Below, piece by piece: positions 1-64,000 of a DNA stretch of 64,000 nucleotides; the stretch's first letter is position 1; the number at the start of each line of letters is the position of its first letter. The translations under genes were made by a program, and so were the position numbers. The stretch is taken from contig NZ_JH109152.1 of assembly GCF_000190755.2 (NCBI RefSeq), forward strand, positions 2,359,937 to 2,423,936, written 5' to 3'. The notes under the pieces were generated by a model, which saw only the letters and a list, made by a program, of their open reading frames with translations, searched no databases and was not told where the DNA came from. This DNA is from Methylobacter tundripaludum SV96. GTDB lineage: Bacteria; Pseudomonadota; Gammaproteobacteria; Methylococcales; Methylomonadaceae.

Positions 1-650
1 CTATCGTATTTCTGGTGCGCAAGGGCAATCCGCTGAAAATCAAGGATTGGGATGACATCGTCAAGCCGGGCGTCAGCATCGTGACCCCGAACCCGAAAAC
101 CTCCGGCGGCGCGCGCTGGAACTATTTGGGCGCTTGGGCCTATGCGCTTAAAGCGAACAACAACGATGAAGCGGCGGCTAAAGCCTTTGTCGGCAAGTTA
201 TTCAAAAACGCTGCGGTACTGGATACTGGGGCTCGCGGTTCCACCACGACCTTTATCGAACGGGAAATCGGCGATGTGTTGATTGCCTGGGAAAACGAAG
301 CCTACTTAGCCTTACGTGAATTCGGCGCGGACAAGTTTGAAATTGTCACGCCTTCATTGAGTATTTTGGCTGAGCCGCCAGTCGCTGTAGTTGAGGATGT
401 GACGCGTAAGCACGGCACTACCGAAGTAGCGACCGAATACCTGAAGTATTTATACAGCAAGGAAGGCCAGGAAATTATAGGCAAAAACTTTTATCGCCCA
501 ACCGATCCTGAAATAGCTGCCAAGTACGCCAAGCAATTCCAACCGTTGGAGCTGGTGAAAATCGATAAATTCGGCGGCTGGGATGCGGCGCAGAAAAAGC
601 ATTTTGCCGATGACGGTGTGTTTGACCAGATTTACGGACCGGGAAAATAA
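1..650 (+). CDS. sbp: Sulfate-binding protein, 3' part (5' end outside window)
   Basis: Periplasmic solute-binding protein of a sulfate/thiosulfate ABC importer; 215 residues are visible and the N-terminus lies upstream of the window. The reading frame is open from base 3, so the GTG at 15 is an internal codon, not the start. The segment FLVRKGNP, the block around [12 protein letters not shown] and the late motif FDQIYGPG recur almost unchanged in the next gene ([28 protein letters not shown]), so the two are tandem paralogues. The family captures tetrahedral oxyanions for CysT/CysW. A terminator-like hairpin follows, suggesting that this copy is a separate transcription unit from the second one. 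Confidence 0.93.
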
Positions 651-679
651 GTCGCTGATTGTTTATAGCGTGTAGAAAG

Positions 680-718
680 GCAGGGTGGGCAGGTTTTTTG
701 TCCGCCCTGCACTGTTTT
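680..718 (+). terminator. Terminator-like hairpin between the two sbp genes
   Basis: A GC-rich inverted repeat (680-710, arms beginning GCAGGG and ending CCCTGC with a T-rich loop) is followed by a T run at about 714-718, 30 bases after the first sbp stop. This fits a Rho-independent terminator. A similar hairpin, GTGGGC with a TTTTTT-containing loop, occurs at 19938-19967, so it may also belong to a repeat family. Confidence 0.6.
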
Positions 719-789
719 TGCAAAACTCCCTATCAGTATAGAGAGTGAGGCACAGCACAACATCGGGGTTTTTTCAAATGAGAGAAATT

Positions 790-1818
790 ATGCTTACTCA
801 TATTTTTAATGCGCGATTTATTCGCCATGCTCTTTATCCGCTGGGTTTACTTGCGCTACTTTTGGCTTTCAATGTGAGTGCTAAAGAATATACGCTACTG
901 AATGTTTCTTATGATGTTTCTCGTGAGTTATATCGAGACGTTAACGCCGCATTTGCCGATTACTGGCTAAAGGAAACCGGCGATAAAGTGACGATTCAGC
1001 AATCGCACGACGGTTCCACCAAGCAGGCCGCCGCTGTAATAGCCGGGCTGGAAGCGGATGTGGTGACGATGAATCAACAAACGGATGTCGACAAGCTGGC
1101 GTCCAAGGGCTTGGTTAGCAAGGACTGGCGTACCCGTTTCCCTGATAACAGCGCGCCTTACACGTCGACCACGGTATTTTTGGTACGCAAAGGCAACCCT
1201 AAAAATATCAAGGACTGGGACGATCTGGTTAAATCCGATAACGTCGTTATCCTGTCCAATCCTAAAACATCGGGCAATGCCCGTTACAGCTATTTGGCGG
1301 CATGGGGTTATGCCTTACGCAAATTGGGCAGTGAAGAAAAAGCGCAGGAATTTGTTACTCAACTGTTCAAGCATGTCCCGGTTTTGAGTACCGGAGGACG
1401 CGCAGCAACCAATGCCTTTATTCAGAACAATACCGGCGATGTGTTGCTAACGTTCGAAAACGAAGCCTTCTTGATTGCAAACGATCTGGGTGCGGACAAG
1501 TTTGATGTGGTTATACCTTCAACCAGTATAGAAGCCGATCATCCGGTCGCGATTATAGACCCGATCGTCAGTAAAAAAGGTAACGAAAAGGTTGCCGAAG
1601 CTTATCTTAACTTTCTCTGGACGGATGCCGGCCAGGAAATAATCGCCAAACATCATTATCGTCCGCGCAATCCTGAAATTCTTGCCCGTCACGCCGATGA
1701 ATTCGCCAAGCTGGAGCTGTTTTCAATTAATGACATCATCCCGGAGGGTTGGGCGGCCGCACAACGCATCCACTTTGCCGATGGAGGATTATTCGATCAA
1801 ATTTATAAAAAGGAATAA
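790..1818 (+). CDS. sbp: Sulfate ABC transporter substrate-binding protein
   Basis: Periplasmic sulfate-binding protein, 342 residues, normal for Sbp/CysP. I chose the ATG at 790, preceded by AGAGAAATT, over a GTG at 745 and an ATG at 778 because it places a clean signal peptide at the N-terminus: a basic start, a hydrophobic stretch (LGLLALLLAF) and a likely cleavage after NVSA. The mature protein opens with the family signature LLNVSYDVSRELY and carries the DGSTKQ and NPKTSG blocks of the anion site. It heads the cysTWA cluster, separated from cysT by about 200 bases that hold a terminator-like hairpin, as is common where binding protein is made in excess over permease. Confidence 0.95.
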   Translation: MLTHIFNARFIRHALYPLGLLALLLAFNVSAKEYTLLNVSYDVSRELYRDVNAAFADYWLKETGDKVTIQQSHDGSTKQAAAVIAGLEADVVTMNQQTDVDKLASKGLVSKDWRTRFPDNSAPYTSTTVFLVRKGNPKNIKDWDDLVKSDNVVILSNPKTSGNARYSYLAAWGYALRKLGSEEKAQEFVTQLFKHVPVLSTGGRAATNAFIQNNTGDVLLTFENEAFLIANDLGADKFDVVIPSTSIEADHPVAIIDPIVSKKGNEKVAEAYLNFLWTDAGQEIIAKHHYRPRNPEILARHADEFAKLELFSINDIIPEGWAAAQRIHFADGGLFDQIYKKE

Positions 1819-1891
1819 GTTGAGCAAGTTATCCAATCAACAAAAAGGTGGTTAAAGATAAAAAACCATTGATTGGATGGAATTACGATGA

Positions 1892-1933
1892 CCTGTTGGG
1901 GGATGGCACCCGACCAACAGGAATTAATTTTTT
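1892..1933 (+). promoter_or_regulatory. Attenuator-like hairpin in the sbp-cysT gap
   Basis: Arms CCTGTTGG and CCAACAGG with an inner GGG/CCC pair form a stem at 1892-1921, followed by a run of six T at 1928-1933. It looks like an intrinsic terminator within the operon. Inference: partial termination or a processing stop here would raise sbp transcript relative to the permease genes. The rest of the 1819-2022 gap contains no convincing gene. Confidence 0.5.
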
Positions 1934-2022
1934 GAGGGCAACAATGAAATCAACGTTATCTATTGTCGGTTTAGCGACACCGCCGCTTTCACAAAGCAAT
2001 CAATCACCCGTGGAGAGCGGCA

Positions 2023-2850
2023 ATGTCACGAAGTAGTATTATGCCGGGTTTTCGTCCGACGATCGGTTTCACCCTGATCTATTTGAGCCTGATCGTTTTA
2101 ATTCCGCTAAGCACCCTGGTGTTTCAAAGTTTTCAGCTGAATTGGGACGATTACGTCCATATCATAACCAACAAGCGCGTGCTGTCGTCGTTTCGGGTCA
2201 GTTTTTCCACCGCGCTGGTGGCCGCTTTGATTGCCGGATTCTTCGGCTTTATTGTCGCTTGGGTGCTGGTGCGCTATTCATTTTTCGGCAAACAATTTTT
2301 TCATGCCTTGATCGATTTTCCTTTTGCCCTGCCGACAGCCGTTGCCGGTATCGTCTTGGCAACTATTTTCCAGCCGAGCGGATTTCTGGGTAAATTACTG
2401 ATTGATACCTTTGGCGTACAGGTGGCGTTTAAACCGCTGGGTATCGTGATGGCGCTGATTTTTATCAGCATCCCGTTCGTCGTGCGTACCGTCGAACCGG
2501 TACTGCTGGAATTCGAAACTTCGATGGAAGAAGCCGCATCAAGTCTGGGCGCTACGCGCTGGCAAGTGTTCAGCAAAGTCATTTTCCCGAACGTCCTCCC
2601 CGCTTTGCTGACCGGTTTCGCGCTGGCTTTTGCCAGAGGCGTGGGCGAATACGGCTCAGTCATCTTTATTGCCGGCAATATTCCTTATGTATCGGAAATT
2701 GTGCCGCTGTTGATTGTGACCAAGCTGGAACAGTTCGACATAGAAGGCGCCACGGCTATCGCCCTGACCATGCTGGTGATCTCTTTCGTGCTGCTGCTGT
2801 TGATTAATTTGCTGCAATTTTGGGTGCGTAAGCGCTCCGGACAATTATGA
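2023..2850 (+). CDS. cysT: Sulfate ABC transporter permease CysT (CysU)
   Basis: Inner-membrane permease subunit of the sulfate/thiosulfate importer, 275 residues, about six membrane segments. It begins with a hydrophobic helix ([17 protein letters not shown]). The cytoplasmic EAA loop that docks on the ATPase is visible as [15 protein letters not shown] (around residues 167-181), followed by the usual G-x-x-x-x-x-x-x-P region (FPNVLPAL). The ATG is preceded by GGAGAG at good spacing. cysW follows after 13 bases and cysA after that, so the three form one unit. CysT and CysW are expected to form the heterodimeric membrane pore. Confidence 0.95.
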
Positions 2851-2863
2851 GGAAGATTCGACT

Positions 2864-3730
2864 ATGAGCGCTGTTACCCAACCCATGAACCCGGCCAAAT
2901 TGGTCGCGCGTCAACAACTGGCCTTGCAAGATGCGGATTGGGTCAGATGGAGCTTGATTGCAATTGCGGTAAGCTTTATCGGCCTGTTTATCTGCCTGCC
3001 TCTGGGCCTGGTGATTGTTAAAGCCTTATCCAAAGGCGTCGAGGCCTATTGGGCGGCATTATCTGAGCCCGACACGCTGGCCGCTATCAGGTTGACCTTA
3101 TTGACCGCATTGATCACCGTGCCGTTGAACACGGTATTCGGCGTTGCCGCCGCCTGGGCAATTACCCGTTTTGAATTTAAAGGCAAAAGTCTGTTGACCA
3201 CCTTGATCGACCTGCCGTTTTCAGTGTCGCCGGTTATTTCGGGATTGATTTTCGTGCTGTTGTTCGGCGCGGAGGGCTGGTTTGGCGACTGGCTGATAGC
3301 GCATGATGTAAAAATCATCTTTGCCGCCTCCGGCATTATTCTGGCTACCGTATTTATTACCTTTCCTTTCGTGGCGCGGCAGTTGATTCCGTTGATGCAG
3401 GAAATGGGCAGTCAGGAAGAAGAAGCGGCGCTGTCATTAGGCGCAAGCGGCTGGAAGACTTTTTGCGCGGTGACCCTGCCCAACATTAAATGGGCATTGC
3501 TGTACGGCGTGTTGCTGTGTAACGCCAGAGCGATGGGGGAATTCGGCGCGGTTTCCGTGGTTTCCGGTCATATCCGGGGCTTGACCAATACCCTGCCGCT
3601 GCATGTCGAAGTCAATTATAACGAATACAACATAGTCGGCGCCTTTGCCGGTGCTTCAATTCTGGCCGGATTGGCGGTTGTGACGTTGGTTTTAAAAACG
3701 GTTTTGGAATGGCAGCAAGCCAAACGATGA
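2864..3730 (+). CDS. cysW: Sulfate ABC transporter permease CysW
   Basis: Second permease subunit of the sulfate importer, 288 residues, slightly longer than CysT because of a hydrophilic N-terminal extension of about 30 residues. The EAA-type loop reads [16 protein letters not shown], followed by LPNIKWAL, and the late motif [15 protein letters not shown] is typical of CysW. GAGG lies ahead of the ATG. It pairs with CysT in the inner membrane and is energised by CysA, encoded 31 bases downstream. Nothing in it looks damaged. Confidence 0.95.
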
Positions 3731-3761
3731 CCACAATGATTTTATTTTTGAGATTCCCACT

Positions 3762-4805
3762 ATGAGCATTTTACTTTCCAATATCAGTAAAAATTTTGGT
3801 ACGTTTGCCGCACTGGATCATATTAATCTGGAAATCCCGGAAGGCGAGCTGGTGGCCTTATTAGGGCCTTCCGGTTGCGGAAAAACCACGCTGTTACGCA
3901 TCATTGCCGGTCTTGAAAGCGCCGATCAGGGGCGGGTATTAATCAGCGGCCAGGACCGGACCGATCATGATGTCAGCCAGCGCGGCATCGGTTTTGTGTT
4001 CCAGCATTACGCATTGTTCCGGCACATGACGGTGTTCGAGAACGTGGCGTTCGGCTTAAGAGTCAAGCCCCGCCGCGACCGGCCCAGCAACGATGTCATC
4101 ACTAAAAAAGTCCATGCGTTGCTGGAGTTGGTGCAACTCGACTGGCTGCATGACCGTTACCCCGATCAACTGTCCGGCGGCCAGCGGCAGCGTATCGCCT
4201 TGGCTCGCGCCCTGGCCGTGGAGCCGGCGGTGTTATTGCTGGATGAGCCGTTCGGTGCGCTGGACGCCAGTGTGCGCAAGGATTTGCGGCAATGGCTGCG
4301 CAACTTGCATCACGACCTGAACGTCACCAGCATTTTTGTCACCCATGATCAGGAAGAAGCCATGGAAGTCGCCAGCCAGGTTGTGGTGCTTAATCACGGG
4401 CGCATCGAACAACAAGGCTCGCCCAGCGATATTTATGATCATCCTGCCAACGCTTTCGTGTCCCGCTTTATCGGGCAGACCAATATTTTTGACATGGAAG
4501 ATCAAGATACCGATTGGCTGCAAACGGCTGGATTGTCCACTGCGCACCAGAAAGGCAAGATTGTGCATGTACGCCCTCATGATATTGTTATTGAAAAATC
4601 GTCAGCCAATAGCGATGCCTTTGTAACCTTGAAAGACTGGCAGCATTTGGGCGCGCTGATCCGTATTGAACTGGTCAAGACCGGCGCCAACGGTCCGGCT
4701 GCAAGTGTTTATGCAGAAATGCCTAATGACCAGTTCAAGCGCTTGCACCTGAATAAAGGCGACAAAGTTGATTTGCGGATACGCCATGCGCATTGGTTTC
4801 ATTGA
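3762..4805 (+). CDS. cysA: Sulfate/thiosulfate ABC transporter ATPase CysA
   Basis: Cytoplasmic ATPase of the sulfate importer, 347 residues. Order of motifs: Walker [10 protein letters not shown] (near residue 35), Q-loop [11 protein letters not shown] signature LSGGQRQR, Walker [12 protein letters not shown], and the switch histidine in VTHDQEEA. After about residue 235 comes the regulatory TOBE-like C-terminal domain typical of CysA/MalK-type ATPases ([10 protein letters not shown]). It closes the cysTWA cluster. About 740 bases of repeat-rich DNA separate it from the regulator gene. Confidence 0.96.
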
Positions 4806-4920
4806 TTGTTAGATCAAAAAACAAAAGCCGGAGCACGGCACGCCCTACGCTAAGTAATGTGCGCGCACCACAGACAATTAATGTTGCTTTATGTCAAAGC
4901 AAATAACACTATTTGTGCTG

Positions 4921-5175
4921 GTTCCCAAGCTGGAGCTGTCGTCGTTAACATAAGTATTGAAAAGCACGTCATCCCGGCAGGGATTCATGTCAGGCTATCC
5001 TGCCTGACACCCTTTGGGTTAATGCAAATCCGTTCCAGACGGATTTGTGCCGGGATCCAGGCTACATGGACGTACACAGCTCGCCATCCATGGCACTGGA
5101 TACCCGCTTCCCGGCGGGTATGACGCGTTACTTAGATACTTGTGTATAACGACGAGAGCTGGAGCTCGGAAACCA
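4921..5175. repeat. Composite inverted-repeat element (MITE-like)
   Basis: Nested inverted repeats. The outer arms carry AGCTGGAGCT and CGTCGTTA...AAGTAT (about 4921-4958) mirrored by ATACTTGTGTATAACGACG and AGAGCTGGAGCTC (about 5137-5166). The inner arms are CGTCATCCCGGCAGGGATT and a TTCCCGGCGGGTATGACG counterpart. Related inner arms occur at 37117-37318 and half of one at 51374-51400. No ORF here looks real. The layout suggests that one small element inserted into another. Confidence 0.7.
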
Positions 5176-5198
5176 GTGTAAGGAAGTTGCTGATAGCT

Positions 5199-5242
5199 GG
5201 AGTGCGGGCTTCGCCTGCAAGCGCAAGCAAAGCTTGCACTCC
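5199..5242. repeat. Hairpin repeat with GGAGTGC/GCACTCC ends
   Basis: A palindromic unit of about 44 bases with arms GGAGTGC...CTGCAAGCGCAAG...GCACTCC. The same unit in the other orientation is at about 40011-40054, and a partial copy is at about 6690-6715. The remainder of the gap up to 5542 holds no gene that I can support; a leader for the regulator gene probably lies in the last 100 bases. Confidence 0.65.
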
Positions 5243-5542
5243 CGTTGCAATAAGTCGCGTAACGATGGATAGAGGTTTGCGCAGGAGCGAAGACGACTCC
5301 GTCATTCTTACCGAATAACGGAGTTCCGCAGGCACGTGTGTACAAAGATGAGCGCGCTACGCCACGAATCGGTGTCAGGCGAATAACACAGTTACACGAC
5401 GTAGCGTGAACTACGGGCTTTTTACACCCCTAAAAATTTCGTACCCTTCGTGTCTTCGTGGTTTTATGCTTTAATTTAAAGCCTATGGGGAGTCGTGCCG
5501 CCCCACACTACTTGATATTTTAGACAAGGAACATCCCCAAAA

Positions 5543-6445
5543 ATGAATTTAAGCCAAATTGAACTGCTCCGCGTTCTCCAGGAAAATGATTTCAGCCTTT
5601 CCAAAGCGGCGGAAAAAATGCACATCGTGCAATCGGCGGTCAGTCGGCAATTGCAGCTTTTTGAAGCCGAGCTGGGTTCGCCTATCTACGAACGGCAGGG
5701 CAAAAAACTGATAGGCTTGACCTCCTTGGGGCTGCGCATCATGGAGGAAGTCGCAACCATTAACCTGGCCAAAAACAATATCCAAACCATAGCCGCCGAC
5801 TATATCGACAGCAACCAAGGCGTTCTGCATATTGCCACCACGCATACCCAGGCCAAGTATTTTTTGCCGAAACCTATCCTGCGTTTCAGGGAAAAATATC
5901 CGGGCGTCAGGATTTATATGATTGAAGCATCGCCCGAGCAGCTGATTAATAAACTGCACACCCGGAAAGCCGATATTGCCATCTGCACCGAGAAAGTCGG
6001 TGAAGATACCGACTTGATCGTCAAGCCCTGCTATGAATGGCATCATGCGGTGGTGGTGCCAAAAAGTCATCCGCTGAGCGAGGGTGAAATTTCTCTTAAG
6101 CGACTCGCTTCTTATCCGATACTCACCTACAGCTTCGGTTTTACCGGGCGCTCAAATATCGAGACCGCATTTAAAAACACCGACATGGAACTGGATATTA
6201 TCCTGGCCGCCGCCGATACCGACGTGATCAAGACTTATGTCCGTCTGGGGATGGGAGTCGGCATTATTGCTGGTATGGCGTATGACCCGGCAATGGATCA
6301 AGATCTGGTTGCACGGGATTTATCGCATCTTATTCCCAGTTCAAAAACCAAGATCGCCTATTTAAAGAACAACTACCTCCCTTTATACACGCAGCACTTT
6401 ATCGACGAGTTGCTGGTTGCGGCTAAAGAGCTTGATCTCCACTAA
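5543..6445 (+). CDS. LysR-family regulator, CysB/Cbl type
   Basis: Cytoplasmic LysR-type transcription factor, 300 residues (CysB is about 324). The winged helix-turn-helix occupies residues 1-60, with LSKAAEKMHIVQSAVSRQ as the DNA-recognition part. The CysB-specific continuation is seen in YERQGKKLIGLTSLG and in THTQAKYFLPKPILRF, which begins the effector domain. CysB-like proteins sense O-acetylserine, sulfate or related signals and activate sulfur assimilation genes. Its position next to sbp-cysTWA, same strand, supports control of that operon. Start context AAGGAACATCCCCAAAAATG. Whether it is CysB proper or Cbl cannot be settled from sequence reading alone. Confidence 0.9.
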   Translation: MNLSQIELLRVLQENDFSLSKAAEKMHIVQSAVSRQLQLFEAELGSPIYERQGKKLIGLTSLGLRIMEEVATINLAKNNIQTIAADYIDSNQGVLHIATTHTQAKYFLPKPILRFREKYPGVRIYMIEASPEQLINKLHTRKADIAICTEKVGEDTDLIVKPCYEWHHAVVVPKSHPLSEGEISLKRLASYPILTYSFGFTGRSNIETAFKNTDMELDIILAAADTDVIKTYVRLGMGVGIIAGMAYDPAMDQDLVARDLSHLIPSSKTKIAYLKNNYLPLYTQHFIDELLVAAKELDLH

Positions 6446-6519
6446 GTAGCGAAGTACGCTTCAGCTTGGGGTCCCAGATTGCCGCATTCCCACGCGTTGC
6501 GTGGGAATGCGGTTAGTGC

Positions 6520-6636
6520 GCTAGTTCCCAAGCTCCAGCTTGGGAATTCGGTGTGGGAAGCTCCAGCTTCCCGTCTCGCGAAGCTGGAGCTTCGTCATCT
6601 GGGTTCCCCAGCTGGAGCTTGGGAACCAGCGTAAAG
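6520..6636. repeat. AGCTGGAGCT hairpin array, copy 1
   Basis: Four consecutive small hairpins built on AGCTCCAGCT/AGCTGGAGCT: TTCCCAAGCT-CC-AGCTTGGGAA, GGAAGCTCCAGCTTCC, CGAAGCTGGAGCTTCG and CCAGCTGGAGCTTGG. Near-identical arrays sit at 34746-34862 and, in the opposite orientation, at 52131-52246; partial ones are at 39950-40000 and within 4921-5175. An adjacent palindrome, TTCCCACGCGTTGCGTGGGAA (6484-6506), belongs to a second repeat family seen across the window. Confidence 0.8.
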
Positions 6637-6775
6637 CTTAACTTAATGGCAGTGACGCAGCGCGTGGGAACGAGATAAATACCTCGCATAACTTGCAGGC
6701 AAAAGCCTGCACTCCAGCCTTAAGTTGATGCGTATGACCAGAAAATCCAACCCGCCATCCGATCAAGGAAACTCC

Positions 6776-8131
6776 ATGGAACGTCCGCAACCCGTAAGCT
6801 TCGGTGAAGCTTTCCGCTTCTGGCTCAAACTCGGCTTCATCAGCTTCGGCGGCCCAGCCGGGCAAATCGCCATCATGCACCAGGAATTGGTCGAGCGGCG
6901 GCGCTGGATTTCGGAAAGGCGTTTTCTGCATGCGCTGAATTACTGCATGCTATTGCCGGGGCCTGAAGCGCAGCAACTCGCGGTATATCTCGGTTGGCTG
7001 ATGCACCGCACCTGGGGCGGGGTGGTCGCAGGACTGTTGTTTATCCTGCCGTCGCTATTCCTGTTGATGCTGCTAAGCTGGATTTACCTGAGCTTTGGCC
7101 AGGTTCCGGCGGTGGCCGGTGTGCTTTACGGCATCAAACCCGCCGTCACCGCCATCGTGCTGTTCGCGGCGTACCGCATCGGCTCGCGGGCTTTAAAAAA
7201 TGGCGTATTGTGGATTTTGGCGGCGCTGGCCTTTGTCGCCATCTTCGCATTGCATGCGCCGTTCCCGTTGATCGTACTGATCGCGGCCTGCCTCGGAGCC
7301 ATTGGCGGACGCATCGCTCCTGACAAATTCGCCGTGGGCGGCGGGCATGGTGCGGTCAAACAAAGCTACGGCCCGGCGTTGATCGATGACGACACGCCGA
7401 CGCCGGATCATGCCCGGTTCCGTTGGACGCACCTGCTTAAAATCGTAGCGGCAGGATTGGTTTTGTGGGGTGGCGTGATCGGGTTCTTGTACGGACAATA
7501 CGGCTGGAACGGTGCGCTGACGCAAATGGGCTGGTTTTTCACCAAGGCGGCCCTGCTGACTTTCGGCGGCGCTTATGCGGTCTTGCCTTATGTGTATCAG
7601 GGTGCAGTGGAGCATTATCATTGGCTGAGCGCCACGCAAATGATCGACGGCTTGGCGCTGGGCGAAACCACGCCCGGCCCGCTGATCATGATCGTCACCT
7701 TCGTCGGCTTTCTGGGCGGCTGGAGCCAGTTGCCGCTCGGCCCGGATGCGTTATTGATGGCCGGTGTGGTCGCGGCGGTCGTAGTCACTTATTTCACTTT
7801 TCTGCCCAGTTTTTTATTTATCCTGGCTGGCGGCCCGTTGGTGGAATCGACGCACGGCAATTTAAAATTCACCGCGCCGCTGTCGGCAATTACCGCCGCC
7901 GTGGTGGGCGTGATTCTCAATCTTGCGGTATTTTTTGCATGGCATGTGTTCTGGCCGCAAGGCTTCGAAGGTCGTTTCGACGGCATTGCCGTGCTGATCG
8001 GGGCGGGGGCTTTGCTGTCGCTGTTCCGTTACAAGGTTGGGGTTATTCCGGTCATCGCCGCTTGCGGCGTAGCCGGGCTTTTATTTACTTTCATCAAAGG
8101 CTGGCTAGCCCAGCAGGGATTTATTGTATGA
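6776..8131 (+). CDS. chrA: Chromate transporter ChrA, two-domain form
   Basis: Inner-membrane chromate efflux protein of the CHR superfamily, 451 residues, the long form with two homologous CHR halves. The first half opens with FWLKLGFISFGGPAGQIA and includes LPGPEAQQLA. The second half, after about residue 250, repeats the pattern in TKAALLTFGGAYAVLP and ALGETTPGPLIMIVTF. I chose the ATG at 6776 because AAGGAA lies at proper spacing, rather than the upstream TTG/ATG triplets at 6725-6734. The stop overlaps the start of the DUF1259 gene (ATGA). Chromate enters cells through sulfate permeases, so the position beside cysTWA makes sense. Confidence 0.93.
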   Translation: MERPQPVSFGEAFRFWLKLGFISFGGPAGQIAIMHQELVERRRWISERRFLHALNYCMLLPGPEAQQLAVYLGWLMHRTWGGVVAGLLFILPSLFLLMLLSWIYLSFGQVPAVAGVLYGIKPAVTAIVLFAAYRIGSRALKNGVLWILAALAFVAIFALHAPFPLIVLIAACLGAIGGRIAPDKFAVGGGHGAVKQSYGPALIDDDTPTPDHARFRWTHLLKIVAAGLVLWGGVIGFLYGQYGWNGALTQMGWFFTKAALLTFGGAYAVLPYVYQGAVEHYHWLSATQMIDGLALGETTPGPLIMIVTFVGFLGGWSQLPLGPDALLMAGVVAAVVVTYFTFLPSFLFILAGGPLVESTHGNLKFTAPLSAITAAVVGVILNLAVFFAWHVFWPQGFEGRFDGIAVLIGAGALLSLFRYKVGVIPVIAACGVAGLLFTFIKGWLAQQGFIV

Positions 8132-9051
8132 ACAAAGTTCGTCAATCTCAGGTTTTAGCGCTGTTGCTGGCATCCCTGCTGGGTGGTGTGGCCGTCGCTC
8201 AGGAGCAAAGTGAGCATACAGCGACTCTGGATAATACGGCCAGGATAGAGCAGTTGACAGGCGCCAAAGGCAAGCTCGATAGCGCCGAGAATGTCTTCAA
8301 AGTCACCGTTCCGCGCGGCGATCTCAGTGTCACTGTGGCCGGGGTCAAAATGACCCCGGCTATGGGGCTCACATCCTGGGCTGCATTTACCCCGGCCGGC
8401 GATAAGACCATGGTCATGGGCGACATGGTATTGCAGGAAGACCAGGTCAATCCTGTGATGAGCACGGCGCTGGAAAACGGCATCGAGGTCACCGCGCTGC
8501 ACAACCATTTCCTGTGGGATACGCCGAAAGTCATGTTCATGCACATCGGCGGCTCGGGCGATGCGGAAAGTCTGGCAACGGGCATTGGCAAGGTCTTTGC
8601 CAAAATCAAGGAAACCAGCGGCGGCAAGGCCCAAAAACGCACAACGTTCGACGCAGGTAAGACCTCGCTTGATCCCAAGCCCATCGAAGCTATCATTGGC
8701 GCGTCCGTGGAAAAGACCGGCGAAGTGTATAAGGTGACCCTCGGTCGAACCACGCAGATGGACGGCCATGAGGTGGGCAAGACCATGGGCGTGAATACCT
8801 GGGCGGTATTTGCAGGCAGCAATGACAAGGCGATTGTCGAAGGCGACTTTGCGATGCTGGAATCCGAATTGCAGGGCGTGCTGAAAGCCTTACGCGGAGC
8901 GGGTATCGCCATCACTTCGATCCATAACCACATGGTCGGCGAGTCGCCGAGAATCGTTTTCCTGCACTACTGGGGCGCAGGCACCGTAAGCGATCTGGCC
9001 AAAGCTATCAAAGCCGCGTTGGATACACAATCCGAAAATCTAAAAGGATAG
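8128..9051 (+). CDS. DUF1259-type exported protein, two repeats
   Basis: Exported protein of 307 residues, translationally coupled to chrA by a 4-base overlap. A signal peptide is visible at residues 1-23 (LLLASLLGGVAVAQ). The mature part holds two copies of one domain, each ending in a histidine block: ALHNHFLWDTPKVMFMH and SIHNHMVGESPRIVFLH. These correspond to DUF1259 (LppY/LpqO-type) repeats. The biochemical role is unknown to me. The paired HNH-rich blocks could bind metal or oxyanion, and the coupling to chrA suggests a part in chromate resistance; both points are inference. The frame is open upstream through chrA, but that extension is a shadow. Confidence 0.85.
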   Translation: MNKVRQSQVLALLLASLLGGVAVAQEQSEHTATLDNTARIEQLTGAKGKLDSAENVFKVTVPRGDLSVTVAGVKMTPAMGLTSWAAFTPAGDKTMVMGDMVLQEDQVNPVMSTALENGIEVTALHNHFLWDTPKVMFMHIGGSGDAESLATGIGKVFAKIKETSGGKAQKRTTFDAGKTSLDPKPIEAIIGASVEKTGEVYKVTLGRTTQMDGHEVGKTMGVNTWAVFAGSNDKAIVEGDFAMLESELQGVLKALRGAGIAITSIHNHMVGESPRIVFLHYWGAGTVSDLAKAIKAALDTQSENLKG

Positions 9052-9072
9052 ATCGACAGTATTAGTACTGTA

Positions 9073-9097
9073 GTTGGGCGCGCTTTTTATGCCCAAC
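9073..9097 (+). terminator. Hairpin after the chrA operon
   Basis: GTTGGGC and GCCCAAC arms with a loop containing CTTTTT, 22 bases after the DUF1259 stop. It may end the chrA transcript, but no T run follows the stem. The rest of 9052-9322 holds no intact gene. A short stretch at 9108-9135 resembles 10148-10176 (both around CGGATTTC-CCATCA) and looks like relic sequence. Confidence 0.35.
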
Positions 9098-9322
9098 ATT
9101 GCGATATTTCGATATGGCGGCGGATTTCCCCATCACCGTATGCCGAAATGTTGGGTAACGAAAAGATGTTGCCCAACCCGACTTATTGTGAATGTGCTGT
9201 GTTGCCTTAAGCGGTAGCGCACCCAATATTCAAAACGCATTAAGCCAATGTCACATCAATATGTTTCCCCAGCGCCTTGACCGCTGCCTACAATTGATCC
9301 GGCCATGGCGTCATGTCCAAAA

Positions 9323-10033
9323 TCAACACGCTATAGTGTTAGGATGACGGCCATTGTTATGAAATAGCGATTCAATTTGAAACCCTTTAAATACCGCAGC
9401 CAACGGCTGGTGTGACGGGGTCATCCAGTAAAGCGCGAGTGTGCAGATCGCCATCAAAACGGAAGAGGCTATGCTGTTACCGCTAAATAACTTCAGAGCG
9501 GTGCCAAAAGATTTCTTCATTTTCGTGTTCGACAAATCAACGCTATATACCTCATCCAGCAGCAAATGAACAATGAAACCCACGGCGATAAAAATACCGT
9601 TCGCCCACGCATGCAAAACATCCTGATGCATAAAGCGATAACTAATGCAGGTCGCCAGTAAGGCAAAAAATAGGGCGGCCAGTATCGAATGAAATACGCC
9701 GCGATGGACGGTAAGTCCATTAAACAATGCAAGCATTACGTAGCGAATAAACAGGTAAGTGCCCGCTATAATCAACAATAGAGGGTAGGGCGGATAGCTG
9801 TTTTTAAAGGTGTCTATTGCCGTCGCCGTGCCCATTAACGCCAATATGAAAAACAACATTTTTGCCGGTCTTGAGTTGGTTGAATCAATATCCGGCAACA
9901 GTCCGCCCAATGTGCCCAAGAATATAAGCCGCGCCATATCGGTAGTGGTAATCAGATTGACATTAACGGCCGCTATAGCGGCTCCGGTACTGACCACCAA
10001 GGCTATGGATAGGTGGGTGTTAAAGTTAGCCAT
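9323..10033 (-). CDS. DUF457/YdjM-type membrane protein
   Basis: Predicted inner-membrane protein, 236 residues, with five or six hydrophobic segments. The N-terminal MANFNTHLSIALVVS with its early histidine, the GGLLPDIDSTNSRPAK motif and the HRGVFHSILAAL and HLLLDEVYSVD motifs are the marks of the DUF457 family of membrane-bound, possibly metal-dependent hydrolases (YdjM in E. coli). Conserved H and D residues are all present. No substrate is known. It stands alone on the minus strand between the chrA and sulP units. Upstream, 10034-10130 probably holds its promoter. Confidence 0.82.
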   Translation of the reverse strand: MANFNTHLSIALVVSTGAAIAAVNVNLITTTDMARLIFLGTLGGLLPDIDSTNSRPAKMLFFILALMGTATAIDTFKNSYPPYPLLLIIAGTYLFIRYVMLALFNGLTVHRGVFHSILAALFFALLATCISYRFMHQDVLHAWANGIFIAVGFIVHLLLDEVYSVDLSNTKMKKSFGTALKLFSGNSIASSVLMAICTLALYWMTPSHQPLAAVFKGFQIESLFHNNGRHPNTIAC

Positions 10034-10131
10034 AGGGGGTGATAATTCGTTAAATTATAATAGTGTAACCCATTACAATTAAGCGGGACTTACTAAAATA
10101 AGCCTTGTAGGGCACGCGTTGCAAGAACACC

Positions 10132-10341
10132 TCAAGCTGGCGTCACATCAATATGGCAGCGGATTTCTCCATCATCCTGCCAGTCACGAAGCCCATTCTC
10201 AGGCTTAAAAGCGCGCTTTTTCGCTTTGTAATAGGCCGCTTCGGCGATCGTCGGTTTAGAATTCAAACAAGTCACCTGAGTGAAGTGCCTGTTTAATCCA
10301 AAAGTATATGGCGTGAACCTCCCGGATTCCGTAAGTTCCAT
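10132..10341 (-). pseudogene. Relic of the 3' end of a sterol desaturase (DUF2934-like tail)
   Basis: A minus-strand open stretch of 69 codons whose middle, IAEAAYYKAKKRAFKPENG followed by LRDWQ, matches the C-terminal tail of the intact desaturase at 18520-19551 (IAEAAYYKAEKREFKPGNE, LRDWL). The DNA is nearly identical over about 33 bases, 10218-10250 against 18675-18707. Upstream similarity fades quickly and no histidine boxes remain, so this is a decayed fragment rather than a working gene. The rest of the interval to 10510 shows only a probable promoter region for sulP. Confidence 0.65.
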
Positions 10342-10510
10342 CCAGGCTATTTGCTAAGCCCCCCTCTAATACACTAATCTCCAATTAATTTGCAGATGCC
10401 AGGAAATCCAACTCAAGTAATGCCGACTTAGTATTCCTCCCATCTTTGTGTCATTTTTTATGCTCCCGGCTGTGTTCCTTGCATAGCCTTTTTTAACTTA
10501 TAGGACTGAC

Positions 10511-12004
10511 ATGCTCTTTTTATCGAAAAAACAGGACTGGCTCGGCAACATCCGCGGCGATGTGTTGTCTGGACTGGTCGTTGCCTTGGCCCTGATTCCC
10601 GAAGCCATCGCTTTCTCCATCATTGCCGGGGTCGACCCCAAAGTCGGACTCTATGCTTCGTTCTGCATTGCCGTGGTGACCGCGATTGTCGGCGGCAGGC
10701 CGGGCATGATTTCGGCGGCGACCGGGGCGATGGCGTTGTTGATGGTCACGCTGGTCAAGGATCACGGCTTGCAGTATTTACTGGCGGCGACGCTGCTGAC
10801 CGGGATGCTGCAAATCGTCGCCGGATACCTGAAACTCGGCAGCCTGATGAGTTTCGTGTCGCGCTCGGTGGTCACCGGTTTCGTCAATGCCCTGGCGATA
10901 TTGATCTTCATGGCGCAGTTGCCGGAACTGATCCATGTGACCTGGCATGTTTACGCGATGACGGCGGGCGGGCTGGCGATTATTTACCTGTTTCCGTATA
11001 TTCCGGCCATCGGCAAATCTTTGCCTTCGCCGCTGGTCTGCATTGTGGCCCTGACCGGTGTCGCCATTTATTGGCAGCTGGACATCCGCACGGTCGGCGA
11101 CATGGGTGAGTTGCCCGACACGCTGCCTATTTTTCTCTGGCCCGAGGTGCCGCTGACGCTGGAAACCTTAAAAATCATTGCGCCTTACTCGGTTCCGCTG
11201 GCCGTCGTCGGTTTGCTGGAATCGTTGATGACCGCAACCATCATCGATGATTTGACGGATACCTCCAGCGACAAAAACCGCGAATGCAAAGGCCAAGGGC
11301 TTGCCAATGTCGGCGCCGGATTGCTTGGCGGCATGGCCGGTTGCGCGATGATCGGACAGTCCGTTATCAATATTAAGTCCGGCGGGCGCGGACGCTTGTC
11401 CACCTTAATCGCAGGGAGCTTTCTGTTGATCATGGTGGTGTTTCTGGATACCTGGATTTCCAGAATACCGATGGCCGCATTGGTCTCGGTGATGATCATG
11501 GTTTCGATCGGCACGTTCAGCTGGAGTTCCATCGTCAACCTGAAACAACACCCGCTGTCCACCAATGTGGTGATGCTGGCGACCGTGATTGTCGTGGTTT
11601 GGACGCATAATCTGGCGTTCGGCGTTTTTGTCGGCGTATTGCTGGCGTCCTTGTTCTTCGCCAATAAAATCAGCCATTTCATGTATGTCGAGTCGGAGCT
11701 GGATGACGCGAACAGCGCCCGGACTTATCGTGTGACCGGTCAAATCTTTTTTAATTCGACGGGCAAGTTCATTACGTCCTTCGATTTCAAAGAAGCCGTC
11801 GATAAAGTGGTGATCGATTTACACCGCGCCCACTTCTGGGATATAACCTCGGTGACCGCCTTGGATAAGGTCGTCATCAAGTTCCGCCGCGAAGGCGCAG
11901 ACGTGGAGTTGATCGGCATGAACGAAGCTACCGCCACCATCGTCGACCGATTCGGCATCCACGATAAACCGGAAGAAATTGAAAAAGTCATGGGAGGTCA
12001 TTAA
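10511..12004 (+). CDS. SulP-family anion transporter with STAS domain
   Basis: Inner-membrane SulP (SLC26-like) transporter, 497 residues, with about 12-14 hydrophobic segments. The family opening [20 protein letters not shown] is at residues 14-33, followed by GLYASF and the [10 protein letters not shown] segment. From about residue 395 a cytoplasmic STAS domain follows ([13 protein letters not shown], then [20 protein letters not shown]). SulP proteins carry sulfate, bicarbonate or dicarboxylates, often with H+ or Na+; this subgroup is often annotated as bicarbonate/sulfate permease and I cannot tell which. The stop overlaps the next start (TAATG), so the stress protein is co-translated. 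Confidence 0.92.
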
Positions 12005-12870
12005 TGAACACGAATATCAATAGAGTGCTGGCGTGTATAGACGGTTCGTTATTGACCGAAGCCGTTTGCGATTACGCCGCCTGGATAGCGCAACGTGTCG
12101 ATGCGCCGTTAAAGCTGCTGCATGTCATCGACCATCATCCTGAAACCGCCGCAACCTTGGATTTGTCCGGCAACATCGGCTTGGGCAGCCAGGAACATTT
12201 GCTCGAAGAATTGACCGCCGTCGAACAACAACACAGCAAGTTGCGGCTACAGCAAGGCAAATTGCTGGTACAGGCCGCCAAAGAACGGGTTATCCAGGCA
12301 GGCATCGCCAACCCCGACAGCAACCAGCGCCACGGCAGCCTGGTTGAATCGCTGATCGAGCTTGAAGAAAGCATCCGCGTGCTGGTCATCGGCATCCGTG
12401 GCAAAGTGCATGAAAACCAGCCGGACAAGATAGGCGCAAAGCTCGAATCCATCGTCCGCTCATTGCATAAGCCTATCCTGGTGGTCAATGGGGCGTTCAA
12501 AGCGCCGCAATGCATCATGATCGCCTATGACGGCAGCGAGGCAGCCGAAAAAGCGCTGGACATGGTCGCCAACAGCACGCTTTATAAAGGACTGACCTGC
12601 CACCTGGTTTACGTCGGCAAGGACGACGATAAGGGACGCACACTGGAGTCGGCTGCCGGTAAATTGATTAACGCCGGCGGCATCGACGTGGTTGCCAAAA
12701 TACTACCGGGCAAACCTGAACAGGTTCTTTGCGAGTATCAAAAAGACCAGGCTATCGACATGATCGTGATGGGCGCATTCAGCCATACCCGCATTCACGA
12801 TCTACTGTTGGGCAGTTTCACCGCAAAAATGCTGGCGCACACCCAAAAGCCGCTGCTTTTACTGAGATAA
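12004..12870 (+). CDS. Universal stress protein, tandem UspA domains
   Basis: Cytoplasmic protein of 288 residues made of two UspA-like domains. Domain 1 runs from VLACIDGSLLTEAVCDYAAW to about residue 155 (ILVVNGAF). Domain 2 starts at QCIMIAYDGSEAAEKAL and ends at KPLLLLR. The second domain keeps the nucleotide-binding pattern GAFSHTRIHDLLLGSFTAK (G-2x-G-9x-G(S/T)-like); the first has GIRGKVHENQ, which is less typical. The one-base overlap with the SulP stop implies a linked function, perhaps nucleotide-dependent modulation of the transporter. That is inference, though SulP-Usp neighbours and fusions are known. Confidence 0.9.
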   Translation: MNTNINRVLACIDGSLLTEAVCDYAAWIAQRVDAPLKLLHVIDHHPETAATLDLSGNIGLGSQEHLLEELTAVEQQHSKLRLQQGKLLVQAAKERVIQAGIANPDSNQRHGSLVESLIELEESIRVLVIGIRGKVHENQPDKIGAKLESIVRSLHKPILVVNGAFKAPQCIMIAYDGSEAAEKALDMVANSTLYKGLTCHLVYVGKDDDKGRTLESAAGKLINAGGIDVVAKILPGKPEQVLCEYQKDQAIDMIVMGAFSHTRIHDLLLGSFTAKMLAHTQKPLLLLR

Positions 12871-12968
12871 ACGGCTGTAAGGGGGCGGGGCCGGTTCTGA
12901 CGGAGTTCCAAAAAACAGAAGCTTTGGACAGCGCATAACATCAGATAGTCATCACAATGAGGTCAGTC

Positions 12969-15695
12969 ATGATGAAAAAAAAGACTCCATCAGAGAACCA
13001 TCTTTGGCATGCGCTGCCCCCCGATGTAATTTGTGAGGCTTTGGTCAGCACCGAACAGGGTTTAAGCCCGCAGGAGGCCAAGCGGCGACTGACGCGATAC
13101 GGCTTAAACAAGTTGACACCGGCCGCCGGTCGCGGCCCTTGCAAACGCTTTCTCAGCCAGTTTCACAATGTACTCGTTTATGTATTGCTTGCCGCCGCCG
13201 GTGTAACGGCGGCCATTGGGCATTGGGTAGACAGCGGCGTCATCGTCGGCGTGGTGTTGATCAATGCGCTGATCGGATTCATTCAGGAAGGCAAGGCGGA
13301 AAAAGCCCTGGACGCGATACGCAATATGCTCACGCACCAGGCCATGGTGCGGCGCGAGGGCAAGAATGTGCTGATGCCTGCCGAGCAATTGGTTCCGGGC
13401 GATATTGTCATGCTGGAAAGCGGCGACAAGGTACCTGCGGATTTGCGCCTGTTGCAGGTCAAAAATTTGCGCGCCGATGAATCCATGCTCACCGGGGAAT
13501 CTTTACCCGTCGAAAAAAACACGGCGGCTGTCGGCACCCATGCCGCATTGGGAGATCGGTTCTGCCTGGCTTACTCGGGTACCTTGATTACCTACGGCAC
13601 AGCGCTTGGCATGGTGGTGTCCACCGGCGACCTTACCGAAATCGGCCGCATCAGCGCCATGCTGCGCACAGTGCCGTCGGTGGCCACGCCGCTGCTGCGG
13701 CAGATTGCACGCTTCAGCCAGTGGTTGAGCTTTGCCATTGTGATGCTGGCCTCGGCTACGTTCGCTTATGGCTGGGCTATTCAGCATTCTTCTTTGACCG
13801 AGTTGTTTATGTCTGCGGTAGGGCTTGCCGTGGCCGCGATTCCCGAAGGCTTGCCCGCCGTTATGACCATCACCCTGGCTATCGGCGTACAACGCATGGC
13901 CAAGCGCAATGCCATTATCCGGCGCTTGCCTGCCGTCGAAACTCTGGGTTCGGTTACCGTTATCTGTTCCGATAAAACCGGCACTCTGACCTGCAACGAA
14001 ATGACAGCCAAATCGGTCTTCGTCAATAACAAACTGTTTACTGTGGAAGGTGTCGGTTATAACCCGCACGGCGGTTTTAAACTGGCGGACGAAACAGCGC
14101 TTGTAGAAGATCATCCGTATCTGCATGAATTGCTTCGCGCCGCCGCGCTGTGCAATAACGCAAGAGTGGAGCAAAAACACACGAACTGGATAGTGCACGG
14201 CGATCCTACCGAAGGCGCCTTGATCACCCTGGCGCACAAAGCGGGGATGGACCCCGATCTTCTCAATCAGGAAATGCCGCGTACCGATGTTATTCCGTTC
14301 GAATCGGAGCATCGCTATATGGCGACATTGCATCACGACCATAGCGGTCATGCCTTTATATTCATCAAAGGCGCGCCCGAACGGGTGCTGGGCATGTGCA
14401 ATCTACAACGTATTGATGGCGAAGATGTGCCGATTCATGCTGTCCAGTGGCATCAAATGATGGATGAAATCGCGGGCGGCGGGCAGCGCCTGCTTGCGAT
14501 TGCGTACAAGACCGTGCCTTCCACCCAGAAGCAAATTAACGTTGCCGATGTGGAAACCGGCCTGACCTTGCTGGGCATCGTCGGCATGATTGACCCGCCG
14601 CGCCCCGAAGCCGTCAAAGCCGTGCTCAAGTGCCGGAATGCCGGTATCAATGTCAAAATGATTACCGGCGACCATGCGGCGACGGCTGTAGCGATTGCCG
14701 CGCAGCTTAATATTGGTGACGGCTCGGTGTTGAGCGGAGAAGACCTGGATAGGATGACCGATAACGAACTGACGACGGCCATCCGCGATGTCGATGTTTT
14801 TGCCCGCACCAGCCCGGAAAACAAGCTGCGTTTGGTGACTGCGCTGCAAGCGGACGGGCATGTGGTGGCGATGACCGGTGACGGCGTTAATGATGCGCCG
14901 GCGCTAAAACGCGCCGATGTGGGCGTGGCGATGGGTCAAAAAGGCACCGAGGTCGCCAAGGAAACCAGCGAAATGGTGTTGGCAGATGATAATTTCGCTT
15001 CGATAGCCCATGCCGTTGAAGAAGGCCGCGGCATTTACGACAACCTGCTTAAGTCGATTATTTTTATCTTGCCTACCGGTGGCGGTGAAGCGTTAATGAT
15101 CGTCGCGGCCATCGTCATGGGCGAAATATTGCCGATCACCCCGGTGCAAATATTGTGGGTGAACATGATTACTGCGGTGACCTTGTCGCTAACGCTGGCC
15201 TTTGAGCCGCCGGAACGCAACATTATGAATCGCATGCCCAGGAAGCCTGATAAGCCCTTGCTCTCGGCGTTTATGATTTGGCGCATTGTGTTCGTGTCGC
15301 TGATTATGGTAACCGGCACCTTTAGCCTGTTTCTGTGGGAACGCTCACTCGGCGCACCGATTGAACAGGCACGGACGGTTACGGTGAATACGCTGGTGAT
15401 GTTTGAAATATTTTACGTCTTCAACAGCCGGTACCTGCACCATTCCGTGCTCAATCTGCATGGCCTGTTCGGTAACTGGTTGGTGTGGCTGGCTGTCCTG
15501 CTGCTGATTGCATTCCAAATGGCTTTCACCTATTGGCAGCCCATGCAAGTGTTATTCGGAACTGTCGACATAGACGCGCATACCTGGCAAATGATTGTCG
15601 CGGTCGCCTTAACGGTGTTTATACTGGTTGAAATAGAAAAGTTTTTTATTCGCTTGTTTCTGCCCAAAGCAGCGGCCGGGAATAGCAAGAGATGA
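12969..15695 (+). CDS. P2-type cation-transporting ATPase
   Basis: Inner-membrane P-type ATPase, 908 residues, of the Ca2+/Na+-ATPase-like P2 group. N-terminal cation-ATPase domain (residues 1-70); actuator TGES motif in [13 protein letters not shown]4 with [10 protein letters not shown]; phosphorylated Asp in CSDKTGTLT at about residue 335; hinge [15 protein letters not shown]. The start at 12969 has GAGG six bases ahead; an ATG at 12957 lacks a site. Compared with SERCA, M4 Glu of PEGLP and M5 Glu are kept (PTGGGEAL), but M5 Asn is Gly and the M6 Asp is Ala (WVNMITAV instead of WVNLVTDG). The transported ion is therefore uncertain. It follows sulP-usp by 98 bases and may be co-regulated. 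Confidence 0.9.
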
Positions 15696-15780
15696 ATAAA
15701 GGGTATTTTTCGAGGCACCCTTAATTTTAAAACAAGTAGTTATAATGAATATACATGATTATATGTATAGAGGTGGCGCT

Positions 15781-16137
15781 ATGAAAATGCTCGTTTTTTC
15801 TTTTATTGTAGGTATTGTTTTGCTCTATTTTTTGAATATAGCATTATTAAAAAACCCACTACTCGATCTTCATTGGTCGATCCATGCAGGCCTAAGGTTT
15901 TTGATAGGGTTTATTGTGTTAGGCGTTAGTTTTTTTTATGCGCATGCAGTGGAATTTAAAAAAGCTGTGTATATAACAGCTTGTATAGTAACAATAGATT
16001 ATATCCATGATTACTATACACAAGCCTATAGGTTTAATTTGGAAATAATATTACACGGAATTTTTATGATGATATGGGGGGCGATTTTGGGTTATCTGAC
16101 AGCAAAATATATAAAAGAGAAATTAATGCGTGATTAA
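15781..16137 (+). CDS. Small AT-rich membrane protein of unknown function
   Basis: Unrecognised integral membrane protein, 118 residues from the ATG at 15781, which is preceded by AGAGGTGG at good spacing; an upstream ATG at 15745 has no clear site. Four hydrophobic segments are visible (MLVFSFIVGIVLLYFL; FLIGFIVLGVSFFYA; VYITACIVTIDYI; IFMMIWGAILGYL). Base composition is far richer in A+T than the neighbouring ATPase gene, which suggests acquisition from elsewhere. Nothing in the context assigns a role. Confidence 0.6.
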   Translation: MKMLVFSFIVGIVLLYFLNIALLKNPLLDLHWSIHAGLRFLIGFIVLGVSFFYAHAVEFKKAVYITACIVTIDYIHDYYTQAYRFNLEIILHGIFMMIWGAILGYLTAKYIKEKLMRD

Positions 16138-16195
16138 GTTAGTGGCATTTTTATTTGCGGTGCAATCTTTGTTGAAACAGAATCAGGAGTCAAAT

Positions 16196-16824
16196 ATGCT
16201 TAATTTTATTAAATCGAGTCTGAAGTATTTTATAGTGGTATTTTAGCGGTCATTCCGGTTGTTATTGTCATTCAAGTCCTGGTGTTTTTGGAAACTATCC
16301 TAAGGGATTTTTTTATTTATATTTACGGGTACTCCAACAATGTCTTTATGACTGTTTTGGCATTCACGCTGTCTTTTGTTGCAATCGCTTATACCGGTTA
16401 TCGGGTCACCGTATCCGAAAAAATGTGGGTGCTGCATCAAGTCGAATTATTGATTAACCGGATTCCAATGATCAGGACGATTTACAGAGTCAGCAAAAAA
16501 CTGGTCAACCTGCTCGGTAGCCAGGAAAAGAGCGTAGCCAAAGAAATTGTTTTTATCGAATACCCCAAGGACGGCTTATGGGTGCCGGGCTATGTCACCA
16601 ATAAGGTGGGCGAGATGCTGGTTGTCTATGTGCCGACTTCGCCAAATCCAACTTCCGGATTTACCATTATTGTGCATCAATCAAAGGTCGTGAAATCGAG
16701 CATGGATATTGAAGCGGTTACCAGTTTTATTGTCAGTGTCGGCGTTGATTTGCATCAAAAAGAGGAGCTTGAAAAGCTTGCCGACTTGGAGCGCGCCGGA
16801 ATCAGTAACCAGACAAGCAAGTAG
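16196..16824 (+). pseudogene. DUF502 membrane protein, apparent frameshift near its start
   Basis: The long frame from 16282 encodes the body of a DUF502 protein: membrane segment FMTVLAFTLSFVAIAYTGY, then RIPMIRTIYRVSKKLVNL, and the soluble part with VPGYVTNK and VPTSPNPTSGF. The natural start is the ATG at 16196, preceded by AGGAG, which reads MLNFIKSSLKYFI and then hits TAG at 16244. The missing first membrane helix (GILAVIPVVIVIQVLVFLE) continues from about 16237 in the other frame. Joining the two frames at about 16228-16236, next to TATTTTAT, restores a normal N-terminus. This is a real frameshift or a sequencing error; a shorter protein from GTG 16282 would lack the first helix. Confidence 0.75.
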
Positions 16825-16869
16825 GCGAGCGGTTTAAAGCGGATGGCAATTATTATCGAGAAACATCTA

Positions 16870-16985
16870 TTGCATGATTAACAAAGCATAAAAGGCTGCT
16901 CCAGTTATTGCAGCGCTCATTACGCTCCGTTGAATGGTGCGAGATAATGACCTGCCCAAAGCTTTTCTCACCGCAAAATGAATAT
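16870..16985 (-). pseudogene. Relic of sterol desaturase, internally deleted
   Basis: Minus-strand sequence matching two parts of the intact desaturase gene. 16880-16900 (TTAACAAAGCATAAAAGGC) parallels its downstream edge at 18519-18537, and 16914-16985 parallels 18890-18968, including CGTTGAATGGTGCG, ATGATGACCTGCCC-like sequence and TTTCTC(A/G)CCGC(A/G)AAATGAA. The stretch between, some 350 bases in the intact copy, is missing. No frame is open over a useful length. It shows that the RtcA module now lies between a broken and an intact copy of one gene. Confidence 0.65.
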
Positions 16986-17154
16986 AGGCTGGGTTACGAC
17001 TTTATCGTTAACCCGGCAGATGCAAGCACAAAGAGTTGGGTTGCTAATAACATAACGAGCCGACTGCATTCCACGCTTTCGACGGGGCATTGACGATGGT
17101 TTTCACGATTCAACGGCTGTTTTTGGATCATCCTTTAATAGGGGGATTTAATAG

Positions 17155-18216
17155 ATGACAGATAAGCTCATCATCGACGGTTCCCACGGCGAAGGCGGCG
17201 GGCAAATCCTGCGCAGCGCGTTGAGTCTGTCCGCCATTACCGGGCGTCCGGTGCGCATCGAGAAGCTCCGCGCGAACAGGAAAAAGCCGGGGCTGGCGGC
17301 GCAGCATCTGACTTCGGTGCGGGCGGCGGCGATGCTCTGCGACGCCGAAGTGAAGGGCGCGGAACTCGGCTCGCAAACGCTGCAATTCATCCCCCGCAAG
17401 CCGGTTCGGGCCGGCGATTACTTCCTGGACGTGGCCCATGCACGGGAAGGCGGCAGCGCCGGTGCGGTCATGCTGGTGCTGCAAACCCTGCTGCCGCCGT
17501 TGGCGTTGGCTACGGGGGTATCCAACGTTATGTTGCGCGGAGGCACGCATGTCGACATGAGTCCTTCCTACGATTACGTGCATGATGTCTGGCTGCCCAC
17601 GCTCGCCCGCATGGGCGTGCGCGCCGAGCTTTCACTGATGCGATCCGGCTGGTACCCGGTGGGGCGGGGCGAAGTGAAGCTGCGGATCGAGGGGGCTGAA
17701 AAATTGCTGCCCCTGCGCCTGGAACATCGCGGCCCGCTGCGAGCGGTTACGGGACGCGCCCTGGTCGCCAACCTGCCCGCCCATATTTGCGAACGCATGG
17801 CTGCCCATGCGCGCTATCTTCTGGAGCAGGCCGGGATGGCGGCGAAAATCGAGACGGTCGTTATGAAGGCAGCCTGCCCCGGAGCAGGCTTGTATTTGAC
17901 GGCGCATTACGAAAACAGCTTGGCCGGTTTCGGCGCCCAAGGGAAGCGCGGAAAGCCCGCCGAGCAAGTCGCCGAGGAAGCCTGTTTTGCGCTCTTGCAG
18001 CACTATCGATCAGGCGCGGCCCTGGAGCAGCATCTCGCCGATCAGTTGATCCTGCCGACCGCCTTGTGCCGGGGCGAATCCGTCTTCGGCGTCGAGCGCA
18101 TCAGTCCGCACCTCGTCACCAACGCCTGGGTAGTCGAGCGTTTCGGACTGGCGCGGATAGACATCGTCCCGGCCGCCGATGGAACCGGTTTCGTCAAAAT
18201 CCTTGCAAGCGGGTAA
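17155..18216 (+). CDS. rtcA: RNA 3'-terminal phosphate cyclase
   Basis: Cytoplasmic RtcA, 353 residues (E. coli about 338). It converts an RNA 3'-phosphate to a 2',3'-cyclic phosphate using ATP, through an enzyme-AMP intermediate. The family opening IIDGSHGEGGGQILRSALSLS occupies residues 5-25, followed by KLRANRKKPGLAAQHLTSV and REGGSAGAVMLVLQTLLP. The active-site histidine block appears late (SVFGVERISPHLVTNAWVVE), with the conserved His in ISPHLVTN. GGGGGATTT precedes the ATG. The next gene, 7 bases on, encodes an MJ1316-type RNA-end domain. No RtcB or RtcR is visible in the window. Confidence 0.95.
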   Translation: MTDKLIIDGSHGEGGGQILRSALSLSAITGRPVRIEKLRANRKKPGLAAQHLTSVRAAAMLCDAEVKGAELGSQTLQFIPRKPVRAGDYFLDVAHAREGGSAGAVMLVLQTLLPPLALATGVSNVMLRGGTHVDMSPSYDYVHDVWLPTLARMGVRAELSLMRSGWYPVGRGEVKLRIEGAEKLLPLRLEHRGPLRAVTGRALVANLPAHICERMAAHARYLLEQAGMAAKIETVVMKAACPGAGLYLTAHYENSLAGFGAQGKRGKPAEQVAEEACFALLQHYRSGAALEQHLADQLILPTALCRGESVFGVERISPHLVTNAWVVERFGLARIDIVPAADGTGFVKILASG

Positions 18217-18223
18217 CGCTCTC

Positions 18224-18475
18224 ATGATCCCCATTCAAGACCTTCTCCATCGCATCCGCTGGGACCCGGAATTCGGCCGCGGCGAGTTCGTCATCGGCTA
18301 TTACGACCGGGTTGAGCACAAAATCATCCGCGTGCAGTTTCGCGAAATCGCATTTCCAAAGGACGGCCCCGGCGTTTTCGAACTGATCGACCATGAGGGA
18401 CAAGTGCATACCATTCCCTTGCATCGGGTCAGGTCGGTTTACAAGAACGGCGAGTTGATCTGGCATCGGGAGTGA
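18224..18475 (+). CDS. DUF504 / MJ1316 RNA cyclic-end recognition domain protein
   Basis: Small cytoplasmic protein, 83 residues, consisting of one domain. RIRWDPEF at residues 9-16, the VIGYYDR motif, VQFREIAF and the closing IPLHRVRSVYKNGELIWHR match the DUF504 (MJ1316) family, proposed to recognise cyclic-phosphate RNA ends. The ATG at 18224 is only 7 bases after the rtcA stop, so both are probably co-transcribed. The pairing of an enzyme that makes 2',3'-cyclic ends with a domain predicted to bind them supports a joint RNA-end role. That link is inference from family knowledge and neighbourhood. Confidence 0.85.
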   Translation: MIPIQDLLHRIRWDPEFGRGEFVIGYYDRVEHKIIRVQFREIAFPKDGPGVFELIDHEGQVHTIPLHRVRSVYKNGELIWHRE

Positions 18476-18519
18476 GCGGGGATGCCGAGGCATCCCCGCA
18501 AATGCCCATGCAGTCATGG

Positions 18520-19551
18520 TTAACAAAGCGTATAAGGCCCCTGCATTGAGGGACGGTCAAATGGGTTTGATTGCTTTCTGACGGCCTTATCGCCATAAAC
18601 CATCCTGATAATTTCCCTCTTGGCTTCCAGCCAGTCGCGCAGTTCATTCCCAGGCTTAAATTCACGTTTTTCCGCTTTGTAATAGGCCGCTTCGGCGATC
18701 ATCGATTTAAGGTTCACATCCAGCTCGTAGACAGGGACGGGGTTCTCCGGGGTAAACCCAAACTTAACAAGGCCTAAAACGGTTTGCGGCGAGCTGTTTT
18801 TAATGCCGATTTCCGCCGGTTCCAATTCCGCCAACGTGCCGAAAAGACGATCCCATATCGAAAAGACAGCGCCGTAGTTGGTGTCGTGCTCGTTGCGTTC
18901 CGTTGAATGGTGCGCACGGTGCAAATAGGGCGCGATGATGACCTGCCCCAAGCGTTTCTCGCCGCGAAATGAAATATTGGTGTGATGAAACATGATGAAT
19001 AAGGTCAATAGGGTTTCATTGGTCAGCACCATCGTTGCGTCTACGCCGAGCAAGATAATGTAAGCCGATTTCAGCGCGGTGATGATTAACAGCTCGACAA
19101 TATGCAGCCGGAATGCGGTCGAGACATTCAAATAAGGATCGTTGTGATGCACTTTGTGGAACATCCACAGGCCGTCAAAGCGGTGACTGAGCCTGTGCCA
19201 GCAATAGAGCATCAAATCGAGCAATACAAACGACAGCAGGGCTTTCCATGCAGTATTGGCGATGTAACTCAGCAGTCCCTGCTCTGAATAGCGTTCGGCC
19301 ACCATCAACAAGGGCGTTGCCGACAGTAACGAGATAACGATACTGTTAAAAACAAACAGGCCGACATTGGTTCGATAAGACTGACGCGACTGTTTAAGGG
19401 ATAAGCCGCGCTTGGGATAGTTAAGCTCAAGAGCCGACAGGACGACAAATGCAATAAGCAGGATCAATGTCGCCAGTTCTCCCGACATGCTTGAGAGCCC
19501 TGTTAAATAGGACTCAACAAAGGTGATGAGTGACGTAATTTCGCTGGACAT
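18520..19551 (-). CDS. Sterol desaturase / fatty acid hydroxylase family protein with DUF2934-like tail
   Basis: Integral membrane di-iron oxygenase-type protein, 343 residues. Three to four hydrophobic segments are followed by the histidine boxes WHRLSHR, MFHKVHH, FHHTNI and HRAHHSTE, which form the non-haem di-iron site. After about residue 280 a soluble tail carries IAEAAYYKAEKREFKPGNE, LRDWLEAKREI, which matches the short DUF2934 domain, normally found as a stand-alone protein or a tail in other families. The substrate is unknown (a lipid, sterol or hopanoid is possible). Two decayed partial copies of this gene lie at 10132-10341 and 16870-16985. Confidence 0.88.
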   Translation of the reverse strand: MSSEITSLITFVESYLTGLSSMSGELATLILLIAFVVLSALELNYPKRGLSLKQSRQSYRTNVGLFVFNSIVISLLSATPLLMVAERYSEQGLLSYIANTAWKALLSFVLLDLMLYCWHRLSHRFDGLWMFHKVHHNDPYLNVSTAFRLHIVELLIITALKSAYIILLGVDATMVLTNETLLTLFIMFHHTNISFRGEKRLGQVIIAPYLHRAHHSTERNEHDTNYGAVFSIWDRLFGTLAELEPAEIGIKNSSPQTVLGLVKFGFTPENPVPVYELDVNLKSMIAEAAYYKAEKREFKPGNELRDWLEAKREIIRMVYGDKAVRKQSNPFDRPSMQGPYTLC

Positions 19552-19937
19552 TGTCTTTACCTCGATACAAATTTACGTGAACTTAGTGCAACGGTATCTT
19601 AAGTAAAAGCGGTGACAATTTGATGAAAAGGCGGGGTGATAATTCCGATGTGCTCGGGTTCTTTACTTAAGAAAACGCTTTGATTAAATACCAGCAAAAT
19701 CCACGCCACAAACTGCTTTTTAGCCGAGGAAGGCCGCAAGGTGCAGTCAATGCCTCCCTGCAAGCCATGATTGCCAAAGGTTTGAGGTTTATGAAGAAGA
19801 ACGGGGATTGCAAATAGCGTTGGAAGAAGGTTTATGGGTTAGCCGCCGGATTGCATCAGTCCGGTGCAATTGTTCTTTTTTACGCACCTTCGCAACACCA
19901 AACCACCAAGCGTCGTTATCATGGCAATCGGGATGCC

Positions 19938-19967
19938 GCGGGTGGGCCGGATTTTTTGCCCACCCGC
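19938..19967. repeat. GTGGGC hairpin in the 19552-20060 gap
   Basis: Arms GCGGGTGGGC and GCCCACCCGC enclose CGGATTTTTT. It resembles the terminator-like hairpin at 680-710. The remaining bases of 19552-20060 hold no gene I can support: two short overlapping open frames lack any family feature, and a stretch at 19735-19800 looks like degraded coding sequence. Confidence 0.5.
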
Positions 19968-20060
19968 ACAAATACGAAATCACCCAAAGTCAGGTAATGC
20001 CTTTTTCCAGGCACCCCAGGCTACTTGTCTAACCTACGTATTCTCTCGATTTAAGAGTCG

Positions 20061-20489
20061 TTACGCATCCGCGCTATTTAGCCAAAGATCGTGCTTATTG
20101 CATAGGCTTAGCGCGTACACCGCGCCGCTGTAGTTTTTAAGCGTAAATGTTGAAACAGCCGCATTGTCCTTGGTTGGGTCAAACAAATGTTCATCGATAA
20201 ACTTATAGTTCTTATCTAACAGGACATGCTTAACAATGTAATGTTCGTAGCCTTTTATTTCGTGGGGAGTGACAATTTTTACGGTGGTAACGTCTTCGGC
20301 TTTGGTAATTTCAATAGTGGGCAAATGGGTGGCTACTTTTCCCGCCCAGCGCCCCGGTGCTTCTTTTGTATAATAAATATCCCTTGATGCCGTTGCCTGC
20401 TCATCACCGGCAGCCAGTGCCAGGGTGGGCGTGATTAGGCTAGCGCCTGCGCTTGCTACACTTAAGCGAATAAAATCGCGACGTTCCAT
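20061..20489 (-). CDS. Tat-exported superoxide reductase-like protein (desulfoferrodoxin family)
   Basis: Predicted periplasmic iron protein, 142 residues. The N-terminus ERRDFIRLSVASAGAS followed by LALAAGDE is a Tat signal. The mature part is a neelaredoxin/superoxide reductase fold with the ligands of the Fe(His)4Cys centre in order: the His of THLPTIEI, the two His of PHEIKGYEHYIV, and Cys and His of CNKHDLW near the C-terminus. Superoxide reductase reduces superoxide to peroxide without releasing oxygen; a related role in sulfur chemistry (SoxY/Z-like folds) is less likely because all metal ligands are present. AAGGAATTACT precedes the ATG. The next gene upstream, a cytochrome c lipoprotein, may supply electrons (inference). 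Confidence 0.8.
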   Translation of the reverse strand: MERRDFIRLSVASAGASLITPTLALAAGDEQATASRDIYYTKEAPGRWAGKVATHLPTIEITKAEDVTTVKIVTPHEIKGYEHYIVKHVLLDKNYKFIDEHLFDPTKDNAAVSTFTLKNYSGAVYALSLCNKHDLWLNSADA

Positions 20490-20606
20490 AGTAATTCCTT
20501 GTTATTGGTTAGTGACTAATAGCGGGTTAAATTTGATGCGGTAAAACTTATGTTTCCTGGTTCTTATGGCTACCTCGCACATTAAATGCACCATTAAATT
20601 TCATCC

Positions 20607-21155
20607 TCATTGCTTGGATTCAAGCTGATTTGGATACCAAAAAGTTGTATGACACTGTTCGCAGGTTTCATCGACTCGGCCTCCGATTTCACGTAAAGCC
20701 GCTGGATTCTTTGCCTCTATCGCTGCCAGCGTTTCTTCGGCTGTCGCCTGAAGTTGCTGCGCATACCTGAAAAAAATCTCCGGCTTCGCATCAATTAATT
20801 GCTGAATTTCTTCAGGACTTTTTTTGACGCCGGGGATTTCAAATTTCGAGTCCTTTATCGCTACGAGACGGCCGCCTTCGCTCAACCGTACGGCCGCGTC
20901 AAGCAGCGTGGCGGCGTATTGCCTGGCTGCCGCCCATTCTTGGTCCGTATGCGGCTGTTTTTCTCCTATGCCGGACTTGCTGACTGAGTTCCAAACTCCG
21001 TCAGAGGCGGGGGCAATCAACGACAGCATCAGTTCTTGAATCGTGGCTGACGATTCAAGACTTTCCTTCTGGTCGCGGATGACCGATTTCTGCGAACACG
21101 CTGAAAATACCGATAGCGCTATCACGATGAGGGCGAACTTTAATGTTAAGAGCAT
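20607..21155 (-). CDS. Cytochrome c-type lipoprotein with C-terminal CxxCH
   Basis: Predicted lipoprotein of 182 residues. Lipobox LSVFSAC at about residues 14-20 gives a lipidated Cys after a hydrophobic signal. The mature protein is helical with no other cysteines until the haem site CEQCH near the C-terminus (about residue 164-168), the arrangement seen in cytochrome c'-like proteins, in which four helices precede a C-terminal haem motif. It lies just upstream of the superoxide reductase-like gene on the same strand, 117 bases away. Exact family and redox partner unknown. Confidence 0.75.
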   Translation of the reverse strand: MLLTLKFALIVIALSVFSACSQKSVIRDQKESLESSATIQELMLSLIAPASDGVWNSVSKSGIGEKQPHTDQEWAAARQYAATLLDAAVRLSEGGRLVAIKDSKFEIPGVKKSPEEIQQLIDAKPEIFFRYAQQLQATAEETLAAIEAKNPAALREIGGRVDETCEQCHTTFWYPNQLESKQ

Positions 21156-21236
21156 CTGAATCTTGGGTTATTGATAAGAACGTCAGTTGTTTCCGGCGCA
21201 TCGGTTAATTCCGGGCCGGTCGGCAAATGATGAACA

Positions 21237-21977
21237 TTAATTGATCGCAAAGCAATAGAACAGACCCGCTCCGCCGGTTTTAACCAGGTTTTCCTGGCCG
21301 CAGCCTTTGCTGGCATGCGCTGAATTCCAGGACGTATTGCCCCCACCGGTACGATCGAAATGCCCCACTTGAGCCGAACCGTCTTCAGCGCTGCGGGTGT
21401 AATTTTTACAGGTATGGTCGGCTGCATCGGTAAAAGCGGTGCCGTCGGGTTGAGAACCGGTAAGAATATCGTGCTGGTTGGGCTTGTCCCCGGCACCGTT
21501 AACCGTTTCATTTTTCTCAGTGAGCACTGTTGTTCTGCTCAGGTTATTACCGAGTCTTGCGAGCTCCAGCGTGTTGCCATGTAAATGCGCGATGTTTTTA
21601 GCTACTTCGGCGCCTTTCGCGTTGTGCCAAGGGCCTGAACCAATACGGTCGCGAGCATTGATTACGGGCTGACCGTCAGCGGCTTGCGTACTCAAATAGG
21701 CGTGCCAGGTCTTATTGACGCTTCCTGCGGCTTCCGCCAACTTTTGACAATGTGCATCGGCTCCGGCCAAGCCGCCAAGCTCTGCACCTTTTCCTATCCC
21801 TACGCTGGTGACAAAAAAGCTCAGCGGTTCTTTGGGTTTCGCATCAGCGGCAGGAATAGGCATCGCTGCCGGAGCGGGTGCCGGTGCAGCGACAGGCGTC
21901 ACAGATGCAGGCTGATCAGCGGCTATGACGAGTGAAGTGCTTAACAGCAGCGAACCCAACAGGATTGTATTTTTCAT
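21237..21977 (-). CDS. Exported lectin-like protein
   Basis: Secreted or periplasmic protein of 246 residues. Signal peptide at residues 1-19 (ILLGSLLLSTSLVIAA), then a Pro/Ala-rich linker of about 30 residues, then a globular domain beginning FFVTSVGIGKGAELGGLAGA, DAHCQKLAE. This opening, with its paired cysteines and late GLFYCFA ending, resembles the DUF1554/endostatin-like lectin fold found in environmental bacteria. Four cysteines are visible in the domain and may form disulfides. Ligand unknown. It is the first gene of a minus-strand run, and the 22005-22601 gap beyond it must carry divergent promoters. Confidence 0.65.
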   Translation of the reverse strand: MKNTILLGSLLLSTSLVIAADQPASVTPVAAPAPAPAAMPIPAADAKPKEPLSFFVTSVGIGKGAELGGLAGADAHCQKLAEAAGSVNKTWHAYLSTQAADGQPVINARDRIGSGPWHNAKGAEVAKNIAHLHGNTLELARLGNNLSRTTVLTEKNETVNGAGDKPNQHDILTGSQPDGTAFTDAADHTCKNYTRSAEDGSAQVGHFDRTGGGNTSWNSAHASKGCGQENLVKTGGAGLFYCFAIN

Positions 21978-22601
21978 AGTATTTTTTCTTTTTAATTTTA
22001 AGTAATGGACTTGCGGGGTTGCGGTTTTGGCGCTTTAAGCGAATCCAGTCGTGTGCCCTGCAAGTCCGGCAACATGATTCTCAAACTGGCGATAGACGGC
22101 AGCATAGCGCTAGAAAGTAAGCAGATTCCGTGCCATGGATTTAATCGCCCCTTGCTGTCGCTGGTGAAGAACACAAAGAATGATTTAGATGATTGTTTCA
22201 AAACATCTATTATTTTCGATTGAACTTTAGCGGGATCGGGTGGGTTTGAGCGGCTCGATGCAGTCCACGGGTAATGTGTTGATTTAAAGGCAGCTATCCA
22301 GCAGATGATATTGCGATAACAGCAGAATCAATTAACGCTCAGTTAAAAAGCAACTGTTGAATTACGTTCACTTCGTTGCTGATAGGCTGCGCATTGCTCA
22401 ACAAGTCGGCGTGGTCGCGACCTGATAAGTGTCGGTTTTTTGCGGCGGCGAAAGCTTGCACAGCCTCCGGCAATCAGCGCTGGCTATGACTCGATCCAAG
22501 TCCGCGTGACTTTATCCTGTGCTCGTTTCTTATGCTGGCTTGGTAATTGCTTTGTCGTTGTGGCGAGCGCTTGCTTTATCAATCACTAACGGAATCAATA
22601 C

Positions 22602-24029
22602 ATGACGCTGACAACTACTTTTAAGACGCTACATAACAGCCCCGGTAGCAGAGCCCGGTTTTCACCGGTTTTATCCCAAGCGATGCTGGGTGCAGTCGGC
22701 GTCATGTTAAGCATCTCTGCAAGCGCAGCCCCCAGCATCTACCCCACCGGCACGACACGTTACGATCCGGCCAAGGCCTTGAATTCCTTCGTGCTGTTTA
22801 CCGGCGGCGACAACATCGCTCACCTGATCGACCTGAACGGCAATTCGGTGCATGAATGGAGAGACGCGGCCAGCCACAGCACGCTGATCGATCCGGCTGT
22901 GAACGGCGGCAAACTTGGCCATGTGTTTGTGACGCTGGATATGACCGAAGGCAAGGGGACCGATTTGGTGCCGGGGCAGGTGAGTCGGCGGGTTGCCAAG
23001 ACCGTCGGCGAACTGGATTGGGACGGCAAAACCGTTTGGTCGTTCGGCGACAAAGCGCCCGGCGGAGCCGCCCAGCAACATCATGATTGGGCGCGGCTGC
23101 CGAACGGCAATACTGTCGTGCTGGCTAACCTCGTGCATCCGGTAAAAGGCTTTAAGCAGCCGCAGGTGCTGGACGATGTCGTTTATGAAGTCAACCCGGC
23201 CGGAGAGGTGGTCTGGAAATGGATCGCATCCGAGCATATCAACGAATTCGGTTTCAGTCCGGCCGAACTCAAGCTGGTGCGCAATGCCGATATTGCCGAC
23301 TACCTGCATGTCAACAACCTCAAAGTGGTCGGTCCCAATCGCTGGTTTGCGGCTGGTGACAAACGTTTCGATCCCGAAAACCTGCTGTTCGACGCCCGTA
23401 ACGCCAACTTCATCGCGATCATCGACAAAAAGACCGGCAAGATTGTCTGGAGGCTTGGGCCGCACTATAAAGCCGCCAGCGAAGAGCAAGCGCAGCCGCG
23501 CAATGTGCCGAGGCCGGTCGACCAGATCAGCGCCCAGCACGACGCCCATATCATTCCCGAAGGCCTGCCCGGCGCCGGTAACTTGTTGGTATTCGACAAT
23601 CAAGGCTTGGCCGGCTACCCGACGGCGGCGGTTCCCAGGACCGGCGGCTCTCGGGTGCTGGAAATCGATCCGGTCAAGAACGAGATCGTTTGGCAGTACA
23701 CCGGCGAAGATTCCGGCGGCCCCGCCTGGTCGTTTCGCAGCACCCATATCAGCGCCGCCCGCCGCTTGCCGAACGGCAATACGTTTATCGATGAAGGCCA
23801 GAGTGGCCGCTTGTTCCAGGTGACTCGCGACGGTGACATCGTTTGGGAATACGTCAATCCTTATTCCCGTATCGGCAAGGATAAGCTGACCGGCCGGGCC
23901 ACCGCCAACAATCAGCTGTATCGCGGCCAGCCGGTGCCTTATGAGTGGGTACCGGCCGGTACGCCGCATTCCGAAAAAGCGGTGATTCCGCCTGAGTTAA
24001 GTCAGGCCAGCATTCCGCCTGGGCCTTGA
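22602..24029 (+). CDS. Arylsulfotransferase (ASST)-family exported protein
   Basis: Periplasmic beta-propeller-like enzyme of 475 residues. A signal peptide ends near SISASAAPS (about residue 43). The body contains the ASST-type repeats: LIDLNGNSVHEW, then QQHHDWARLPNGNTVVLAN, VYEVNPAGEVVWKW, SAQHDAHIIPEG and SARRLPNGNTFIDEGQSGRLF. The histidines of HHDW and QHDAH are where the family places catalytic and substrate-binding residues. Family members move sulfuryl groups between phenolic compounds without PAPS. The exact reaction here is unknown. A cupin gene follows 38 bases downstream, probably in the same transcript. The preceding 600-base gap (22005-22601) shows no gene. Confidence 0.8.
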   Translation: MTLTTTFKTLHNSPGSRARFSPVLSQAMLGAVGVMLSISASAAPSIYPTGTTRYDPAKALNSFVLFTGGDNIAHLIDLNGNSVHEWRDAASHSTLIDPAVNGGKLGHVFVTLDMTEGKGTDLVPGQVSRRVAKTVGELDWDGKTVWSFGDKAPGGAAQQHHDWARLPNGNTVVLANLVHPVKGFKQPQVLDDVVYEVNPAGEVVWKWIASEHINEFGFSPAELKLVRNADIADYLHVNNLKVVGPNRWFAAGDKRFDPENLLFDARNANFIAIIDKKTGKIVWRLGPHYKAASEEQAQPRNVPRPVDQISAQHDAHIIPEGLPGAGNLLVFDNQGLAGYPTAAVPRTGGSRVLEIDPVKNEIVWQYTGEDSGGPAWSFRSTHISAARRLPNGNTFIDEGQSGRLFQVTRDGDIVWEYVNPYSRIGKDKLTGRATANNQLYRGQPVPYEWVPAGTPHSEKAVIPPELSQASIPPGP

Positions 24030-24067
24030 TCTGCGGCCGAATCATGCATTATCACTGGAGAATTTAT

Positions 24068-24529
24068 ATGTTGGGTTTTATTAACGTTCAACGCTTAGCG
24101 CTGGCAACCTGCTTGGTCCTGAGTTTCGGTTCCGTGTCGGCAGCCGATCTCGATCCCAAGGCTATTTCGATCAAGCTGCCCGATGACATTAAATGGGTCG
24201 CCAATCCCAGCGGCTCGGAAACCGCTGTATTGGTCGGCGACCCGTCCAAACTGGGGCTTTATGTGGTGCTGAACAAATGGAAAGCGCATCACAACAGCAA
24301 GCCGCATTCGCATCCGAACGACCGTTTTATTACCGTGATTTCCGGTACTTGGTGGGTCGGCACCGGCACCGATTACAACCCGGACAATTTGAAGCCGGTT
24401 CCGGCGGGTAGTTTCGTTACCCACTATGGCAACGAAGTCCATTACGACGGCGCCAAGGATGGCGATACCATTTTGCAAATCGTCGGTATCGGACCTGCGA
24501 CCTCAACCCCGGCGGTACCGGCAAAATAA
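24068..24529 (+). CDS. Exported cupin-domain protein
   Basis: Periplasmic protein of 153 residues. GGAGA lies before the ATG at 24068. The signal peptide spans about residues 1-25 (LALATCLVLSFGSVSA). The single cupin barrel shows motif 1 as HSKPHSHPNDRFITVISG, with the two His and following acidic residues that bind metal, and motif 2 around PAGSFVTHYGNEVHYDG. Function unknown; proteins of this kind are often annotated only as cupins. It lies downstream of the arylsulfotransferase gene and both are exported. Confidence 0.8.
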   Translation: MLGFINVQRLALATCLVLSFGSVSAADLDPKAISIKLPDDIKWVANPSGSETAVLVGDPSKLGLYVVLNKWKAHHNSKPHSHPNDRFITVISGTWWVGTGTDYNPDNLKPVPAGSFVTHYGNEVHYDGAKDGDTILQIVGIGPATSTPAVPAK

Positions 24530-24726
24530 CGGGTGTGGAGCAATTGCCAAGAGCGTAGAGAAGCCTATCCATGACTTTATGATTATGATGGGTTTCGCTG
24601 CCGCTCTACCCTAAGGATCTGAACAATCGGTAAAAAAACTCGTGGATTCAGGGTGAGCCGTATAAAATTACATAGTTCAATACCGTAAACTTTCTTGTCT
24701 AGATTGGTGCAACAGCCATTAGCTAA

Positions 24727-24930
24727 TCAAAAATAGAAAGAATCGATGCCTCATCAAAGCTTACCCAGACTTGCCTTGAAAATCTGTTACTTAATGTCTG
24801 CGATGATTTACGCGACAATATGGATGCCAGTGAATATAAGGAATATATTTTTGGTATGCTGCTTCTCAAACGTGCCATCGATCTGTTTGGCCAGTGGAGG
24901 AAAGAATTGATAAAAGCATGGTATGTCTGA
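24727..24930 (+). pseudogene. hsdM N-terminal remnant (type I RM methyltransferase)
   Basis: An open stretch of 67 codons without a good start codon. It contains [20 protein letters not shown] then KRAIDLF, the classic N-terminal helix region of HsdM (consensus [22 protein letters not shown]). The frame ends in TGA at 24928, long before the methyltransferase motifs DPPY/NPPF. Together with the hsdS tail at 25000-25095 it shows that nearly all of a type I modification operon has been deleted, leaving only the two ends. The 24530-24726 stretch before it holds no gene. Confidence 0.75.
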
Positions 24931-24999
24931 TGATCGCTGAACAAGTATTAATTTATAAGCGAAACTAACACCTTATCAGGCTATTCAAAAAGAGAGTGC

Positions 25000-25095
25000 G
25001 TAGTTGGAAAATTGAAATGGCAAAAGCTTGGTTTGGTGCAAGATTTACTTATGGGAAAATCACAGTTACAAATAAGAGATGGTAATTATGCCTGA
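25000..25095 (+). pseudogene. hsdS C-terminal remnant
   Basis: In-frame codons ending at TGA 25093-25095 read VVGKLKWQKLGLVQDLLMGK and then SQLQI. This matches the C-terminal end of type I specificity subunits (KLxxQKxGLMQDLLTGKVRV). The stop overlaps the probable start of the DarT-like gene (ATG 25088), suggesting that this gene was originally translationally coupled to hsdS. No target-recognition domain remains. Confidence 0.7.
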
Positions 25096-25648
25096 CATAG
25101 AAGATCAAAAACTTTTGTATCACTTAACCAGCATTAAAAATATTGGCCCAATACTTGCCGATGGGCTCAAACCTCGAGCAGAGTTAAAGAATTTTGATGA
25201 TGTTGCTGATTCAGAGATTATTGTTAATCGTCGACACTTGTCACTTGAAAATTTTGTGCCGTTTCACTGGTTTGCTCGTAATCCTTTTGATGGACGTGTG
25301 CAAGCAGATCGACCAAATGATCTATTTGTACTTATCACTGTTGAACGAACTTTAGCAGTAAGTAGAAACTGGAAAGTTATTCCATATCATCCTTTATCTG
25401 CTGGAAACATTGAGCTAATGGACTATTCCAAAGGCTTTGCTGCAATCGATTGGGATACGATGAATCGAAGAGACTATCACGACCCACTCTGTAAGAGTAT
25501 CTGTATGGCTGAGTGTTTGTCGCCGATAACAGTATCACCAGATGATTTTTTCAATATATTTGTTTATTGTGACGACAGCGTTTCTTATGTAAGACGTTTT
25601 GATCGTCAAATAAAGATTACAAAAAACGAGCGAATGTTTTTGCCATGA
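25088..25648 (+). CDS. DarT-like ADP-ribosyltransferase paralogue
   Basis: Protein of 186 residues from ATG 25088 (189 from ATG 25079). It opens with YHLTSIKNIGPILADGL, the pattern of DarT/DUF4433 and other ART toxins (xxHxTxxxNLxxILxxGL). Shared features with the next gene: an Arg-rich NRRH after the first block, a VPFHWF/VPFYF segment, AIDWDTMNRRDY against NIDWDILQRRDF, and a Glu in MAECLSPITV at the position of the DarT catalytic Glu (QAEALIF). It lacks the longer insert of classical DarT. Its stop overlaps the start of darT (ATGA). Inference: a second DNA- or RNA-modifying toxin, or a helper subunit, in the same cassette. Confidence 0.7.
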   Translation: MPDIEDQKLLYHLTSIKNIGPILADGLKPRAELKNFDDVADSEIIVNRRHLSLENFVPFHWFARNPFDGRVQADRPNDLFVLITVERTLAVSRNWKVIPYHPLSAGNIELMDYSKGFAAIDWDTMNRRDYHDPLCKSICMAECLSPITVSPDDFFNIFVYCDDSVSYVRRFDRQIKITKNERMFLP

Positions 25649-26289
25649 TTTACAAAAATCTCAATGCTGAGAAAGCGCTAATCTGGCGTATCGTCCATCG
25701 CGACAACCTGTCGTGGATTTTGGATAATGGCTTACATTGTGCAAATTCTAAGACGTTATCACCAAATTACATCAATATTGGTAACTCTGATTTGATCGAT
25801 AAGCGCCGCCATAGGGTAGTGCCGATTGCGCCAAGCGGCACACTAGCAGACTATGTGCCGTTCTATTTCACACCGTTTTCAGTCATGATGCTAAATATTC
25901 ATTCGGGCCGGGGGGGGGTGCCGCGACGCCGAAATGAGGAAATTGTGATCTTGGTGTCCAATCTGCATCACGTGCATTCCATCGGATTGCCATTTTTGTT
26001 TACAAACGCTCACGCTTATCCGAACTGGACTAATTATTACAGTAACTTGGCGCAGTTATACAATATTGATTGGGATATCCTGCAACGCCGGGATTTTAAA
26101 CGTGACCCAGATGATCTAAGAAAAATGGAACGTTATCAGGCGGAAGCTTTAATATTTAAACACTTACCGATTAATGGCATACTAGGTATTGTATGCTATA
26201 CAGAACAACTAAAACATGACATTGAACAGCAGGTTCAGGATCGTAACCTGATGTTAGAAGTTTATGCCCGTACTAAGTGGTATTTTTAA
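25645..26289 (+). CDS. darT: DarT, DNA ADP-ribosyltransferase toxin
   Basis: Toxin of a DarTG system, 214 residues. DarT enzymes attach ADP-ribose from NAD+ to bases in single-stranded DNA. Visible features: WRIVHRDNLSWILDNGLHC at the NAD-binding start, KRRHRVVPI with the conserved Arg, YVPFYFTPFSVMML, the loop IDWDILQRRDF, and RYQAEALIF with the catalytic Glu near residue 166, followed by the strand GILGIVCY. Starts inside the stop of the DarT-like gene and ends directly before the darG ATG, so all three are coupled. A run of nine G at 25910-25918 lies in frame in the coding region and could slip. Confidence 0.88.
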   Translation: MIYKNLNAEKALIWRIVHRDNLSWILDNGLHCANSKTLSPNYINIGNSDLIDKRRHRVVPIAPSGTLADYVPFYFTPFSVMMLNIHSGRGGVPRRRNEEIVILVSNLHHVHSIGLPFLFTNAHAYPNWTNYYSNLAQLYNIDWDILQRRDFKRDPDDLRKMERYQAEALIFKHLPINGILGIVCYTEQLKHDIEQQVQDRNLMLEVYARTKWYF

Positions 26290-27381
26290 ATGATTACATT
26301 TACACAAGGCAATTTGCTGGAAGCTCCAGTAGAAGCACTGGTTAATACAGTCAATACAGTTGGCGTGATGGGTAAAGGCATCGCACTGATGTTTAAGGAA
26401 CGTTTTGCTGAGAACTTCCATTTGTATGCAATGGCTTGCAAGGCCAAGCAGGTGCAGACTGGCAGTATGTTTGTGACAGAAGTGCATGAACTAGGTGATG
26501 GCCCGCGCTGGATTATCAATTTTCCCACCAAGCAGCATTGGCGCGCGTCATCACGTATGGAGTGGATTATCGATGGGCTGCAAGATTTACGCCGATTTCT
26601 TGTCGAACAGCATGTTAAATCGGTTGCTATCCCGCCTCTGGGCGCGGGCAACGGTGGCTTGGAATGGGCCGCCGTGCGGATGCAAATCGAGAGGGCTTTG
26701 GGCAATCTTGATGTTGAGATTCTGGTATTTGAGCCTACCCAGAAATACCAAAATGTCGCCAAACGCACCGGTGTGGAAAAGTTGACTCCTGCCCGTGCTT
26801 TGATCGCCGAATTGGTACGCTGCTATTGGGTGCTGGGCATGGAATGCAGTTTGCTGGAGATACAAAAGCTGGCGTGGTTTCTGGAACGAGCTATAGAGCA
26901 ATTTTCTCCAGGAGACAATCCGTTAAACTTGCAATTTGTTGCGCACAAATACGGCCCTTACGCTAATCGGTTAAGCCACTTACTGAACAACTTGGATGGT
27001 AGTTATCTGCATTGTGATAAGCGTATCAGTGACACCGATCCGCTCGATGTGATCTGGTTTGATGATGAACGCAAGGCTTACTTGCAGACTTACTTGAAAA
27101 CAGAGGCAAAGGCTTATATACCAGCGCTTGAGTATACGACCGCATTGATCGACGGTTTTGAATCGCCATTCGGTATGGAGCTATTAGCCACCGTGGACTG
27201 GCTTCTTAGTAAAGAAAACGTCGCGCCTACGGTTGAGGCTATATATGAAGGCTTGAAACGCTGGCCAGCCGGCGCAGCGGAGCGAAAATCTCGTCTTTTC
27301 GATAGGCATACTATTGGTATTGCATTGGAACGCTTGATCCATCCGCCCATTCCGCAACGGCCTGAGGTGGTGGATGTTTGA
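26290..27381 (+). CDS. darG: DarG, macrodomain antitoxin
   Basis: Antitoxin of 363 residues. Residues 1-155 form a macrodomain: [20 protein letters not shown], then [14 protein letters not shown] and [13 protein letters not shown], the loops that bind and remove ADP-ribose. The remaining 200 residues form a second domain beginning around [17 protein letters not shown], with [13 protein letters not shown] and [14 protein letters not shown], which recalls SocA/DUF4065-type folds and would be the part that holds DarT. The ATG follows the darT stop with no gap. The last codons overlap a possible hsdR start. The protein looks full length, so the cassette may be active. Confidence 0.9.
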
Positions 27382-27400
27382 ATACACGGAAGCCAAGTAG
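27374..27400 (+). pseudogene. Possible hsdR start remnant (eight codons)
   Basis: An ATG inside the last codons of darG reads MFEYTEAK and then TAG. HsdR subunits commonly open with M-x-EYTEAxxVExPAI. If so, hsdR was the next gene of the ancestral operon and all but its first codons is gone, replaced by the repeat-bearing stretch 27401-27666. The match is short and tentative. Confidence 0.35.
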
Positions 27401-27428
27401 GCTACGTTGTGCGTTACGAGACAGTCCG

Positions 27429-27561
27429 GTAGGGGCGCATCGCGCCCCATTTACAAATACCAAAATAATCGGAGGTAAAGCATTCCGACGGACAATCCAT
27501 TTCGAGAACAAAAATATCCAGTACGGTTGGATTCCGAAATGGGGCGCGATGCGCCCCCTAC
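27429..27561. repeat. MITE-like element with 24-bp inverted ends
   Basis: The left end GTAGGGGCGCATCGCGCCCC plus ATTT (27429-27452) is mirrored by AAAT plus GGGGCGCGATGCGCCCCCTAC (27537-27561), differing by one extra G. The 84 bases between carry no gene. It sits directly after the truncated hsdR start, so its insertion may mark the deletion edge. Confidence 0.75.
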
Positions 27562-27666
27562 TTAATGGAAGTCGCCTGAATAGAGCTTTGCGGAATCCGA
27601 AGTTTCGTAGCCCCAATCATCCCGGATTTCGCTACGCTTCATCCAGACTACTCGTTTAAATCAATT

Positions 27667-29520
27667 TTATTTTCGTTCGACTTGCGAAACGTCCCTAATC
27701 GCCCCTTTAGCAGCCGACGTGGTCATCGCGGCATAAGCCCTGAGCGCGGCGGACACTGTCCTTTTACGGTCGACCGGCTTCCAGGCCTGCACGCCTTTAG
27801 CTTCCATCCCGGCACGGCGTTGTTCCAGTTCTTCCACTGTGACCGCCAAGTGGATACGGCGGTTGGGAATATCAATCTCGATGGTGTCGCCTTCTTCGAC
27901 CAATCCAATCGCGCCGCCTTCGGCTGCTTCAGGTGAGGCGTGGCCGATAGAAAGCCCCGATGTGCCGCCGGAGAAGCGTCCATCGGTCAGCAGGGCGCAG
28001 GCTTTGCCCAGACCCTTGGACTTCAGGTAGCTGGTCGGGTAAAGCATTTCCTGCATGCCCGGCCCGCCCTTGGGGCCTTCGTAACGGATAACCACGACGT
28101 CACCGGCGACGATTTCGTCATTCAAAATAGCTGCCACGGAAGCATCCTGGCTTTCGAAAATGCGGGCACGGCCTGTGAACTTGAGTGAGTTGTCGTCCAC
28201 ACCGGCGGTCTTAACGATGCAGCCGTCCAGCGCAATGTTGCCGTGCAATACGGCCAAGCCGCCGTCCTGCGAATAGGCATGCGCCTTGTCGCGGATGCAG
28301 CCCTCGGCGCGGTCGTCGTCCAAGGTCGGGTAGCGCACTGATTGCGAGAAGGCAATGGTGGTTGGAATACCGCCGGGCGCGGCACGGAAGAAGTCTTTGA
28401 CCGTCTCGTCCTGGCTGCGTTGGATGTCCCACTGGTCTAGCGCCGCAGCCATGCTCGGCGCATGAACCGTCGGCACATCGCGGTTGATTACGCCGGCGCG
28501 GTCCAGTTCGCCCAGAATACCCATCACGCCACCGGCGCGATGTACATCTTCCATGTGGTATTTCTGGCTGGCCGGAGCCACCTTGGACAGGCAAGGCACG
28601 CGGCGCGAAATGGCGTCGATGTCGGCCATGGTGAAATCCACGCCGGCCTCATGGGCGGCGGCCAACAGGTGCAGTACGGTGTTGGTGGAACCGCCCATCG
28701 CAACATCCAGGCTCATCGCGTTTTGGAATGCGTCGAAAGTGGCGATGGAACGCGGCAGCACAGAGGCGTCGTCCTGTTCGTAATAGCGTTTGCTCAGCTC
28801 GACGATGGTGCGTCCGGCACGTAGAAACAGCTGTTTTCTATCGGTATGGGTAGCGACGATGGAGCCGTTGCCCGGCAACGATAGGCCCAGCGCTTCGGTC
28901 AGACAGTTCATCGAGTTGGCGGTGAACATGCCGGAACAGGAACCGCAAGTCGGACAGGCGGAGCGTTCCACGGCGGCGACCTGTTCGTCGCTGATCCTGT
29001 CGTCGGCAGCTTCCACCATCGCGTCGACCAGATCCAGGGCGCGGGTTTGCCCGTTCCAGACCACTTTTCCGGCTTCCATCGGGCCGCCGGACACGAAGAT
29101 AGCCGGAATATTCAGGCGCAGTGCGGCCATCAGCATACCGGGGGTGATTTTGTCGCAGTTGGAGATGCACACCAGCGCGTCGGCACAGTGGGCATTGACC
29201 ATGTATTCCACGCTATCGGCGATCAGGTCGCGGCTGGGCAGCGAATACAACATTCCGTCGTGGCCCATGGCGATGCCGTCGTCCACGGCGATGGTGTTGA
29301 ATTCCTTGGCTACGCCGCCCGCTTTTTCGATTTCGCGGGCCACCAGTTGCCCCATGTCCTTGAGGTGCACATGGCCGGGTACAAACTGGGTAAACGAGTT
29401 GGCAATGGCGATGATGGGCTTGGTGAAATCCTCCTCCTTCATCCCTGTGGCTCGCCACAGCGCCCTTGCGCCTGCCATATTGCGGCCGTGGGTGGTAGTG
29501 CGGGAACGGTATTGTGGCAT
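27667..29520 (-). CDS. ilvD: Dihydroxy-acid dehydratase
   Basis: Cytoplasmic IlvD, 617 residues (E. coli 616). It dehydrates 2,3-dihydroxy-3-methylbutanoate and -pentanoate in valine and isoleucine synthesis. The start chosen is the ATG at 29520, preceded by GAGG; an upstream extension to 29571 adds 17 residues outside the family. Motifs: opening [21 protein letters not shown], iron-sulfur ligands in [12 protein letters not shown] and [19 protein letters not shown], then [11 protein letters not shown]-like [15 protein letters not shown] near the end. Stands alone on the minus strand, a housekeeping gene between the RM/DarTG island and the RND operon. Confidence 0.97.
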
Positions 29521-29686
29521 GGCGGACCTCGGTAGAATCTTAAAGGAATTGAAGGGGGTAAAGCCTTGCAATTCTACTTCAATCGCGCACGTAGCGCCAC
29601 ATGGGCCGTGCGATTGAGGGGTTCGACATACCGGCCGGCAATAGCTCCTGCATTGCTCTATCTCCTACATCCTTGTAGTCGTCGGC

Positions 29687-29849
29687 AACTGCTCCGATAG
29701 AGGCAGCGCTTCAACAAAAGCTGCTGGAATTTCAGCATGACTGGGCCGTGTTACAAAACAGACCAATCGCTTCTTACTACCAAAGGCAACATTATCGTAC
29801 CTTCAGGTGCCGTTTTCCCTGATTAAAGCCGACGGGTATGCCTCTTGCT
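29687..29849. repeat. Duplicated module A, left copy
   Basis: About 163 bases nearly identical to 35139-35301 (for example GCAGCGCTTCAACAAAAGCT and GACTGGGCCGTGTTACAAAA in both). In one frame it reads LQQKLLEFQHDWAVLQN, suggesting former coding sequence. The two copies flank the RND-MFP operon in the same orientation. The rest of 29521-30203 holds no supported gene. Confidence 0.75.
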
Positions 29850-29860
29850 CCGTTCGAAAC

Positions 29861-29965
29861 GTTGCAAGTTAGACCTTCCAGGTTTTTAAAACCTGGAAGG
29901 TCTGCCTGTCGGCATGTTTCTCACCTAATGTTAGGTGAGGGACTGTAGGAAGGACGACATCCCGC
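29861..29965. repeat. Duplicated module B, left copy
   Basis: About 105 bases matching 34936-35039. Contains a strong 33-base hairpin, AGACCTTCCAGGTTTT with its complement (29871-29903), then a second stem CTCACCTA/TAGGTGAG whose counterpart in the other copy differs but still pairs partly. Selection or mobility for structure is possible. Confidence 0.75.
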
Positions 29966-30203
29966 AGATACGTATGTATATCAATGAACGTAGTGCGTGG
30001 GAACGAGACAAGAGGCCGGTACTTGCCTGGATACCTAGGGTGTATAGCTAAGCTGGAGAAGGAATAGCCAAGCGATGCCGCCTTGCTGGTATGTGAATTG
30101 CATACATTCAGATATTTGTTGTCTTTGCAGGGGAAACGATAGTTTAAAAACGGCTAGACCTTTCAGAGCCGGCTCGTTACTTAATCGAATCTCCCGAGAA
30201 ACC

Positions 30204-33200
30204 ATGTGGATTGTTAATATTGCACTACGCCGCCCTTATACCTTTATTGTGGCGGCGCTACTCATTCTTTTGTCCACTCCTTATGTGTTGCGCAACATGC
30301 CGACCGATATATTTCCGGATATCGACATTCCGGTGGTGGCGATGTTGTGGGATTACAAGGGCATGAATTCCAAGGAAATCGCGGACCGTCTTACCGGTTC
30401 GGTCGAGCGTTCGATGTCGTTGATTGACGGTATCGAACATAGCGAATCGGTGTCGTATGCAGGATCGGCAGTTATCAAGGTGTTTTTCCATCCCGGCACC
30501 GACATTCGCACTGCAATTGCTCAGGTGATGTCCAGCAGCAACTCGGTTTATCGCTCGTTACCGGCCAGCACCGCCCCGCCCCAGGTTATACAGTATTCGG
30601 CTTCCGATTTGCCGTTGGTGCAGTTGGGCATCTCCAGCAGCATCGTGCCGGAGACGGAAGTCAACGACCTGACCAATAACATCGTCCGGAACTTCCTTCA
30701 GTCCAAACCGGGGGTTGCCTCGACCAATCCGTTCGGCTCCAAGAGTCGTCAGGTGACGGTCGATATTGATCCGGCGGCATTGCTCGCCCGCGGACTGACT
30801 CCGTCCGACCTAGTCGATGCGATGGCCGTGCAGAACCTGATTTTGCCGACCGGAACGATCAAGGTCGGTTCGACCGAATACGACGTTACCCTGAACGGCG
30901 CAATTGCCGCGATTCCCCGCATCGGCGACATTCCGGTGCGCACGGTCAACGGCACGACCACGCTGATCCGCGACGTCGCCAATGTGCGCGACGGCTCGGC
31001 GCCGCAGACCACCATCGCACGCCAGAACGGCGAACGCGGCATTCTTACTTCCATTTTTAAAAGGGGCAAGGTATCGACGCTGGATGTCGTCGATCATGTG
31101 AGACAGTCTATCCCTAAAATGCTTGCGCAAATGCCCGAAGGCATCAACATGAAACTGATGTTCGACCAGTCGCTGTTCGTCAAGGCGGCAATCGGCAACG
31201 TGATCCACGAGGGCTTGATCGCCGCCGGTTTAACCGCCGCGATGATACTGCTGTTCCTCGGCAACTGGCGGAGCACCTGCATCATCGCGGTGTCGATCCC
31301 GCTATCGATCATGTGCTCGCTGATTGTGCTGTACCTGATCGGCGAAACCATCAACCTGATGACCATGGGCGGTTTGGCGCTGGCCGTGGGCGTATTGGTC
31401 GACGATGCGACCGTCGAAATCGAAAACATCGAGCGGCAAATGTTGATGGGCAAAAATCCGCGCCAGGCTATTCTCGATGGTGCCGCGGAAATCGCGATGC
31501 CGGCTTTCGTGTCGACCTTGTGTATCTGCATCGTGTTCGTGCCGATGTTCTTCCTTACCGGCGTTGCGCATAGCCTGTTCGTGCCGATGGCCGAGGCGGT
31601 GGTGTTCGCGATGCTGGCGTCCTACCTGCTGTCGCGTACGCTGGTGCCGACGCTGGTGATGTATATGATGGCCGGGCATCATGGCCGCAAGCACCAGCCG
31701 CCGGCCAACGCCATTGCCCGCATTTTCAAGCAAACCCACCACGCCTTTGAGCATGGCTTCGAGGTTTTCCGGGAGCAGTATGTGGTTCTGTTGAGCCATT
31801 TGCTTAATCATCGCTTGCGTTACGGTTCCGCTTTTTTGGGATTCTGCCTGTTGTCGCTGACGCTGGTGCCGCTGCTCGGTCAGGATTTGTTTTCGGCGGT
31901 CGATGCAGGTCAAATCAGGCTGCATGTTCGCGCGCCGTCGGGGACGCGGATAGAAGAGATGCCCAGCCGGATAGACGCGGTGGAAAAAGCGATCCGCGAG
32001 CGCATTCCGGCGCACGAACTGGGCGATGTGCTGGATATTATCGGCGGGCCCTACAGTACGCGTAATACGCTGTTCGGCAACTCGGGCACGGTCGAAACCG
32101 CCGATACCGAAATCATGATTTCCCTGCGTCCCGGCGATCACGCGCCGAGCGTCGACTATATCAAGGATTTGCGCGCCGAATTGCCGCGCCGTTTCCCCGG
32201 ACTCGAATTCTTTTTCCAACCCGCCGACCAAGTCAGTCAAACACTGAACTTCGGCATTCCGGCGCCTATCGACATCCAGTTTGTCGGCGGCAAGCCCGAA
32301 GAGATCATGCCGTTGGTCGTGGAACTGAATAACCGGCTGCGGCAAATTTCCGGCATCGTCGACGCACACATCTACCAACGCACCAACCGGCCGTCGCTGG
32401 ATCTGGAGATGAACCGTTCGCAGCTTCAGCAACTGGGACTTTCGGCGCGCGACGTCGCGCAAAACCTGCTGCTCACGCTGAGCGGCAGCATGCAAACCGC
32501 GCCGACCTATTGGTTGAATCCCGCCAACGGCAACACGGTCAACATCGGCGTGATGGGCAATCCGCTCGATCTCGACAGCATCGAAGCGCTGATGCGGACG
32601 CCGGTGGGCGGCGACAATGACCGTCAGCCGCAATTGCTGGGCAATCTGGTGACGATGAAGCGTTCGGTGCAACCTGCGGCAGTGACTCACTTCAACTCGA
32701 ATAACGTTTTTAATATTTACGCGAATGTCGAGGGCCGGGACTTGGGTTCGGTCAGTGTCGATATCGATCGACTGATCGAGGACAGCCGGGCCAAATTGCC
32801 GCGCGGCGTTGAACTGGCGGTGCGCGGGCAGATCCAGACGCTCAACAGTTCGTTTATCGGGCTGGCGACCGGATTGGCCGTGGCTATTGTCTTGTTGTAC
32901 TTGTTGCTGGTGGTCAATTTTCAATCCTGGCTCGATCCGATGATTATCGTCAGCGCGTTACCGGCGGCGCTGGCCGGGATCGCCTGGACCTTGTTTCTGA
33001 CCGGAACCACGCTGAGCATTCCCGCTTTGACCGGCAGCATCATGTCGATGGGCGTGGTCACCGCCAACAGCATTCTGGTGGTTTCTTTCGCCCGCACCCG
33101 GCTGGCCGACGGCGTGCCGCCGGTGACAGCAGCGCTGGAAGCCGGAGCCACACGCTTGCGGCCCGTCATGATGACCGCTTTTGCGATGATCGTCGGCATG

Positions 33201-33383
33201 CTGCCGATGGCTGTCGGCTGGGGCGAGGGCGCCGAACAGAACGCGCCGCTGGGCCGCGCGGTCATCGGCGGGTTGGCGTTCGCCACGGTGTCCACATTGC
33301 TGTTTGTGCCGATTGTTTTCGCCGGCGCGCATCGCTGGCTTGAACATCGCCATTCGACTCGACCTATCCTTATCACTGAATGA
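30204..33383 (+). CDS. RND efflux transporter permease
   Basis: Inner-membrane RND pump of 1059 residues. Opens with WIVNIALRRPYTFIVAALLI, then DIFPDIDIPVV, a form typical of hydrophobe/amphiphile exporters outside the AcrB core group. The proton-relay region of TM4 is seen in GLALAVGVLVDDATVEIENIE with its paired Asp. The second half repeats the layout (from FLGFCLLSLTLVPLLG). I start at ATG 30204; the frame is open further upstream, but that part has no family features. The adaptor gene follows after 7 bases. The pump-then-adaptor order is the reverse of mdtABC, and no outer membrane factor is encoded beside it. Confidence 0.92.
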   Translation: MWIVNIALRRPYTFIVAALLILLSTPYVLRNMPTDIFPDIDIPVVAMLWDYKGMNSKEIADRLTGSVERSMSLIDGIEHSESVSYAGSAVIKVFFHPGTDIRTAIAQVMSSSNSVYRSLPASTAPPQVIQYSASDLPLVQLGISSSIVPETEVNDLTNNIVRNFLQSKPGVASTNPFGSKSRQVTVDIDPAALLARGLTPSDLVDAMAVQNLILPTGTIKVGSTEYDVTLNGAIAAIPRIGDIPVRTVNGTTTLIRDVANVRDGSAPQTTIARQNGERGILTSIFKRGKVSTLDVVDHVRQSIPKMLAQMPEGINMKLMFDQSLFVKAAIGNVIHEGLIAAGLTAAMILLFLGNWRSTCIIAVSIPLSIMCSLIVLYLIGETINLMTMGGLALAVGVLVDDATVEIENIERQMLMGKNPRQAILDGAAEIAMPAFVSTLCICIVFVPMFFLTGVAHSLFVPMAEAVVFAMLASYLLSRTLVPTLVMYMMAGHHGRKHQPPANAIARIFKQTHHAFEHGFEVFREQYVVLLSHLLNHRLRYGSAFLGFCLLSLTLVPLLGQDLFSAVDAGQIRLHVRAPSGTRIEEMPSRIDAVEKAIRERIPAHELGDVLDIIGGPYSTRNTLFGNSGTVETADTEIMISLRPGDHAPSVDYIKDLRAELPRRFPGLEFFFQPADQVSQTLNFGIPAPIDIQFVGGKPEEIMPLVVELNNRLRQISGIVDAHIYQRTNRPSLDLEMNRSQLQQLGLSARDVAQNLLLTLSGSMQTAPTYWLNPANGNTVNIGVMGNPLDLDSIEALMRTPVGGDNDRQPQLLGNLVTMKRSVQPAAVTHFNSNNVFNIYANVEGRDLGSVSVDIDRLIEDSRAKLPRGVELAVRGQIQTLNSSFIGLATGLAVAIVLLYLLLVVNFQSWLDPMIIVSALPAALAGIAWTLFLTGTTLSIPALTGSIMSMGVVTANSILVVSFARTRLADGVPPVTAALEAGATRLRPVMMTAFAMIVGMLPMAVGWGEGAEQNAPLGRAVIGGLAFATVSTLLFVPIVFAGAHRWLEHRHSTRPILITE

Positions 33384-33390
33384 AACCGTC

Positions 33391-34605
33391 ATGAGTAATT
33401 ATCAAAATCCTGTCTTTGCTTTACCCTCTCATCCGCAACGGACGCTGATTATTGTCAGGCGATTCGGCTTCGGGCTGTTGTTGTTTTTACTGCTGGCCGG
33501 AGGCTGGCGACTGGTGATTAACCGAAGCGAGGCCGAGAGCTTGCGGCAGCGCACCGAGGCCAGCCTGTCGCGCAGCGTCATCGCAGTGCGCTCCAAGCCG
33601 GGCGAGGTATCGCGCAAGATTGTGTTGCCTGCCAGTTTGCGCGGAAACACCGAAACGCAGCTCTATGCCCGCAGCAACGGATACCTGAGCGCCTGGCACA
33701 AGACCATCGGCGACCAGGTCAAGAAAGGCGAGCTGCTGGCCGTGATCGACGTTCCCGAATTGGAGCAGGAGCTGGCCCAGGCACATGCCGCGGCGGCACA
33801 GATCAAAGTCAGGCTGGAATTGGCGCGTTCGACATTGAAGCGATGGACGCTGCTGAAAGACACCGACAGCGTGGTTCAACAGGAGTTCGACGAAAAACGT
33901 AGCGCCGTCCTACAGGCGGAAGCCGACCTGGCGGCGGCCCAAGTCAACGTTAAACGGCTTGAAAAAGTTGAGGATTATCGCCGCATTGTCGCGCCGTTTT
34001 CGGGGGTTATTACGCGCCGGAGCGTCGATGTGGGCAGCCTGATCAACGCGGGCAGCCAGGAATTGTTCGCGCTGACGCAAATCGATCCGCTCCGCCTGAC
34101 CGTCTGGGTTCCTCAAGCTTACGCGGACGATGTCAAGATAGGGCAGGACGTGGCGGTGCGCCCTGCCGATGCGCAAGGTAAGTCCGTCTCCGCGCGTGTC
34201 GAGCATGTTGCAGGCGCCCTGGACCCTGTTAATCGTTCACGGCAGGTGGATATTTCGCTACCCAATAAAGACGGGAAATTATTGCCCGGCTCCTATGTGG
34301 AAATCTCGATCAACGTGGTTGGCAGCAAAACCAGTCCGTTGGTTGTGCCTGCCAATGTGCTGGTTATCGATCAGGCGGGTACGCATGTCGTTATTGTCGA
34401 TGCCGAAAAACGCATCGCGTTTCGTCCGGTAAAGCTGGGTCGCGATTTCGGGCGAGAAGTCGAAGTTTTGGAAGGTATGGGGCCCAGCGATGTGCTGGTC
34501 GCCAGTCCGTCGGATTTGCTGGTCGAAGGCGAGACGGTCAGCGTGGTGGAAGTACAGAAAAAACCGGATGACAAAGCTAAGGAAAAGAGCGTTGCCAAAT
34601 TATGA
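33391..34605 (+). CDS. RND periplasmic adaptor (membrane fusion protein)
   Basis: Membrane-fusion protein of 404 residues that links the preceding pump to an outer membrane channel. N-terminal membrane anchor at about residues 25-45 (FGFGLLLFLLLAGGWRLV). The split lipoyl domain shows YARSNGYLSAWHKTIGDQVKKGELLAVID and RRIVAPFSGVITRRSVDVGS; between them lies an alpha-helical hairpin rich in Glu, Ala and Lys. A beta-barrel and membrane-proximal part follows to the Lys-rich C-terminus. It starts 7 bases after the pump stop, same operon. The channel partner may be the factor at 47098-48576 or one elsewhere. Confidence 0.9.
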   Translation: MSNYQNPVFALPSHPQRTLIIVRRFGFGLLLFLLLAGGWRLVINRSEAESLRQRTEASLSRSVIAVRSKPGEVSRKIVLPASLRGNTETQLYARSNGYLSAWHKTIGDQVKKGELLAVIDVPELEQELAQAHAAAAQIKVRLELARSTLKRWTLLKDTDSVVQQEFDEKRSAVLQAEADLAAAQVNVKRLEKVEDYRRIVAPFSGVITRRSVDVGSLINAGSQELFALTQIDPLRLTVWVPQAYADDVKIGQDVAVRPADAQGKSVSARVEHVAGALDPVNRSRQVDISLPNKDGKLLPGSYVEISINVVGSKTSPLVVPANVLVIDQAGTHVVIVDAEKRIAFRPVKLGRDFGREVEVLEGMGPSDVLVASPSDLLVEGETVSVVEVQKKPDDKAKEKSVAKL

Positions 34606-34745
34606 TCGATGTTATGGATTGTCCACGAAAAGCACGAAAAAAACAGCCGGGACGACCTTTATCCGTATGCGTAGGGCGCGCCGTGCGCGCCTTTTATTGT
34701 TCCCACTCCGGAGCGTCACTGCCATTAAGTTAAGGATTTTAGTGA

Positions 34746-34862
34746 GCGCTAGTTCCCAAGCTCCAGCTTGGGAATTCAGTGTGGGAAGCTCCAGCTTCCC
34801 GTCTCACGAAGCTGGAGCTTCGTCAACTGGGTTACCAAGCTGGAGCTTGGGAACCAGCGTAA
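34746..34862. repeat. AGCTGGAGCT hairpin array, copy 2
   Basis: Same four-hairpin array as 6520-6636 with a handful of substitutions, in the same orientation. It lies in the 34606-35361 gap after the RND adaptor gene. Just before it, at 34621-34644, is a GTCCACGAAAAGCACGAAAA end of the repeat family also seen at 43331-43680. Confidence 0.8.
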
Positions 34863-34935
34863 AGAGTGTCGCTAAATTGTGATAATGCCGGACGAGGCAT
34901 GTTGCTTAGTTCGAAACGCCCCGCCTGTTCAGAAC

Positions 34936-35039
34936 GTTGCTATTTAGACCTTCCAGGTTTTTAAAACCTGGAAGGTCTGCCTATCGGCCTGTTCCTCGCC
35001 TAACGCCAGGTGAGGGACTGTCGGAATGACGATGTTCCG
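34936..35039. repeat. Duplicated module B, right copy
   Basis: Counterpart of 29861-29965 with the same 33-base AGACCTTCC hairpin (34946-34978). The order of modules is A-B on the left and B-A on the right of the RND operon, although each is in the same orientation. Confidence 0.75.
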
Positions 35040-35138
35040 CTTGCTCAAAAGAAATAATCCGTTTAAATCCGCCTAATCAGTGTCGCCTAGAGGCGCCTAC
35101 TTTTGGCATCCGTGTTCTGTTTTTCAACACAGCAGCAA

Positions 35139-35301
35139 AACTGCCCCGATAGAAGCAGCGCTTCAACAAAAGCTGCTGGAATTTCAGCATGACTGGGCCG
35201 TGTTACAAAACAGATCAATCGCCTCTTGCCGCCCAAGGCAACATTACCGTGCCTTCAGATGTCCTTTTCCCTGATCAAAGTCGACTGGTATGCCTCTTGC
35301 T
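35139..35301. repeat. Duplicated module A, right copy
   Basis: Counterpart of 29687-29849, about 90% identical. Its end abuts the leader of the MBL-fold lipoprotein gene, so part of that leader may derive from the repeat. Confidence 0.75.
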
Positions 35302-35361
35302 TTGTACTTGGCTGGCTCTTCATATTTATTTTTCCACCATATTCAAACCCAAGGGGGTTTC

Positions 35362-36825
35362 ATGCATAGATCGATATACACCGCTGTTGGCTTGGCAGTC
35401 GCATTGACTGGGGCGGGATGCAGTTTGCTGCAACCGCAGGGCTTGCAGGCGGCGTCTGAGGCCTCGGGTGCCGACAGCATTAAATCCATCGAATTTTCAG
35501 GCAGCGGGCGTTGGTACCAGTTCGGTCAAGCGCCGAATCCGGATTTATCCTGGCCGCCGTTCGACGTGAAAAACTTTACCGCCGACATCAATTACGACAC
35601 CGCCAGTGCGCGGGTGCAGATCACCCGCAGCCAGGTCGTGGAACCCGGCCGCTTGCGTCCTGCGCCGGTCGAGCAAAAGGTCGACCAATACGTCAGCGGC
35701 GGCACCGCCTGGAACGTGGCTGCTGCCGGTAATGCGGCTCCGGCGCCAAGCGCTCAACCGACAGCTGTTGAAGAGCGTCTGGCGGAAATCTGGGCAAGCC
35801 CGCAAGGCTTCCTGAAAGCGGCGCAAGCCAACCATGCCGTTTCGAAGGCTGTCGATAACGGCACCGAAGTATCGTTCAGCATTGCCGACAAGTATCGCTA
35901 TGTCGGCACCATCAACGCCAACAACCAGGTCGAGCGGGTGCAGACCTGGATCGACAATCCTGTACTCGGCGACACGCTGGTCGAAACTCTATACACCGAT
36001 TACAAAGACTTCGGCGGCATCCAGTTTCCCGCTCACATCGTCCGCAATCAGGGCGGCTATCCGGTGCTGGACATCAATGTCTCGGCAGTCAAGGCGAACC
36101 CGCCAGTTGACATTGCGGTACCCCAGCAAGTCGCCAAAGCACCGGCTGTGGTAGTGACCGCCAACAAGCTGGCCGAGGGCGTTTACTACCTGACCGGCGG
36201 CAGTCATCACAGCGTCGCCATCGATCAGCGCGACCATATTGTGCTGGTCGAAGCGCCGCAGAATGAAGAGCGCTCGCAGGCCGTCATCGCCAAACTCAAG
36301 GAGATCATTCCCAACAAGCCGATCAAATATCTGGTCAACACCCATGCCCACTTCGACCATTCGGGCGGTTTACGCACTTTTGTCGATGAAGGGGCTGCGA
36401 TCGTAACGCTGCAACCGAATCAAACTTATTACGAGAAAGTTTGGGCTGCGTCGCATACCATCAATCCCGATCGTTTGGCTAAGTCGCTTAAGCCTGCGCG
36501 CTTCGAGAGTTTTACCGGCAAACATGTACTTTCGGACGGTAAGCGCAATATCGAGATCCACTCAATTGCGGGCAGCGGACACAACGATGCGTTCGTATTG
36601 GTCTATCTGCCGAACGAGAAAATTCTGGTCGAAGCCGATGCTTATACGCCTCCCGCCGCTAATGCGCCGCCACCGGCCAAGCCTAATCCTTATTCAGTGA
36701 ATCTTTACCAGAACATCCAGAAACTGAAACTGGATGTCGGTCAGATTGCTGCCTTGCACGGTCCGCGCGTGGTCACGCTGGCCGATCTGCGTACCGCCAT
36801 TGGCCTGCCCAAAGCCGTCAAATAA
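35362..36825 (+). CDS. MBL-fold lipoprotein hydrolase
   Basis: Predicted lipoprotein of 487 residues. AAGGGGG precedes the ATG at 35362. Lipobox LTGAGC at about residues 14-19. Residues 30-260 form a domain with no motif I recognise (starts IKSIEFSGSGRWYQFGQ). The metallo-beta-lactamase domain follows: HAHFDHSGGL (HxHxDH) near residue 327, a GSGHNDAF histidine, and the Asp in VEADAYTPP. The final zinc-ligand His appears in LHGPRVV. Typical family activity is hydrolysis of esters, thioesters or amides; the substrate is unknown. Stands alone between repeats. Confidence 0.85.
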   Translation: MHRSIYTAVGLAVALTGAGCSLLQPQGLQAASEASGADSIKSIEFSGSGRWYQFGQAPNPDLSWPPFDVKNFTADINYDTASARVQITRSQVVEPGRLRPAPVEQKVDQYVSGGTAWNVAAAGNAAPAPSAQPTAVEERLAEIWASPQGFLKAAQANHAVSKAVDNGTEVSFSIADKYRYVGTINANNQVERVQTWIDNPVLGDTLVETLYTDYKDFGGIQFPAHIVRNQGGYPVLDINVSAVKANPPVDIAVPQQVAKAPAVVVTANKLAEGVYYLTGGSHHSVAIDQRDHIVLVEAPQNEERSQAVIAKLKEIIPNKPIKYLVNTHAHFDHSGGLRTFVDEGAAIVTLQPNQTYYEKVWAASHTINPDRLAKSLKPARFESFTGKHVLSDGKRNIEIHSIAGSGHNDAFVLVYLPNEKILVEADAYTPPAANAPPPAKPNPYSVNLYQNIQKLKLDVGQIAALHGPRVVTLADLRTAIGLPKAVK

Positions 36826-36904
36826 CCGGCCAGACTCGGATCAGGGCAACAGTGCAATGCTTTTGCCTTGATCTATTTGGCCTGTCTCCAGTCGTCAAAA
36901 ATAG

Positions 36905-36988
36905 AACGCAGATGACGCTGATGACTATGATTAACACGGATTTTTTATGAATATTCTGTGTCTATCATAAGCATCAGCGTCATCTGCG
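36905..36988. repeat. Small element with perfect 19-bp inverted ends
   Basis: AACGCAGATGACGCTGATG at 36905-36923 is perfectly mirrored by CATCAGCGTCATCTGCGTT at 36970-36988. The A+T-rich centre encodes nothing. First of two inverted-repeat elements in the 36826-37639 gap. Confidence 0.75.
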
Positions 36989-37116
36989 TTCCATTGTATT
37001 TTCATTCATATATTGAGCTTGTCAGATGACAGCGGTAACAGATGGGTGCAATTAAAAGTGCGGTTTGAACTCAAAGTAAATGGTCACTAACATAGATGTT
37101 ACGCAAATTGTACTAT

Positions 37117-37318
37117 CGTCATCCCGGCAGGGATTGCCGGGATCCAGAGCACAAGGATGTGCTTAAGTATGCGTATGTAAAAACAGCGCGAAAGTGTTCT
37201 TCCGCTATTAAATGCCGATTAATCAAACTGCGTTGTCCTCAGTGTAGCAAGACTTGTGGCCTACTTTGATATTGCCATCCATGGCATCTGGATCCCGGCA
37301 ATCCCTGCCGGGATGACG
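37117..37318. repeat. MITE-like element with perfect 29-bp inverted ends
   Basis: The left arm, beginning CGTCATCCCGGCAGGGATTG and ending GGGATCC, spans 37117-37145 and is exactly mirrored at 37290-37318. The interior of about 144 bases has no ORF of note. Related to the inner element at 4921-5175 and the half copy at 51374-51400. Confidence 0.8.
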
Positions 37319-37575
37319 CGTTGTTTAGATGCCCGTGTATTCAACAAGGATAGGTACAAGGAATAGTCTTCTAAAAAACCGCACTTTTAATCACATTCGT
37401 AACAAAGTGTGGCCTAACAGACAGCGTCTGCACAGCCACTGCTGATTTTCAAACAATCGCCGATTGATTCTGAATAAAATCCAAATAAAATCAACACCGT
37501 AAAGCTTGGTACAAAGCTTGCTAAATAAAAAATATATTTGGAATGCCATGAAACTGATATATGATTTTTAAAAAA

Positions 37576-37591
37576 TCAAATGCGCATTTGA
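37576..37591. promoter_or_regulatory. Palindromic operator candidate before the TetR gene
   Basis: TCAAATGCGCATTTGA is a perfect 16-base palindrome, 48 bases ahead of the regulator start, within an A+T-rich stretch. TetR dimers bind such palindromes and usually repress their own operon, so this may control tetR-mdtABC. A looser CAATTGCCAAATG lies just downstream. Confidence 0.55.
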
Positions 37592-37639
37592 ATTTATGAT
37601 TTCAATTGCCAAATGTAATCCTGTTTCCAACTTTCCTAC

Positions 37640-38287
37640 ATGACGAACCTTAAAACCACCAAGTCGGAACAAACTCGCAACCGACTATTAACCGCAGCCA
37701 GCCGGATCTTTGCCGAGAAAGGTTTTCAGGAAGCGACGATCGCCGAAATCTGCGAGCAGGCGAAAGCCAATATCGCCTCGGTTAATTATCATTTTCGCGA
37801 TAAGGAAACCCTTTACCTGGAATCCTGGCGTTTTGCTTTTAACCAGGAACTTGACTTGTATCCGCCCGACGGCGGGCTGATGGACGACGCATCGGCGGAA
37901 CAACGGCTGGCCGGGCGGATTAAATCCCTGGTCAGACGTATGGGCGATGAAAACTCCTATTCGTTTGCGATTATTCATAAGGAAATGGCGCAGCCCACCC
38001 GGTTGCTGGCCGATATTCTGGAAAAGGAAATCAATCCGCAACGCCTGCAAATGTTCGCCTTGCTGAAAGAGTGCCTGGGACAGGCGGCCAGCGAGCGACA
38101 AATCCAATACTGCCACGCCAGCATCATGGGCCAATGTTTTCAACTGTTGCGGTTAAAGCACATGCAAGGCGCCCGGCCGTTTCGCAGCCATCCCAGCGAT
38201 TTGAGCGACATCAAGGCCTTTGCCGAACACGTCGTGCAATTCTCGCTGGCCGGTATTCAAGCCATTCGCTCTCAAACCCTTAATTAA
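37640..38287 (+). CDS. TetR/AcrR regulator, CecR (YbiH)-like
   Basis: Transcriptional repressor of 215 residues. N-terminal TetR helix-turn-helix: TRNRLLTAASRIFAEKGF, then ATIAEICEQAKANIASVNYHF at about residues 33-53. The C-terminal part with IHKEMAQPTRLLADILEKE resembles the CecR/DUF1956 ligand domain, which in relatives controls drug efflux genes. It is the first gene before mdtA (11-base gap), same strand, with a palindrome upstream. Likely role: local repressor of the efflux operon. Confidence 0.88.
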   Translation: MTNLKTTKSEQTRNRLLTAASRIFAEKGFQEATIAEICEQAKANIASVNYHFRDKETLYLESWRFAFNQELDLYPPDGGLMDDASAEQRLAGRIKSLVRRMGDENSYSFAIIHKEMAQPTRLLADILEKEINPQRLQMFALLKECLGQAASERQIQYCHASIMGQCFQLLRLKHMQGARPFRSHPSDLSDIKAFAEHVVQFSLAGIQAIRSQTLN

Positions 38288-38298
38288 AAAACGTTCGT

Positions 38299-39564
38299 AT
38301 GAGTCAAGACAATCGCCACGAATTACGCCCGCTCGCCAACCGCCGCCGCGCTTTTTTACTGCCCGGATCGCTGATCGTGCTGGCGCTTATCGCCGCAGGT
38401 TTTTATTTCCAGCATTCGTCATCGCCCGACGAAAAATCCGCTTCCAAGGGCGGCAAACGCGGTCACGACGAAGACGCACCGGCGGTAGTGGCGATAGAAA
38501 GCGCAGGCAAAGCCGATTTTCCGGTGTACCTGAACGGCTTGGGTACGGTAACCGCATTGCGCACCGTGACCGTGCGGCCCCGGGTTGACGGCGAACTGGT
38601 GCGGGTCGTGTTCAGCGAAGGCCAGATGGTCAAGGAAGGCGATTTGCTGGCCGAAATCGATCCGCGCCCGTTCCAGGTACAGTTGCAGCAGGTCGAAGGG
38701 CAGCTGATGCGCGATGAAGCTTTGCTGAAAAATGCCCAAATAGACCATGACCGTTATCAGACGCTGTTGGAGCAGGATTCTATTTCCGCCCAACAAACCA
38801 TGACCCAGGAAGCACAGGTCAAACAGTATCAAGGCATTGTGGAAATGGATAAAGCCCAGGTCAATAACGCCAAACTCCAGCTCAGTTATGCCCGGCTGAC
38901 CGCGCCGATTTCCGGACGGGTCGGGTTGCGCCAGATCGACCAGGGCAATATCGTCCATGCCAACGATACCAACGGCCTGGTGGTGATTACCCAGCTCCAG
39001 CCGGTCAGCGTGGTGTTTACCCTGCCTGAAGACAATGTGCAAGCGGTGGTGCAGCGTTGGCGTTCCAACGAAGCGGTCCGCGTCGAAGCCTATGACCGGG
39101 CCGGTAAAACCAAGCTGGCCGACGGAAAATTGCTGGCGCTCGATAACCAGATCGATCCCACCACCGGTACGCTGAAGTTGAAAGCGCAATTCGACAATAA
39201 CGAGCGCACACTGTTCGCCAATCAATTCGTCAACATCAAAATGCACCTGGATACTTTGCCCGGCGTGACAGTGGTTTCCAGCGCCGCCATTCAGCACGAT
39301 ACCCAGGGCTCGTTTGTCTACGTGGTCGGCCAGGAAAAAACCGCACAAGTGCGCCGCATCACCTTGGGGCCGACCGAAGGGGACAAGGTTGCGGTACTCA
39401 GTAATCTTGCCGCCGACGAAACGGTGGTGGTGGACGGCGTCGACAAGCTACACGAAGGCAGCCGGGTCGATATTGCCCAAAAAAACGGGCTGGCCGTGGC
39501 GGCGGATCCGAATATGCAGGCCAAGCCCGAAGGCACGTCGCGTAAAAAAGATAAGCGTCCTTGA
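38299..39564 (+). CDS. mdtA: RND adaptor MdtA-like
   Basis: Membrane-fusion protein of 421 residues for the MdtBC pump. Membrane anchor at about residues 20-37 (FLLPGSLIVLALIAAGFYF). A low-complexity Lys/Asp-rich stretch is followed by the MdtA-type domain: VYLNGLGTVTALRTVTVRPR, then VVFSEGQMVKEGDLLAEIDPRP, the hairpin from LQQVEGQL to LQLSYARLTAPISGRVGLR, and VIDPTTGTLK-like QIDPTTGTLKLKAQFDN. The C-terminus is charged (SRKKDKRP). Second gene of the operon. Confidence 0.92.
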   Translation: MSQDNRHELRPLANRRRAFLLPGSLIVLALIAAGFYFQHSSSPDEKSASKGGKRGHDEDAPAVVAIESAGKADFPVYLNGLGTVTALRTVTVRPRVDGELVRVVFSEGQMVKEGDLLAEIDPRPFQVQLQQVEGQLMRDEALLKNAQIDHDRYQTLLEQDSISAQQTMTQEAQVKQYQGIVEMDKAQVNNAKLQLSYARLTAPISGRVGLRQIDQGNIVHANDTNGLVVITQLQPVSVVFTLPEDNVQAVVQRWRSNEAVRVEAYDRAGKTKLADGKLLALDNQIDPTTGTLKLKAQFDNNERTLFANQFVNIKMHLDTLPGVTVVSSAAIQHDTQGSFVYVVGQEKTAQVRRITLGPTEGDKVAVLSNLAADETVVVDGVDKLHEGSRVDIAQKNGLAVAADPNMQAKPEGTSRKKDKRP

Positions 39565-39587
39565 CTATGAACTCAGCAAACTATACC

Positions 39588-39718
39588 TGCTCTCGTTCCC
39601 ACGAGCTCCGTGGGAATGCAGTCAAGGCGCGCTGCGCCGCGAATCACGATCAGCGTCTGGCGTTACGGGACGCAGCGCGTCCTGCACTGCATTCCCACGC
39701 GGCGCGTGGGAACGAGGA
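39588..39718. repeat. CGTTCCCACG-bounded repeat element, copy 1
   Basis: Ends CTCGTTCCCACG and CGCGTGGGAACGAG are inverted; inside are GTCAAGGCGCGCTGCGCCGCG and GGACGCAGCGCGTCC. A related element is at 46918-47061, and single hairpins of this family occur at 6484-6506, 48583-48612 and 58919-58947. It occupies the start of the 39565-40183 gap in the mdt operon. Confidence 0.7.
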
Positions 39719-39809
39719 TAAAATAAGACAAAAAGCCTTATTTGATTCCCTCATCCCAGTCTTCTCCCTGAGGGAGAAGGGGCTATCCATCCTTAACTTA
39801 ATGGCAGAT

Positions 39810-39929
39810 GTAGGCCGGAATAAGGCCATCCAAGCGCATAGCGCGAGGTGGCGTTTCCGGCGAATTTGGATGATGTTTGCCGGAAACGCCAGTTCTCGCT
39901 ATCGCTCGAACCGGCTTATTCCGGCCTAC
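39810..39929. repeat. 120-bp MITE-like element, copy 1
   Basis: Terminal GTAGGCCGGAATAAG and CTTATTCCGGCCTAC, inner GGCGTTTCCGGC and GCCGGAAACGCC arms. A second 120-bp copy at 48619-48738 differs at only a few positions, so mobilisation was recent. Both lie in non-coding gaps at the two ends of mdtBC-OMF. Confidence 0.85.
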
Positions 39930-40183
39930 TTCTGCGTTACGCGGGTTCCCAAGCTCCAGCTTCCCGTACTGAATTCCCAAGCTGGAGCTTGGGAACTAGC
40001 ACAAACAGGAGTGCAAGCTTTGCTTGCGCTTGCAGGCGAAGCCTGCACTCCAGCCTTCGTGCGGGTTCCAACTGGAAATTTACCCCTCGTTCCCACGAGC
40101 CGCTTGGGAATCTTCTCGTTGCTCTCGTTCCCACGAGGCGGCGATCTAACGGCAGCGACGCAGCGCATGGGAACGAGACAAAT

Positions 40184-43100
40184 ATGACACCCTCAAACCA
40201 TACCCTGCCGAAGTTCAACCCGTCCCGGCTGTTCATCCTGCGCCCGGTGGCGACTTCGCTGCTGATGGTGGCGATGCTGCTGGTCGGTATCCTGGCTTAT
40301 CGGATGTTACCGGTGTCGGCATTGCCGCAAGTCGATTATCCGACCATACAGGTGGTGACCTTGTATCCGGGCGCCAGTCCCGAGGTCATGACTTCGGTGG
40401 TCACCGCGCCGCTGGAGCGCCAGTTCGGCCAGATGCCGGGACTGACCCAGATGTCGTCGACCAGCTCCGGCGGCGCGTCGGTGATTACCCTGCAATTCAA
40501 CCTGAACCTGGATTTGGATATTGCCGAACAAACCGTGCAGGCGGCGATTAATGCCGCAGCCAACTTCCTGCCGAACGACTTGCCGCAAGCGCCGATTTAC
40601 AGCAAGGTCAATCCGGCCGACACGCCGATCATGACGCTGGCGGTCAGCTCCAAAGCCTTGCCGTTGTTCAAGGTCGAAGATTTGGTCGATACCCGCTTGG
40701 CGCAGAAAATCGCCCAGCTCTCCGGCGTCGGCATGGTCAGTATCAGCGGCGGACAAAGGCCTGCGGTGCGGATTCAAGCCAATCATAAAGCGCTGGCCGC
40801 TTACGGCATCAGCCTGGAAGACGTGCGCAGCGCGATCGCCGCCGCTAACGTCAACCAGCCCAAAGGCATGTTCAACGGGCCGATGCGCTCGGCGATTATC
40901 GACAGCAACGACCAGTTGCGCTCGGCGGCGGAATACCAGGATTTAGTGGTGGCTTACCGCAACGCTGCGCCGGTGCGGCTGTCCGAAGTCGCCGAAGTGA
41001 TCGACGGCGCGGAAAATGTCCGGCTGGCGGCCTGGGCGAACAAGGATGCGGCGGTGATCGTCAACATCCAGCGCCAGCCCGGCGCGAACGTGATCGAGGT
41101 GGTTGACCGCATCAAGGAACTGCTGCCGAAATTGCAGGCGTCGTTGCCGCTGAGCGTCGAAGTGCTGCCGCTGACCGACCGCACCGTAACCATCCGCGCC
41201 TCGGTGCATGATGTGCAGTTCGAGTTGCTGCTGGCGGTGGCGCTGGTGGTGATGGTGATTTTCCTGTTCCTGCGCAACGTCCCGGCGACGATCATTCCGG
41301 GCGTCGCGGTGCCTCTGTCTCTGGTCGGCACCTTTGCGGTGATGTATCTGGCCGAGTTCAGCATCAACAACCTGACGCTGATGGCGCTGACCATCGCTAC
41401 CGGTTTCGTGGTCGACGACGCGATCGTGGTTATCGAGAATATCTCCCGCTATATCGAGCGCGGCGAATCGCCGTTGAAAGCCGCGCTGAAAGGCTCCGAA
41501 CAAATCGGCTTTACCATTATTTCGCTGACTTTTTCGCTGGTTGCGGTGCTGATTCCGTTGCTGTTCATGGGCGACGTGGTCGGCCGCTTGTTCAGGGAAT
41601 TTGCGATCACGCTGGCGGTGGCGATCCTGATTTCCGCCATCGTATCGCTGACGTTGACGCCAATGATGTGCGCCAAGCTGCTGCATCCGCATGAAGAGCA
41701 TGCCGAAAAGCCCGGCGACGATTGGTTCGACAAGCTGATTGCCGCTTACGGCCGCAGCCTGGAATGGGTTATGCAGCGGCAAGTCCTGACCATGTCGGTG
41801 TTTTTCGCCACCGCCGCATTGACCGTGGCGTTGTACATCTTCATCCCGAAGGGATTTTTCCCGGTACAGGATACCGGCATCATTCAGGGTTTTTCCGAAG
41901 CGCCGCAAAGCGTGTCCTTTTCGGCGATGGCCGAGCATCAGCAAAAGTTGGCCGCACTGCTGCTTGAGGACCCGGCTGTAGACAGCCTGTCGTCGTTCAT
42001 CGGCGTCGACGGCGTTAATACCACGCCCAACGCCGGACGCTTCCTGATCAACCTGAAACCGCTGGCCGAACGCAAACTGAGCGCAACCGAAGTGATCGCC
42101 CGGCTGAAACCCAAACTGGCCGTGCTGACCGGAGTGACCTTGTATTTGCAGCCGGTGCAGGATCTGACCATGGAAAACCGGGTCAGCCGCACCCAGTACC
42201 AGTTCACGCTGGAGACGCCTGATATTGACGAATTGAACCGCTGGACGCATAAGCTTGTGGCGGCACTTTCCGGTCAGCCGGAGTTTGCCGATGTGACCAG
42301 CGATGTGCAGGATCAGGGTCAACAAGTCTATGTCAACATCGACCGCAGCACCGCCAGCCGTTTCGGCGTCACTACCGCGGCGATCGATAATGCGCTGTAC
42401 AGCGCCTATGGGCAACGGCTGGTATCGACTATTTTCACCCAGTCCAACCAGTACCGGGTGGTGCTTGAAGTCGATCCGGCCGAGCAAACTTCGCCGGAAG
42501 CTCTGAACGATTTACGGATTCCTTCCAGTAACGGCACGCAGGTGCCGCTGTCGGCGATAGCCGAATTATCGGAACGGCCGACGCCGCTGTCGATCAACCA
42601 TCTCGACCAGTTTCCGGTAGCGACGCTGTCTTTTAACCTGGCGCCGGGCGCGGCGCTGGGCGATGCGGTGAAGGCGATCGACCGCATCAAGCAGGAGATC
42701 GATTTGCCGTTGAGTATCCGCACCAGTTACCAGGGCGCGGCGCTGGCGTTTCAAGCTTCGTTGGGCAATACCCTGTGGCTGATCCTGGCCGCCATCGTCA
42801 CCGTGTACATCGTGCTCGGCGTGCTGTACGAAAGCTATATCCACCCGATCACCATTCTGTCCACGCTACCTTCCGCGGGTGTCGGGGCATTGCTGGCCTT
42901 GATGATTTCCGGCGGCGATCTGGGCATTATCGGCATTATCGGTATTATTTTGTTGATCGGCATCGTCAAGAAGAACGCGATCATGATGATCGATTTCGCG
43001 CTGGATGCCGAGCGCAAGCAAGGCATGTCGCCGGAAGATGCGATTTTTCAAGCCTGCCTGCTGCGCTTTCGGCCGATCCTGATGACTACGTTGGCGGCAT

Positions 43101-43309
43101 TGCTCGGCGCGTTGCCGTTGATGCTGGGCAGCGGCGTCGGCTCGGAGTTGCGCCATCCGTTGGGCATTACCATGGTCGGCGGCTTGCTGCTCAGCCAGCT
43201 ATTGACCTTGTATACCACGCCGGTGATTTATTTATGGATGGATAGTCTGGCCCGGCGCGTGAATGGCTGGCTGCGGTTGAATCCGGCTGAAAGCGACGGA
43301 AATTTGTGA
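40184..43309 (+). CDS. mdtB: RND efflux permease MdtB-like
   Basis: Inner-membrane RND pump subunit, 1041 residues (E. coli MdtB 1040). Opens [20 protein letters not shown] with the MdtB/C-type [20 protein letters not shown]. The proton-relay TM4 reads [20 protein letters not shown]. Second-half core TM segments are visible from [20 protein letters not shown]. MdtB and MdtC of relatives form a heterotrimer that exports bile salts, novobiocin and other amphiphiles. The sequence ahead of the ATG (40184) is the arm of a repeat, so the ribosome site GAACGAGAC appears to be repeat-derived; the frame runs open far upstream through repeats, which is not coding. Confidence 0.94.
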
Positions 43310-43330
43310 TGAATTTAAGATCCTTAATTA

Positions 43331-43680
43331 GTCCACGAAAAACACGAAAGACACGAAAAAAGCAGGATGTTGTATTGGCATACCAATGCCGGTCGGGGTT
43401 TGTAACCCCGACCGAAACGTTTCAAGGAATCAATAGATTACGAAACGTGAGTGACGGGGTTGCAAACCCCGTCACTCTAAGGGATGTTGCTCCCTCTCCT
43501 GCTGGAGAGGGTTGGGGAGAGGAGAATAAAAATAACTATTTATATCCCCCTCATCCCAACCTTCTCCCTCAAGGGAGAAGGAGTGGGTACTTTTGTGTAG
43601 ACGCCTATGCCTTTTGGGGTAGCGATCTACAAATTGGTCTCCCCCAGAACATTTTCGTGCTTTTCGTGTCTTTCGTGGAC
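43331..43680. repeat. Nested repeat element between mdtB and mdtC
   Basis: Outer arms GTCCACGAAAAACACGAAAG (43331-) and CTTTCGTGGAC-ending sequence (43652-43680) are inverted. Inside are a GGGGTTTGTAACCCCG hairpin, a GACGGGGTTGCAAACCCCGTC hairpin and a CTCCCTCTCC/GGGAGAAGG pair. The right arm ends 8 bases before the mdtC ATG, so it replaces the normal leader. Confidence 0.7.
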
Positions 43681-43688
43681 AAAAAACT

Positions 43689-46600
43689 ATGAACCTGTCG
43701 GCACTGTTCATTTACCGCCCGGTCGCTACCAGTCTGCTGACCTTGGCCATCGTTCTGGCCGGTATTCTGGCTTTCCTGAATTTACCGGTGTCGTCGCTGC
43801 CGCAGGTGGATTTTCCGACCATCAATGTGCAGGCCCAGTTGCCGGGAGCCAGCGCCGAAACTATGGCGGCCACGGTCGCCACGCCGCTGGAACGGGCCTT
43901 GGGACGCATCGCCGGTATTACCGAAATGACTTCCAGCAGCTCGCAAGGCTCCTCTCAGATTACCCTGCAATTCGACCTGGATCGCGACATCAACGGCGCG
44001 GCCCGCGATGTGCAGGCGGCGATCAATGCTGCGGCCAGCCTGTTGCCTACCAGTATGCCCAATCGTCCCAGTTACCGGCGGGATAATCCGTCCGACTCGC
44101 CGATCCTGATACTGGCGCTGACTTCAGACACCCTGAGCCGAGGCCAGATGTACGATGCGGCCTCGACCATCCTGGCGCAGAAAATATCGCAGATTCCCGG
44201 CATCGGCCAGGTACAGATCGGCGGTGCGGCATTACCGGCGGTGCGGGTCGAACTGAACCCCAATGCGCTGACCAAATACGGCATCGGCCTGGAGGATGTC
44301 AGAAACACCATTACCCAAACCAACATCTCCCGGCCGAAAGGCGTGCTGGAAAACGATGAGCAACGCTGGCAGATTCAGGCCAACGACCAGGCTCGCAAAG
44401 CGGCGGATTACCTGCCGCTGATCGTCAGTTACCGCAACGGCGCGCCGGTCAGGATTGCCGATCTCGGCGAGGTGGTCGATTCGGTCGAGGACTTGCGCAA
44501 TACCGGCTTGAAAAACGGCAAGCAGTCGGTGCTGCTGATTCTCAGGAAGCAGCCGTTGGCCAACGTGATTCAAACCGTCGACCAGGTACAGGCCCTATTG
44601 CCGGAACTGCGCGCCTCGATCCCCAGCGCGATCGACCTGTCGGTGGTTATCGACCGGTCGCTGACCATCCGGGCGTCGATTACCGAAGTCGAGCACAGTT
44701 TGTTGATCGCCATCGTGCTGGTCATCCTTGTGGTGCTGGTGTTCTTGCGAGACCTGCGTTCTACGCTGGTGCCGATTATTGCGGTGCCGGCGTCCTTGCT
44801 CGGCGCTTGTGCGGCCATGTATTTTTTCAACTACAGCCTGAATAACCTGACCTTGATGGCGCTGACCATCGCCACCGGCTTTGTGGTCGACGACGCTATC
44901 GTGGTGTTGGAAAACACCAGCCGCCATATCGAAAAAGGCGTGGCGCCGTTCAAGGCCGCGCTGTTGGCCGCCAAGGAAGTCGGCTTTACGGTGATGGCGA
45001 TGAGCGTGTCGCTGGTCGCGGTGTTCCTGCCGATTTTGCTGATGGGCGGCGTGGTCGGCCGCTTGTTCAGGGAATTTGCGGTGACGCTGTCGGCGGCGGT
45101 GCTGGTGTCGCTGCTGATTTCGCTGACCGTCACGCCGATGCTGTGCGCGCGTTGGGTGGGCAGGGAAAGTCCGCAGCATGGCCGCATCTATCAAGGCATA
45201 GGCCGGGCATTCGACCGGGTGCAGGGTGCTTACGAAAGTTCGCTGCGCTGGGCGTTGCGTCACGGCCGTATCATGATGCTGATCTTGCTAGGCACCATAG
45301 GCCTCAATGTTTATCTGTACACCATCATCGACAAAGGCTTTTTCCCGACTCAGGACGGCGGCAGGTTGCTGGGCGAGGTTCAAACCGATCAAGGCACTTC
45401 TTTTTGGGCCTTGCAGAAAAAATTCTTCGAGATTTCCGAGCTGTTGCGACAGGATCCGGCGGTCAATATTGTGGCCGGGTTTGCCGGTAGCCAACAGAGC
45501 GGTAATAGCGCCCGAGTCTTCGTGGTGCTGAAGCCGCACGAGGAGCGGGAGCCCATTGAAGAAGTGATGGGCCGTTTGCGCGAGAAGGTCAAGCGCATTC
45601 CCGGCGCGGAGTTGCATATGTTCGCGGCGCAAGAACTGCGTATCGGCGGCCGACCCTCGTTCGGCTCGTTCGACTACGCCTTGCAATCCGACGATCTGGG
45701 CCTGCTCCGGGAGTGGATGCCGAAAGTGGTCGCCGCACTGTCCAAGCTGCCGGAACTCAGCGACGTCAGCTCCAGTCAGCAAGACAAGGGGCAGCAGATC
45801 GGCTTGGTGGTCAACCGGGATATGGCGTCGCGCTACGGCGTCAGCCAGGCCATGATCGACGCCAGCCTTAACGACGCTTTCGGCCAGCGCCAGGTTTCGG
45901 TGATCTATAATCCGCTGAATCAGTACCGGGTAGTCATGGAATTGGCCCCGGAATATTGGCAAAGTCCCGAAGCCTTGAAGCAGGTGTATATCAGCGTACC
46001 GGCCAAGCGCTTGCCGTCCGGCGAACAACCGGGCGCAGGCCAGGTGCCGTTGTCGGCGCTGGCCGGTTTTGCGCCAACCAACACGCCGCTGTCGGTCAAT
46101 CATCAAGGCCAGTTCGCCGCCGCCACATTGTCGTTTAATCTTAAGCCCGGCACCTCGCTGTCCACCGCCACCCAACTGATCGAAAAAACCATGCGCGACA
46201 TCGGTGTGCCGAATGCCGTTCAAGGCAGTTTTCAGGGTTCGGCCAAAGCTTTCAAGGAATCGTTACGCAACCAGCCTTTTTTGATTCTGGCCGCGTTGTT
46301 CAGCATCTACATCGTGCTGGGCGTACTCTACGAAAGCTATATCCACCCGCTGACCATTCTGTCCACGCTGCCTTCCGCAGGCGTCGGCGCGCTGCTGGCG
46401 TTGATGGCTTGCGGTACCGAATTCAGCATCATCGCGCTGATCGGCGTGATTTTGCTGATCGGCATCGTCAAGAAGAACGCGATCATGATGATCGACTTTG
46501 CATTGTATGCCGAACGCGAGCACGGCCTGGATTCTCGCGAGGCGATTTTTCAAGCCTGCCTGCTGCGCTTTCGGCCGATCATGATGACGACGCTGGCCGC

Positions 46601-46805
46601 GCTGTTCGGTGCGCTGCCGCTGGCGCTGGGCACCGGTTACGGCGCGGAACTGCGCCAACCGTTGGGCATTTCCATCGTCGGCGGGCTGATTTTTAGCCAG
46701 ATGCTGACGCTGTATACGACACCGGTCGTCTACCTTTACCTGGATCGTTTCCGGCTGTGGTTTGGTGGCCGCTTTCGAAGCAGACAAAATCTTTCAATAC
46801 AATGA
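43689..46805 (+). CDS. mdtC: RND efflux permease MdtC-like
   Basis: Partner pump subunit, 1038 residues (E. coli MdtC 1025). Starts [20 protein letters not shown], followed by SSLPQVDFPTINVQAQLPGA. TM4 relay in [20 protein letters not shown]; late [18 protein letters not shown] and [20 protein letters not shown] are shared almost word for word with MdtB, as expected for paralogues that assemble together. The stop codon lies within a 20-bp sequence that recurs at 47062-47081, bracketing a repeat insertion before the next gene. Confidence 0.94.
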   Translation: MNLSALFIYRPVATSLLTLAIVLAGILAFLNLPVSSLPQVDFPTINVQAQLPGASAETMAATVATPLERALGRIAGITEMTSSSSQGSSQITLQFDLDRDINGAARDVQAAINAAASLLPTSMPNRPSYRRDNPSDSPILILALTSDTLSRGQMYDAASTILAQKISQIPGIGQVQIGGAALPAVRVELNPNALTKYGIGLEDVRNTITQTNISRPKGVLENDEQRWQIQANDQARKAADYLPLIVSYRNGAPVRIADLGEVVDSVEDLRNTGLKNGKQSVLLILRKQPLANVIQTVDQVQALLPELRASIPSAIDLSVVIDRSLTIRASITEVEHSLLIAIVLVILVVLVFLRDLRSTLVPIIAVPASLLGACAAMYFFNYSLNNLTLMALTIATGFVVDDAIVVLENTSRHIEKGVAPFKAALLAAKEVGFTVMAMSVSLVAVFLPILLMGGVVGRLFREFAVTLSAAVLVSLLISLTVTPMLCARWVGRESPQHGRIYQGIGRAFDRVQGAYESSLRWALRHGRIMMLILLGTIGLNVYLYTIIDKGFFPTQDGGRLLGEVQTDQGTSFWALQKKFFEISELLRQDPAVNIVAGFAGSQQSGNSARVFVVLKPHEEREPIEEVMGRLREKVKRIPGAELHMFAAQELRIGGRPSFGSFDYALQSDDLGLLREWMPKVVAALSKLPELSDVSSSQQDKGQQIGLVVNRDMASRYGVSQAMIDASLNDAFGQRQVSVIYNPLNQYRVVMELAPEYWQSPEALKQVYISVPAKRLPSGEQPGAGQVPLSALAGFAPTNTPLSVNHQGQFAAATLSFNLKPGTSLSTATQLIEKTMRDIGVPNAVQGSFQGSAKAFKESLRNQPFLILAALFSIYIVLGVLYESYIHPLTILSTLPSAGVGALLALMACGTEFSIIALIGVILLIGIVKKNAIMMIDFALYAEREHGLDSREAIFQACLLRFRPIMMTTLAALFGALPLALGTGYGAELRQPLGISIVGGLIFSQMLTLYTTPVVYLYLDRFRLWFGGRFRSRQNLSIQ

Positions 46806-47081
46806 ACGCCCAAATTTCTTATTCACCACGAAGACACGAAGAGATGAAACTCCGTGTACTCGGCGACTCACAAGCCGGACGGAACATGTTGTTCCGTCCG
46901 GAACGCAAGGCGTTTCCTCGTTCCCACGCGCTGCGTGGGAATGCAGTCAAGGCGCGCTGCGCCGCGAGTCGCGCGGGTCAACAAGCTGAAATACAGAGCA
47001 TCTCTAAGCAGGACGCAGCGCGTCCCATCCTGCATTCCCACGCAGCGCGTGGGAACGAGACAATCTTTCAATACAATGAAC
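46788..47081. repeat. Repeat insertion bracketed by 20-bp direct repeats
   Basis: AATCTTTCAATACAATGAAC occurs at 46788-46807, spanning the mdtC stop, and exactly again at 47062-47081. Between them lies a CGTTCCCACGCG-bounded element (about 46918-47061) related to 39588-39718, plus a CACCACGAAGACACGAAG motif. The pattern resembles a target-site duplication or a recombination scar. Confidence 0.7.
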
Positions 47082-47097
47082 TCAATACGAGATTTAC

Positions 47098-48576
47098 ATG
47101 ACAGTTCGCATTAGCCACCCCCTGATTTATGCCCTATTAACCGCACAACTGGCCGGTTGCACGGTAGGTCCCGACTATGTCCGCCCCGAAGCCAAGATTT
47201 CCAATGAGTTCAAGGAAAGCAAAGGCTGGAAACAGGCCCAGCCCCGCGACAATGTGCTGTCCGGCAAATGGTGGGAAATTTTCAACGATCCCCGGCTTAA
47301 TAAATTGGAAGAACAGGTCGCCGCCGCCAACCAGTCGATCATCCAGGCCGAGGCGCAATACCGTCAAGCCCAGCATCTGGTGCAATCGGCGCAATCCGGT
47401 TTTTTCCCGATACTCAACCTGACCGGCACGACCAACCGTTTCCGCGCCGCCAGCGGCCAAAGCGTGGCGGTGTCGGGGGTCAGGAACCTGTTCGGCGTCG
47501 CCGGGGCAATTGCCTGGGAGCCGGATTTATGGGGCAGCGTCAGTCGCCAGGTTGAAGCCAACACCGGCAGCGCCCAAGCCAGCGCCGCCACCTTGCAGGC
47601 ATTGCGGCTGTCCAGCGAAGCGACATTGGCCGACGATTACTTTCAGTTAAAGGCCTTGGATGCGCAAAAAGCGTTGCTGGATGAAACCGTGGATGCTTAC
47701 AGCCGGACCCTGCAAATCATCAAAAACCGTTATGCGGTCGGCATGGTCGCCAAGAGCGATGTGATGCAGGCCGAGACCCAGCTGGAATCGGTGCGCGCCC
47801 AAGCCATCAATCTCGGCGTACAACGGGCTAAACTGGAGCATGCGATTGCGGTATTGATCGGCAAGACCCCGGCGGAATTGTCCTTGGCTTCTGCGCCGCT
47901 GGACGTGCAGCCGCCGTCGATTCCGGTCAGCCTGCCTTCGGAGCTGCTGGAACGGCGTCCCGACATTGCCGCCGCCGAACGCAAAATCGCCGCCGCCAAT
48001 GCCCAGATCGGCGTAGCCAAAGCGGCTTATTACCCGAGCTTGAATCTGGCCGTCACCAATGGTTTTCAAACCTCCACCTTGGATAATTTGTTCAAGGCGG
48101 CCAGCCGCTATTGGGCGCTGGGTCCGGCCGGTGCGGCGTTGACGGTATTCGACGGCGGTGCTAAAAACGCCCAGTACAAGCAGGCGATCGACGGTTTTGA
48201 TGCCAATGTCGCCGCTTACCGGCAAACGGTGCTGACCGGTTTCCAGGAAGTGGAAGACAATCTGGCCGCTTTACGGATACTGGAGGAAGAAAAACAGGTG
48301 CAGGATAAAGCCGTAGCCGCAGCCAACCAGGCGCTGGCGCTGACCATCAATCAATATCAGGCCGGAACCATCAGTTACCTGAATGTGATGACCGCGCAAA
48401 CCGCCGCTTTGTCCAACCGGCAGACCGCCGTACAACTGCACAGCAACCGGATGTCTGCCACGGTGCAACTGGTCAAAGCCTTGGGCGGCGGCTGGAATGT
48501 GGCGATGCTGCCCAGTCCCGACCAAGCGGGCGGCGAAGTTAAGTGGACGGATTATTTGATATTTCCGGTGGAGTGA
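47098..48576 (+). CDS. Outer membrane efflux lipoprotein, NodT/OprM family
   Basis: TolC-type outer membrane factor of 492 residues. Signal with lipobox LTAQLAGC at about residues 14-21, then CTVGPDYVRPE, the standard opening of NodT-like factors. Two structural repeats of the outer membrane efflux domain are visible: the first through VAAANQSIIQAEAQYRQA, the second through LERRPDIAAAERKIAAANAQ, IGVAKAAYYPS and TVFDGGAKNAQYKQA. It closes the mdtABC operon and would form the exit channel. It could also serve the RND pump at 30204, which has no channel of its own. Confidence 0.93.
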   Translation: MTVRISHPLIYALLTAQLAGCTVGPDYVRPEAKISNEFKESKGWKQAQPRDNVLSGKWWEIFNDPRLNKLEEQVAAANQSIIQAEAQYRQAQHLVQSAQSGFFPILNLTGTTNRFRAASGQSVAVSGVRNLFGVAGAIAWEPDLWGSVSRQVEANTGSAQASAATLQALRLSSEATLADDYFQLKALDAQKALLDETVDAYSRTLQIIKNRYAVGMVAKSDVMQAETQLESVRAQAINLGVQRAKLEHAIAVLIGKTPAELSLASAPLDVQPPSIPVSLPSELLERRPDIAAAERKIAAANAQIGVAKAAYYPSLNLAVTNGFQTSTLDNLFKAASRYWALGPAGAALTVFDGGAKNAQYKQAIDGFDANVAAYRQTVLTGFQEVEDNLAALRILEEEKQVQDKAVAAANQALALTINQYQAGTISYLNVMTAQTAALSNRQTAVQLHSNRMSATVQLVKALGGGWNVAMLPSPDQAGGEVKWTDYLIFPVE

Positions 48577-48618
48577 TTTGTCTCGTTCCCGCGCAGCATG
48601 TGGGAACGAGGAAAACCC

Positions 48619-48738
48619 GTAGGCCGGAATAAGACCATCCAAGCGTGTAGCGCGAGGTGGCGTTTCCGGCGAGTTTGGGTGGTGTTTGCCGGAAACGCCT
48701 GTTCTCGCTGTCGCTCGAACCGGCTTATTCCGGCCTAC
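48619..48738. repeat. 120-bp MITE-like element, copy 2
   Basis: Same structure as 39810-39929: GTAGGCCGGAATAAG and CTTATTCCGGCCTAC ends and inner GGCGTTTCCGGC/GCCGGAAACGCC arms. It lies directly before the relic methyltransferase tail and marks the left edge of the decayed island. Confidence 0.85.
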
Positions 48739-48800
48739 GGGGCTACGGAGCTAGTTGGAATTAATAGTCAGGTTCAAGAACGGCTGTCAGGCAATTTTGA

Positions 48801-48944
48801 ATAATAAGCTGTGAATCGCGTCTATGGCATCACGCACATATGCGCAACCAGCTCGACCTATATGATGGGGTAAAGGTAAACTATGGCAAATTCGGCGATT
48901 TGTCGGCAGAGTCGGAGGTTGTCAGTGGACGTTCTGAAAAATAG
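48801..48944 (+). pseudogene. C-terminal relic of a large DNA methyltransferase (tentative)
   Basis: An in-frame stretch without start, ending at TAG 48942-48944, reads HHAHMRNQLDLYDGVKVNYG followed by KFGDL. I recognise the LD(L/D)DGVKVNYxKFGDLLA pattern as the usual last residues of large adenine-specific methyltransferases of the type IIG/BREX PglX kind; this identification is from memory and tentative. It sits 14 bases before the ATPase gene, which suggests that the ATPase pair was once downstream of a modification gene. Confidence 0.4.
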
Positions 48945-48958
48945 ACTAGATATTTGAG

Positions 48959-50116
48959 ATGATAAAGAGCATTGCAGTTAGAAATTTCAAATCCTTAGCG
49001 GATTTCGATTTTAAATTGAGTAAGTTTAATTGCTTGATTGGCATGAATGGCGCTGGAAAAAGTACAGTGCTGCAAGCAATCGATTTTATAGCTCAACTTA
49101 TGGTAGGCAATGTTGATGATTGGCTAATACGAAGAGAATGGACTGCACTAGAGTTAAATTGCAAGCTTCAATCGAAAAGCAATATTCAGCTGGCTGTTGA
49201 ATACCAAACAGAAAACGGCGACGAGATAGTTTGGGGATGTTCATTTAATAGGCACGAGCTGTTGTGTACATCGGAATTACTCGAAGTGAACGGGATTGAG
49301 CAACTCAACGTAAAAAGTAAGCAATATCGGATAGGCGAAAATAGTGACACCGAGATTGCTTTCAAATACCAAGGATCGATACTTTCTCAACTCCGTGATT
49401 CTGAGTTACCTGCGCCCATACTAGAGTTCCGTGACGGTATGCGTAGGATCCTATCCTTGGAATTATTGTCACCCAATCTTTTGCGTAAGCGCGCACGAAG
49501 TTCCGATGTGGATATAGGGCCGGGCGGGGAAAAATTATCAGCATTTTTATATAGCATCAAGGGCGAAAAACGTGATTTCTTGATTAAGCTATTGCAAAGT
49601 TTTTATCCTAATATGCAAGATTACAAAGTGTCCAGCCAGCAATCAGGATGGAAAAAACTTACGATCATCGAGAAATTCGGGCAACAGAAAATCGAAACAG
49701 AGGCGCGGCATATTAATGATGGCTTATTAAGAATATTAGCCATTCTGGCCCAATCATCTTCGAATCATTCGCTTATTCTCCTGGATGAAATTGAAAACGG
49801 CATTAATCCCGAAATCGTTGAGAAGCTGGTCGATAGTCTAGTTAACTCAACACAACAAATTTTGGTGACCACGCATAGTCCGATGATTTTGAATTATCTG
49901 GAAGATGCAACTGCTCGTGAGTCGGTTCAGTTCATCTACAAAAATGATAAGGGCGAAACTCGCGCAAGGCCGTTTTTCAGCATTCCTAGAATTGGCGAAA
50001 AACTCACCTACATGGGACCTGGTGAGGCGTTTATTGACACCGATCTGACTGCTCTGACTCAGGAATGTGTCGCTTTTGACGAAAAGGAGCGAGAAGAGAA
50101 GGATCGTACTAAATGA
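48959..50116 (+). CDS. OLD/AAA15-type ATPase, defence candidate
   Basis: P-loop ATPase of 385 residues. It opens IKSIAVRNFKSLADFDFKLS and has Walker A GMNGAGKST at residues 28-36, an ABC-like region around DVDIGPGGEKLSAFLY (180-195), Walker B LILLDEIENGINPE at about residues 271-284 and the switch His in TTHSPM. This is the SMC/ABC-like AAA_15/AAA_21 fold used in OLD, Septu, PARIS and Gabija. No nuclease or TOPRIM domain is fused. The next gene overlaps by 4 bases (ATGA) and encodes a TOPRIM-like protein, so the pair works together. A+T content is higher than in the mdt genes, suggesting transfer. Confidence 0.8.
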   Translation: MIKSIAVRNFKSLADFDFKLSKFNCLIGMNGAGKSTVLQAIDFIAQLMVGNVDDWLIRREWTALELNCKLQSKSNIQLAVEYQTENGDEIVWGCSFNRHELLCTSELLEVNGIEQLNVKSKQYRIGENSDTEIAFKYQGSILSQLRDSELPAPILEFRDGMRRILSLELLSPNLLRKRARSSDVDIGPGGEKLSAFLYSIKGEKRDFLIKLLQSFYPNMQDYKVSSQQSGWKKLTIIEKFGQQKIETEARHINDGLLRILAILAQSSSNHSLILLDEIENGINPEIVEKLVDSLVNSTQQILVTTHSPMILNYLEDATARESVQFIYKNDKGETRARPFFSIPRIGEKLTYMGPGEAFIDTDLTALTQECVAFDEKEREEKDRTK

Positions 50117-50853
50117 TCGTGATTTTGAGTGGTGAAGGTCCCACAGACCTTGGCCAATGTAACAACGCACAGAGTATCTGTTCGGATGAACAATTCCAGG
50201 TCGGCCCTATGGCTGTGTTGCTAGACCAGATGCTTCAACCACGGTTGGATTATTCGCCGAGAACCATTCCGGGGGCATTCCAATATGTCAGCGAATTGGC
50301 TTTGAAACACCGAGAATCGATCCGAAAAGATGAAAGCCGCAAAGTGTCATTGGTCGGCAAGAAGCGTGACCAGGAGACTGGATATTTCTATATAAACGCA
50401 TGGATGCTTGGGGATATTGCTCTTGAAAGGGAAATCACATGCAAGGATAAAGCTATAGCGATTTTATTTCGCGACTGCGATGGTACCCGCTCGACCAAGG
50501 TTGGGCTTTGGGCTGCAAAGTGGAAGTCCATGGTTGATGGTTTCAAGAGATCTGGATTTACCAGAGGCGTTCCGATGTTGCCGAAACCAAAATCGGAAGC
50601 GTGGTTGCTTTGTGCGGCCAAAAACCATGCTTACCAAGGATGTGACACGCTTGAAGACTTATCTGGAAACGACGATTCCCCAAATTCAGCCAAGAATAAG
50701 CTTGATGCCGCATTTGGCGGACACAAATCTACTGTTGAGCTGTGCGAGTGGCTAGAAAACAATCTTTTTGACGTAGACAAAGCTTCTGCTATGCCTAGTT
50801 TTAAGGCATTCCAGGACGAGCTGGGTCGAGCTCTGAATGAGGTTTTGAATTGA
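50113..50853 (+). CDS. TOPRIM-like (RloB/DUF4276-like) partner of the ATPase
   Basis: Protein of 246 residues, translationally coupled to the ATPase. It begins MIVILSGEGPTDLGQ, with an acidic residue at position 8 in an EGxTD motif as in TOPRIM-type nuclease folds. A second acidic cluster is LFRDCDGT (D121, D123), and a third motif is KPKSEAWLLCA (Glu near 162). Spacing and order EGxT / DxD / P-x-x-E-x-W resemble the RloB and DUF4276 families, seen as partners of AAA ATPases in AbiL-like and PARIS-like systems. I cannot assign it to a named system. Predicted role: effector nuclease or regulator triggered by phage. Confidence 0.65.
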   Translation: MIVILSGEGPTDLGQCNNAQSICSDEQFQVGPMAVLLDQMLQPRLDYSPRTIPGAFQYVSELALKHRESIRKDESRKVSLVGKKRDQETGYFYINAWMLGDIALEREITCKDKAIAILFRDCDGTRSTKVGLWAAKWKSMVDGFKRSGFTRGVPMLPKPKSEAWLLCAAKNHAYQGCDTLEDLSGNDDSPNSAKNKLDAAFGGHKSTVELCEWLENNLFDVDKASAMPSFKAFQDELGRALNEVLN

Positions 50854-50865
50854 TGTGTTAGCTGG

Positions 50866-50921
50866 GTAGGGTCCGCTGTGTATACCATTGAATGCCGAAA
50901 GGTGCGTACAGCATACCCTAC
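50866..50921. repeat. GTAGGGT...ACCCTAC hairpin, copy 1
   Basis: A 56-base inverted repeat (GTAGGGTCCGCTGTGTATACC against GGTGCGTACAGCATACCCTAC). A second, 50-base copy is at 52275-52324. This copy ends 8 bases before the surviving codons of the higB-like toxin, so it lies at the truncation point. Confidence 0.75.
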
Positions 50922-50929
50922 GGCTTTAA

Positions 50930-50995
50930 AAAACACCGAGGCAGGAATTAGAGCTTGCCAAGGATAGATTAAAAATATTGAGGGATACGAAATGA
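50930..50995 (+). pseudogene. Remnant of a HigB/Gp49-like toxin C-terminus
   Basis: In the frame ending with TGA 50993-50995, which overlaps the antitoxin ATG (ATGA), the 21 codons read KTPRQELELAKDRLKILRDT and a final K. This fits the last residues of RelE/Gp49-type (HigB) toxins, commonly KTPKxEIELAKKRxxxYL. Upstream of AAA at 50930 the frame hits TAA and then the hairpin repeat. The catalytic body is gone. Confidence 0.7.
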
Positions 50996-51291
50996 ACCAA
51001 CATATTGGCTCTGACTTTGACGCTTTTCTCCAAGAACAAGGTATTTTTGAAGAGGTGGAAGCAGCGGCAATAAAAAAGGTGATTGCCTGCATGATTGCGA
51101 AGGCGATGGTTGATACGCATATCAGCAAAAGTGAAATGGCTAAACGCATGAAAACCAGTCGCGCTCAATTGGATAGATTACTCGATCCTGATTGCCATTC
51201 TGTTACCTTGGCAACTTTGACCAAAGCTGCCGCGGCTATCGGTAAAAAAATTTCCATTAGTTTTGAAGATAGCGACACGCAAGCTGTTTAA
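50992..51291 (+). CDS. HigA-type XRE antitoxin, orphan
   Basis: Small DNA-binding protein of 99 residues. The central part SKSEMAKRMKTSRAQLDRLL followed by DPDCHSVTLATLTKAAAAIG is a Cro/C1-type helix-turn-helix in the form typical of antitoxins that pair with Gp49-like toxins. The end KKISISFED is also typical. AGGGATACGA precedes the ATG. The start overlaps the stop of a toxin remnant, so this antitoxin now has no local partner. It may act only as a repressor or be on its way to loss. Confidence 0.82.
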   Translation: MNQHIGSDFDAFLQEQGIFEEVEAAAIKKVIACMIAKAMVDTHISKSEMAKRMKTSRAQLDRLLDPDCHSVTLATLTKAAAAIGKKISISFEDSDTQAV

Positions 51292-51373
51292 TGTTCTCGA
51301 AATTAACGTCGTAAGACTGATTTGTCTCGTTCCCACGTAGCGTGCTCATCTTTTACACAAGTATTTTAAAGCA

Positions 51374-51400
51374 CGTCATCCCGGCGGATTGCCGGGATCC
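51374..51400. repeat. Half copy of the CGTCATCCCGG element
   Basis: CGTCATCCCGGCGGATTGCC and GGGATCC match the left arm of the 37117-37318 element, but no right arm follows. It lies in the 51292-51759 gap, which has no gene I can support; the CGTTCCCACGTAG motif at 51329-51341 belongs to another repeat family. Confidence 0.6.
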
Positions 51401-51520
51401 ACGACTGCAAGGATGCAGGAGGTAGAGCAATGCATGGAGCAATTGCCGAGAAGCCATGGATGGCGATACCGAAACGGACAGCAAATATCACGTGGGGATT
51501 ACTCAGTAAAATCCAAGCGG

Positions 51521-51626
51521 GACGGGGTTTGCAACCCCGTCCCTAACGTTTCTGTGATGCCTGAACTAAACGGTTAACGCTTAACCAATGCAAAACGTTT
51601 CGGACGGGGCAACATGCCCCGTCCGG
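51521..51626. repeat. Paired GACGGGG hairpins
   Basis: Two hairpins, GACGGGGTTTGCAACCCCGTC (51521-51541) and CGGACGGGGCAACATGCCCC with GTCCGG (51601-51626), flank AACGTTTCTG/AAACGTTTCGG sequence in a partly inverted layout. The same kind of unit is nested in 43331-43680. Confidence 0.6.
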
Positions 51627-51759
51627 CTGTCAGCATTGTTCGTGCTGGTTCCTAAGCTCCAGAGACTGTGAAACCGAGTAGTTGAATGCCGAAAAGGCAC
51701 GGACAGGCTAAACAACGTGCAGCCCATTAATCGCGAACGATGAGCTTCATGCCACCAGC

Positions 51760-52026
51760 TTAATGATCATGCACTTTCCCTTGTAGCCAAACTTTAATCA
51801 ATGATTGATAAGGTACATCACGCGAATTTGCCGCGGCCTTAATTGAGTCCAGCAAATGTTGCGGTAAGCGGAGAGAAATCGTTTTGGTTGTTGGTTTTAG
51901 ATTGGGTAGCACTACGGATTGTGCTTTGCTCCAGTCGAGATAATCTGTGGAATCATTGGATTCCCAAAAAGCTTGTTCTTCCGCTTCGTCTGCGAATTGT
52001 GGGATAGTTTTAAGTTGTTTGCTCAT
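51760..52026 (-). CDS. CopG/BrnA-type antitoxin, orphan
   Basis: Antitoxin of 88 residues. Start ATG at 52026. The N-terminal part has AEEQAFWESNDSTDYLDWSK, the pattern of the CopG_antitoxin family (E-x-x-FWE-x-x-D-x-x-DY-x-DWS). The C-terminal ribbon-helix-helix is ISLRLPQHLLDSIKAAA and ends VPYQSLIKVWLQ. Antitoxins of this family neutralise BrnT-type RNase toxins encoded directly upstream. Here the upstream toxin is only a frameshifted tail (52010-52125), so the antitoxin appears to be an orphan. Confidence 0.85.
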   Translation of the reverse strand: MSKQLKTIPQFADEAEEQAFWESNDSTDYLDWSKAQSVVLPNLKPTTKTISLRLPQHLLDSIKAAANSRDVPYQSLIKVWLQGKVHDH

Positions 52027-52125
52027 AAATAGTACGCTCTTTTCTGTGCATGTCTCTGGCCGAGATAGATCACGCAAGGTAAAAGTAATGTGCAAGAGTC
52101 TATCAGAGTTAAAGTGTGAAATCTG
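52010..52125 (-). pseudogene. Remnant of a BrnT-like toxin
   Basis: On the minus strand one frame reads SDRLLHITFTLRD and a shifted frame then reads ISARDMHRKERTIYEQTT and stops at TAA 52010-52012, inside the antitoxin start. BrnT toxins end RLLxVxFTLRxxxIRPISARDMxRKERxxYE, so both pieces are clear, but the codons for about IRP are missing, giving a frameshift. Upstream of SDRLLH the sequence changes into the AGCTGGAGCT hairpin array, so the N-terminal two-thirds is lost. Confidence 0.75.
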
Positions 52126-52130
52126 GTTTC

Positions 52131-52246
52131 GCTGGTTCCCAAGCTCCAGCTTGGGAACCCAGTTGTGGACGCTCTAGCTTCCTGTCTCGCGAAGCTGGAG
52201 CTTCGCCTTCTGAATTCCCAAGCTGGAGCTTGGGAACTAGCGCAAC
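52131..52246. repeat. AGCTGGAGCT hairpin array, copy 3 (opposite orientation)
   Basis: Same four-hairpin layout as 6520-6636 and 34746-34862 but inverted. It starts within about 10 bases of the surviving brnT codons, which suggests that it inserted into or replaced the toxin gene. Confidence 0.8.
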
Positions 52247-52274
52247 GTGTTTTGCTCGAGTACGGAAAAGCCCG

Positions 52275-52324
52275 GTAGGATACGCTGTGCATCCCATTGG
52301 AAAGGTACGCACAGCGTACCCTAC
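52275..52324. repeat. GTAGGAT...ACCCTAC hairpin, copy 2
   Basis: Fifty-base inverted repeat related to 50866-50921: GTAGGATACGCTGTGCATCCC against GGTACGCACAGCGTACCCTAC. Confidence 0.75.
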
Positions 52325-52334
52325 GACCTGCGAC

Positions 52335-52619
52335 CTACTTCCAGATCCAATCGCCAAAGATAATCTCCTGATCTACGCCGTAACGTTTTTGAACTTGTAT
52401 CGGCGTCATACACGCTTCGATTGCCCCGCGCTCCTCGCCGCAGGCAAAGCTTAAACAAACTCCCTGCTCGCTTTTTTGTCGGCACAACAGCCTATAAATT
52501 TCCCACACAGTATCGTATTTCCAGATGTGTTGATCAGGAAACACATAAACAGCAAAAGGTTCTTCAAGTTGATGCTCAGCAAGCAGCCGCGCATTAGGCG
52601 CTTGTTGAAAATGTTTCAA
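52335..52619 (-). CDS. Hypothetical protein, possibly truncated
   Basis: Unrecognised soluble protein of up to 94 residues; the frame starts only with a TTG and has no good ribosome site, so it may be the 3' part of a longer lost gene. Composition looks protein-like: aromatic-rich segments DQHIWKYDTVWEIYRLL and an acidic/aromatic end IIFGDWIWK. Three cysteines. Just downstream of it lies a GTAGGAT repeat. No family can be assigned. Confidence 0.35.
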   Translation of the reverse strand: MKHFQQAPNARLLAEHQLEEPFAVYVFPDQHIWKYDTVWEIYRLLCRQKSEQGVCLSFACGEERGAIEACMTPIQVQKRYGVDQEIIFGDWIWK

Positions 52620-52864
52620 TTTTCAATCGGCCGACCATTTGCCGGATGTTCGTTAAAAAATATAAATCATTTAAATACAAAGTCTTATTTTTCATGTGGG
52701 TTGGGCTTTTCGGTGTTTTTACTGATTGATCATTATATGGCATGGAACATGCTCTATTCATAAAGACAGTATCAACTAAAGCCGGTCGACAGAGGGGTTA
52801 TTCCCTTCGGTTCATCCATGAGTAGGCAGGAGCCGGCATTTTTTTAAGCAACGGGAGATCTCGC

Positions 52865-53680
52865 ATGAATAGTCCTTTGGTGGCTTTTGATAAATTTGAA
52901 CCGGCAACTCTCGCGCCTGAGAGAAAAAGGGCCGATGTCGTTCCCATCAAGCCGGAAATCGGTCTGCTGAGGGAAAACGCGTCCGCTTCATCGGTTGCCG
53001 TGGCGTTGGGTGATTTTAGATCAGGCTCCGATTTTCGCGATAGTAAGGCCATCGACTATCTGATTATAGGGGTCCTGTCGATATTGGTGCATACCACCGT
53101 TGTCGAGTATTTCAAGCACGTCGCGGTTGAAAAAGAAGAGCTGGTTGAGCCGGTCAAGCCGCCATCCAAGGTGCAGATTTCGTTTGTTCGGCCTCAGCCG
53201 AAGCCGGTTGTCCAGCCGCCACCGCCTCCGCCGAATGTGGTGGCGCTTAAGAAGCCGCCTAAACCTAAGGTGCAGCCGAAGCCGGTGCCCAAGCTTGTCG
53301 AACCGCCTCCTGTTGCAACGCCGACGGCTGTGCAAGCGGATGCGCCGGTGGTTTCTGCTCCGCCCACGCCCCCTGCGCCGCCGGTAGAAGAAAAGGTGAC
53401 CGAGCCGCGTGCGGGCGCCGGTTATCTGGATAATCCGGAGCCGGTTTATCCAGATGTGGCTATGGAGCGCGGTTGGGAAGGAAAAGTGCTGATGAAAGTG
53501 CATGTTCTCGCCAGTGGCAAGCCTGACAGCGTTTCCGTCATTAAATCCAGCGGAAAGGACGTGTTGGACAATGAAGCGGTGAGAACGGTAAAACAATGGT
53601 CATTTGCTCCTGCCATGCGTGGAAAAACGCCGGTCGACGGTTGGGTAACGGTTCCTATCTCTTTTAATTTACAAGTTTGA
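52865..53680 (+). CDS. tonB: TonB energy-transducing protein
   Basis: Inner-membrane anchored periplasmic protein, 271 residues. An unusually long N-terminal cytoplasmic part of about 65 residues precedes the anchor helix YLIIGVLSILVHTTVVEYF, which has the SxxxH-like Ser/His of TonB. A Pro/Lys-rich spacer (about 105-185) follows, then the TonB_C domain YLDNPEPVYPDVAMERGWEG, VKQWSFAPAMRGKTPVDGWV. GGGAG precedes the ATG. First gene of tonB-exbB-exbD, which powers the receptor at 55088. The 52620-52864 gap before it should hold the promoter; no clear Fur box was recognised. Confidence 0.93.
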   Translation: MNSPLVAFDKFEPATLAPERKRADVVPIKPEIGLLRENASASSVAVALGDFRSGSDFRDSKAIDYLIIGVLSILVHTTVVEYFKHVAVEKEELVEPVKPPSKVQISFVRPQPKPVVQPPPPPPNVVALKKPPKPKVQPKPVPKLVEPPPVATPTAVQADAPVVSAPPTPPAPPVEEKVTEPRAGAGYLDNPEPVYPDVAMERGWEGKVLMKVHVLASGKPDSVSVIKSSGKDVLDNEAVRTVKQWSFAPAMRGKTPVDGWVTVPISFNLQV

Positions 53681-53690
53681 GGTTTTATTT

Positions 53691-54557
53691 ATGACAGAAA
53701 CAACATCTGCTGCAACGGCAATTCCACCGGCAGCTAATCAAATACCGGTTTCAGGTGCGGATATTGCGAGTGCGGCTGGCGCGACGCCTGCGGCTCCTGA
53801 AATTACTTCGGCGCTGATTGTCGATGCCACTTTATGGATTTTAATCGGCTTTTCTGTGGTGACGTGGGCTTTGATACTGATCAAAGGCATACAGCATCTG
53901 CGGATTTCTCAGCACAATCGAAGTTATGGCAAGAAATTTTGGGGAGCCCAGGATTTTCAGGCAGCGGCTGCATTGGAAGGCAATAAAGGACCCGCTGCCA
54001 GAGTCGCCGATATTGGTTTTACTACCTTGATAGAAGCCGACGGCGGCACAACCACGCACGATCTGGAGCATACCGGGGATCGCCAGGAATTGCTGGACAG
54101 ACGCCTGCGACAACAAATGCAGAAAGAGCGCGGCGCGCTGGAAAGCGGCCTGGCTATCTTGGCAACCATCGGCAGTATCTCGCCATTCGTGGGCTTGTTC
54201 GGCACGGTTTGGGGAATTATGGGCGCGCTGACCAGCATCAGTAAAAGCGGGTCGGCCAGTCTGGATGTTGTGGCCGGACCGATCGGCGAGGCGCTGATTG
54301 CTACGGCCGTCGGTATTGCGGTCGCGGTCCCTGCGGTTATCGGCTACAACTTTTTTATTCGCAGAAACAAGGTGATCTGGGCATTTCTTGACGATTTCGC
54401 TATCGATTTTGTCCATCTCGCCTTGAAAACCTCGTTTTTAATCAAGCGTCCGGCGTCCGGTTCGGTTGCATCGCCGCGCACTAGCGGAACGGGAGCGAAA
54501 CATCCGGTTCTAAAAGCCAGTCATGAAGACTTACAAGCGGAAGGAGCGCAAATCTGA
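53691..54557 (+). CDS. exbB: ExbB / MotA-TolQ-ExbB proton channel
   Basis: Inner-membrane proton channel subunit, 288 residues. A Pro/Ala-rich N-terminus of about 38 residues precedes TM1 (LWILIGFSVVTWALILIKG). The cytoplasmic loop holds RGALESGLAILATIGSISPF, then VGLFGTVWGIMGALTSI, the hallmark of the family, and TM3 lies in IATAVGIAVAVPAVIGYNFF. It starts 10 bases after tonB and its stop overlaps exbD (TGATG). Confidence 0.94.
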   Translation: MTETTSAATAIPPAANQIPVSGADIASAAGATPAAPEITSALIVDATLWILIGFSVVTWALILIKGIQHLRISQHNRSYGKKFWGAQDFQAAAALEGNKGPAARVADIGFTTLIEADGGTTTHDLEHTGDRQELLDRRLRQQMQKERGALESGLAILATIGSISPFVGLFGTVWGIMGALTSISKSGSASLDVVAGPIGEALIATAVGIAVAVPAVIGYNFFIRRNKVIWAFLDDFAIDFVHLALKTSFLIKRPASGSVASPRTSGTGAKHPVLKASHEDLQAEGAQI

Positions 54558-54973
54558 TGGCGATGAATACAAAAGACAGCGGCGGTGAGGATGACGTAAT
54601 GGGCGAAATCAACGTCACGCCTTTGGTTGACGTGATGCTGGTGCTGTTGGTGGTGTTTATCGTCACCGCGCCGTTATTGACTCAAGCGGTGCATGTCAAT
54701 TTGCCGAAGACGGCCGAAACCGCGCCGCCTGAGGAAAAAGAAGCGGTCTATATCAGTGTCGACGCAAAGGGCAAGGTTTTCATCGACAAAACCGAGATTG
54801 CCCTGGAAGCCTTTGAAAGCGAGTTGTTAACCCGTAAGGCGGCCGATCCTGAGATTGCACTCAATCTTAACGCAGATGATGCCGTTCAATACGGCACGGT
54901 AGCCAAAGTGATGTCCTCGATAGAACGATCCGGAATTACCAAGTTATCGGTTCTGACTATTCCCGGCAAGTAA
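54557..54973 (+). CDS. exbD: ExbD biopolymer transport protein
   Basis: Inner-membrane partner of ExbB, 138 residues. A single TM segment VDVMLVLLVVFIVTAPLLTQ contains the conserved Asp of the proton path (in PLVDVMLVLL), preceded by EINVTPLVD. The periplasmic domain runs from VNLPKTAE to the end. Translationally coupled to exbB. It completes the TonB energy module, followed 114 bases later by the receptor gene. Confidence 0.95.
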   Translation: MAMNTKDSGGEDDVMGEINVTPLVDVMLVLLVVFIVTAPLLTQAVHVNLPKTAETAPPEEKEAVYISVDAKGKVFIDKTEIALEAFESELLTRKAADPEIALNLNADDAVQYGTVAKVMSSIERSGITKLSVLTIPGK

Positions 54974-55087
54974 TCAACGCAAAAAACAGAATTTAAACCG
55001 GCCTTTTTGGGGTCGGCTAGGGATGCTTTGCCCAACGAAACAGAGCTGACCTTAATTTTATGAATGACTTTTAAGAAGGAAATTTAG

Positions 55088-57835
55088 ATGAGTATTGACA
55101 GGTTAGGGCGGCCGGCTACAACCAAGGGCCCGAAATCGCTGAAAAAAAACAAGACTGACGGCCGGTCTTTATCCGCTAAAGCGGGTGAAAACACAGCGCA
55201 AATCGAGACACATAAACATAATTGGGCGGCTCTAAACGGCGCCGCGATGATTATTGCAGGCGCTTGTTTGTTAGCGCCGGACTACAGCTTTGCCACGGAT
55301 AATTCCGGTGATTTGGCGGCAGAAGTTGAGCGGCTAAGAAAAGAATTGGGCGAAACCAAGAAGGAAAACGAGCAGCTTAAAAAAGCGGTTTCCAATAGCA
55401 ATGTCGGAACGGCAGCTAGTGCGGCACCGGCCCAGCCAGCCCCGGCAACGGCGGCTGTTGCAGCAGCCGAGCCGCCGAAAAAAGCAGAGAAATCTTTCGA
55501 TGACGAACCCAAGAATCTATCGGAAGTCGTCGTGACTTCGCGGCGTAAGGAAGAAAAACTCCAGGAAGTGCCGATTCCGATTGCGGTGATCAGCGGCGAA
55601 CAGATGAAGCGCGATAATATCGTCAGCGTGGCCGATTTTGCGCGTCGAGTGCCCAACCTGGGGGTTACCAGCACCAACGCCCGGCAAACCAGTATCGCCC
55701 TGCGCGGCTTGGGCAAGAACAGCGGTAACGAATCGATGGAATCCAGCGTCGGCGTGATGGTCGACAACGTCTGGTCGACGTGGGTCGGCTCGACCTGGAC
55801 CAACTATGCCGATATTGATCATGTCGAGGTGTTACGCGGACCGCAAGGCACCTTGCAGGGTAAAAACAGCAACCTGGGTTTAATCAACGTGGTCACGCAA
55901 GCGCCGTCGTTTAAATCCGGCTATTACGTCGACGGCTTCGCCGGTAATCGCGATTCCTTGCAGGGCAAGGTTGGCGCTACCGGCACCGTTCTGCCCGGAT
56001 TGCTCGCCTATCGCGGCTCCGTTTTTATCGACAAGCGCGACGGCTTTGTTGCCAACCTCGATTCACCGGTAACCACCGGCAAGCTCCAGGAAACCAATGC
56101 CTTCGGCGGACGGCTTCAGTTTTTACTGACGCCAAGCGACGATGTGTCCTCAAGATTGATTCTGGAGCGATCCACGGCCACGCAAAGCATGAGCGTCAAT
56201 CCCAACCTGGACGATCCTGCGACATTTGCCGACGGCACGGCACGCGGCACAACTTACAGCACACGCCTGGAGCGGAGCTGGTTTAACGACCTGCGCAACT
56301 CCGGCCAGCCGATCACCGTGATAGGCGATCCGCGTAAAGTTGCCCAGGACAACAAACAGGTGTCGCGGGCTGACCAACAAGGCGTTTCCAATGAAATCAA
56401 TTGGAGCGGACTCGGTCATAAATTTACCTCGGTTACGGCCTATAAGTATGCGCTATTCGAACCGCATCATGACGGTGACCGGTCAACGGCGGATATTATG
56501 CAGATTGGCGGCGTGACCGTAAAAAACCGCCAGTGGTCGCAGGAACTTCGCTTCGCTTCGCAGGAACCCGGCGTATTGGATTATCAGGGCGGTTTATTTG
56601 CGCTACATAGCGATGCGAATACCTTAAGCCAGAACCTGTACGGTAATGACGCTGGGGCTTTCTATGCCAGTAACGCCCAATATAGCCGGTTGAATGCGAC
56701 TGCGGCGGGTCGGGAGGCGTTACGGCAATCTCTCCGGGGCGTTATGAATACCGCTTATCTGAACCCGGTAACCAATAGCTTTGCAGCCTATGGACAGGTC
56801 AACTGGCACCTTACCAAGGCTGCGACGTTAACAGTGGGTTTGCGTGACACCTTTGAGCATCGTGAAAATAGCGGCTATCAGCAATCTTTCGGAGGCTCGG
56901 CTTTAACCGGCTTAACCGGTCAGAACCTGACCGATGCGTTAGCCATTCGAAACGGTAGGGTAGGCGTTAATTGGAACGCTCCCACGCAAGGTTTCGACCA
57001 GAACGCACAAAACTGGCTGGTTAATCCCAGTTACAAAATCACCAAGGATGTCATGACTTATTTCTCGGTGTCGGGCGGACAAAAGTCCGGAGCGGCACAA
57101 TTCAATGCTAATACCGGAGCCAAGGAAAACGTCAAGCCTGAAGACGTGATGGATTACGAATTGGGTCTTAAGAGCAGCTGGTTTAATCGTCAGTTGGCGG
57201 TCAACGTGAATCTCTACAACACCGATATTAAAGGCTTCCAATCGCAGTTGTCTGTACCTGATGAAACCAGAGCGGGTCAGTTCAGAACCACACTCGGTAA
57301 TGTGAAAGGCATCCAGTTGCGCGGTGTGGAATTGGAGACCACCTGGGATGTGACCAAGGGCTTAAACCTGTTCTTAAACGGGTCTTTCAACCATGCCGTC
57401 TATACCGACTTTAAAGATGCGCCATGTCCGCCGGAAGCAAATAACGCGGGAGCATGCGACCAAACCGGCTTGACCTTGCCCAATGCGCCACAGTTTACCG
57501 CTAACTATGGGGTGGACTATAAAGTTCCGCTCGGCTTCGGCAAGTTTAATGATCACGGTTTACAGTGGCATGGGTTTCTGGTGGACAGTTATAAATCGGC
57601 TGCCAACTATAACGCCAGCTTATCGGGTTCAGGTAAACAAAATGCCTATCATGTCACCGATGGCGGCATAGGTATCGGCACCAAGAGCGGCCAGTACAAC
57701 CTGGATTTGGTAGGCAGGAATATTTTCGACACTATTTATCTGACCAATGCTTCATCATGGTCCGGCACAGGTACCGCTACCGGTACTTATGGCGAGGCGC
57801 GTTATTTCGGTGTGCATTTCCGGGCGAAATTTTAA
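55088..57835 (+). CDS. TonB-dependent outer membrane receptor with coiled-coil extension
   Basis: Outer membrane receptor of 915 residues. GAAGGAAA precedes the ATG. The signal peptide is unusual: about 48 hydrophilic residues precede the hydrophobic core GAAMIIAGACLLAP. The mature N-terminus (about 73-105) is a predicted coiled coil (LAAEVERLRKELGETKKENE), then an Ala/Pro linker. LSEVVVTSRRKEE is a TonB-box-like stretch, followed by the plug (PIPIAVISGEQMKRDNI, VEVLRGPQGTLQGKNS) and a beta-barrel ending FGVHFRAKF with a terminal Phe. Substrate unknown. It is adjacent to tonB-exbBD and to an SMP-30 gene. Confidence 0.9.
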   Translation: MSIDRLGRPATTKGPKSLKKNKTDGRSLSAKAGENTAQIETHKHNWAALNGAAMIIAGACLLAPDYSFATDNSGDLAAEVERLRKELGETKKENEQLKKAVSNSNVGTAASAAPAQPAPATAAVAAAEPPKKAEKSFDDEPKNLSEVVVTSRRKEEKLQEVPIPIAVISGEQMKRDNIVSVADFARRVPNLGVTSTNARQTSIALRGLGKNSGNESMESSVGVMVDNVWSTWVGSTWTNYADIDHVEVLRGPQGTLQGKNSNLGLINVVTQAPSFKSGYYVDGFAGNRDSLQGKVGATGTVLPGLLAYRGSVFIDKRDGFVANLDSPVTTGKLQETNAFGGRLQFLLTPSDDVSSRLILERSTATQSMSVNPNLDDPATFADGTARGTTYSTRLERSWFNDLRNSGQPITVIGDPRKVAQDNKQVSRADQQGVSNEINWSGLGHKFTSVTAYKYALFEPHHDGDRSTADIMQIGGVTVKNRQWSQELRFASQEPGVLDYQGGLFALHSDANTLSQNLYGNDAGAFYASNAQYSRLNATAAGREALRQSLRGVMNTAYLNPVTNSFAAYGQVNWHLTKAATLTVGLRDTFEHRENSGYQQSFGGSALTGLTGQNLTDALAIRNGRVGVNWNAPTQGFDQNAQNWLVNPSYKITKDVMTYFSVSGGQKSGAAQFNANTGAKENVKPEDVMDYELGLKSSWFNRQLAVNVNLYNTDIKGFQSQLSVPDETRAGQFRTTLGNVKGIQLRGVELETTWDVTKGLNLFLNGSFNHAVYTDFKDAPCPPEANNAGACDQTGLTLPNAPQFTANYGVDYKVPLGFGKFNDHGLQWHGFLVDSYKSAANYNASLSGSGKQNAYHVTDGGIGIGTKSGQYNLDLVGRNIFDTIYLTNASSWSGTGTATGTYGEARYFGVHFRAKF

Positions 57836-57924
57836 CCGGTTTTACAGGGTGATGGGCGACAAGCACGGTGCTTTTTCGCCCACTCTTCAGCTTTAAAAAA
57901 TTTATATTTAATCCGGAGAACAAG

Positions 57925-58890
57925 ATGTTACTCAAAACTTCACATGCGAAATTATTTTCAGTGCTGGGCGCTTTAGTCTTTGCCGTTTCCGTACAGGCTG
58001 ATGACCCCGTTACGCCTGCTATTCCAGGCGTATCAGCAGGCGGTGTCATTATCGAATTGATCAAGGACGGCTTCAAAGGCACCGAAGGCCCCATCGGTTA
58101 TTCGGACGGCAGCTTGCTGTTTACTGAAACCAATGAAAACCGGATTGTGCGTATTGCGCCCGATAATACCGTTTCAACCTTCTTGGAGAATTCCAACGGC
58201 GCTAACGGCCTTGCCTTAAATGCCGGGGGCGAGATCATCGCCGTTCAAACGCTTAAACCACAGGTCGGCATTGTTTATCCGGCCGATAAGCAGAAGGTTT
58301 TTGCCGAAAATTTCGAAGGCGTTGCCTTTCAACGGCCGAACGATGTGGTTCTTCATAAGAGCGGCGGCATTTACTTTACCGACAGCGGCACGCGTCCGAC
58401 TAAAGAAAATCCTAACCCACCGGCTTCTCATCCGGGCGTATTTTACATTTCACCGACCGGCGAATTGAAACGCCTGGCTAACGACGTTGACCGTCCAAAC
58501 GGCATTCAGCTGAATAAAGATGAAACGGTGCTGTATGTGGCCAATACCCTTGGCGAACACGTGCTTGCCTATGACATCGCCGCTGACGGATCGATTTCCA
58601 ACCGGAGAAACTTTGCCAAGCTGGACGGCTGGAAAAATGAAGAAAACGTATGGTCCAGCGGTGCGGACGGTCTGGCGATAGACGATAACGACAGGCTTTA
58701 TGTCGCATCGAATTCCGGCATCGAAGTGTTTGACGCCAAGGGTGAAGCGTTGGGTGTTATTGCACTGCCTAAAAAGCCGCAAAACATAGCTTTTGCCGGT
58801 ACCGACAAGAAAACGCTTTACGCGGTAGGACGCGGTTCCGCTTACAGGATACCTTTGCTTGCACAAGGGTTTAAAGGGCGGGCGAAATAA
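57925..58890 (+). CDS. Exported SMP-30/gluconolactonase-like protein
   Basis: Six-bladed propeller protein of 321 residues. CGGAGAA precedes the ATG. Signal peptide to about residue 25 (SVLGALVFAVSVQA). Family motifs: GFKGTEGPIGYSDGSLLFTE, with the metal-binding Glu, then FQRPNDVVLHKSGGIYFTDS (Asn/Asp ligands), DRPNGIQLNKDETVLYVANT and SGADGLAIDDNDRLYVAS. Members hydrolyse lactones or organophosphates with a divalent metal. It directly follows the TonB receptor gene; a sugar-lactone or related ligand is possible, but this is inference. Confidence 0.87.
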   Translation: MLLKTSHAKLFSVLGALVFAVSVQADDPVTPAIPGVSAGGVIIELIKDGFKGTEGPIGYSDGSLLFTETNENRIVRIAPDNTVSTFLENSNGANGLALNAGGEIIAVQTLKPQVGIVYPADKQKVFAENFEGVAFQRPNDVVLHKSGGIYFTDSGTRPTKENPNPPASHPGVFYISPTGELKRLANDVDRPNGIQLNKDETVLYVANTLGEHVLAYDIAADGSISNRRNFAKLDGWKNEENVWSSGADGLAIDDNDRLYVASNSGIEVFDAKGEALGVIALPKKPQNIAFAGTDKKTLYAVGRGSAYRIPLLAQGFKGRAK

Positions 58891-58918
58891 GTTTGCAGGG
58901 TAGGAACGGTCCTGTGCT

Positions 58919-59035
58919 CTCGTTCCCACGCGCCGCGTGGGAACGAGGGTAACTTAAGACATTTCACCACGAAGACACGAAGAACACGAAGTTTTTACCT
59001 TGGTTTTTCTTCGTGAACTTCGTGTCTTCGTGGTG
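58919..59035. repeat. Two strong hairpins after the SMP-30 gene
   Basis: A perfect stem CTCGTTCCCACGCG/CGCGTGGGAACGAG (58919-58947) is followed by a long stem of CACCACGAAGACACGAAG and CTTCGTGTCTTCGTGGTG (58965-59035). The second may act as a terminator-like structure but has no proper T run; both belong to repeat families present elsewhere in the window. Confidence 0.65.
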
Positions 59036-59117
59036 AGTTTATCCATTTTATGGCTTGAATATTGACATCGTTTCCACGCACGCTTCTGCCAGGCAACGAT
59101 AATTAATAGGTGAAACT

Positions 59118-60008
59118 ATGACACGCAAAACAGCAAAAGACTTCGATCCTGAAGTGCTGAAACTATTCGATAAATATGTCCACGGCGAACTATCGCGCCG
59201 GGGATTTTTGGCTTCGGCCGCAAAATTCACGCTGCTCGGCCTGACTGCCGAGGGTTTGCTTGAGGCGTTGAATCCGCGTTTTGCCCAGGCGCAGCAGATA
59301 GGCAAGGACGATCCGCGTATCTCGGCGAAATATGTGGAATATCCTTCGCCTGCCGGTTACGGCAAGATTCGCGGCTATCTGGTCCAGCCAGCCCAATTCA
59401 CCGGGAAACTGCCGACGGTGTTGGTCGTGCATGAAAACCGCGGCCTGAATCCGCATATCGAAGATATTGCCCGGCGCATCGCGCTGGATAATTTCATCGC
59501 TTTCGCTCCCGATGGGCTATTCCCGTTAGGCGGCTATCCGGGCGATGAGGATAAGGCGCGCGAGCTTTTCAAATCGCTCGATCAAACCAAAACGCGTGCC
59601 GACTTCCTCGCCGCCGCCGAGGTGCTGAAAAACCTGCCCGAAGGCAACGGCAAAGTCGGCGCGGTAGGTTTTTGCTACGGCGGCGGCATTGTTAATTTCC
59701 TGGCGACGCAGCTTCCCGATCTGGCGGCAGGCGTACCTTTCTACGGCAGTCAGCCGAGCGACGAAGACACCGCAAAAATCAAAGCGCCGCTGTTACTGCA
59801 TTATGCCGGGGAAGATGAGCGCATCAATGCCTGTTGGCCGGCTTACGAGGCCGCGCTAAAAGCCTCCGGAATCAGCTATGAAGCTTACATTTATCCGGGC
59901 GTACAACACGGCTTTAACAACGACACCACGCCGCGTTTCGACGAGGCCGCTGCAAAGTTGGCATGGGAACGCACCATTGGTTTCTTTAATAAGCATCTGC
60001 GCGTCTAA
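59118..60008 (+). CDS. Tat-exported dienelactone hydrolase-family protein
   Basis: Periplasmic alpha/beta hydrolase of 296 residues. N-terminal cytoplasmic segment, then the Tat motif SRRGFLASAAKF at about residues 28-39 and a hydrophobic stretch to QAQQ. The catalytic triad is visible: Cys nucleophile in GFCYGGG, Asp in AGEDERI, His in GVQHGFNND. The opening VLVVHENRGLNPHIEDIARR is also typical of dienelactone hydrolases. Exported members of this type exist in many proteobacteria, but their substrate is not known. The next gene, dsbD-like, starts 28 bases downstream. Confidence 0.87.
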   Translation: MTRKTAKDFDPEVLKLFDKYVHGELSRRGFLASAAKFTLLGLTAEGLLEALNPRFAQAQQIGKDDPRISAKYVEYPSPAGYGKIRGYLVQPAQFTGKLPTVLVVHENRGLNPHIEDIARRIALDNFIAFAPDGLFPLGGYPGDEDKARELFKSLDQTKTRADFLAAAEVLKNLPEGNGKVGAVGFCYGGGIVNFLATQLPDLAAGVPFYGSQPSDEDTAKIKAPLLLHYAGEDERINACWPAYEAALKASGISYEAYIYPGVQHGFNNDTTPRFDEAAAKLAWERTIGFFNKHLRV

Positions 60009-60036
60009 AGCTTAGTGCTGATAATTCAGGATTTTT

Positions 60037-62184
60037 ATGCTTGAACTTCGTCCACTGTCTATTGCACTTGCCTTGTTTATGCTGTTTTGCGGCAACGCAC
60101 AGGCGAGCTCGTTTGAAGCGGGTACCGAGCAGGTCGCCGCGCAACTGGTCGCGTCCGTCGATGCGGTGCATCCCGGCGACGAGATTCTGGTGGGCGTGCA
60201 GCAACGCATTATTCCGCATTGGCACACCTACTGGAAAAATCCCGGCGATTCAGGTTTAGCCACCACCATAGCCTATGAGCTTCCGATAGGGGCAAAAGCG
60301 GGCAAAATTCAGTGGCCGACTCCCAGCCGCATCACACTGGGACCGGTCACGAGTTACGGCTATGAAAATGAAGTCACCTTGCTGACCAAAATTAAGGTGC
60401 CGCAAGATAGTGGTGTAGGCACCACATTCCCGATCAAAGCTAAAGTGAAATGGCTGGTCTGCAAGGAATCATGCATTCCCCAGAAAGTGGATTTGGCGCT
60501 GGATTTGCCGGTTGTCGCGCCCGGTGCCGACGCCGGAACCGGCAGTCCGCTGATTGAACTTGCCCGTGCGAGTTTGCCGTCAGTCAGCCCTTGGCCGACA
60601 AGCTTAGCCTATAGCAACGATGTTTTAACTTTGCGAATGACTGACGCCAAGCTGCAATCTTCCGGCGTTAAAAAGGTTTGGTTTTATCCCGATGAGTGGG
60701 GAAAAATCGTACAGGGGGCTGAGCAGCCCTGGCAACTTTCAGGCGATACCCTTGAGTTGCAAATGAAACCGGGAGAAGTGCGTTTGTCTCCGGGCGAAAG
60801 CCTGTCCGGGGTTTTGGCGATTACGCAAGACAGCGGCAGCGGGCCGCTTACGCGCGGTTATAGCGTGCAAGTCGCCGGCGACGCGGCGGTTTCGGGGAGT
60901 ACTGCGCTTAAGTCTGAGGTTTTAGAGGCCGCTCCGGCTAAGGACGGAGAACCCGATTTGGTACTTGCATCCGCCTTGCTGCTGGCTTTATTGGGCGGCG
61001 TGACATTGAACCTGATGCCTTGTGTGTTGCCGGTACTGTCCATCAAGGCCTTGTCCTTAATAAAACATGCGCAACATTCGCCGTTGCAAACCCGGCTGCA
61101 AGGCTTGGCCTACACACTGGGCATACTGACGAGTTTTGCATTGCTCGGTGGGGTATTGATTGCGGTGAAGGCAGGCGGAGCCCAGATCGGCTGGGGCTTT
61201 CAATTCCAATCGCCGGTATTTGTGCTGGTGGTTGCCTATTTAATGTTTACCGTAGGACTCAGTTTATCCGGCGTATTTTCAATCGGCGGTTCGGTAGCGG
61301 GAATCGGCTCTTCGCTGGCCGAGCGCCCCGGTTACAGCGGCAGTTTTTTCACCGGCGTGTTGGCGACCATTGTTGCGACGCCCTGCACGGCTCCGTTTAT
61401 GGGGGCGGCGCTGGGATTCGCGTTAAGCCAACCGCCGGCCTCTCTGTTGGCGGTGTTTTTCTGTTTGGGCTTGGGTCTTGCGCTGCCTTACTTGCTGTTG
61501 AGCCAATGGCCGTCCTTGCAGCGACGCCTGCCGAAACCCGGTGTATGGATGGACAGATTAAAGCAGGGCTTGGCCTTCCCGATGTACGGAGCAGCGGTGT
61601 GGCTGGTCTGGGTGTTGGCGCAACAGGCAGGCGTCAATGCCGTTGCGATAGCGCTGGGCGGGATGGTTATTATCGCGTTCGCCGCCTGGCTTTATGAATT
61701 TACTAAACACACCGGGAAGGCGGGACAGCGCAGCGGATTCGGTGTCGCCGTGTTGTCGCTGGGATTGGTGCTGGTCGGCGGTTATTTTGGCGTAGAGACC
61801 ACGGCTGCTATGCCATTAGTTAACGTTGAGCCGGTAAGGAACGCTGAGCCTTACTCGGCCGAGCGCTTAAATGAATTGCGCAGCCAGGGAAAGCCGGTAT
61901 TTCTAAATATGACGGCGGCGTGGTGCATCAGTTGTTTGGTTAATGAAAAAGTCGCGCTGAGCCAGAGTTCAGTCGTCGATACCTTTAAGCGGTCCGGGAT
62001 TACCTATCTTAAAGGTGATTGGACTAACCGCGATCCAGAAATTACCAGGATTCTTACCGAATTCGGGCGTAGCGGCGTACCGCTGTATGTCTTTTATCCG
62101 GCGGGAGCGGGTAGCTCAACGAAACCGATCGTGTTGCCGCAGATATTGACCCCGGAAATTGTCACGCAGGCGGTGGCTTTATGA
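60037..62184 (+). CDS. Thiol:disulfide interchange protein, DsbD/ScsB type
   Basis: Inner-membrane electron conduit of 715 residues. Signal peptide to about residue 23. A ScsB-like N-terminal periplasmic domain (to about 290) has WLVCKESCIPQ with two Cys near 142 and 146. The membrane domain (about 305-600) carries NLMPCVLPVLSIKAL and ATPCTAPFMGAAL, the Cys pair that takes electrons from thioredoxin. A C-terminal thioredoxin domain has WCISC near residue 628 (TAAWCISCLVNEKVAL). It delivers reductant to periplasmic partners. Followed by redoxin and cytochrome genes, so a redox cluster is likely. The 62185-62527 gap has no supported gene. Confidence 0.92.
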   Translation: MLELRPLSIALALFMLFCGNAQASSFEAGTEQVAAQLVASVDAVHPGDEILVGVQQRIIPHWHTYWKNPGDSGLATTIAYELPIGAKAGKIQWPTPSRITLGPVTSYGYENEVTLLTKIKVPQDSGVGTTFPIKAKVKWLVCKESCIPQKVDLALDLPVVAPGADAGTGSPLIELARASLPSVSPWPTSLAYSNDVLTLRMTDAKLQSSGVKKVWFYPDEWGKIVQGAEQPWQLSGDTLELQMKPGEVRLSPGESLSGVLAITQDSGSGPLTRGYSVQVAGDAAVSGSTALKSEVLEAAPAKDGEPDLVLASALLLALLGGVTLNLMPCVLPVLSIKALSLIKHAQHSPLQTRLQGLAYTLGILTSFALLGGVLIAVKAGGAQIGWGFQFQSPVFVLVVAYLMFTVGLSLSGVFSIGGSVAGIGSSLAERPGYSGSFFTGVLATIVATPCTAPFMGAALGFALSQPPASLLAVFFCLGLGLALPYLLLSQWPSLQRRLPKPGVWMDRLKQGLAFPMYGAAVWLVWVLAQQAGVNAVAIALGGMVIIAFAAWLYEFTKHTGKAGQRSGFGVAVLSLGLVLVGGYFGVETTAAMPLVNVEPVRNAEPYSAERLNELRSQGKPVFLNMTAAWCISCLVNEKVALSQSSVVDTFKRSGITYLKGDWTNRDPEITRILTEFGRSGVPLYVFYPAGAGSSTKPIVLPQILTPEIVTQAVAL

Positions 62185-62527
62185 GTAAAGAGGTCGCGAA
62201 GGACTCGCAATCTCAAAATGGAAGCGAACAAACTGGCTAAGTAACGTCGTCAGACGGTGTCGACCCGATCAAGTCTCAGTTTGAGGCGACGACAAAGTCT
62301 GACGGCGTTATCGGGACAATTTGCTATTCGCGTTTGAAGGATCAATTTTGGCAGGAATTCGATGGATCGATTTTCTGTCTTTTTACTATTTTCAGGTTGT
62401 TCCCGGCGCACGATTTTTTTACCAGGGAGGGAGAATCATGTCGTCGCAGAGGCTTCTTGAAACCGTTACACAGAAAGTCCGGGGAACGGTTTGTGCCGTG
62501 CCTTTTATAATTATTACGGAGCCAATT

Positions 62528-63148
62528 ATGTTTTTACATCGACTTTATCAAATTACTTTAGTGAGCTTAGCCTTCGCTTTTGCATCCACAACAGTCAATG
62601 CCGAACCTGTAGTAGATAAGCCGGCACCGTTATTTTCCGGCGCCGCAGCCGACGGAAGCACGATAAAACTTGCCGATCTGCACGGCAAAACCGTGGTATT
62701 GGAGTGGACCAATCATGAATGTCCGTTCGTGGTGAAACATTATGAAAGCGGCAATATCCCTAATTTACAAAAAGACGCCGTCGCCAAAGGCATCGTCTGG
62801 CTGCAAGTCATCACTTCGGCGCCGGGCAAACAAGGCAATGTCGACGGCGAGACCGCCAGGAAACTCAATACGCATCGCGGCGCGACCCCGACCAATACCG
62901 TTTTGGATAGTGACGGTTCAATCGGCAAGCTCTATGGCGCAACCAATACGCCTCAGTTTTTTATCATCGATCCGCAAGGCGTGCTGGTTTACAAAGGCGG
63001 CATAGACAGCATCCCGTCTGCCGATCAATCCGACATCGGCAAGGCCGAAAATTATGTCAGTGCCGCCTTGGCTGATCTCGCCGCAGGCAGGAAAGTGGCA
63101 AAATCCAGTACTAAACCGTACGGCTGCTCCGTGAAGTACGCCGGTTAA
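62528..63148 (+). CDS. Exported redoxin (AhpC/TSA-thioredoxin fold)
   Basis: Periplasmic thioredoxin-fold protein of 206 residues from the ATG at 62528, preceded by CGGAG and starting a clear signal peptide (LYQITLVSLAFAFASTTVNA); the longer frame from 62321 has no such features. Motifs: ADGSTIKLADLHGKTVVLEW, then TNHECPFVVKHY with a single Cys as peroxidatic-type residue, and NTPQFFIIDPQGVLVYKGGI. A second Cys lies near the end (KPYGCSVKY). Probably a peroxiredoxin-like or thiol reductase protein that accepts electrons from the DsbD-like protein upstream; that link is inference. Confidence 0.85.
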   Translation: MFLHRLYQITLVSLAFAFASTTVNAEPVVDKPAPLFSGAAADGSTIKLADLHGKTVVLEWTNHECPFVVKHYESGNIPNLQKDAVAKGIVWLQVITSAPGKQGNVDGETARKLNTHRGATPTNTVLDSDGSIGKLYGATNTPQFFIIDPQGVLVYKGGIDSIPSADQSDIGKAENYVSAALADLAAGRKVAKSSTKPYGCSVKYAG

Positions 63149-63161
63149 AAGGAGAATCAAG

Positions 63162-63881
63162 ATGAAAGTTACTATTCATATTTGGGACCTGCCGCACCGG
63201 CTGTTTCATTGGCTGCTCGCAGCGTCCGTGACAGCGGCCTATGTCACCGCCAAAATCGGCGGCGCGCTGATCGACTGGCATGGCCGTATCGGCATTTTTA
63301 TTTTGGGTTTGCTGGTGTTTCGCATTATCTGGGGCTTTATAGGTTCGACGCATTCCCGGTTTTCAACTTTTTTCCCTACCTTCTCACGGCTGGCCGCTTA
63401 CCTTAAGGGCCGCTGGCAGGGCATTGGCCATAATCCGTTAGGCGGATTGTCGGTGATTGCGCTAATCGCTACGCTGGCGGTGCAGGTGGGCACCGGATTG
63501 TTTGCCAACGACGATATCGCCTTTCAGGGGCCGTTGTTCGACCTTATCGATAAGTCCTTTAGCGACAAGTTGACCGGTTGGCACAATACCGCATTCAACT
63601 TTCTGCTGGCGCTGGTTGTGCTGCATTTAGCGGCGATCATTTTTTACCGTTGGGTTAAAAAAACCAATCTCGTTGTGCCGATGCTGACCGGAAAAAAGAA
63701 CATCCCTATTGCGTTGGCGGAAGCTGTTGCGACAAATCATGACCAGAGATTTGGCGCTGTGCGTTTTATTCTGTCCCTGATTATTTCCAGCACGGTGGTC
63801 TGGGGTGTTTCGGGCGGCGTATCGCAACTCTATCTGGCGCAAAGCCAGCAGCAAATCGCACAAGCGCCTTCAAGTTTTTAA
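63162..63881 (+). CDS. Cytochrome b561-family membrane protein
   Basis: Inner-membrane di-haem cytochrome b, 239 residues, with about four to five membrane segments. The start IHIWDLPHRLFHWLLAASVT contains the His ligands typical of Ni/Fe-hydrogenase-type cytochrome b561. Further His: ALIDWHGRIGIFIL, KLTGWHNTAFNFLLALVVLHLA. AGGAGAATC precedes the ATG. It follows the redoxin by 13 bases and precedes an exported short protein that is probably its cytochrome c partner. Function: electron transfer between the quinol pool and periplasmic cytochromes. Confidence 0.9.
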   Translation: MKVTIHIWDLPHRLFHWLLAASVTAAYVTAKIGGALIDWHGRIGIFILGLLVFRIIWGFIGSTHSRFSTFFPTFSRLAAYLKGRWQGIGHNPLGGLSVIALIATLAVQVGTGLFANDDIAFQGPLFDLIDKSFSDKLTGWHNTAFNFLLALVVLHLAAIIFYRWVKKTNLVVPMLTGKKNIPIALAEAVATNHDQRFGAVRFILSLIISSTVVWGVSGGVSQLYLAQSQQQIAQAPSSF

Positions 63882-63920
63882 ACCGCTTAATTATTTCTAC
63901 AACATACAGGAACTAAAAAA

Positions 63921-64000
63921 ATGAAAAAAAAATTAACCCTCGCCATTCTGGTGGCTGCATCAGCCAACGCTGCGGTAGCCGGTCCGATTGAAGAACAAAT
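63921..64000 (+). CDS. Exported protein, 5' end only (cut by window end)
   Basis: ATG at 63921 with AGGAA ahead. The first 26 residues form a signal peptide, KKKLTLAILVAASANAAVAG, then the mature start PIEEQ. The position after a cytochrome b561 gene suggests a small cytochrome c, but no haem motif is inside the window, so this remains a guess. Confidence 0.7.
   Translation, partial: MKKKLTLAILVAASANAAVAGPIEEQ

Follow-up and report, generated by a model that had tools for sequence, protein, structure and literature searches.

The window analysed here, a stretch of 64,000 nucleotides from Methylobacter tundripaludum SV96, carries two adjacent genes that encode an RtcA family protein and a small MJ1316-domain protein. 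These two genes, their neighbours and a related locus elsewhere in the genome are as follows.

16282–16824: DUF502 gene (Pfam), the upstream neighbour of rtcA
17155–18216, + strand: rtcA, 353 amino acids (PF01137, RTC_insert, TIGR03399)
18217–18223, + strand: the rtcA/MJ1316 junction of 7 bp, read from the sequence
18224–18475, + strand: MJ1316-domain gene, 83 amino acids (PF04457)
18520–19551, − strand: fatty-acid-hydroxylase gene with a DUF2934 tail (Pfam), downstream of MJ1316
599–1033 of locus L025 (same genome as the window, other contig): archease gene, with RtcB directly behind it

The preliminary description had placed RtcA 7 bases from an MJ1316-domain protein, and this is borne out: both reading frames are intact, lie on the same strand and pass their family cut-offs. 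A 7-bp junction is what would be expected of one transcript. The nearest relatives of both proteins, among the matches listed, are Methylobacter records, and the genes upstream of the pair vary between relatives. On the downstream side, L059, L060, L062 and L064 likewise have a relative of the fatty-acid hydroxylase, one or two genes after MJ1316. Further along the window, the − strand at 20061–20489 encodes a desulfoferrodoxin-like protein (PF01880, 32 bits), the N-terminus of which resembles an export signal by eye.

The first protein of the pair scores 424 bits against TIGR03399 (cut-off 250; residues 6–335), 258.5 bits against PF01137 and 77.9 bits against RTC_insert, exceeding the curated cut-off over its full length. 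It is a member of the RNA 3'-terminal phosphate cyclase family, and cyclase activity is predicted from its sequence. The column that we take to hold the catalytic (adenylated) histidine, a role carried over from E. coli RtcA, is histidine in all 69 aligned RtcAs; the window residue is H319, which aligns with the histidine of both E. coli and P. horikoshii RtcA. An insert of 6 residues at approximately positions 94–99 is present in seven of the 69 rows, namely the window, four of its kin and two sister rows, and the RtcA of L061 is without the stretch that holds it. Both rtcA and the MJ1316 gene are under purifying selection (dN/dS 0.10–0.20 in 8 comparisons with relatives).

The second protein matches PF04457 at 95.9 bits (cut-off 26.3) over profile positions 1–75 of 75, which places it in the family. 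The list of open reading frames gives its start as 18179 (98 amino acids), and the ATG at 18224 agrees with the start in relatives. Pfam names this family the 'RNA cyclic group end recognition' domain. The idea reportedly goes back to work by Burroughs and Aravind in 2016. By the account in PMC6514570, which cites it, it is a computational proposal that MJ1316/PF04457 recognises the cyclic ends of RNA. By Pfam the window protein has the same domain, and a part in RNA repair, as proposed, would suit it; the fusions of MJ1316 to repair domains described there are eukaryotic, whereas the window protein is bacterial, stands alone and lies beside rtcA.

Ten residues are invariant across 80 aligned MJ1316 sequences, W13, R29, H67, R68 and W80 among them. 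The AlphaFold2 model (mean pLDDT 91) consists of one helix and seven strands in a small-barrel type of fold, and the protein is a single domain of 83 amino acids that lacks any added effector or DNA-binding module. Among solved structures the nearest are SspB-like folds (Z 7.6), the WYL domains of PafBC and DriD, YaeO and Hfq, all tied at Z 6–7.6. The likeness to the WYL and Hfq/Sm small barrels (Z 6–7.1 over about 60–73 residues) is thus tied with that to unrelated folds and has no counterpart in sequence, as none of the 80 MJ1316 members gave a WYL or Sm match. WYL domains are nucleic-acid sensors and Hfq is an RNA binder; the predicted model fits an Sm/WYL-like nucleic-acid-binding barrel. 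Foldseek found no match to the model at E ≤0.001 in the PDB or among viral models, and the search by sequence for a solved MJ1316 relative returned a best PDB match of E 0.67, which is not related. A tree of MJ1316 (89 columns, 13 of 77 inner branches starred) was too poorly resolved to be used for counting origins, and both it and the alignment leave out the degraded MJ1316 of L118. A mobile origin of MJ1316 was considered and rejected, with no match in viral contigs (searched with the single sequence and with the 80-row alignment) or in plasmid or phage collections.

The genome comprises 4.85 Mb in three contigs, with the pair on contig 1, and contains one MJ1316, one RtcA and one RtcB. This sole RtcB, of the long type, lies on contig 2 immediately after the archease gene. 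The preliminary description had the pair without RtcB or RtcR. The pair has no RtcB next to it, and the neighbours scanned with Pfam include no RtcR; since the single RtcB sits on contig 2 behind archease, the statement about RtcB is valid for the locus and not for the genome.

The pairing of rtcA with MJ1316 is real and recurrent. Public genomes were scanned for MJ1316, and of the 155 loci obtained the analysis covers the best 80, the ranking being by similarity to the window. These 80 come from Gamma- and Betaproteobacteria, Desulfobacterota, Verrucomicrobia, Propionigenium and others. RtcA lies in the fetched flank (≤6 kb, often less) of 19 of the best 80 of 155, comprising the seven closest relatives of the window (L059–L065) and 12 of the other 73; by chance RtcA would be expected within 6 kb of roughly 0.24 of the 80. 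In 14 of the best 80 of 155 rtcA immediately precedes MJ1316 in the same orientation, at gaps of −4 to 61 bp. The junctions in L059–L065 are gaps of 2–7 bp with the gene order of the window. Elsewhere there are overlaps of 4 bp (L077, L087, L127) and gaps of 1 bp (L103, L111), 36 bp (L095) and 61 bp (L100, where the RtcA match is limited to a C-terminal stretch). RtcA and MJ1316 are divergent in four Nitrosospira/Nitrosovibrio loci, and in L134 RtcA is ~3 kb downstream of MJ1316. When neighbours were clustered over 81 loci (the window and the best 80 of 155), RtcA was the commonest family, found at 18 loci, 17 of which have it at offset −1 or −2; the second-commonest family, at 11 of the 81, has widely scattered offsets. 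The preliminary description had named a lack of recurrent pairing in other genomes among the outcomes that would refute it; with RtcA flanking MJ1316 in 19 of the best 80 of 155 loci, in four groups of the RtcA tree, the pairing survives this check.

Within the genus, seven of the 20 listed members have RtcA and the same seven have MJ1316, the two being adjacent in all seven; one of these rtcA genes is cut by a contig end and one is frameshifted. Outside this genus, the rtcA–MJ1316 pair occurs in two members of another genus. Other Methylococcales loci, e.g. L067–L071, have MJ1316 with no RtcA in the flank. At a few loci the rtcA beside MJ1316 appears damaged: it is split over two frames in L064 (4927–5981), where the frameshifted gene is next to an intact MJ1316, and in L022 (550–1604), where MJ1316 is partly covered, and it has an internal in-frame gap in L061 (5043–5987). 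The damage in L064, L022 and L061 may be decay or sequencing error.

In a tree of 69 RtcA rows, a 40-row clade (100/100) contains E. coli RtcA and 26 of the 27 RtcB-adjacent rows. The window RtcA and its kin fall outside this classical clade, beside two unlinked RtcAs from MJ1316 genomes. Inside it are six of the 17 unlinked RtcA rows from MJ1316 genomes, together with the loosely linked L134, so MJ1316 genomes imply no special RtcA; and because the rows outside the clade were drawn almost wholly by way of MJ1316 genomes, a private RtcA type cannot be claimed. Same-strand pairing with MJ1316 requires four groups, or changes, on the tree, three of which are forced by supported branches, with gains and losses counted alike. 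The RtcA trees leave out L063, L064 and L100 (RtcA piece <250 model residues) and L158 (a duplicate). RtcB labels on the tree derive from the 1.5-kb flank; three more rows, L141, L142 and L161, have RtcB within 1.6 kb by genome coordinates, and all three are inside the classical clade.

The distribution of MJ1316 across genomes ties it to a particular set of enzymes. In a family sample of 201 genomes, MJ1316 occurs in 21, RtcA in 33 and archease in 38; in one of the 21 (G060) MJ1316 is broken by a stop. Archease is present in all 21 MJ1316 genomes vs 17 of the 180 others (p = 2e-18). MJ1316 and RtcA occur together in 15 family genomes (p = 2e-9 among the 201). With the nine carriers of the pair removed, RtcA is still present in six of the 12 remaining MJ1316 genomes (p = 0.001). 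The association persists among the 38 archease genomes, which divide into 15 with both, six with MJ1316 only, one with RtcA only and 16 with neither (p = 5e-5). At the level of genera, all seven that have MJ1316 fall within the 11 of 29 that have archease (p = 2e-4). The genomes of the family are related to each other, and counting by genus corrects for kinship only in part.

In the wider survey, whole-genome searches covered the MJ1316 genomes of 50 of the 61 loci whose flanks hold no RtcA. RtcB is found in 47 of the 50, long-type RtcB (>500 bits) in 41, archease in 40 and RtcA in 20. The ten in which archease was undetected are L066, L080, L082 (Verrucomicrobia), L076 (Propionigenium), L073, L083, L102, L098, L112 and L123; three of these (L098, L112, L123) are also without RtcB, and the other seven have some RtcB match. 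In a phylum sample of 398 genomes, with RtcB in 90, long-type RtcB in 12, RtcA in 19 and MJ1316 in 3, all three MJ1316 genomes have the long-type RtcB. In L057, a locus from this sample, MJ1316 and rtcB overlap by one base, the MJ1316 start falling on the final base of the rtcB stop codon. Such proximity is uncommon: RtcB or archease lies in the MJ1316 flank at just five of the best 80 of 155 loci, vs 19 of 80 for RtcA, L057 being additional to these. Of the new leads to come out of this analysis, the link of MJ1316 to archease-type RtcB is the most useful.

The surroundings of RtcA also differ with the presence of MJ1316. In the phylum sample, all 18 RtcAs besides that of the window have RtcB within 1.6 kb, vs just four of the 21 unlinked RtcAs in MJ1316 genomes (p = 2e-7). 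A further 12 RtcAs of the family comprise nine from genomes without MJ1316, eight of them flanked by RtcB, and three from genomes with it, none of them so flanked. These counts suggest that bacterial RtcA occurs in two settings, one coupled to rtcB and the other uncoupled, in genomes with archease and MJ1316. A shared partner of the unlinked RtcAs was sought at 25 loci (L169 unplaced) and, RtcB aside, the recurrent neighbours came from close relatives only, except for one weak pair (L055 and L173). In L164 and L165, which hold the RtcAs nearest the clade of the window, the next gene on the same strand encodes 479 amino acids and has, by eye, the look of a PolX-type polymerase with PHP.

A few other protein families recur near MJ1316. 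One of them resembles a primase-polymerase and precedes MJ1316 on the same strand, either with rtcA between them or directly.

L077, 874–1746, same strand: Prim-Pol/PriCT-1-type protein before rtcA–MJ1316
L087, 4046–4918, same strand: Prim-Pol/PriCT-1-type protein before rtcA–MJ1316
L127, 4046–4918, same strand: Prim-Pol/PriCT-1-type protein before rtcA–MJ1316
L108, 5076–5861, same strand: relative of the Prim-Pol protein directly before MJ1316 (Pfam)
L114, 5090–5986, same strand: relative of the Prim-Pol protein directly before MJ1316 (Pfam)

The protein in the first three has 290 amino acids, and the L087 copy contains Prim-Pol and PriCT-1. A similar Prim-Pol-like protein was seen by eye upstream of the unlinked rtcA of L166. 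A small family of ~80–90 amino acids is found near MJ1316 in L087 (3855–4088), L113 (7673–7939), L129 (375–626) and L078 (7170–7646) and, by eye, downstream of the same unlinked rtcA in L166; the three copies scanned gave no Pfam match. A ribosome-hibernation-type protein lies one or two genes from MJ1316 at five of 81 loci (the window and the best 80 of 155), namely L074, L085, L086, L089 and L134, the L086 copy combining S30AE with a cold-shock domain.

The known chemistry of these enzymes provides the frame for interpretation. RtcA converts 3'-phosphate ends of RNA to 2',3'-cyclic phosphates, and in Salmonella a tRNA half bearing a cyclic phosphate, raised by RtcA, is the signal for the CARF domain of RtcR (PMC7790460). 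RtcA also makes 2'-phosphate ends cyclic, so aiding ligation by RtcB (PMC10630183), and RtcB is in turn activated by archease (PMC3973293). Relative to the classical rtcBA operon of E. coli and Salmonella, the pair has the same RtcA enzyme family and the same expected chemistry (PMC7790460), but it differs from that RtcR/sigma-54-controlled system in having no adjacent rtcB, with MJ1316 in its place, an RtcA that does not group with the rtcB-coupled ones on the tree, and no good sigma-54 site upstream. The preliminary description had called the pair a minimal arrangement unlike rtcBA. This is apt as regards the missing neighbour and the different RtcA clade, but the genome does encode RtcB, and MJ1316 tracks RtcB and archease. 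At a different locus, the genome of the window also has an archease–RtcB pair, the arrangement known as an operon from Pyrococcus and various bacteria (PMC3973293), as MJ1316 genomes usually do. RtcA and MJ1316 are extra to that operon, and the passages of PMC3973293 on archease–RtcB make no mention of MJ1316.

In the region upstream of rtcA (16825–17154), no −24/−12 sigma-54 site with two or fewer mismatches was found; two + strand matches, at 16859 and 16897, have three mismatches each. Control by RtcR and sigma-54 found no support in this stretch or among the Pfam-scanned neighbours, which include no RtcR. A sigma-70 scan of 16700–18700 gave no match, and no Rfam family reached the gathering score in 16600–18800. 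A search of open-licence full text for MJ1316 together with RtcA, or for DUF504, returned no match, and judged against that literature the pair is a new arrangement of known repair parts.

Taking the chemistry of RtcA, the RtcR signal, archease and RtcB together, the pair most likely prepares and holds RNA ends for archease–RtcB. The reading we prefer, to which we give about an even chance, is that rtcA and MJ1316 form a two-gene operon, presumably co-transcribed, that serves as an accessory module of RNA repair by archease-type RtcB. Acting on broken RNA, which is probably tRNA, RtcA would turn 2'- or 3'-phosphate ends into 2',3'-cyclic phosphates; the MJ1316 barrel would bind the cyclic end, or RNA bearing such an end, and may keep it ligatable or hand it over to RtcB, which archease would keep cycling. 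That cyclised RNA ends are the common theme, as the preliminary description had it, is plausible and fits both families. Its suggestion that the pair marks, senses or protects such ends is, on its own, less well supported than ligation, given the archease–RtcB of the genome, the tracking of RtcB and archease by MJ1316 and the overlap in L057. A broader scheme is more tentative, and we regard it as possible but rather less than probable: a modular repair set of archease–RtcB, RtcA and MJ1316, sometimes joined by a Prim-Pol that would rebuild or extend the end, and separate from the RtcR-controlled rtcBA.

Two other explanations need to be weighed against the accessory module, both of which seem unlikely. 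In one, RtcA marks broken RNA with a cyclic phosphate and MJ1316 binds it, either shielding it from processing or reporting damage, ligation not being the end point. This draws on the tRNA-half signal to RtcR CARF that is raised by RtcA (PMC7790460), on the presence of WYL domains and Hfq among the closest folds of the MJ1316 model, and on the three of 50 MJ1316 genomes without detected RtcB. RtcB is nevertheless present in the other 47, every one of the 21 MJ1316 genomes in the family sample has archease, and MJ1316 is a single domain of 83 amino acids with no effector or DNA-binding part.

The other explanation, which we consider doubtful to the same degree, makes MJ1316 itself the partner of RtcB and archease, or of a tRNA splicing-like ligation, with its pairing to rtcA reflecting mere co-regulation, RtcA and MJ1316 being linked neither physically nor through a substrate. 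The one-base overlap of rtcB and MJ1316 in L057 and the broken rtcA beside an intact MJ1316 in L064 are in keeping with this, as are the counts for the 50 MJ1316 genomes without adjacent rtcA, 30 of which lack RtcA altogether while 47 have RtcB. Against it, RtcA is by far the commonest neighbour (18 of 81, counting the window and the best 80 of 155) with varied tight junctions, and the two genes co-occur beyond expectation even when unlinked (p = 0.001). Chance adjacency or passive hitch-hiking of genes that share no function, consistent with the patchy occurrence of the pair (seven of 20 listed genus members) and the differing upstream genes, is already disfavoured and very improbable in view of the four RtcA-tree groups, the differing junctions that include 4-bp overlaps, the purifying selection on both genes and the 19 of the best 80 of 155 loci observed where 0.24 were expected.

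The accessory module thus remains the reading that we favour. The cyclic-end role of MJ1316 is so far a computational proposal in the source that cites it, and sequence searches turned up no relative of solved structure; with 83 residues, a confident model and ten invariant residues, the protein leaves the idea open to simple testing. As the pairing recurs and MJ1316 occurs mostly in genomes with an RNA ligase, MJ1316 is probably an RNA-repair helper that has received little study, and the domain is now tied to a specific set of bacterial enzymes consisting of archease-type RtcB and, optionally, RtcA.
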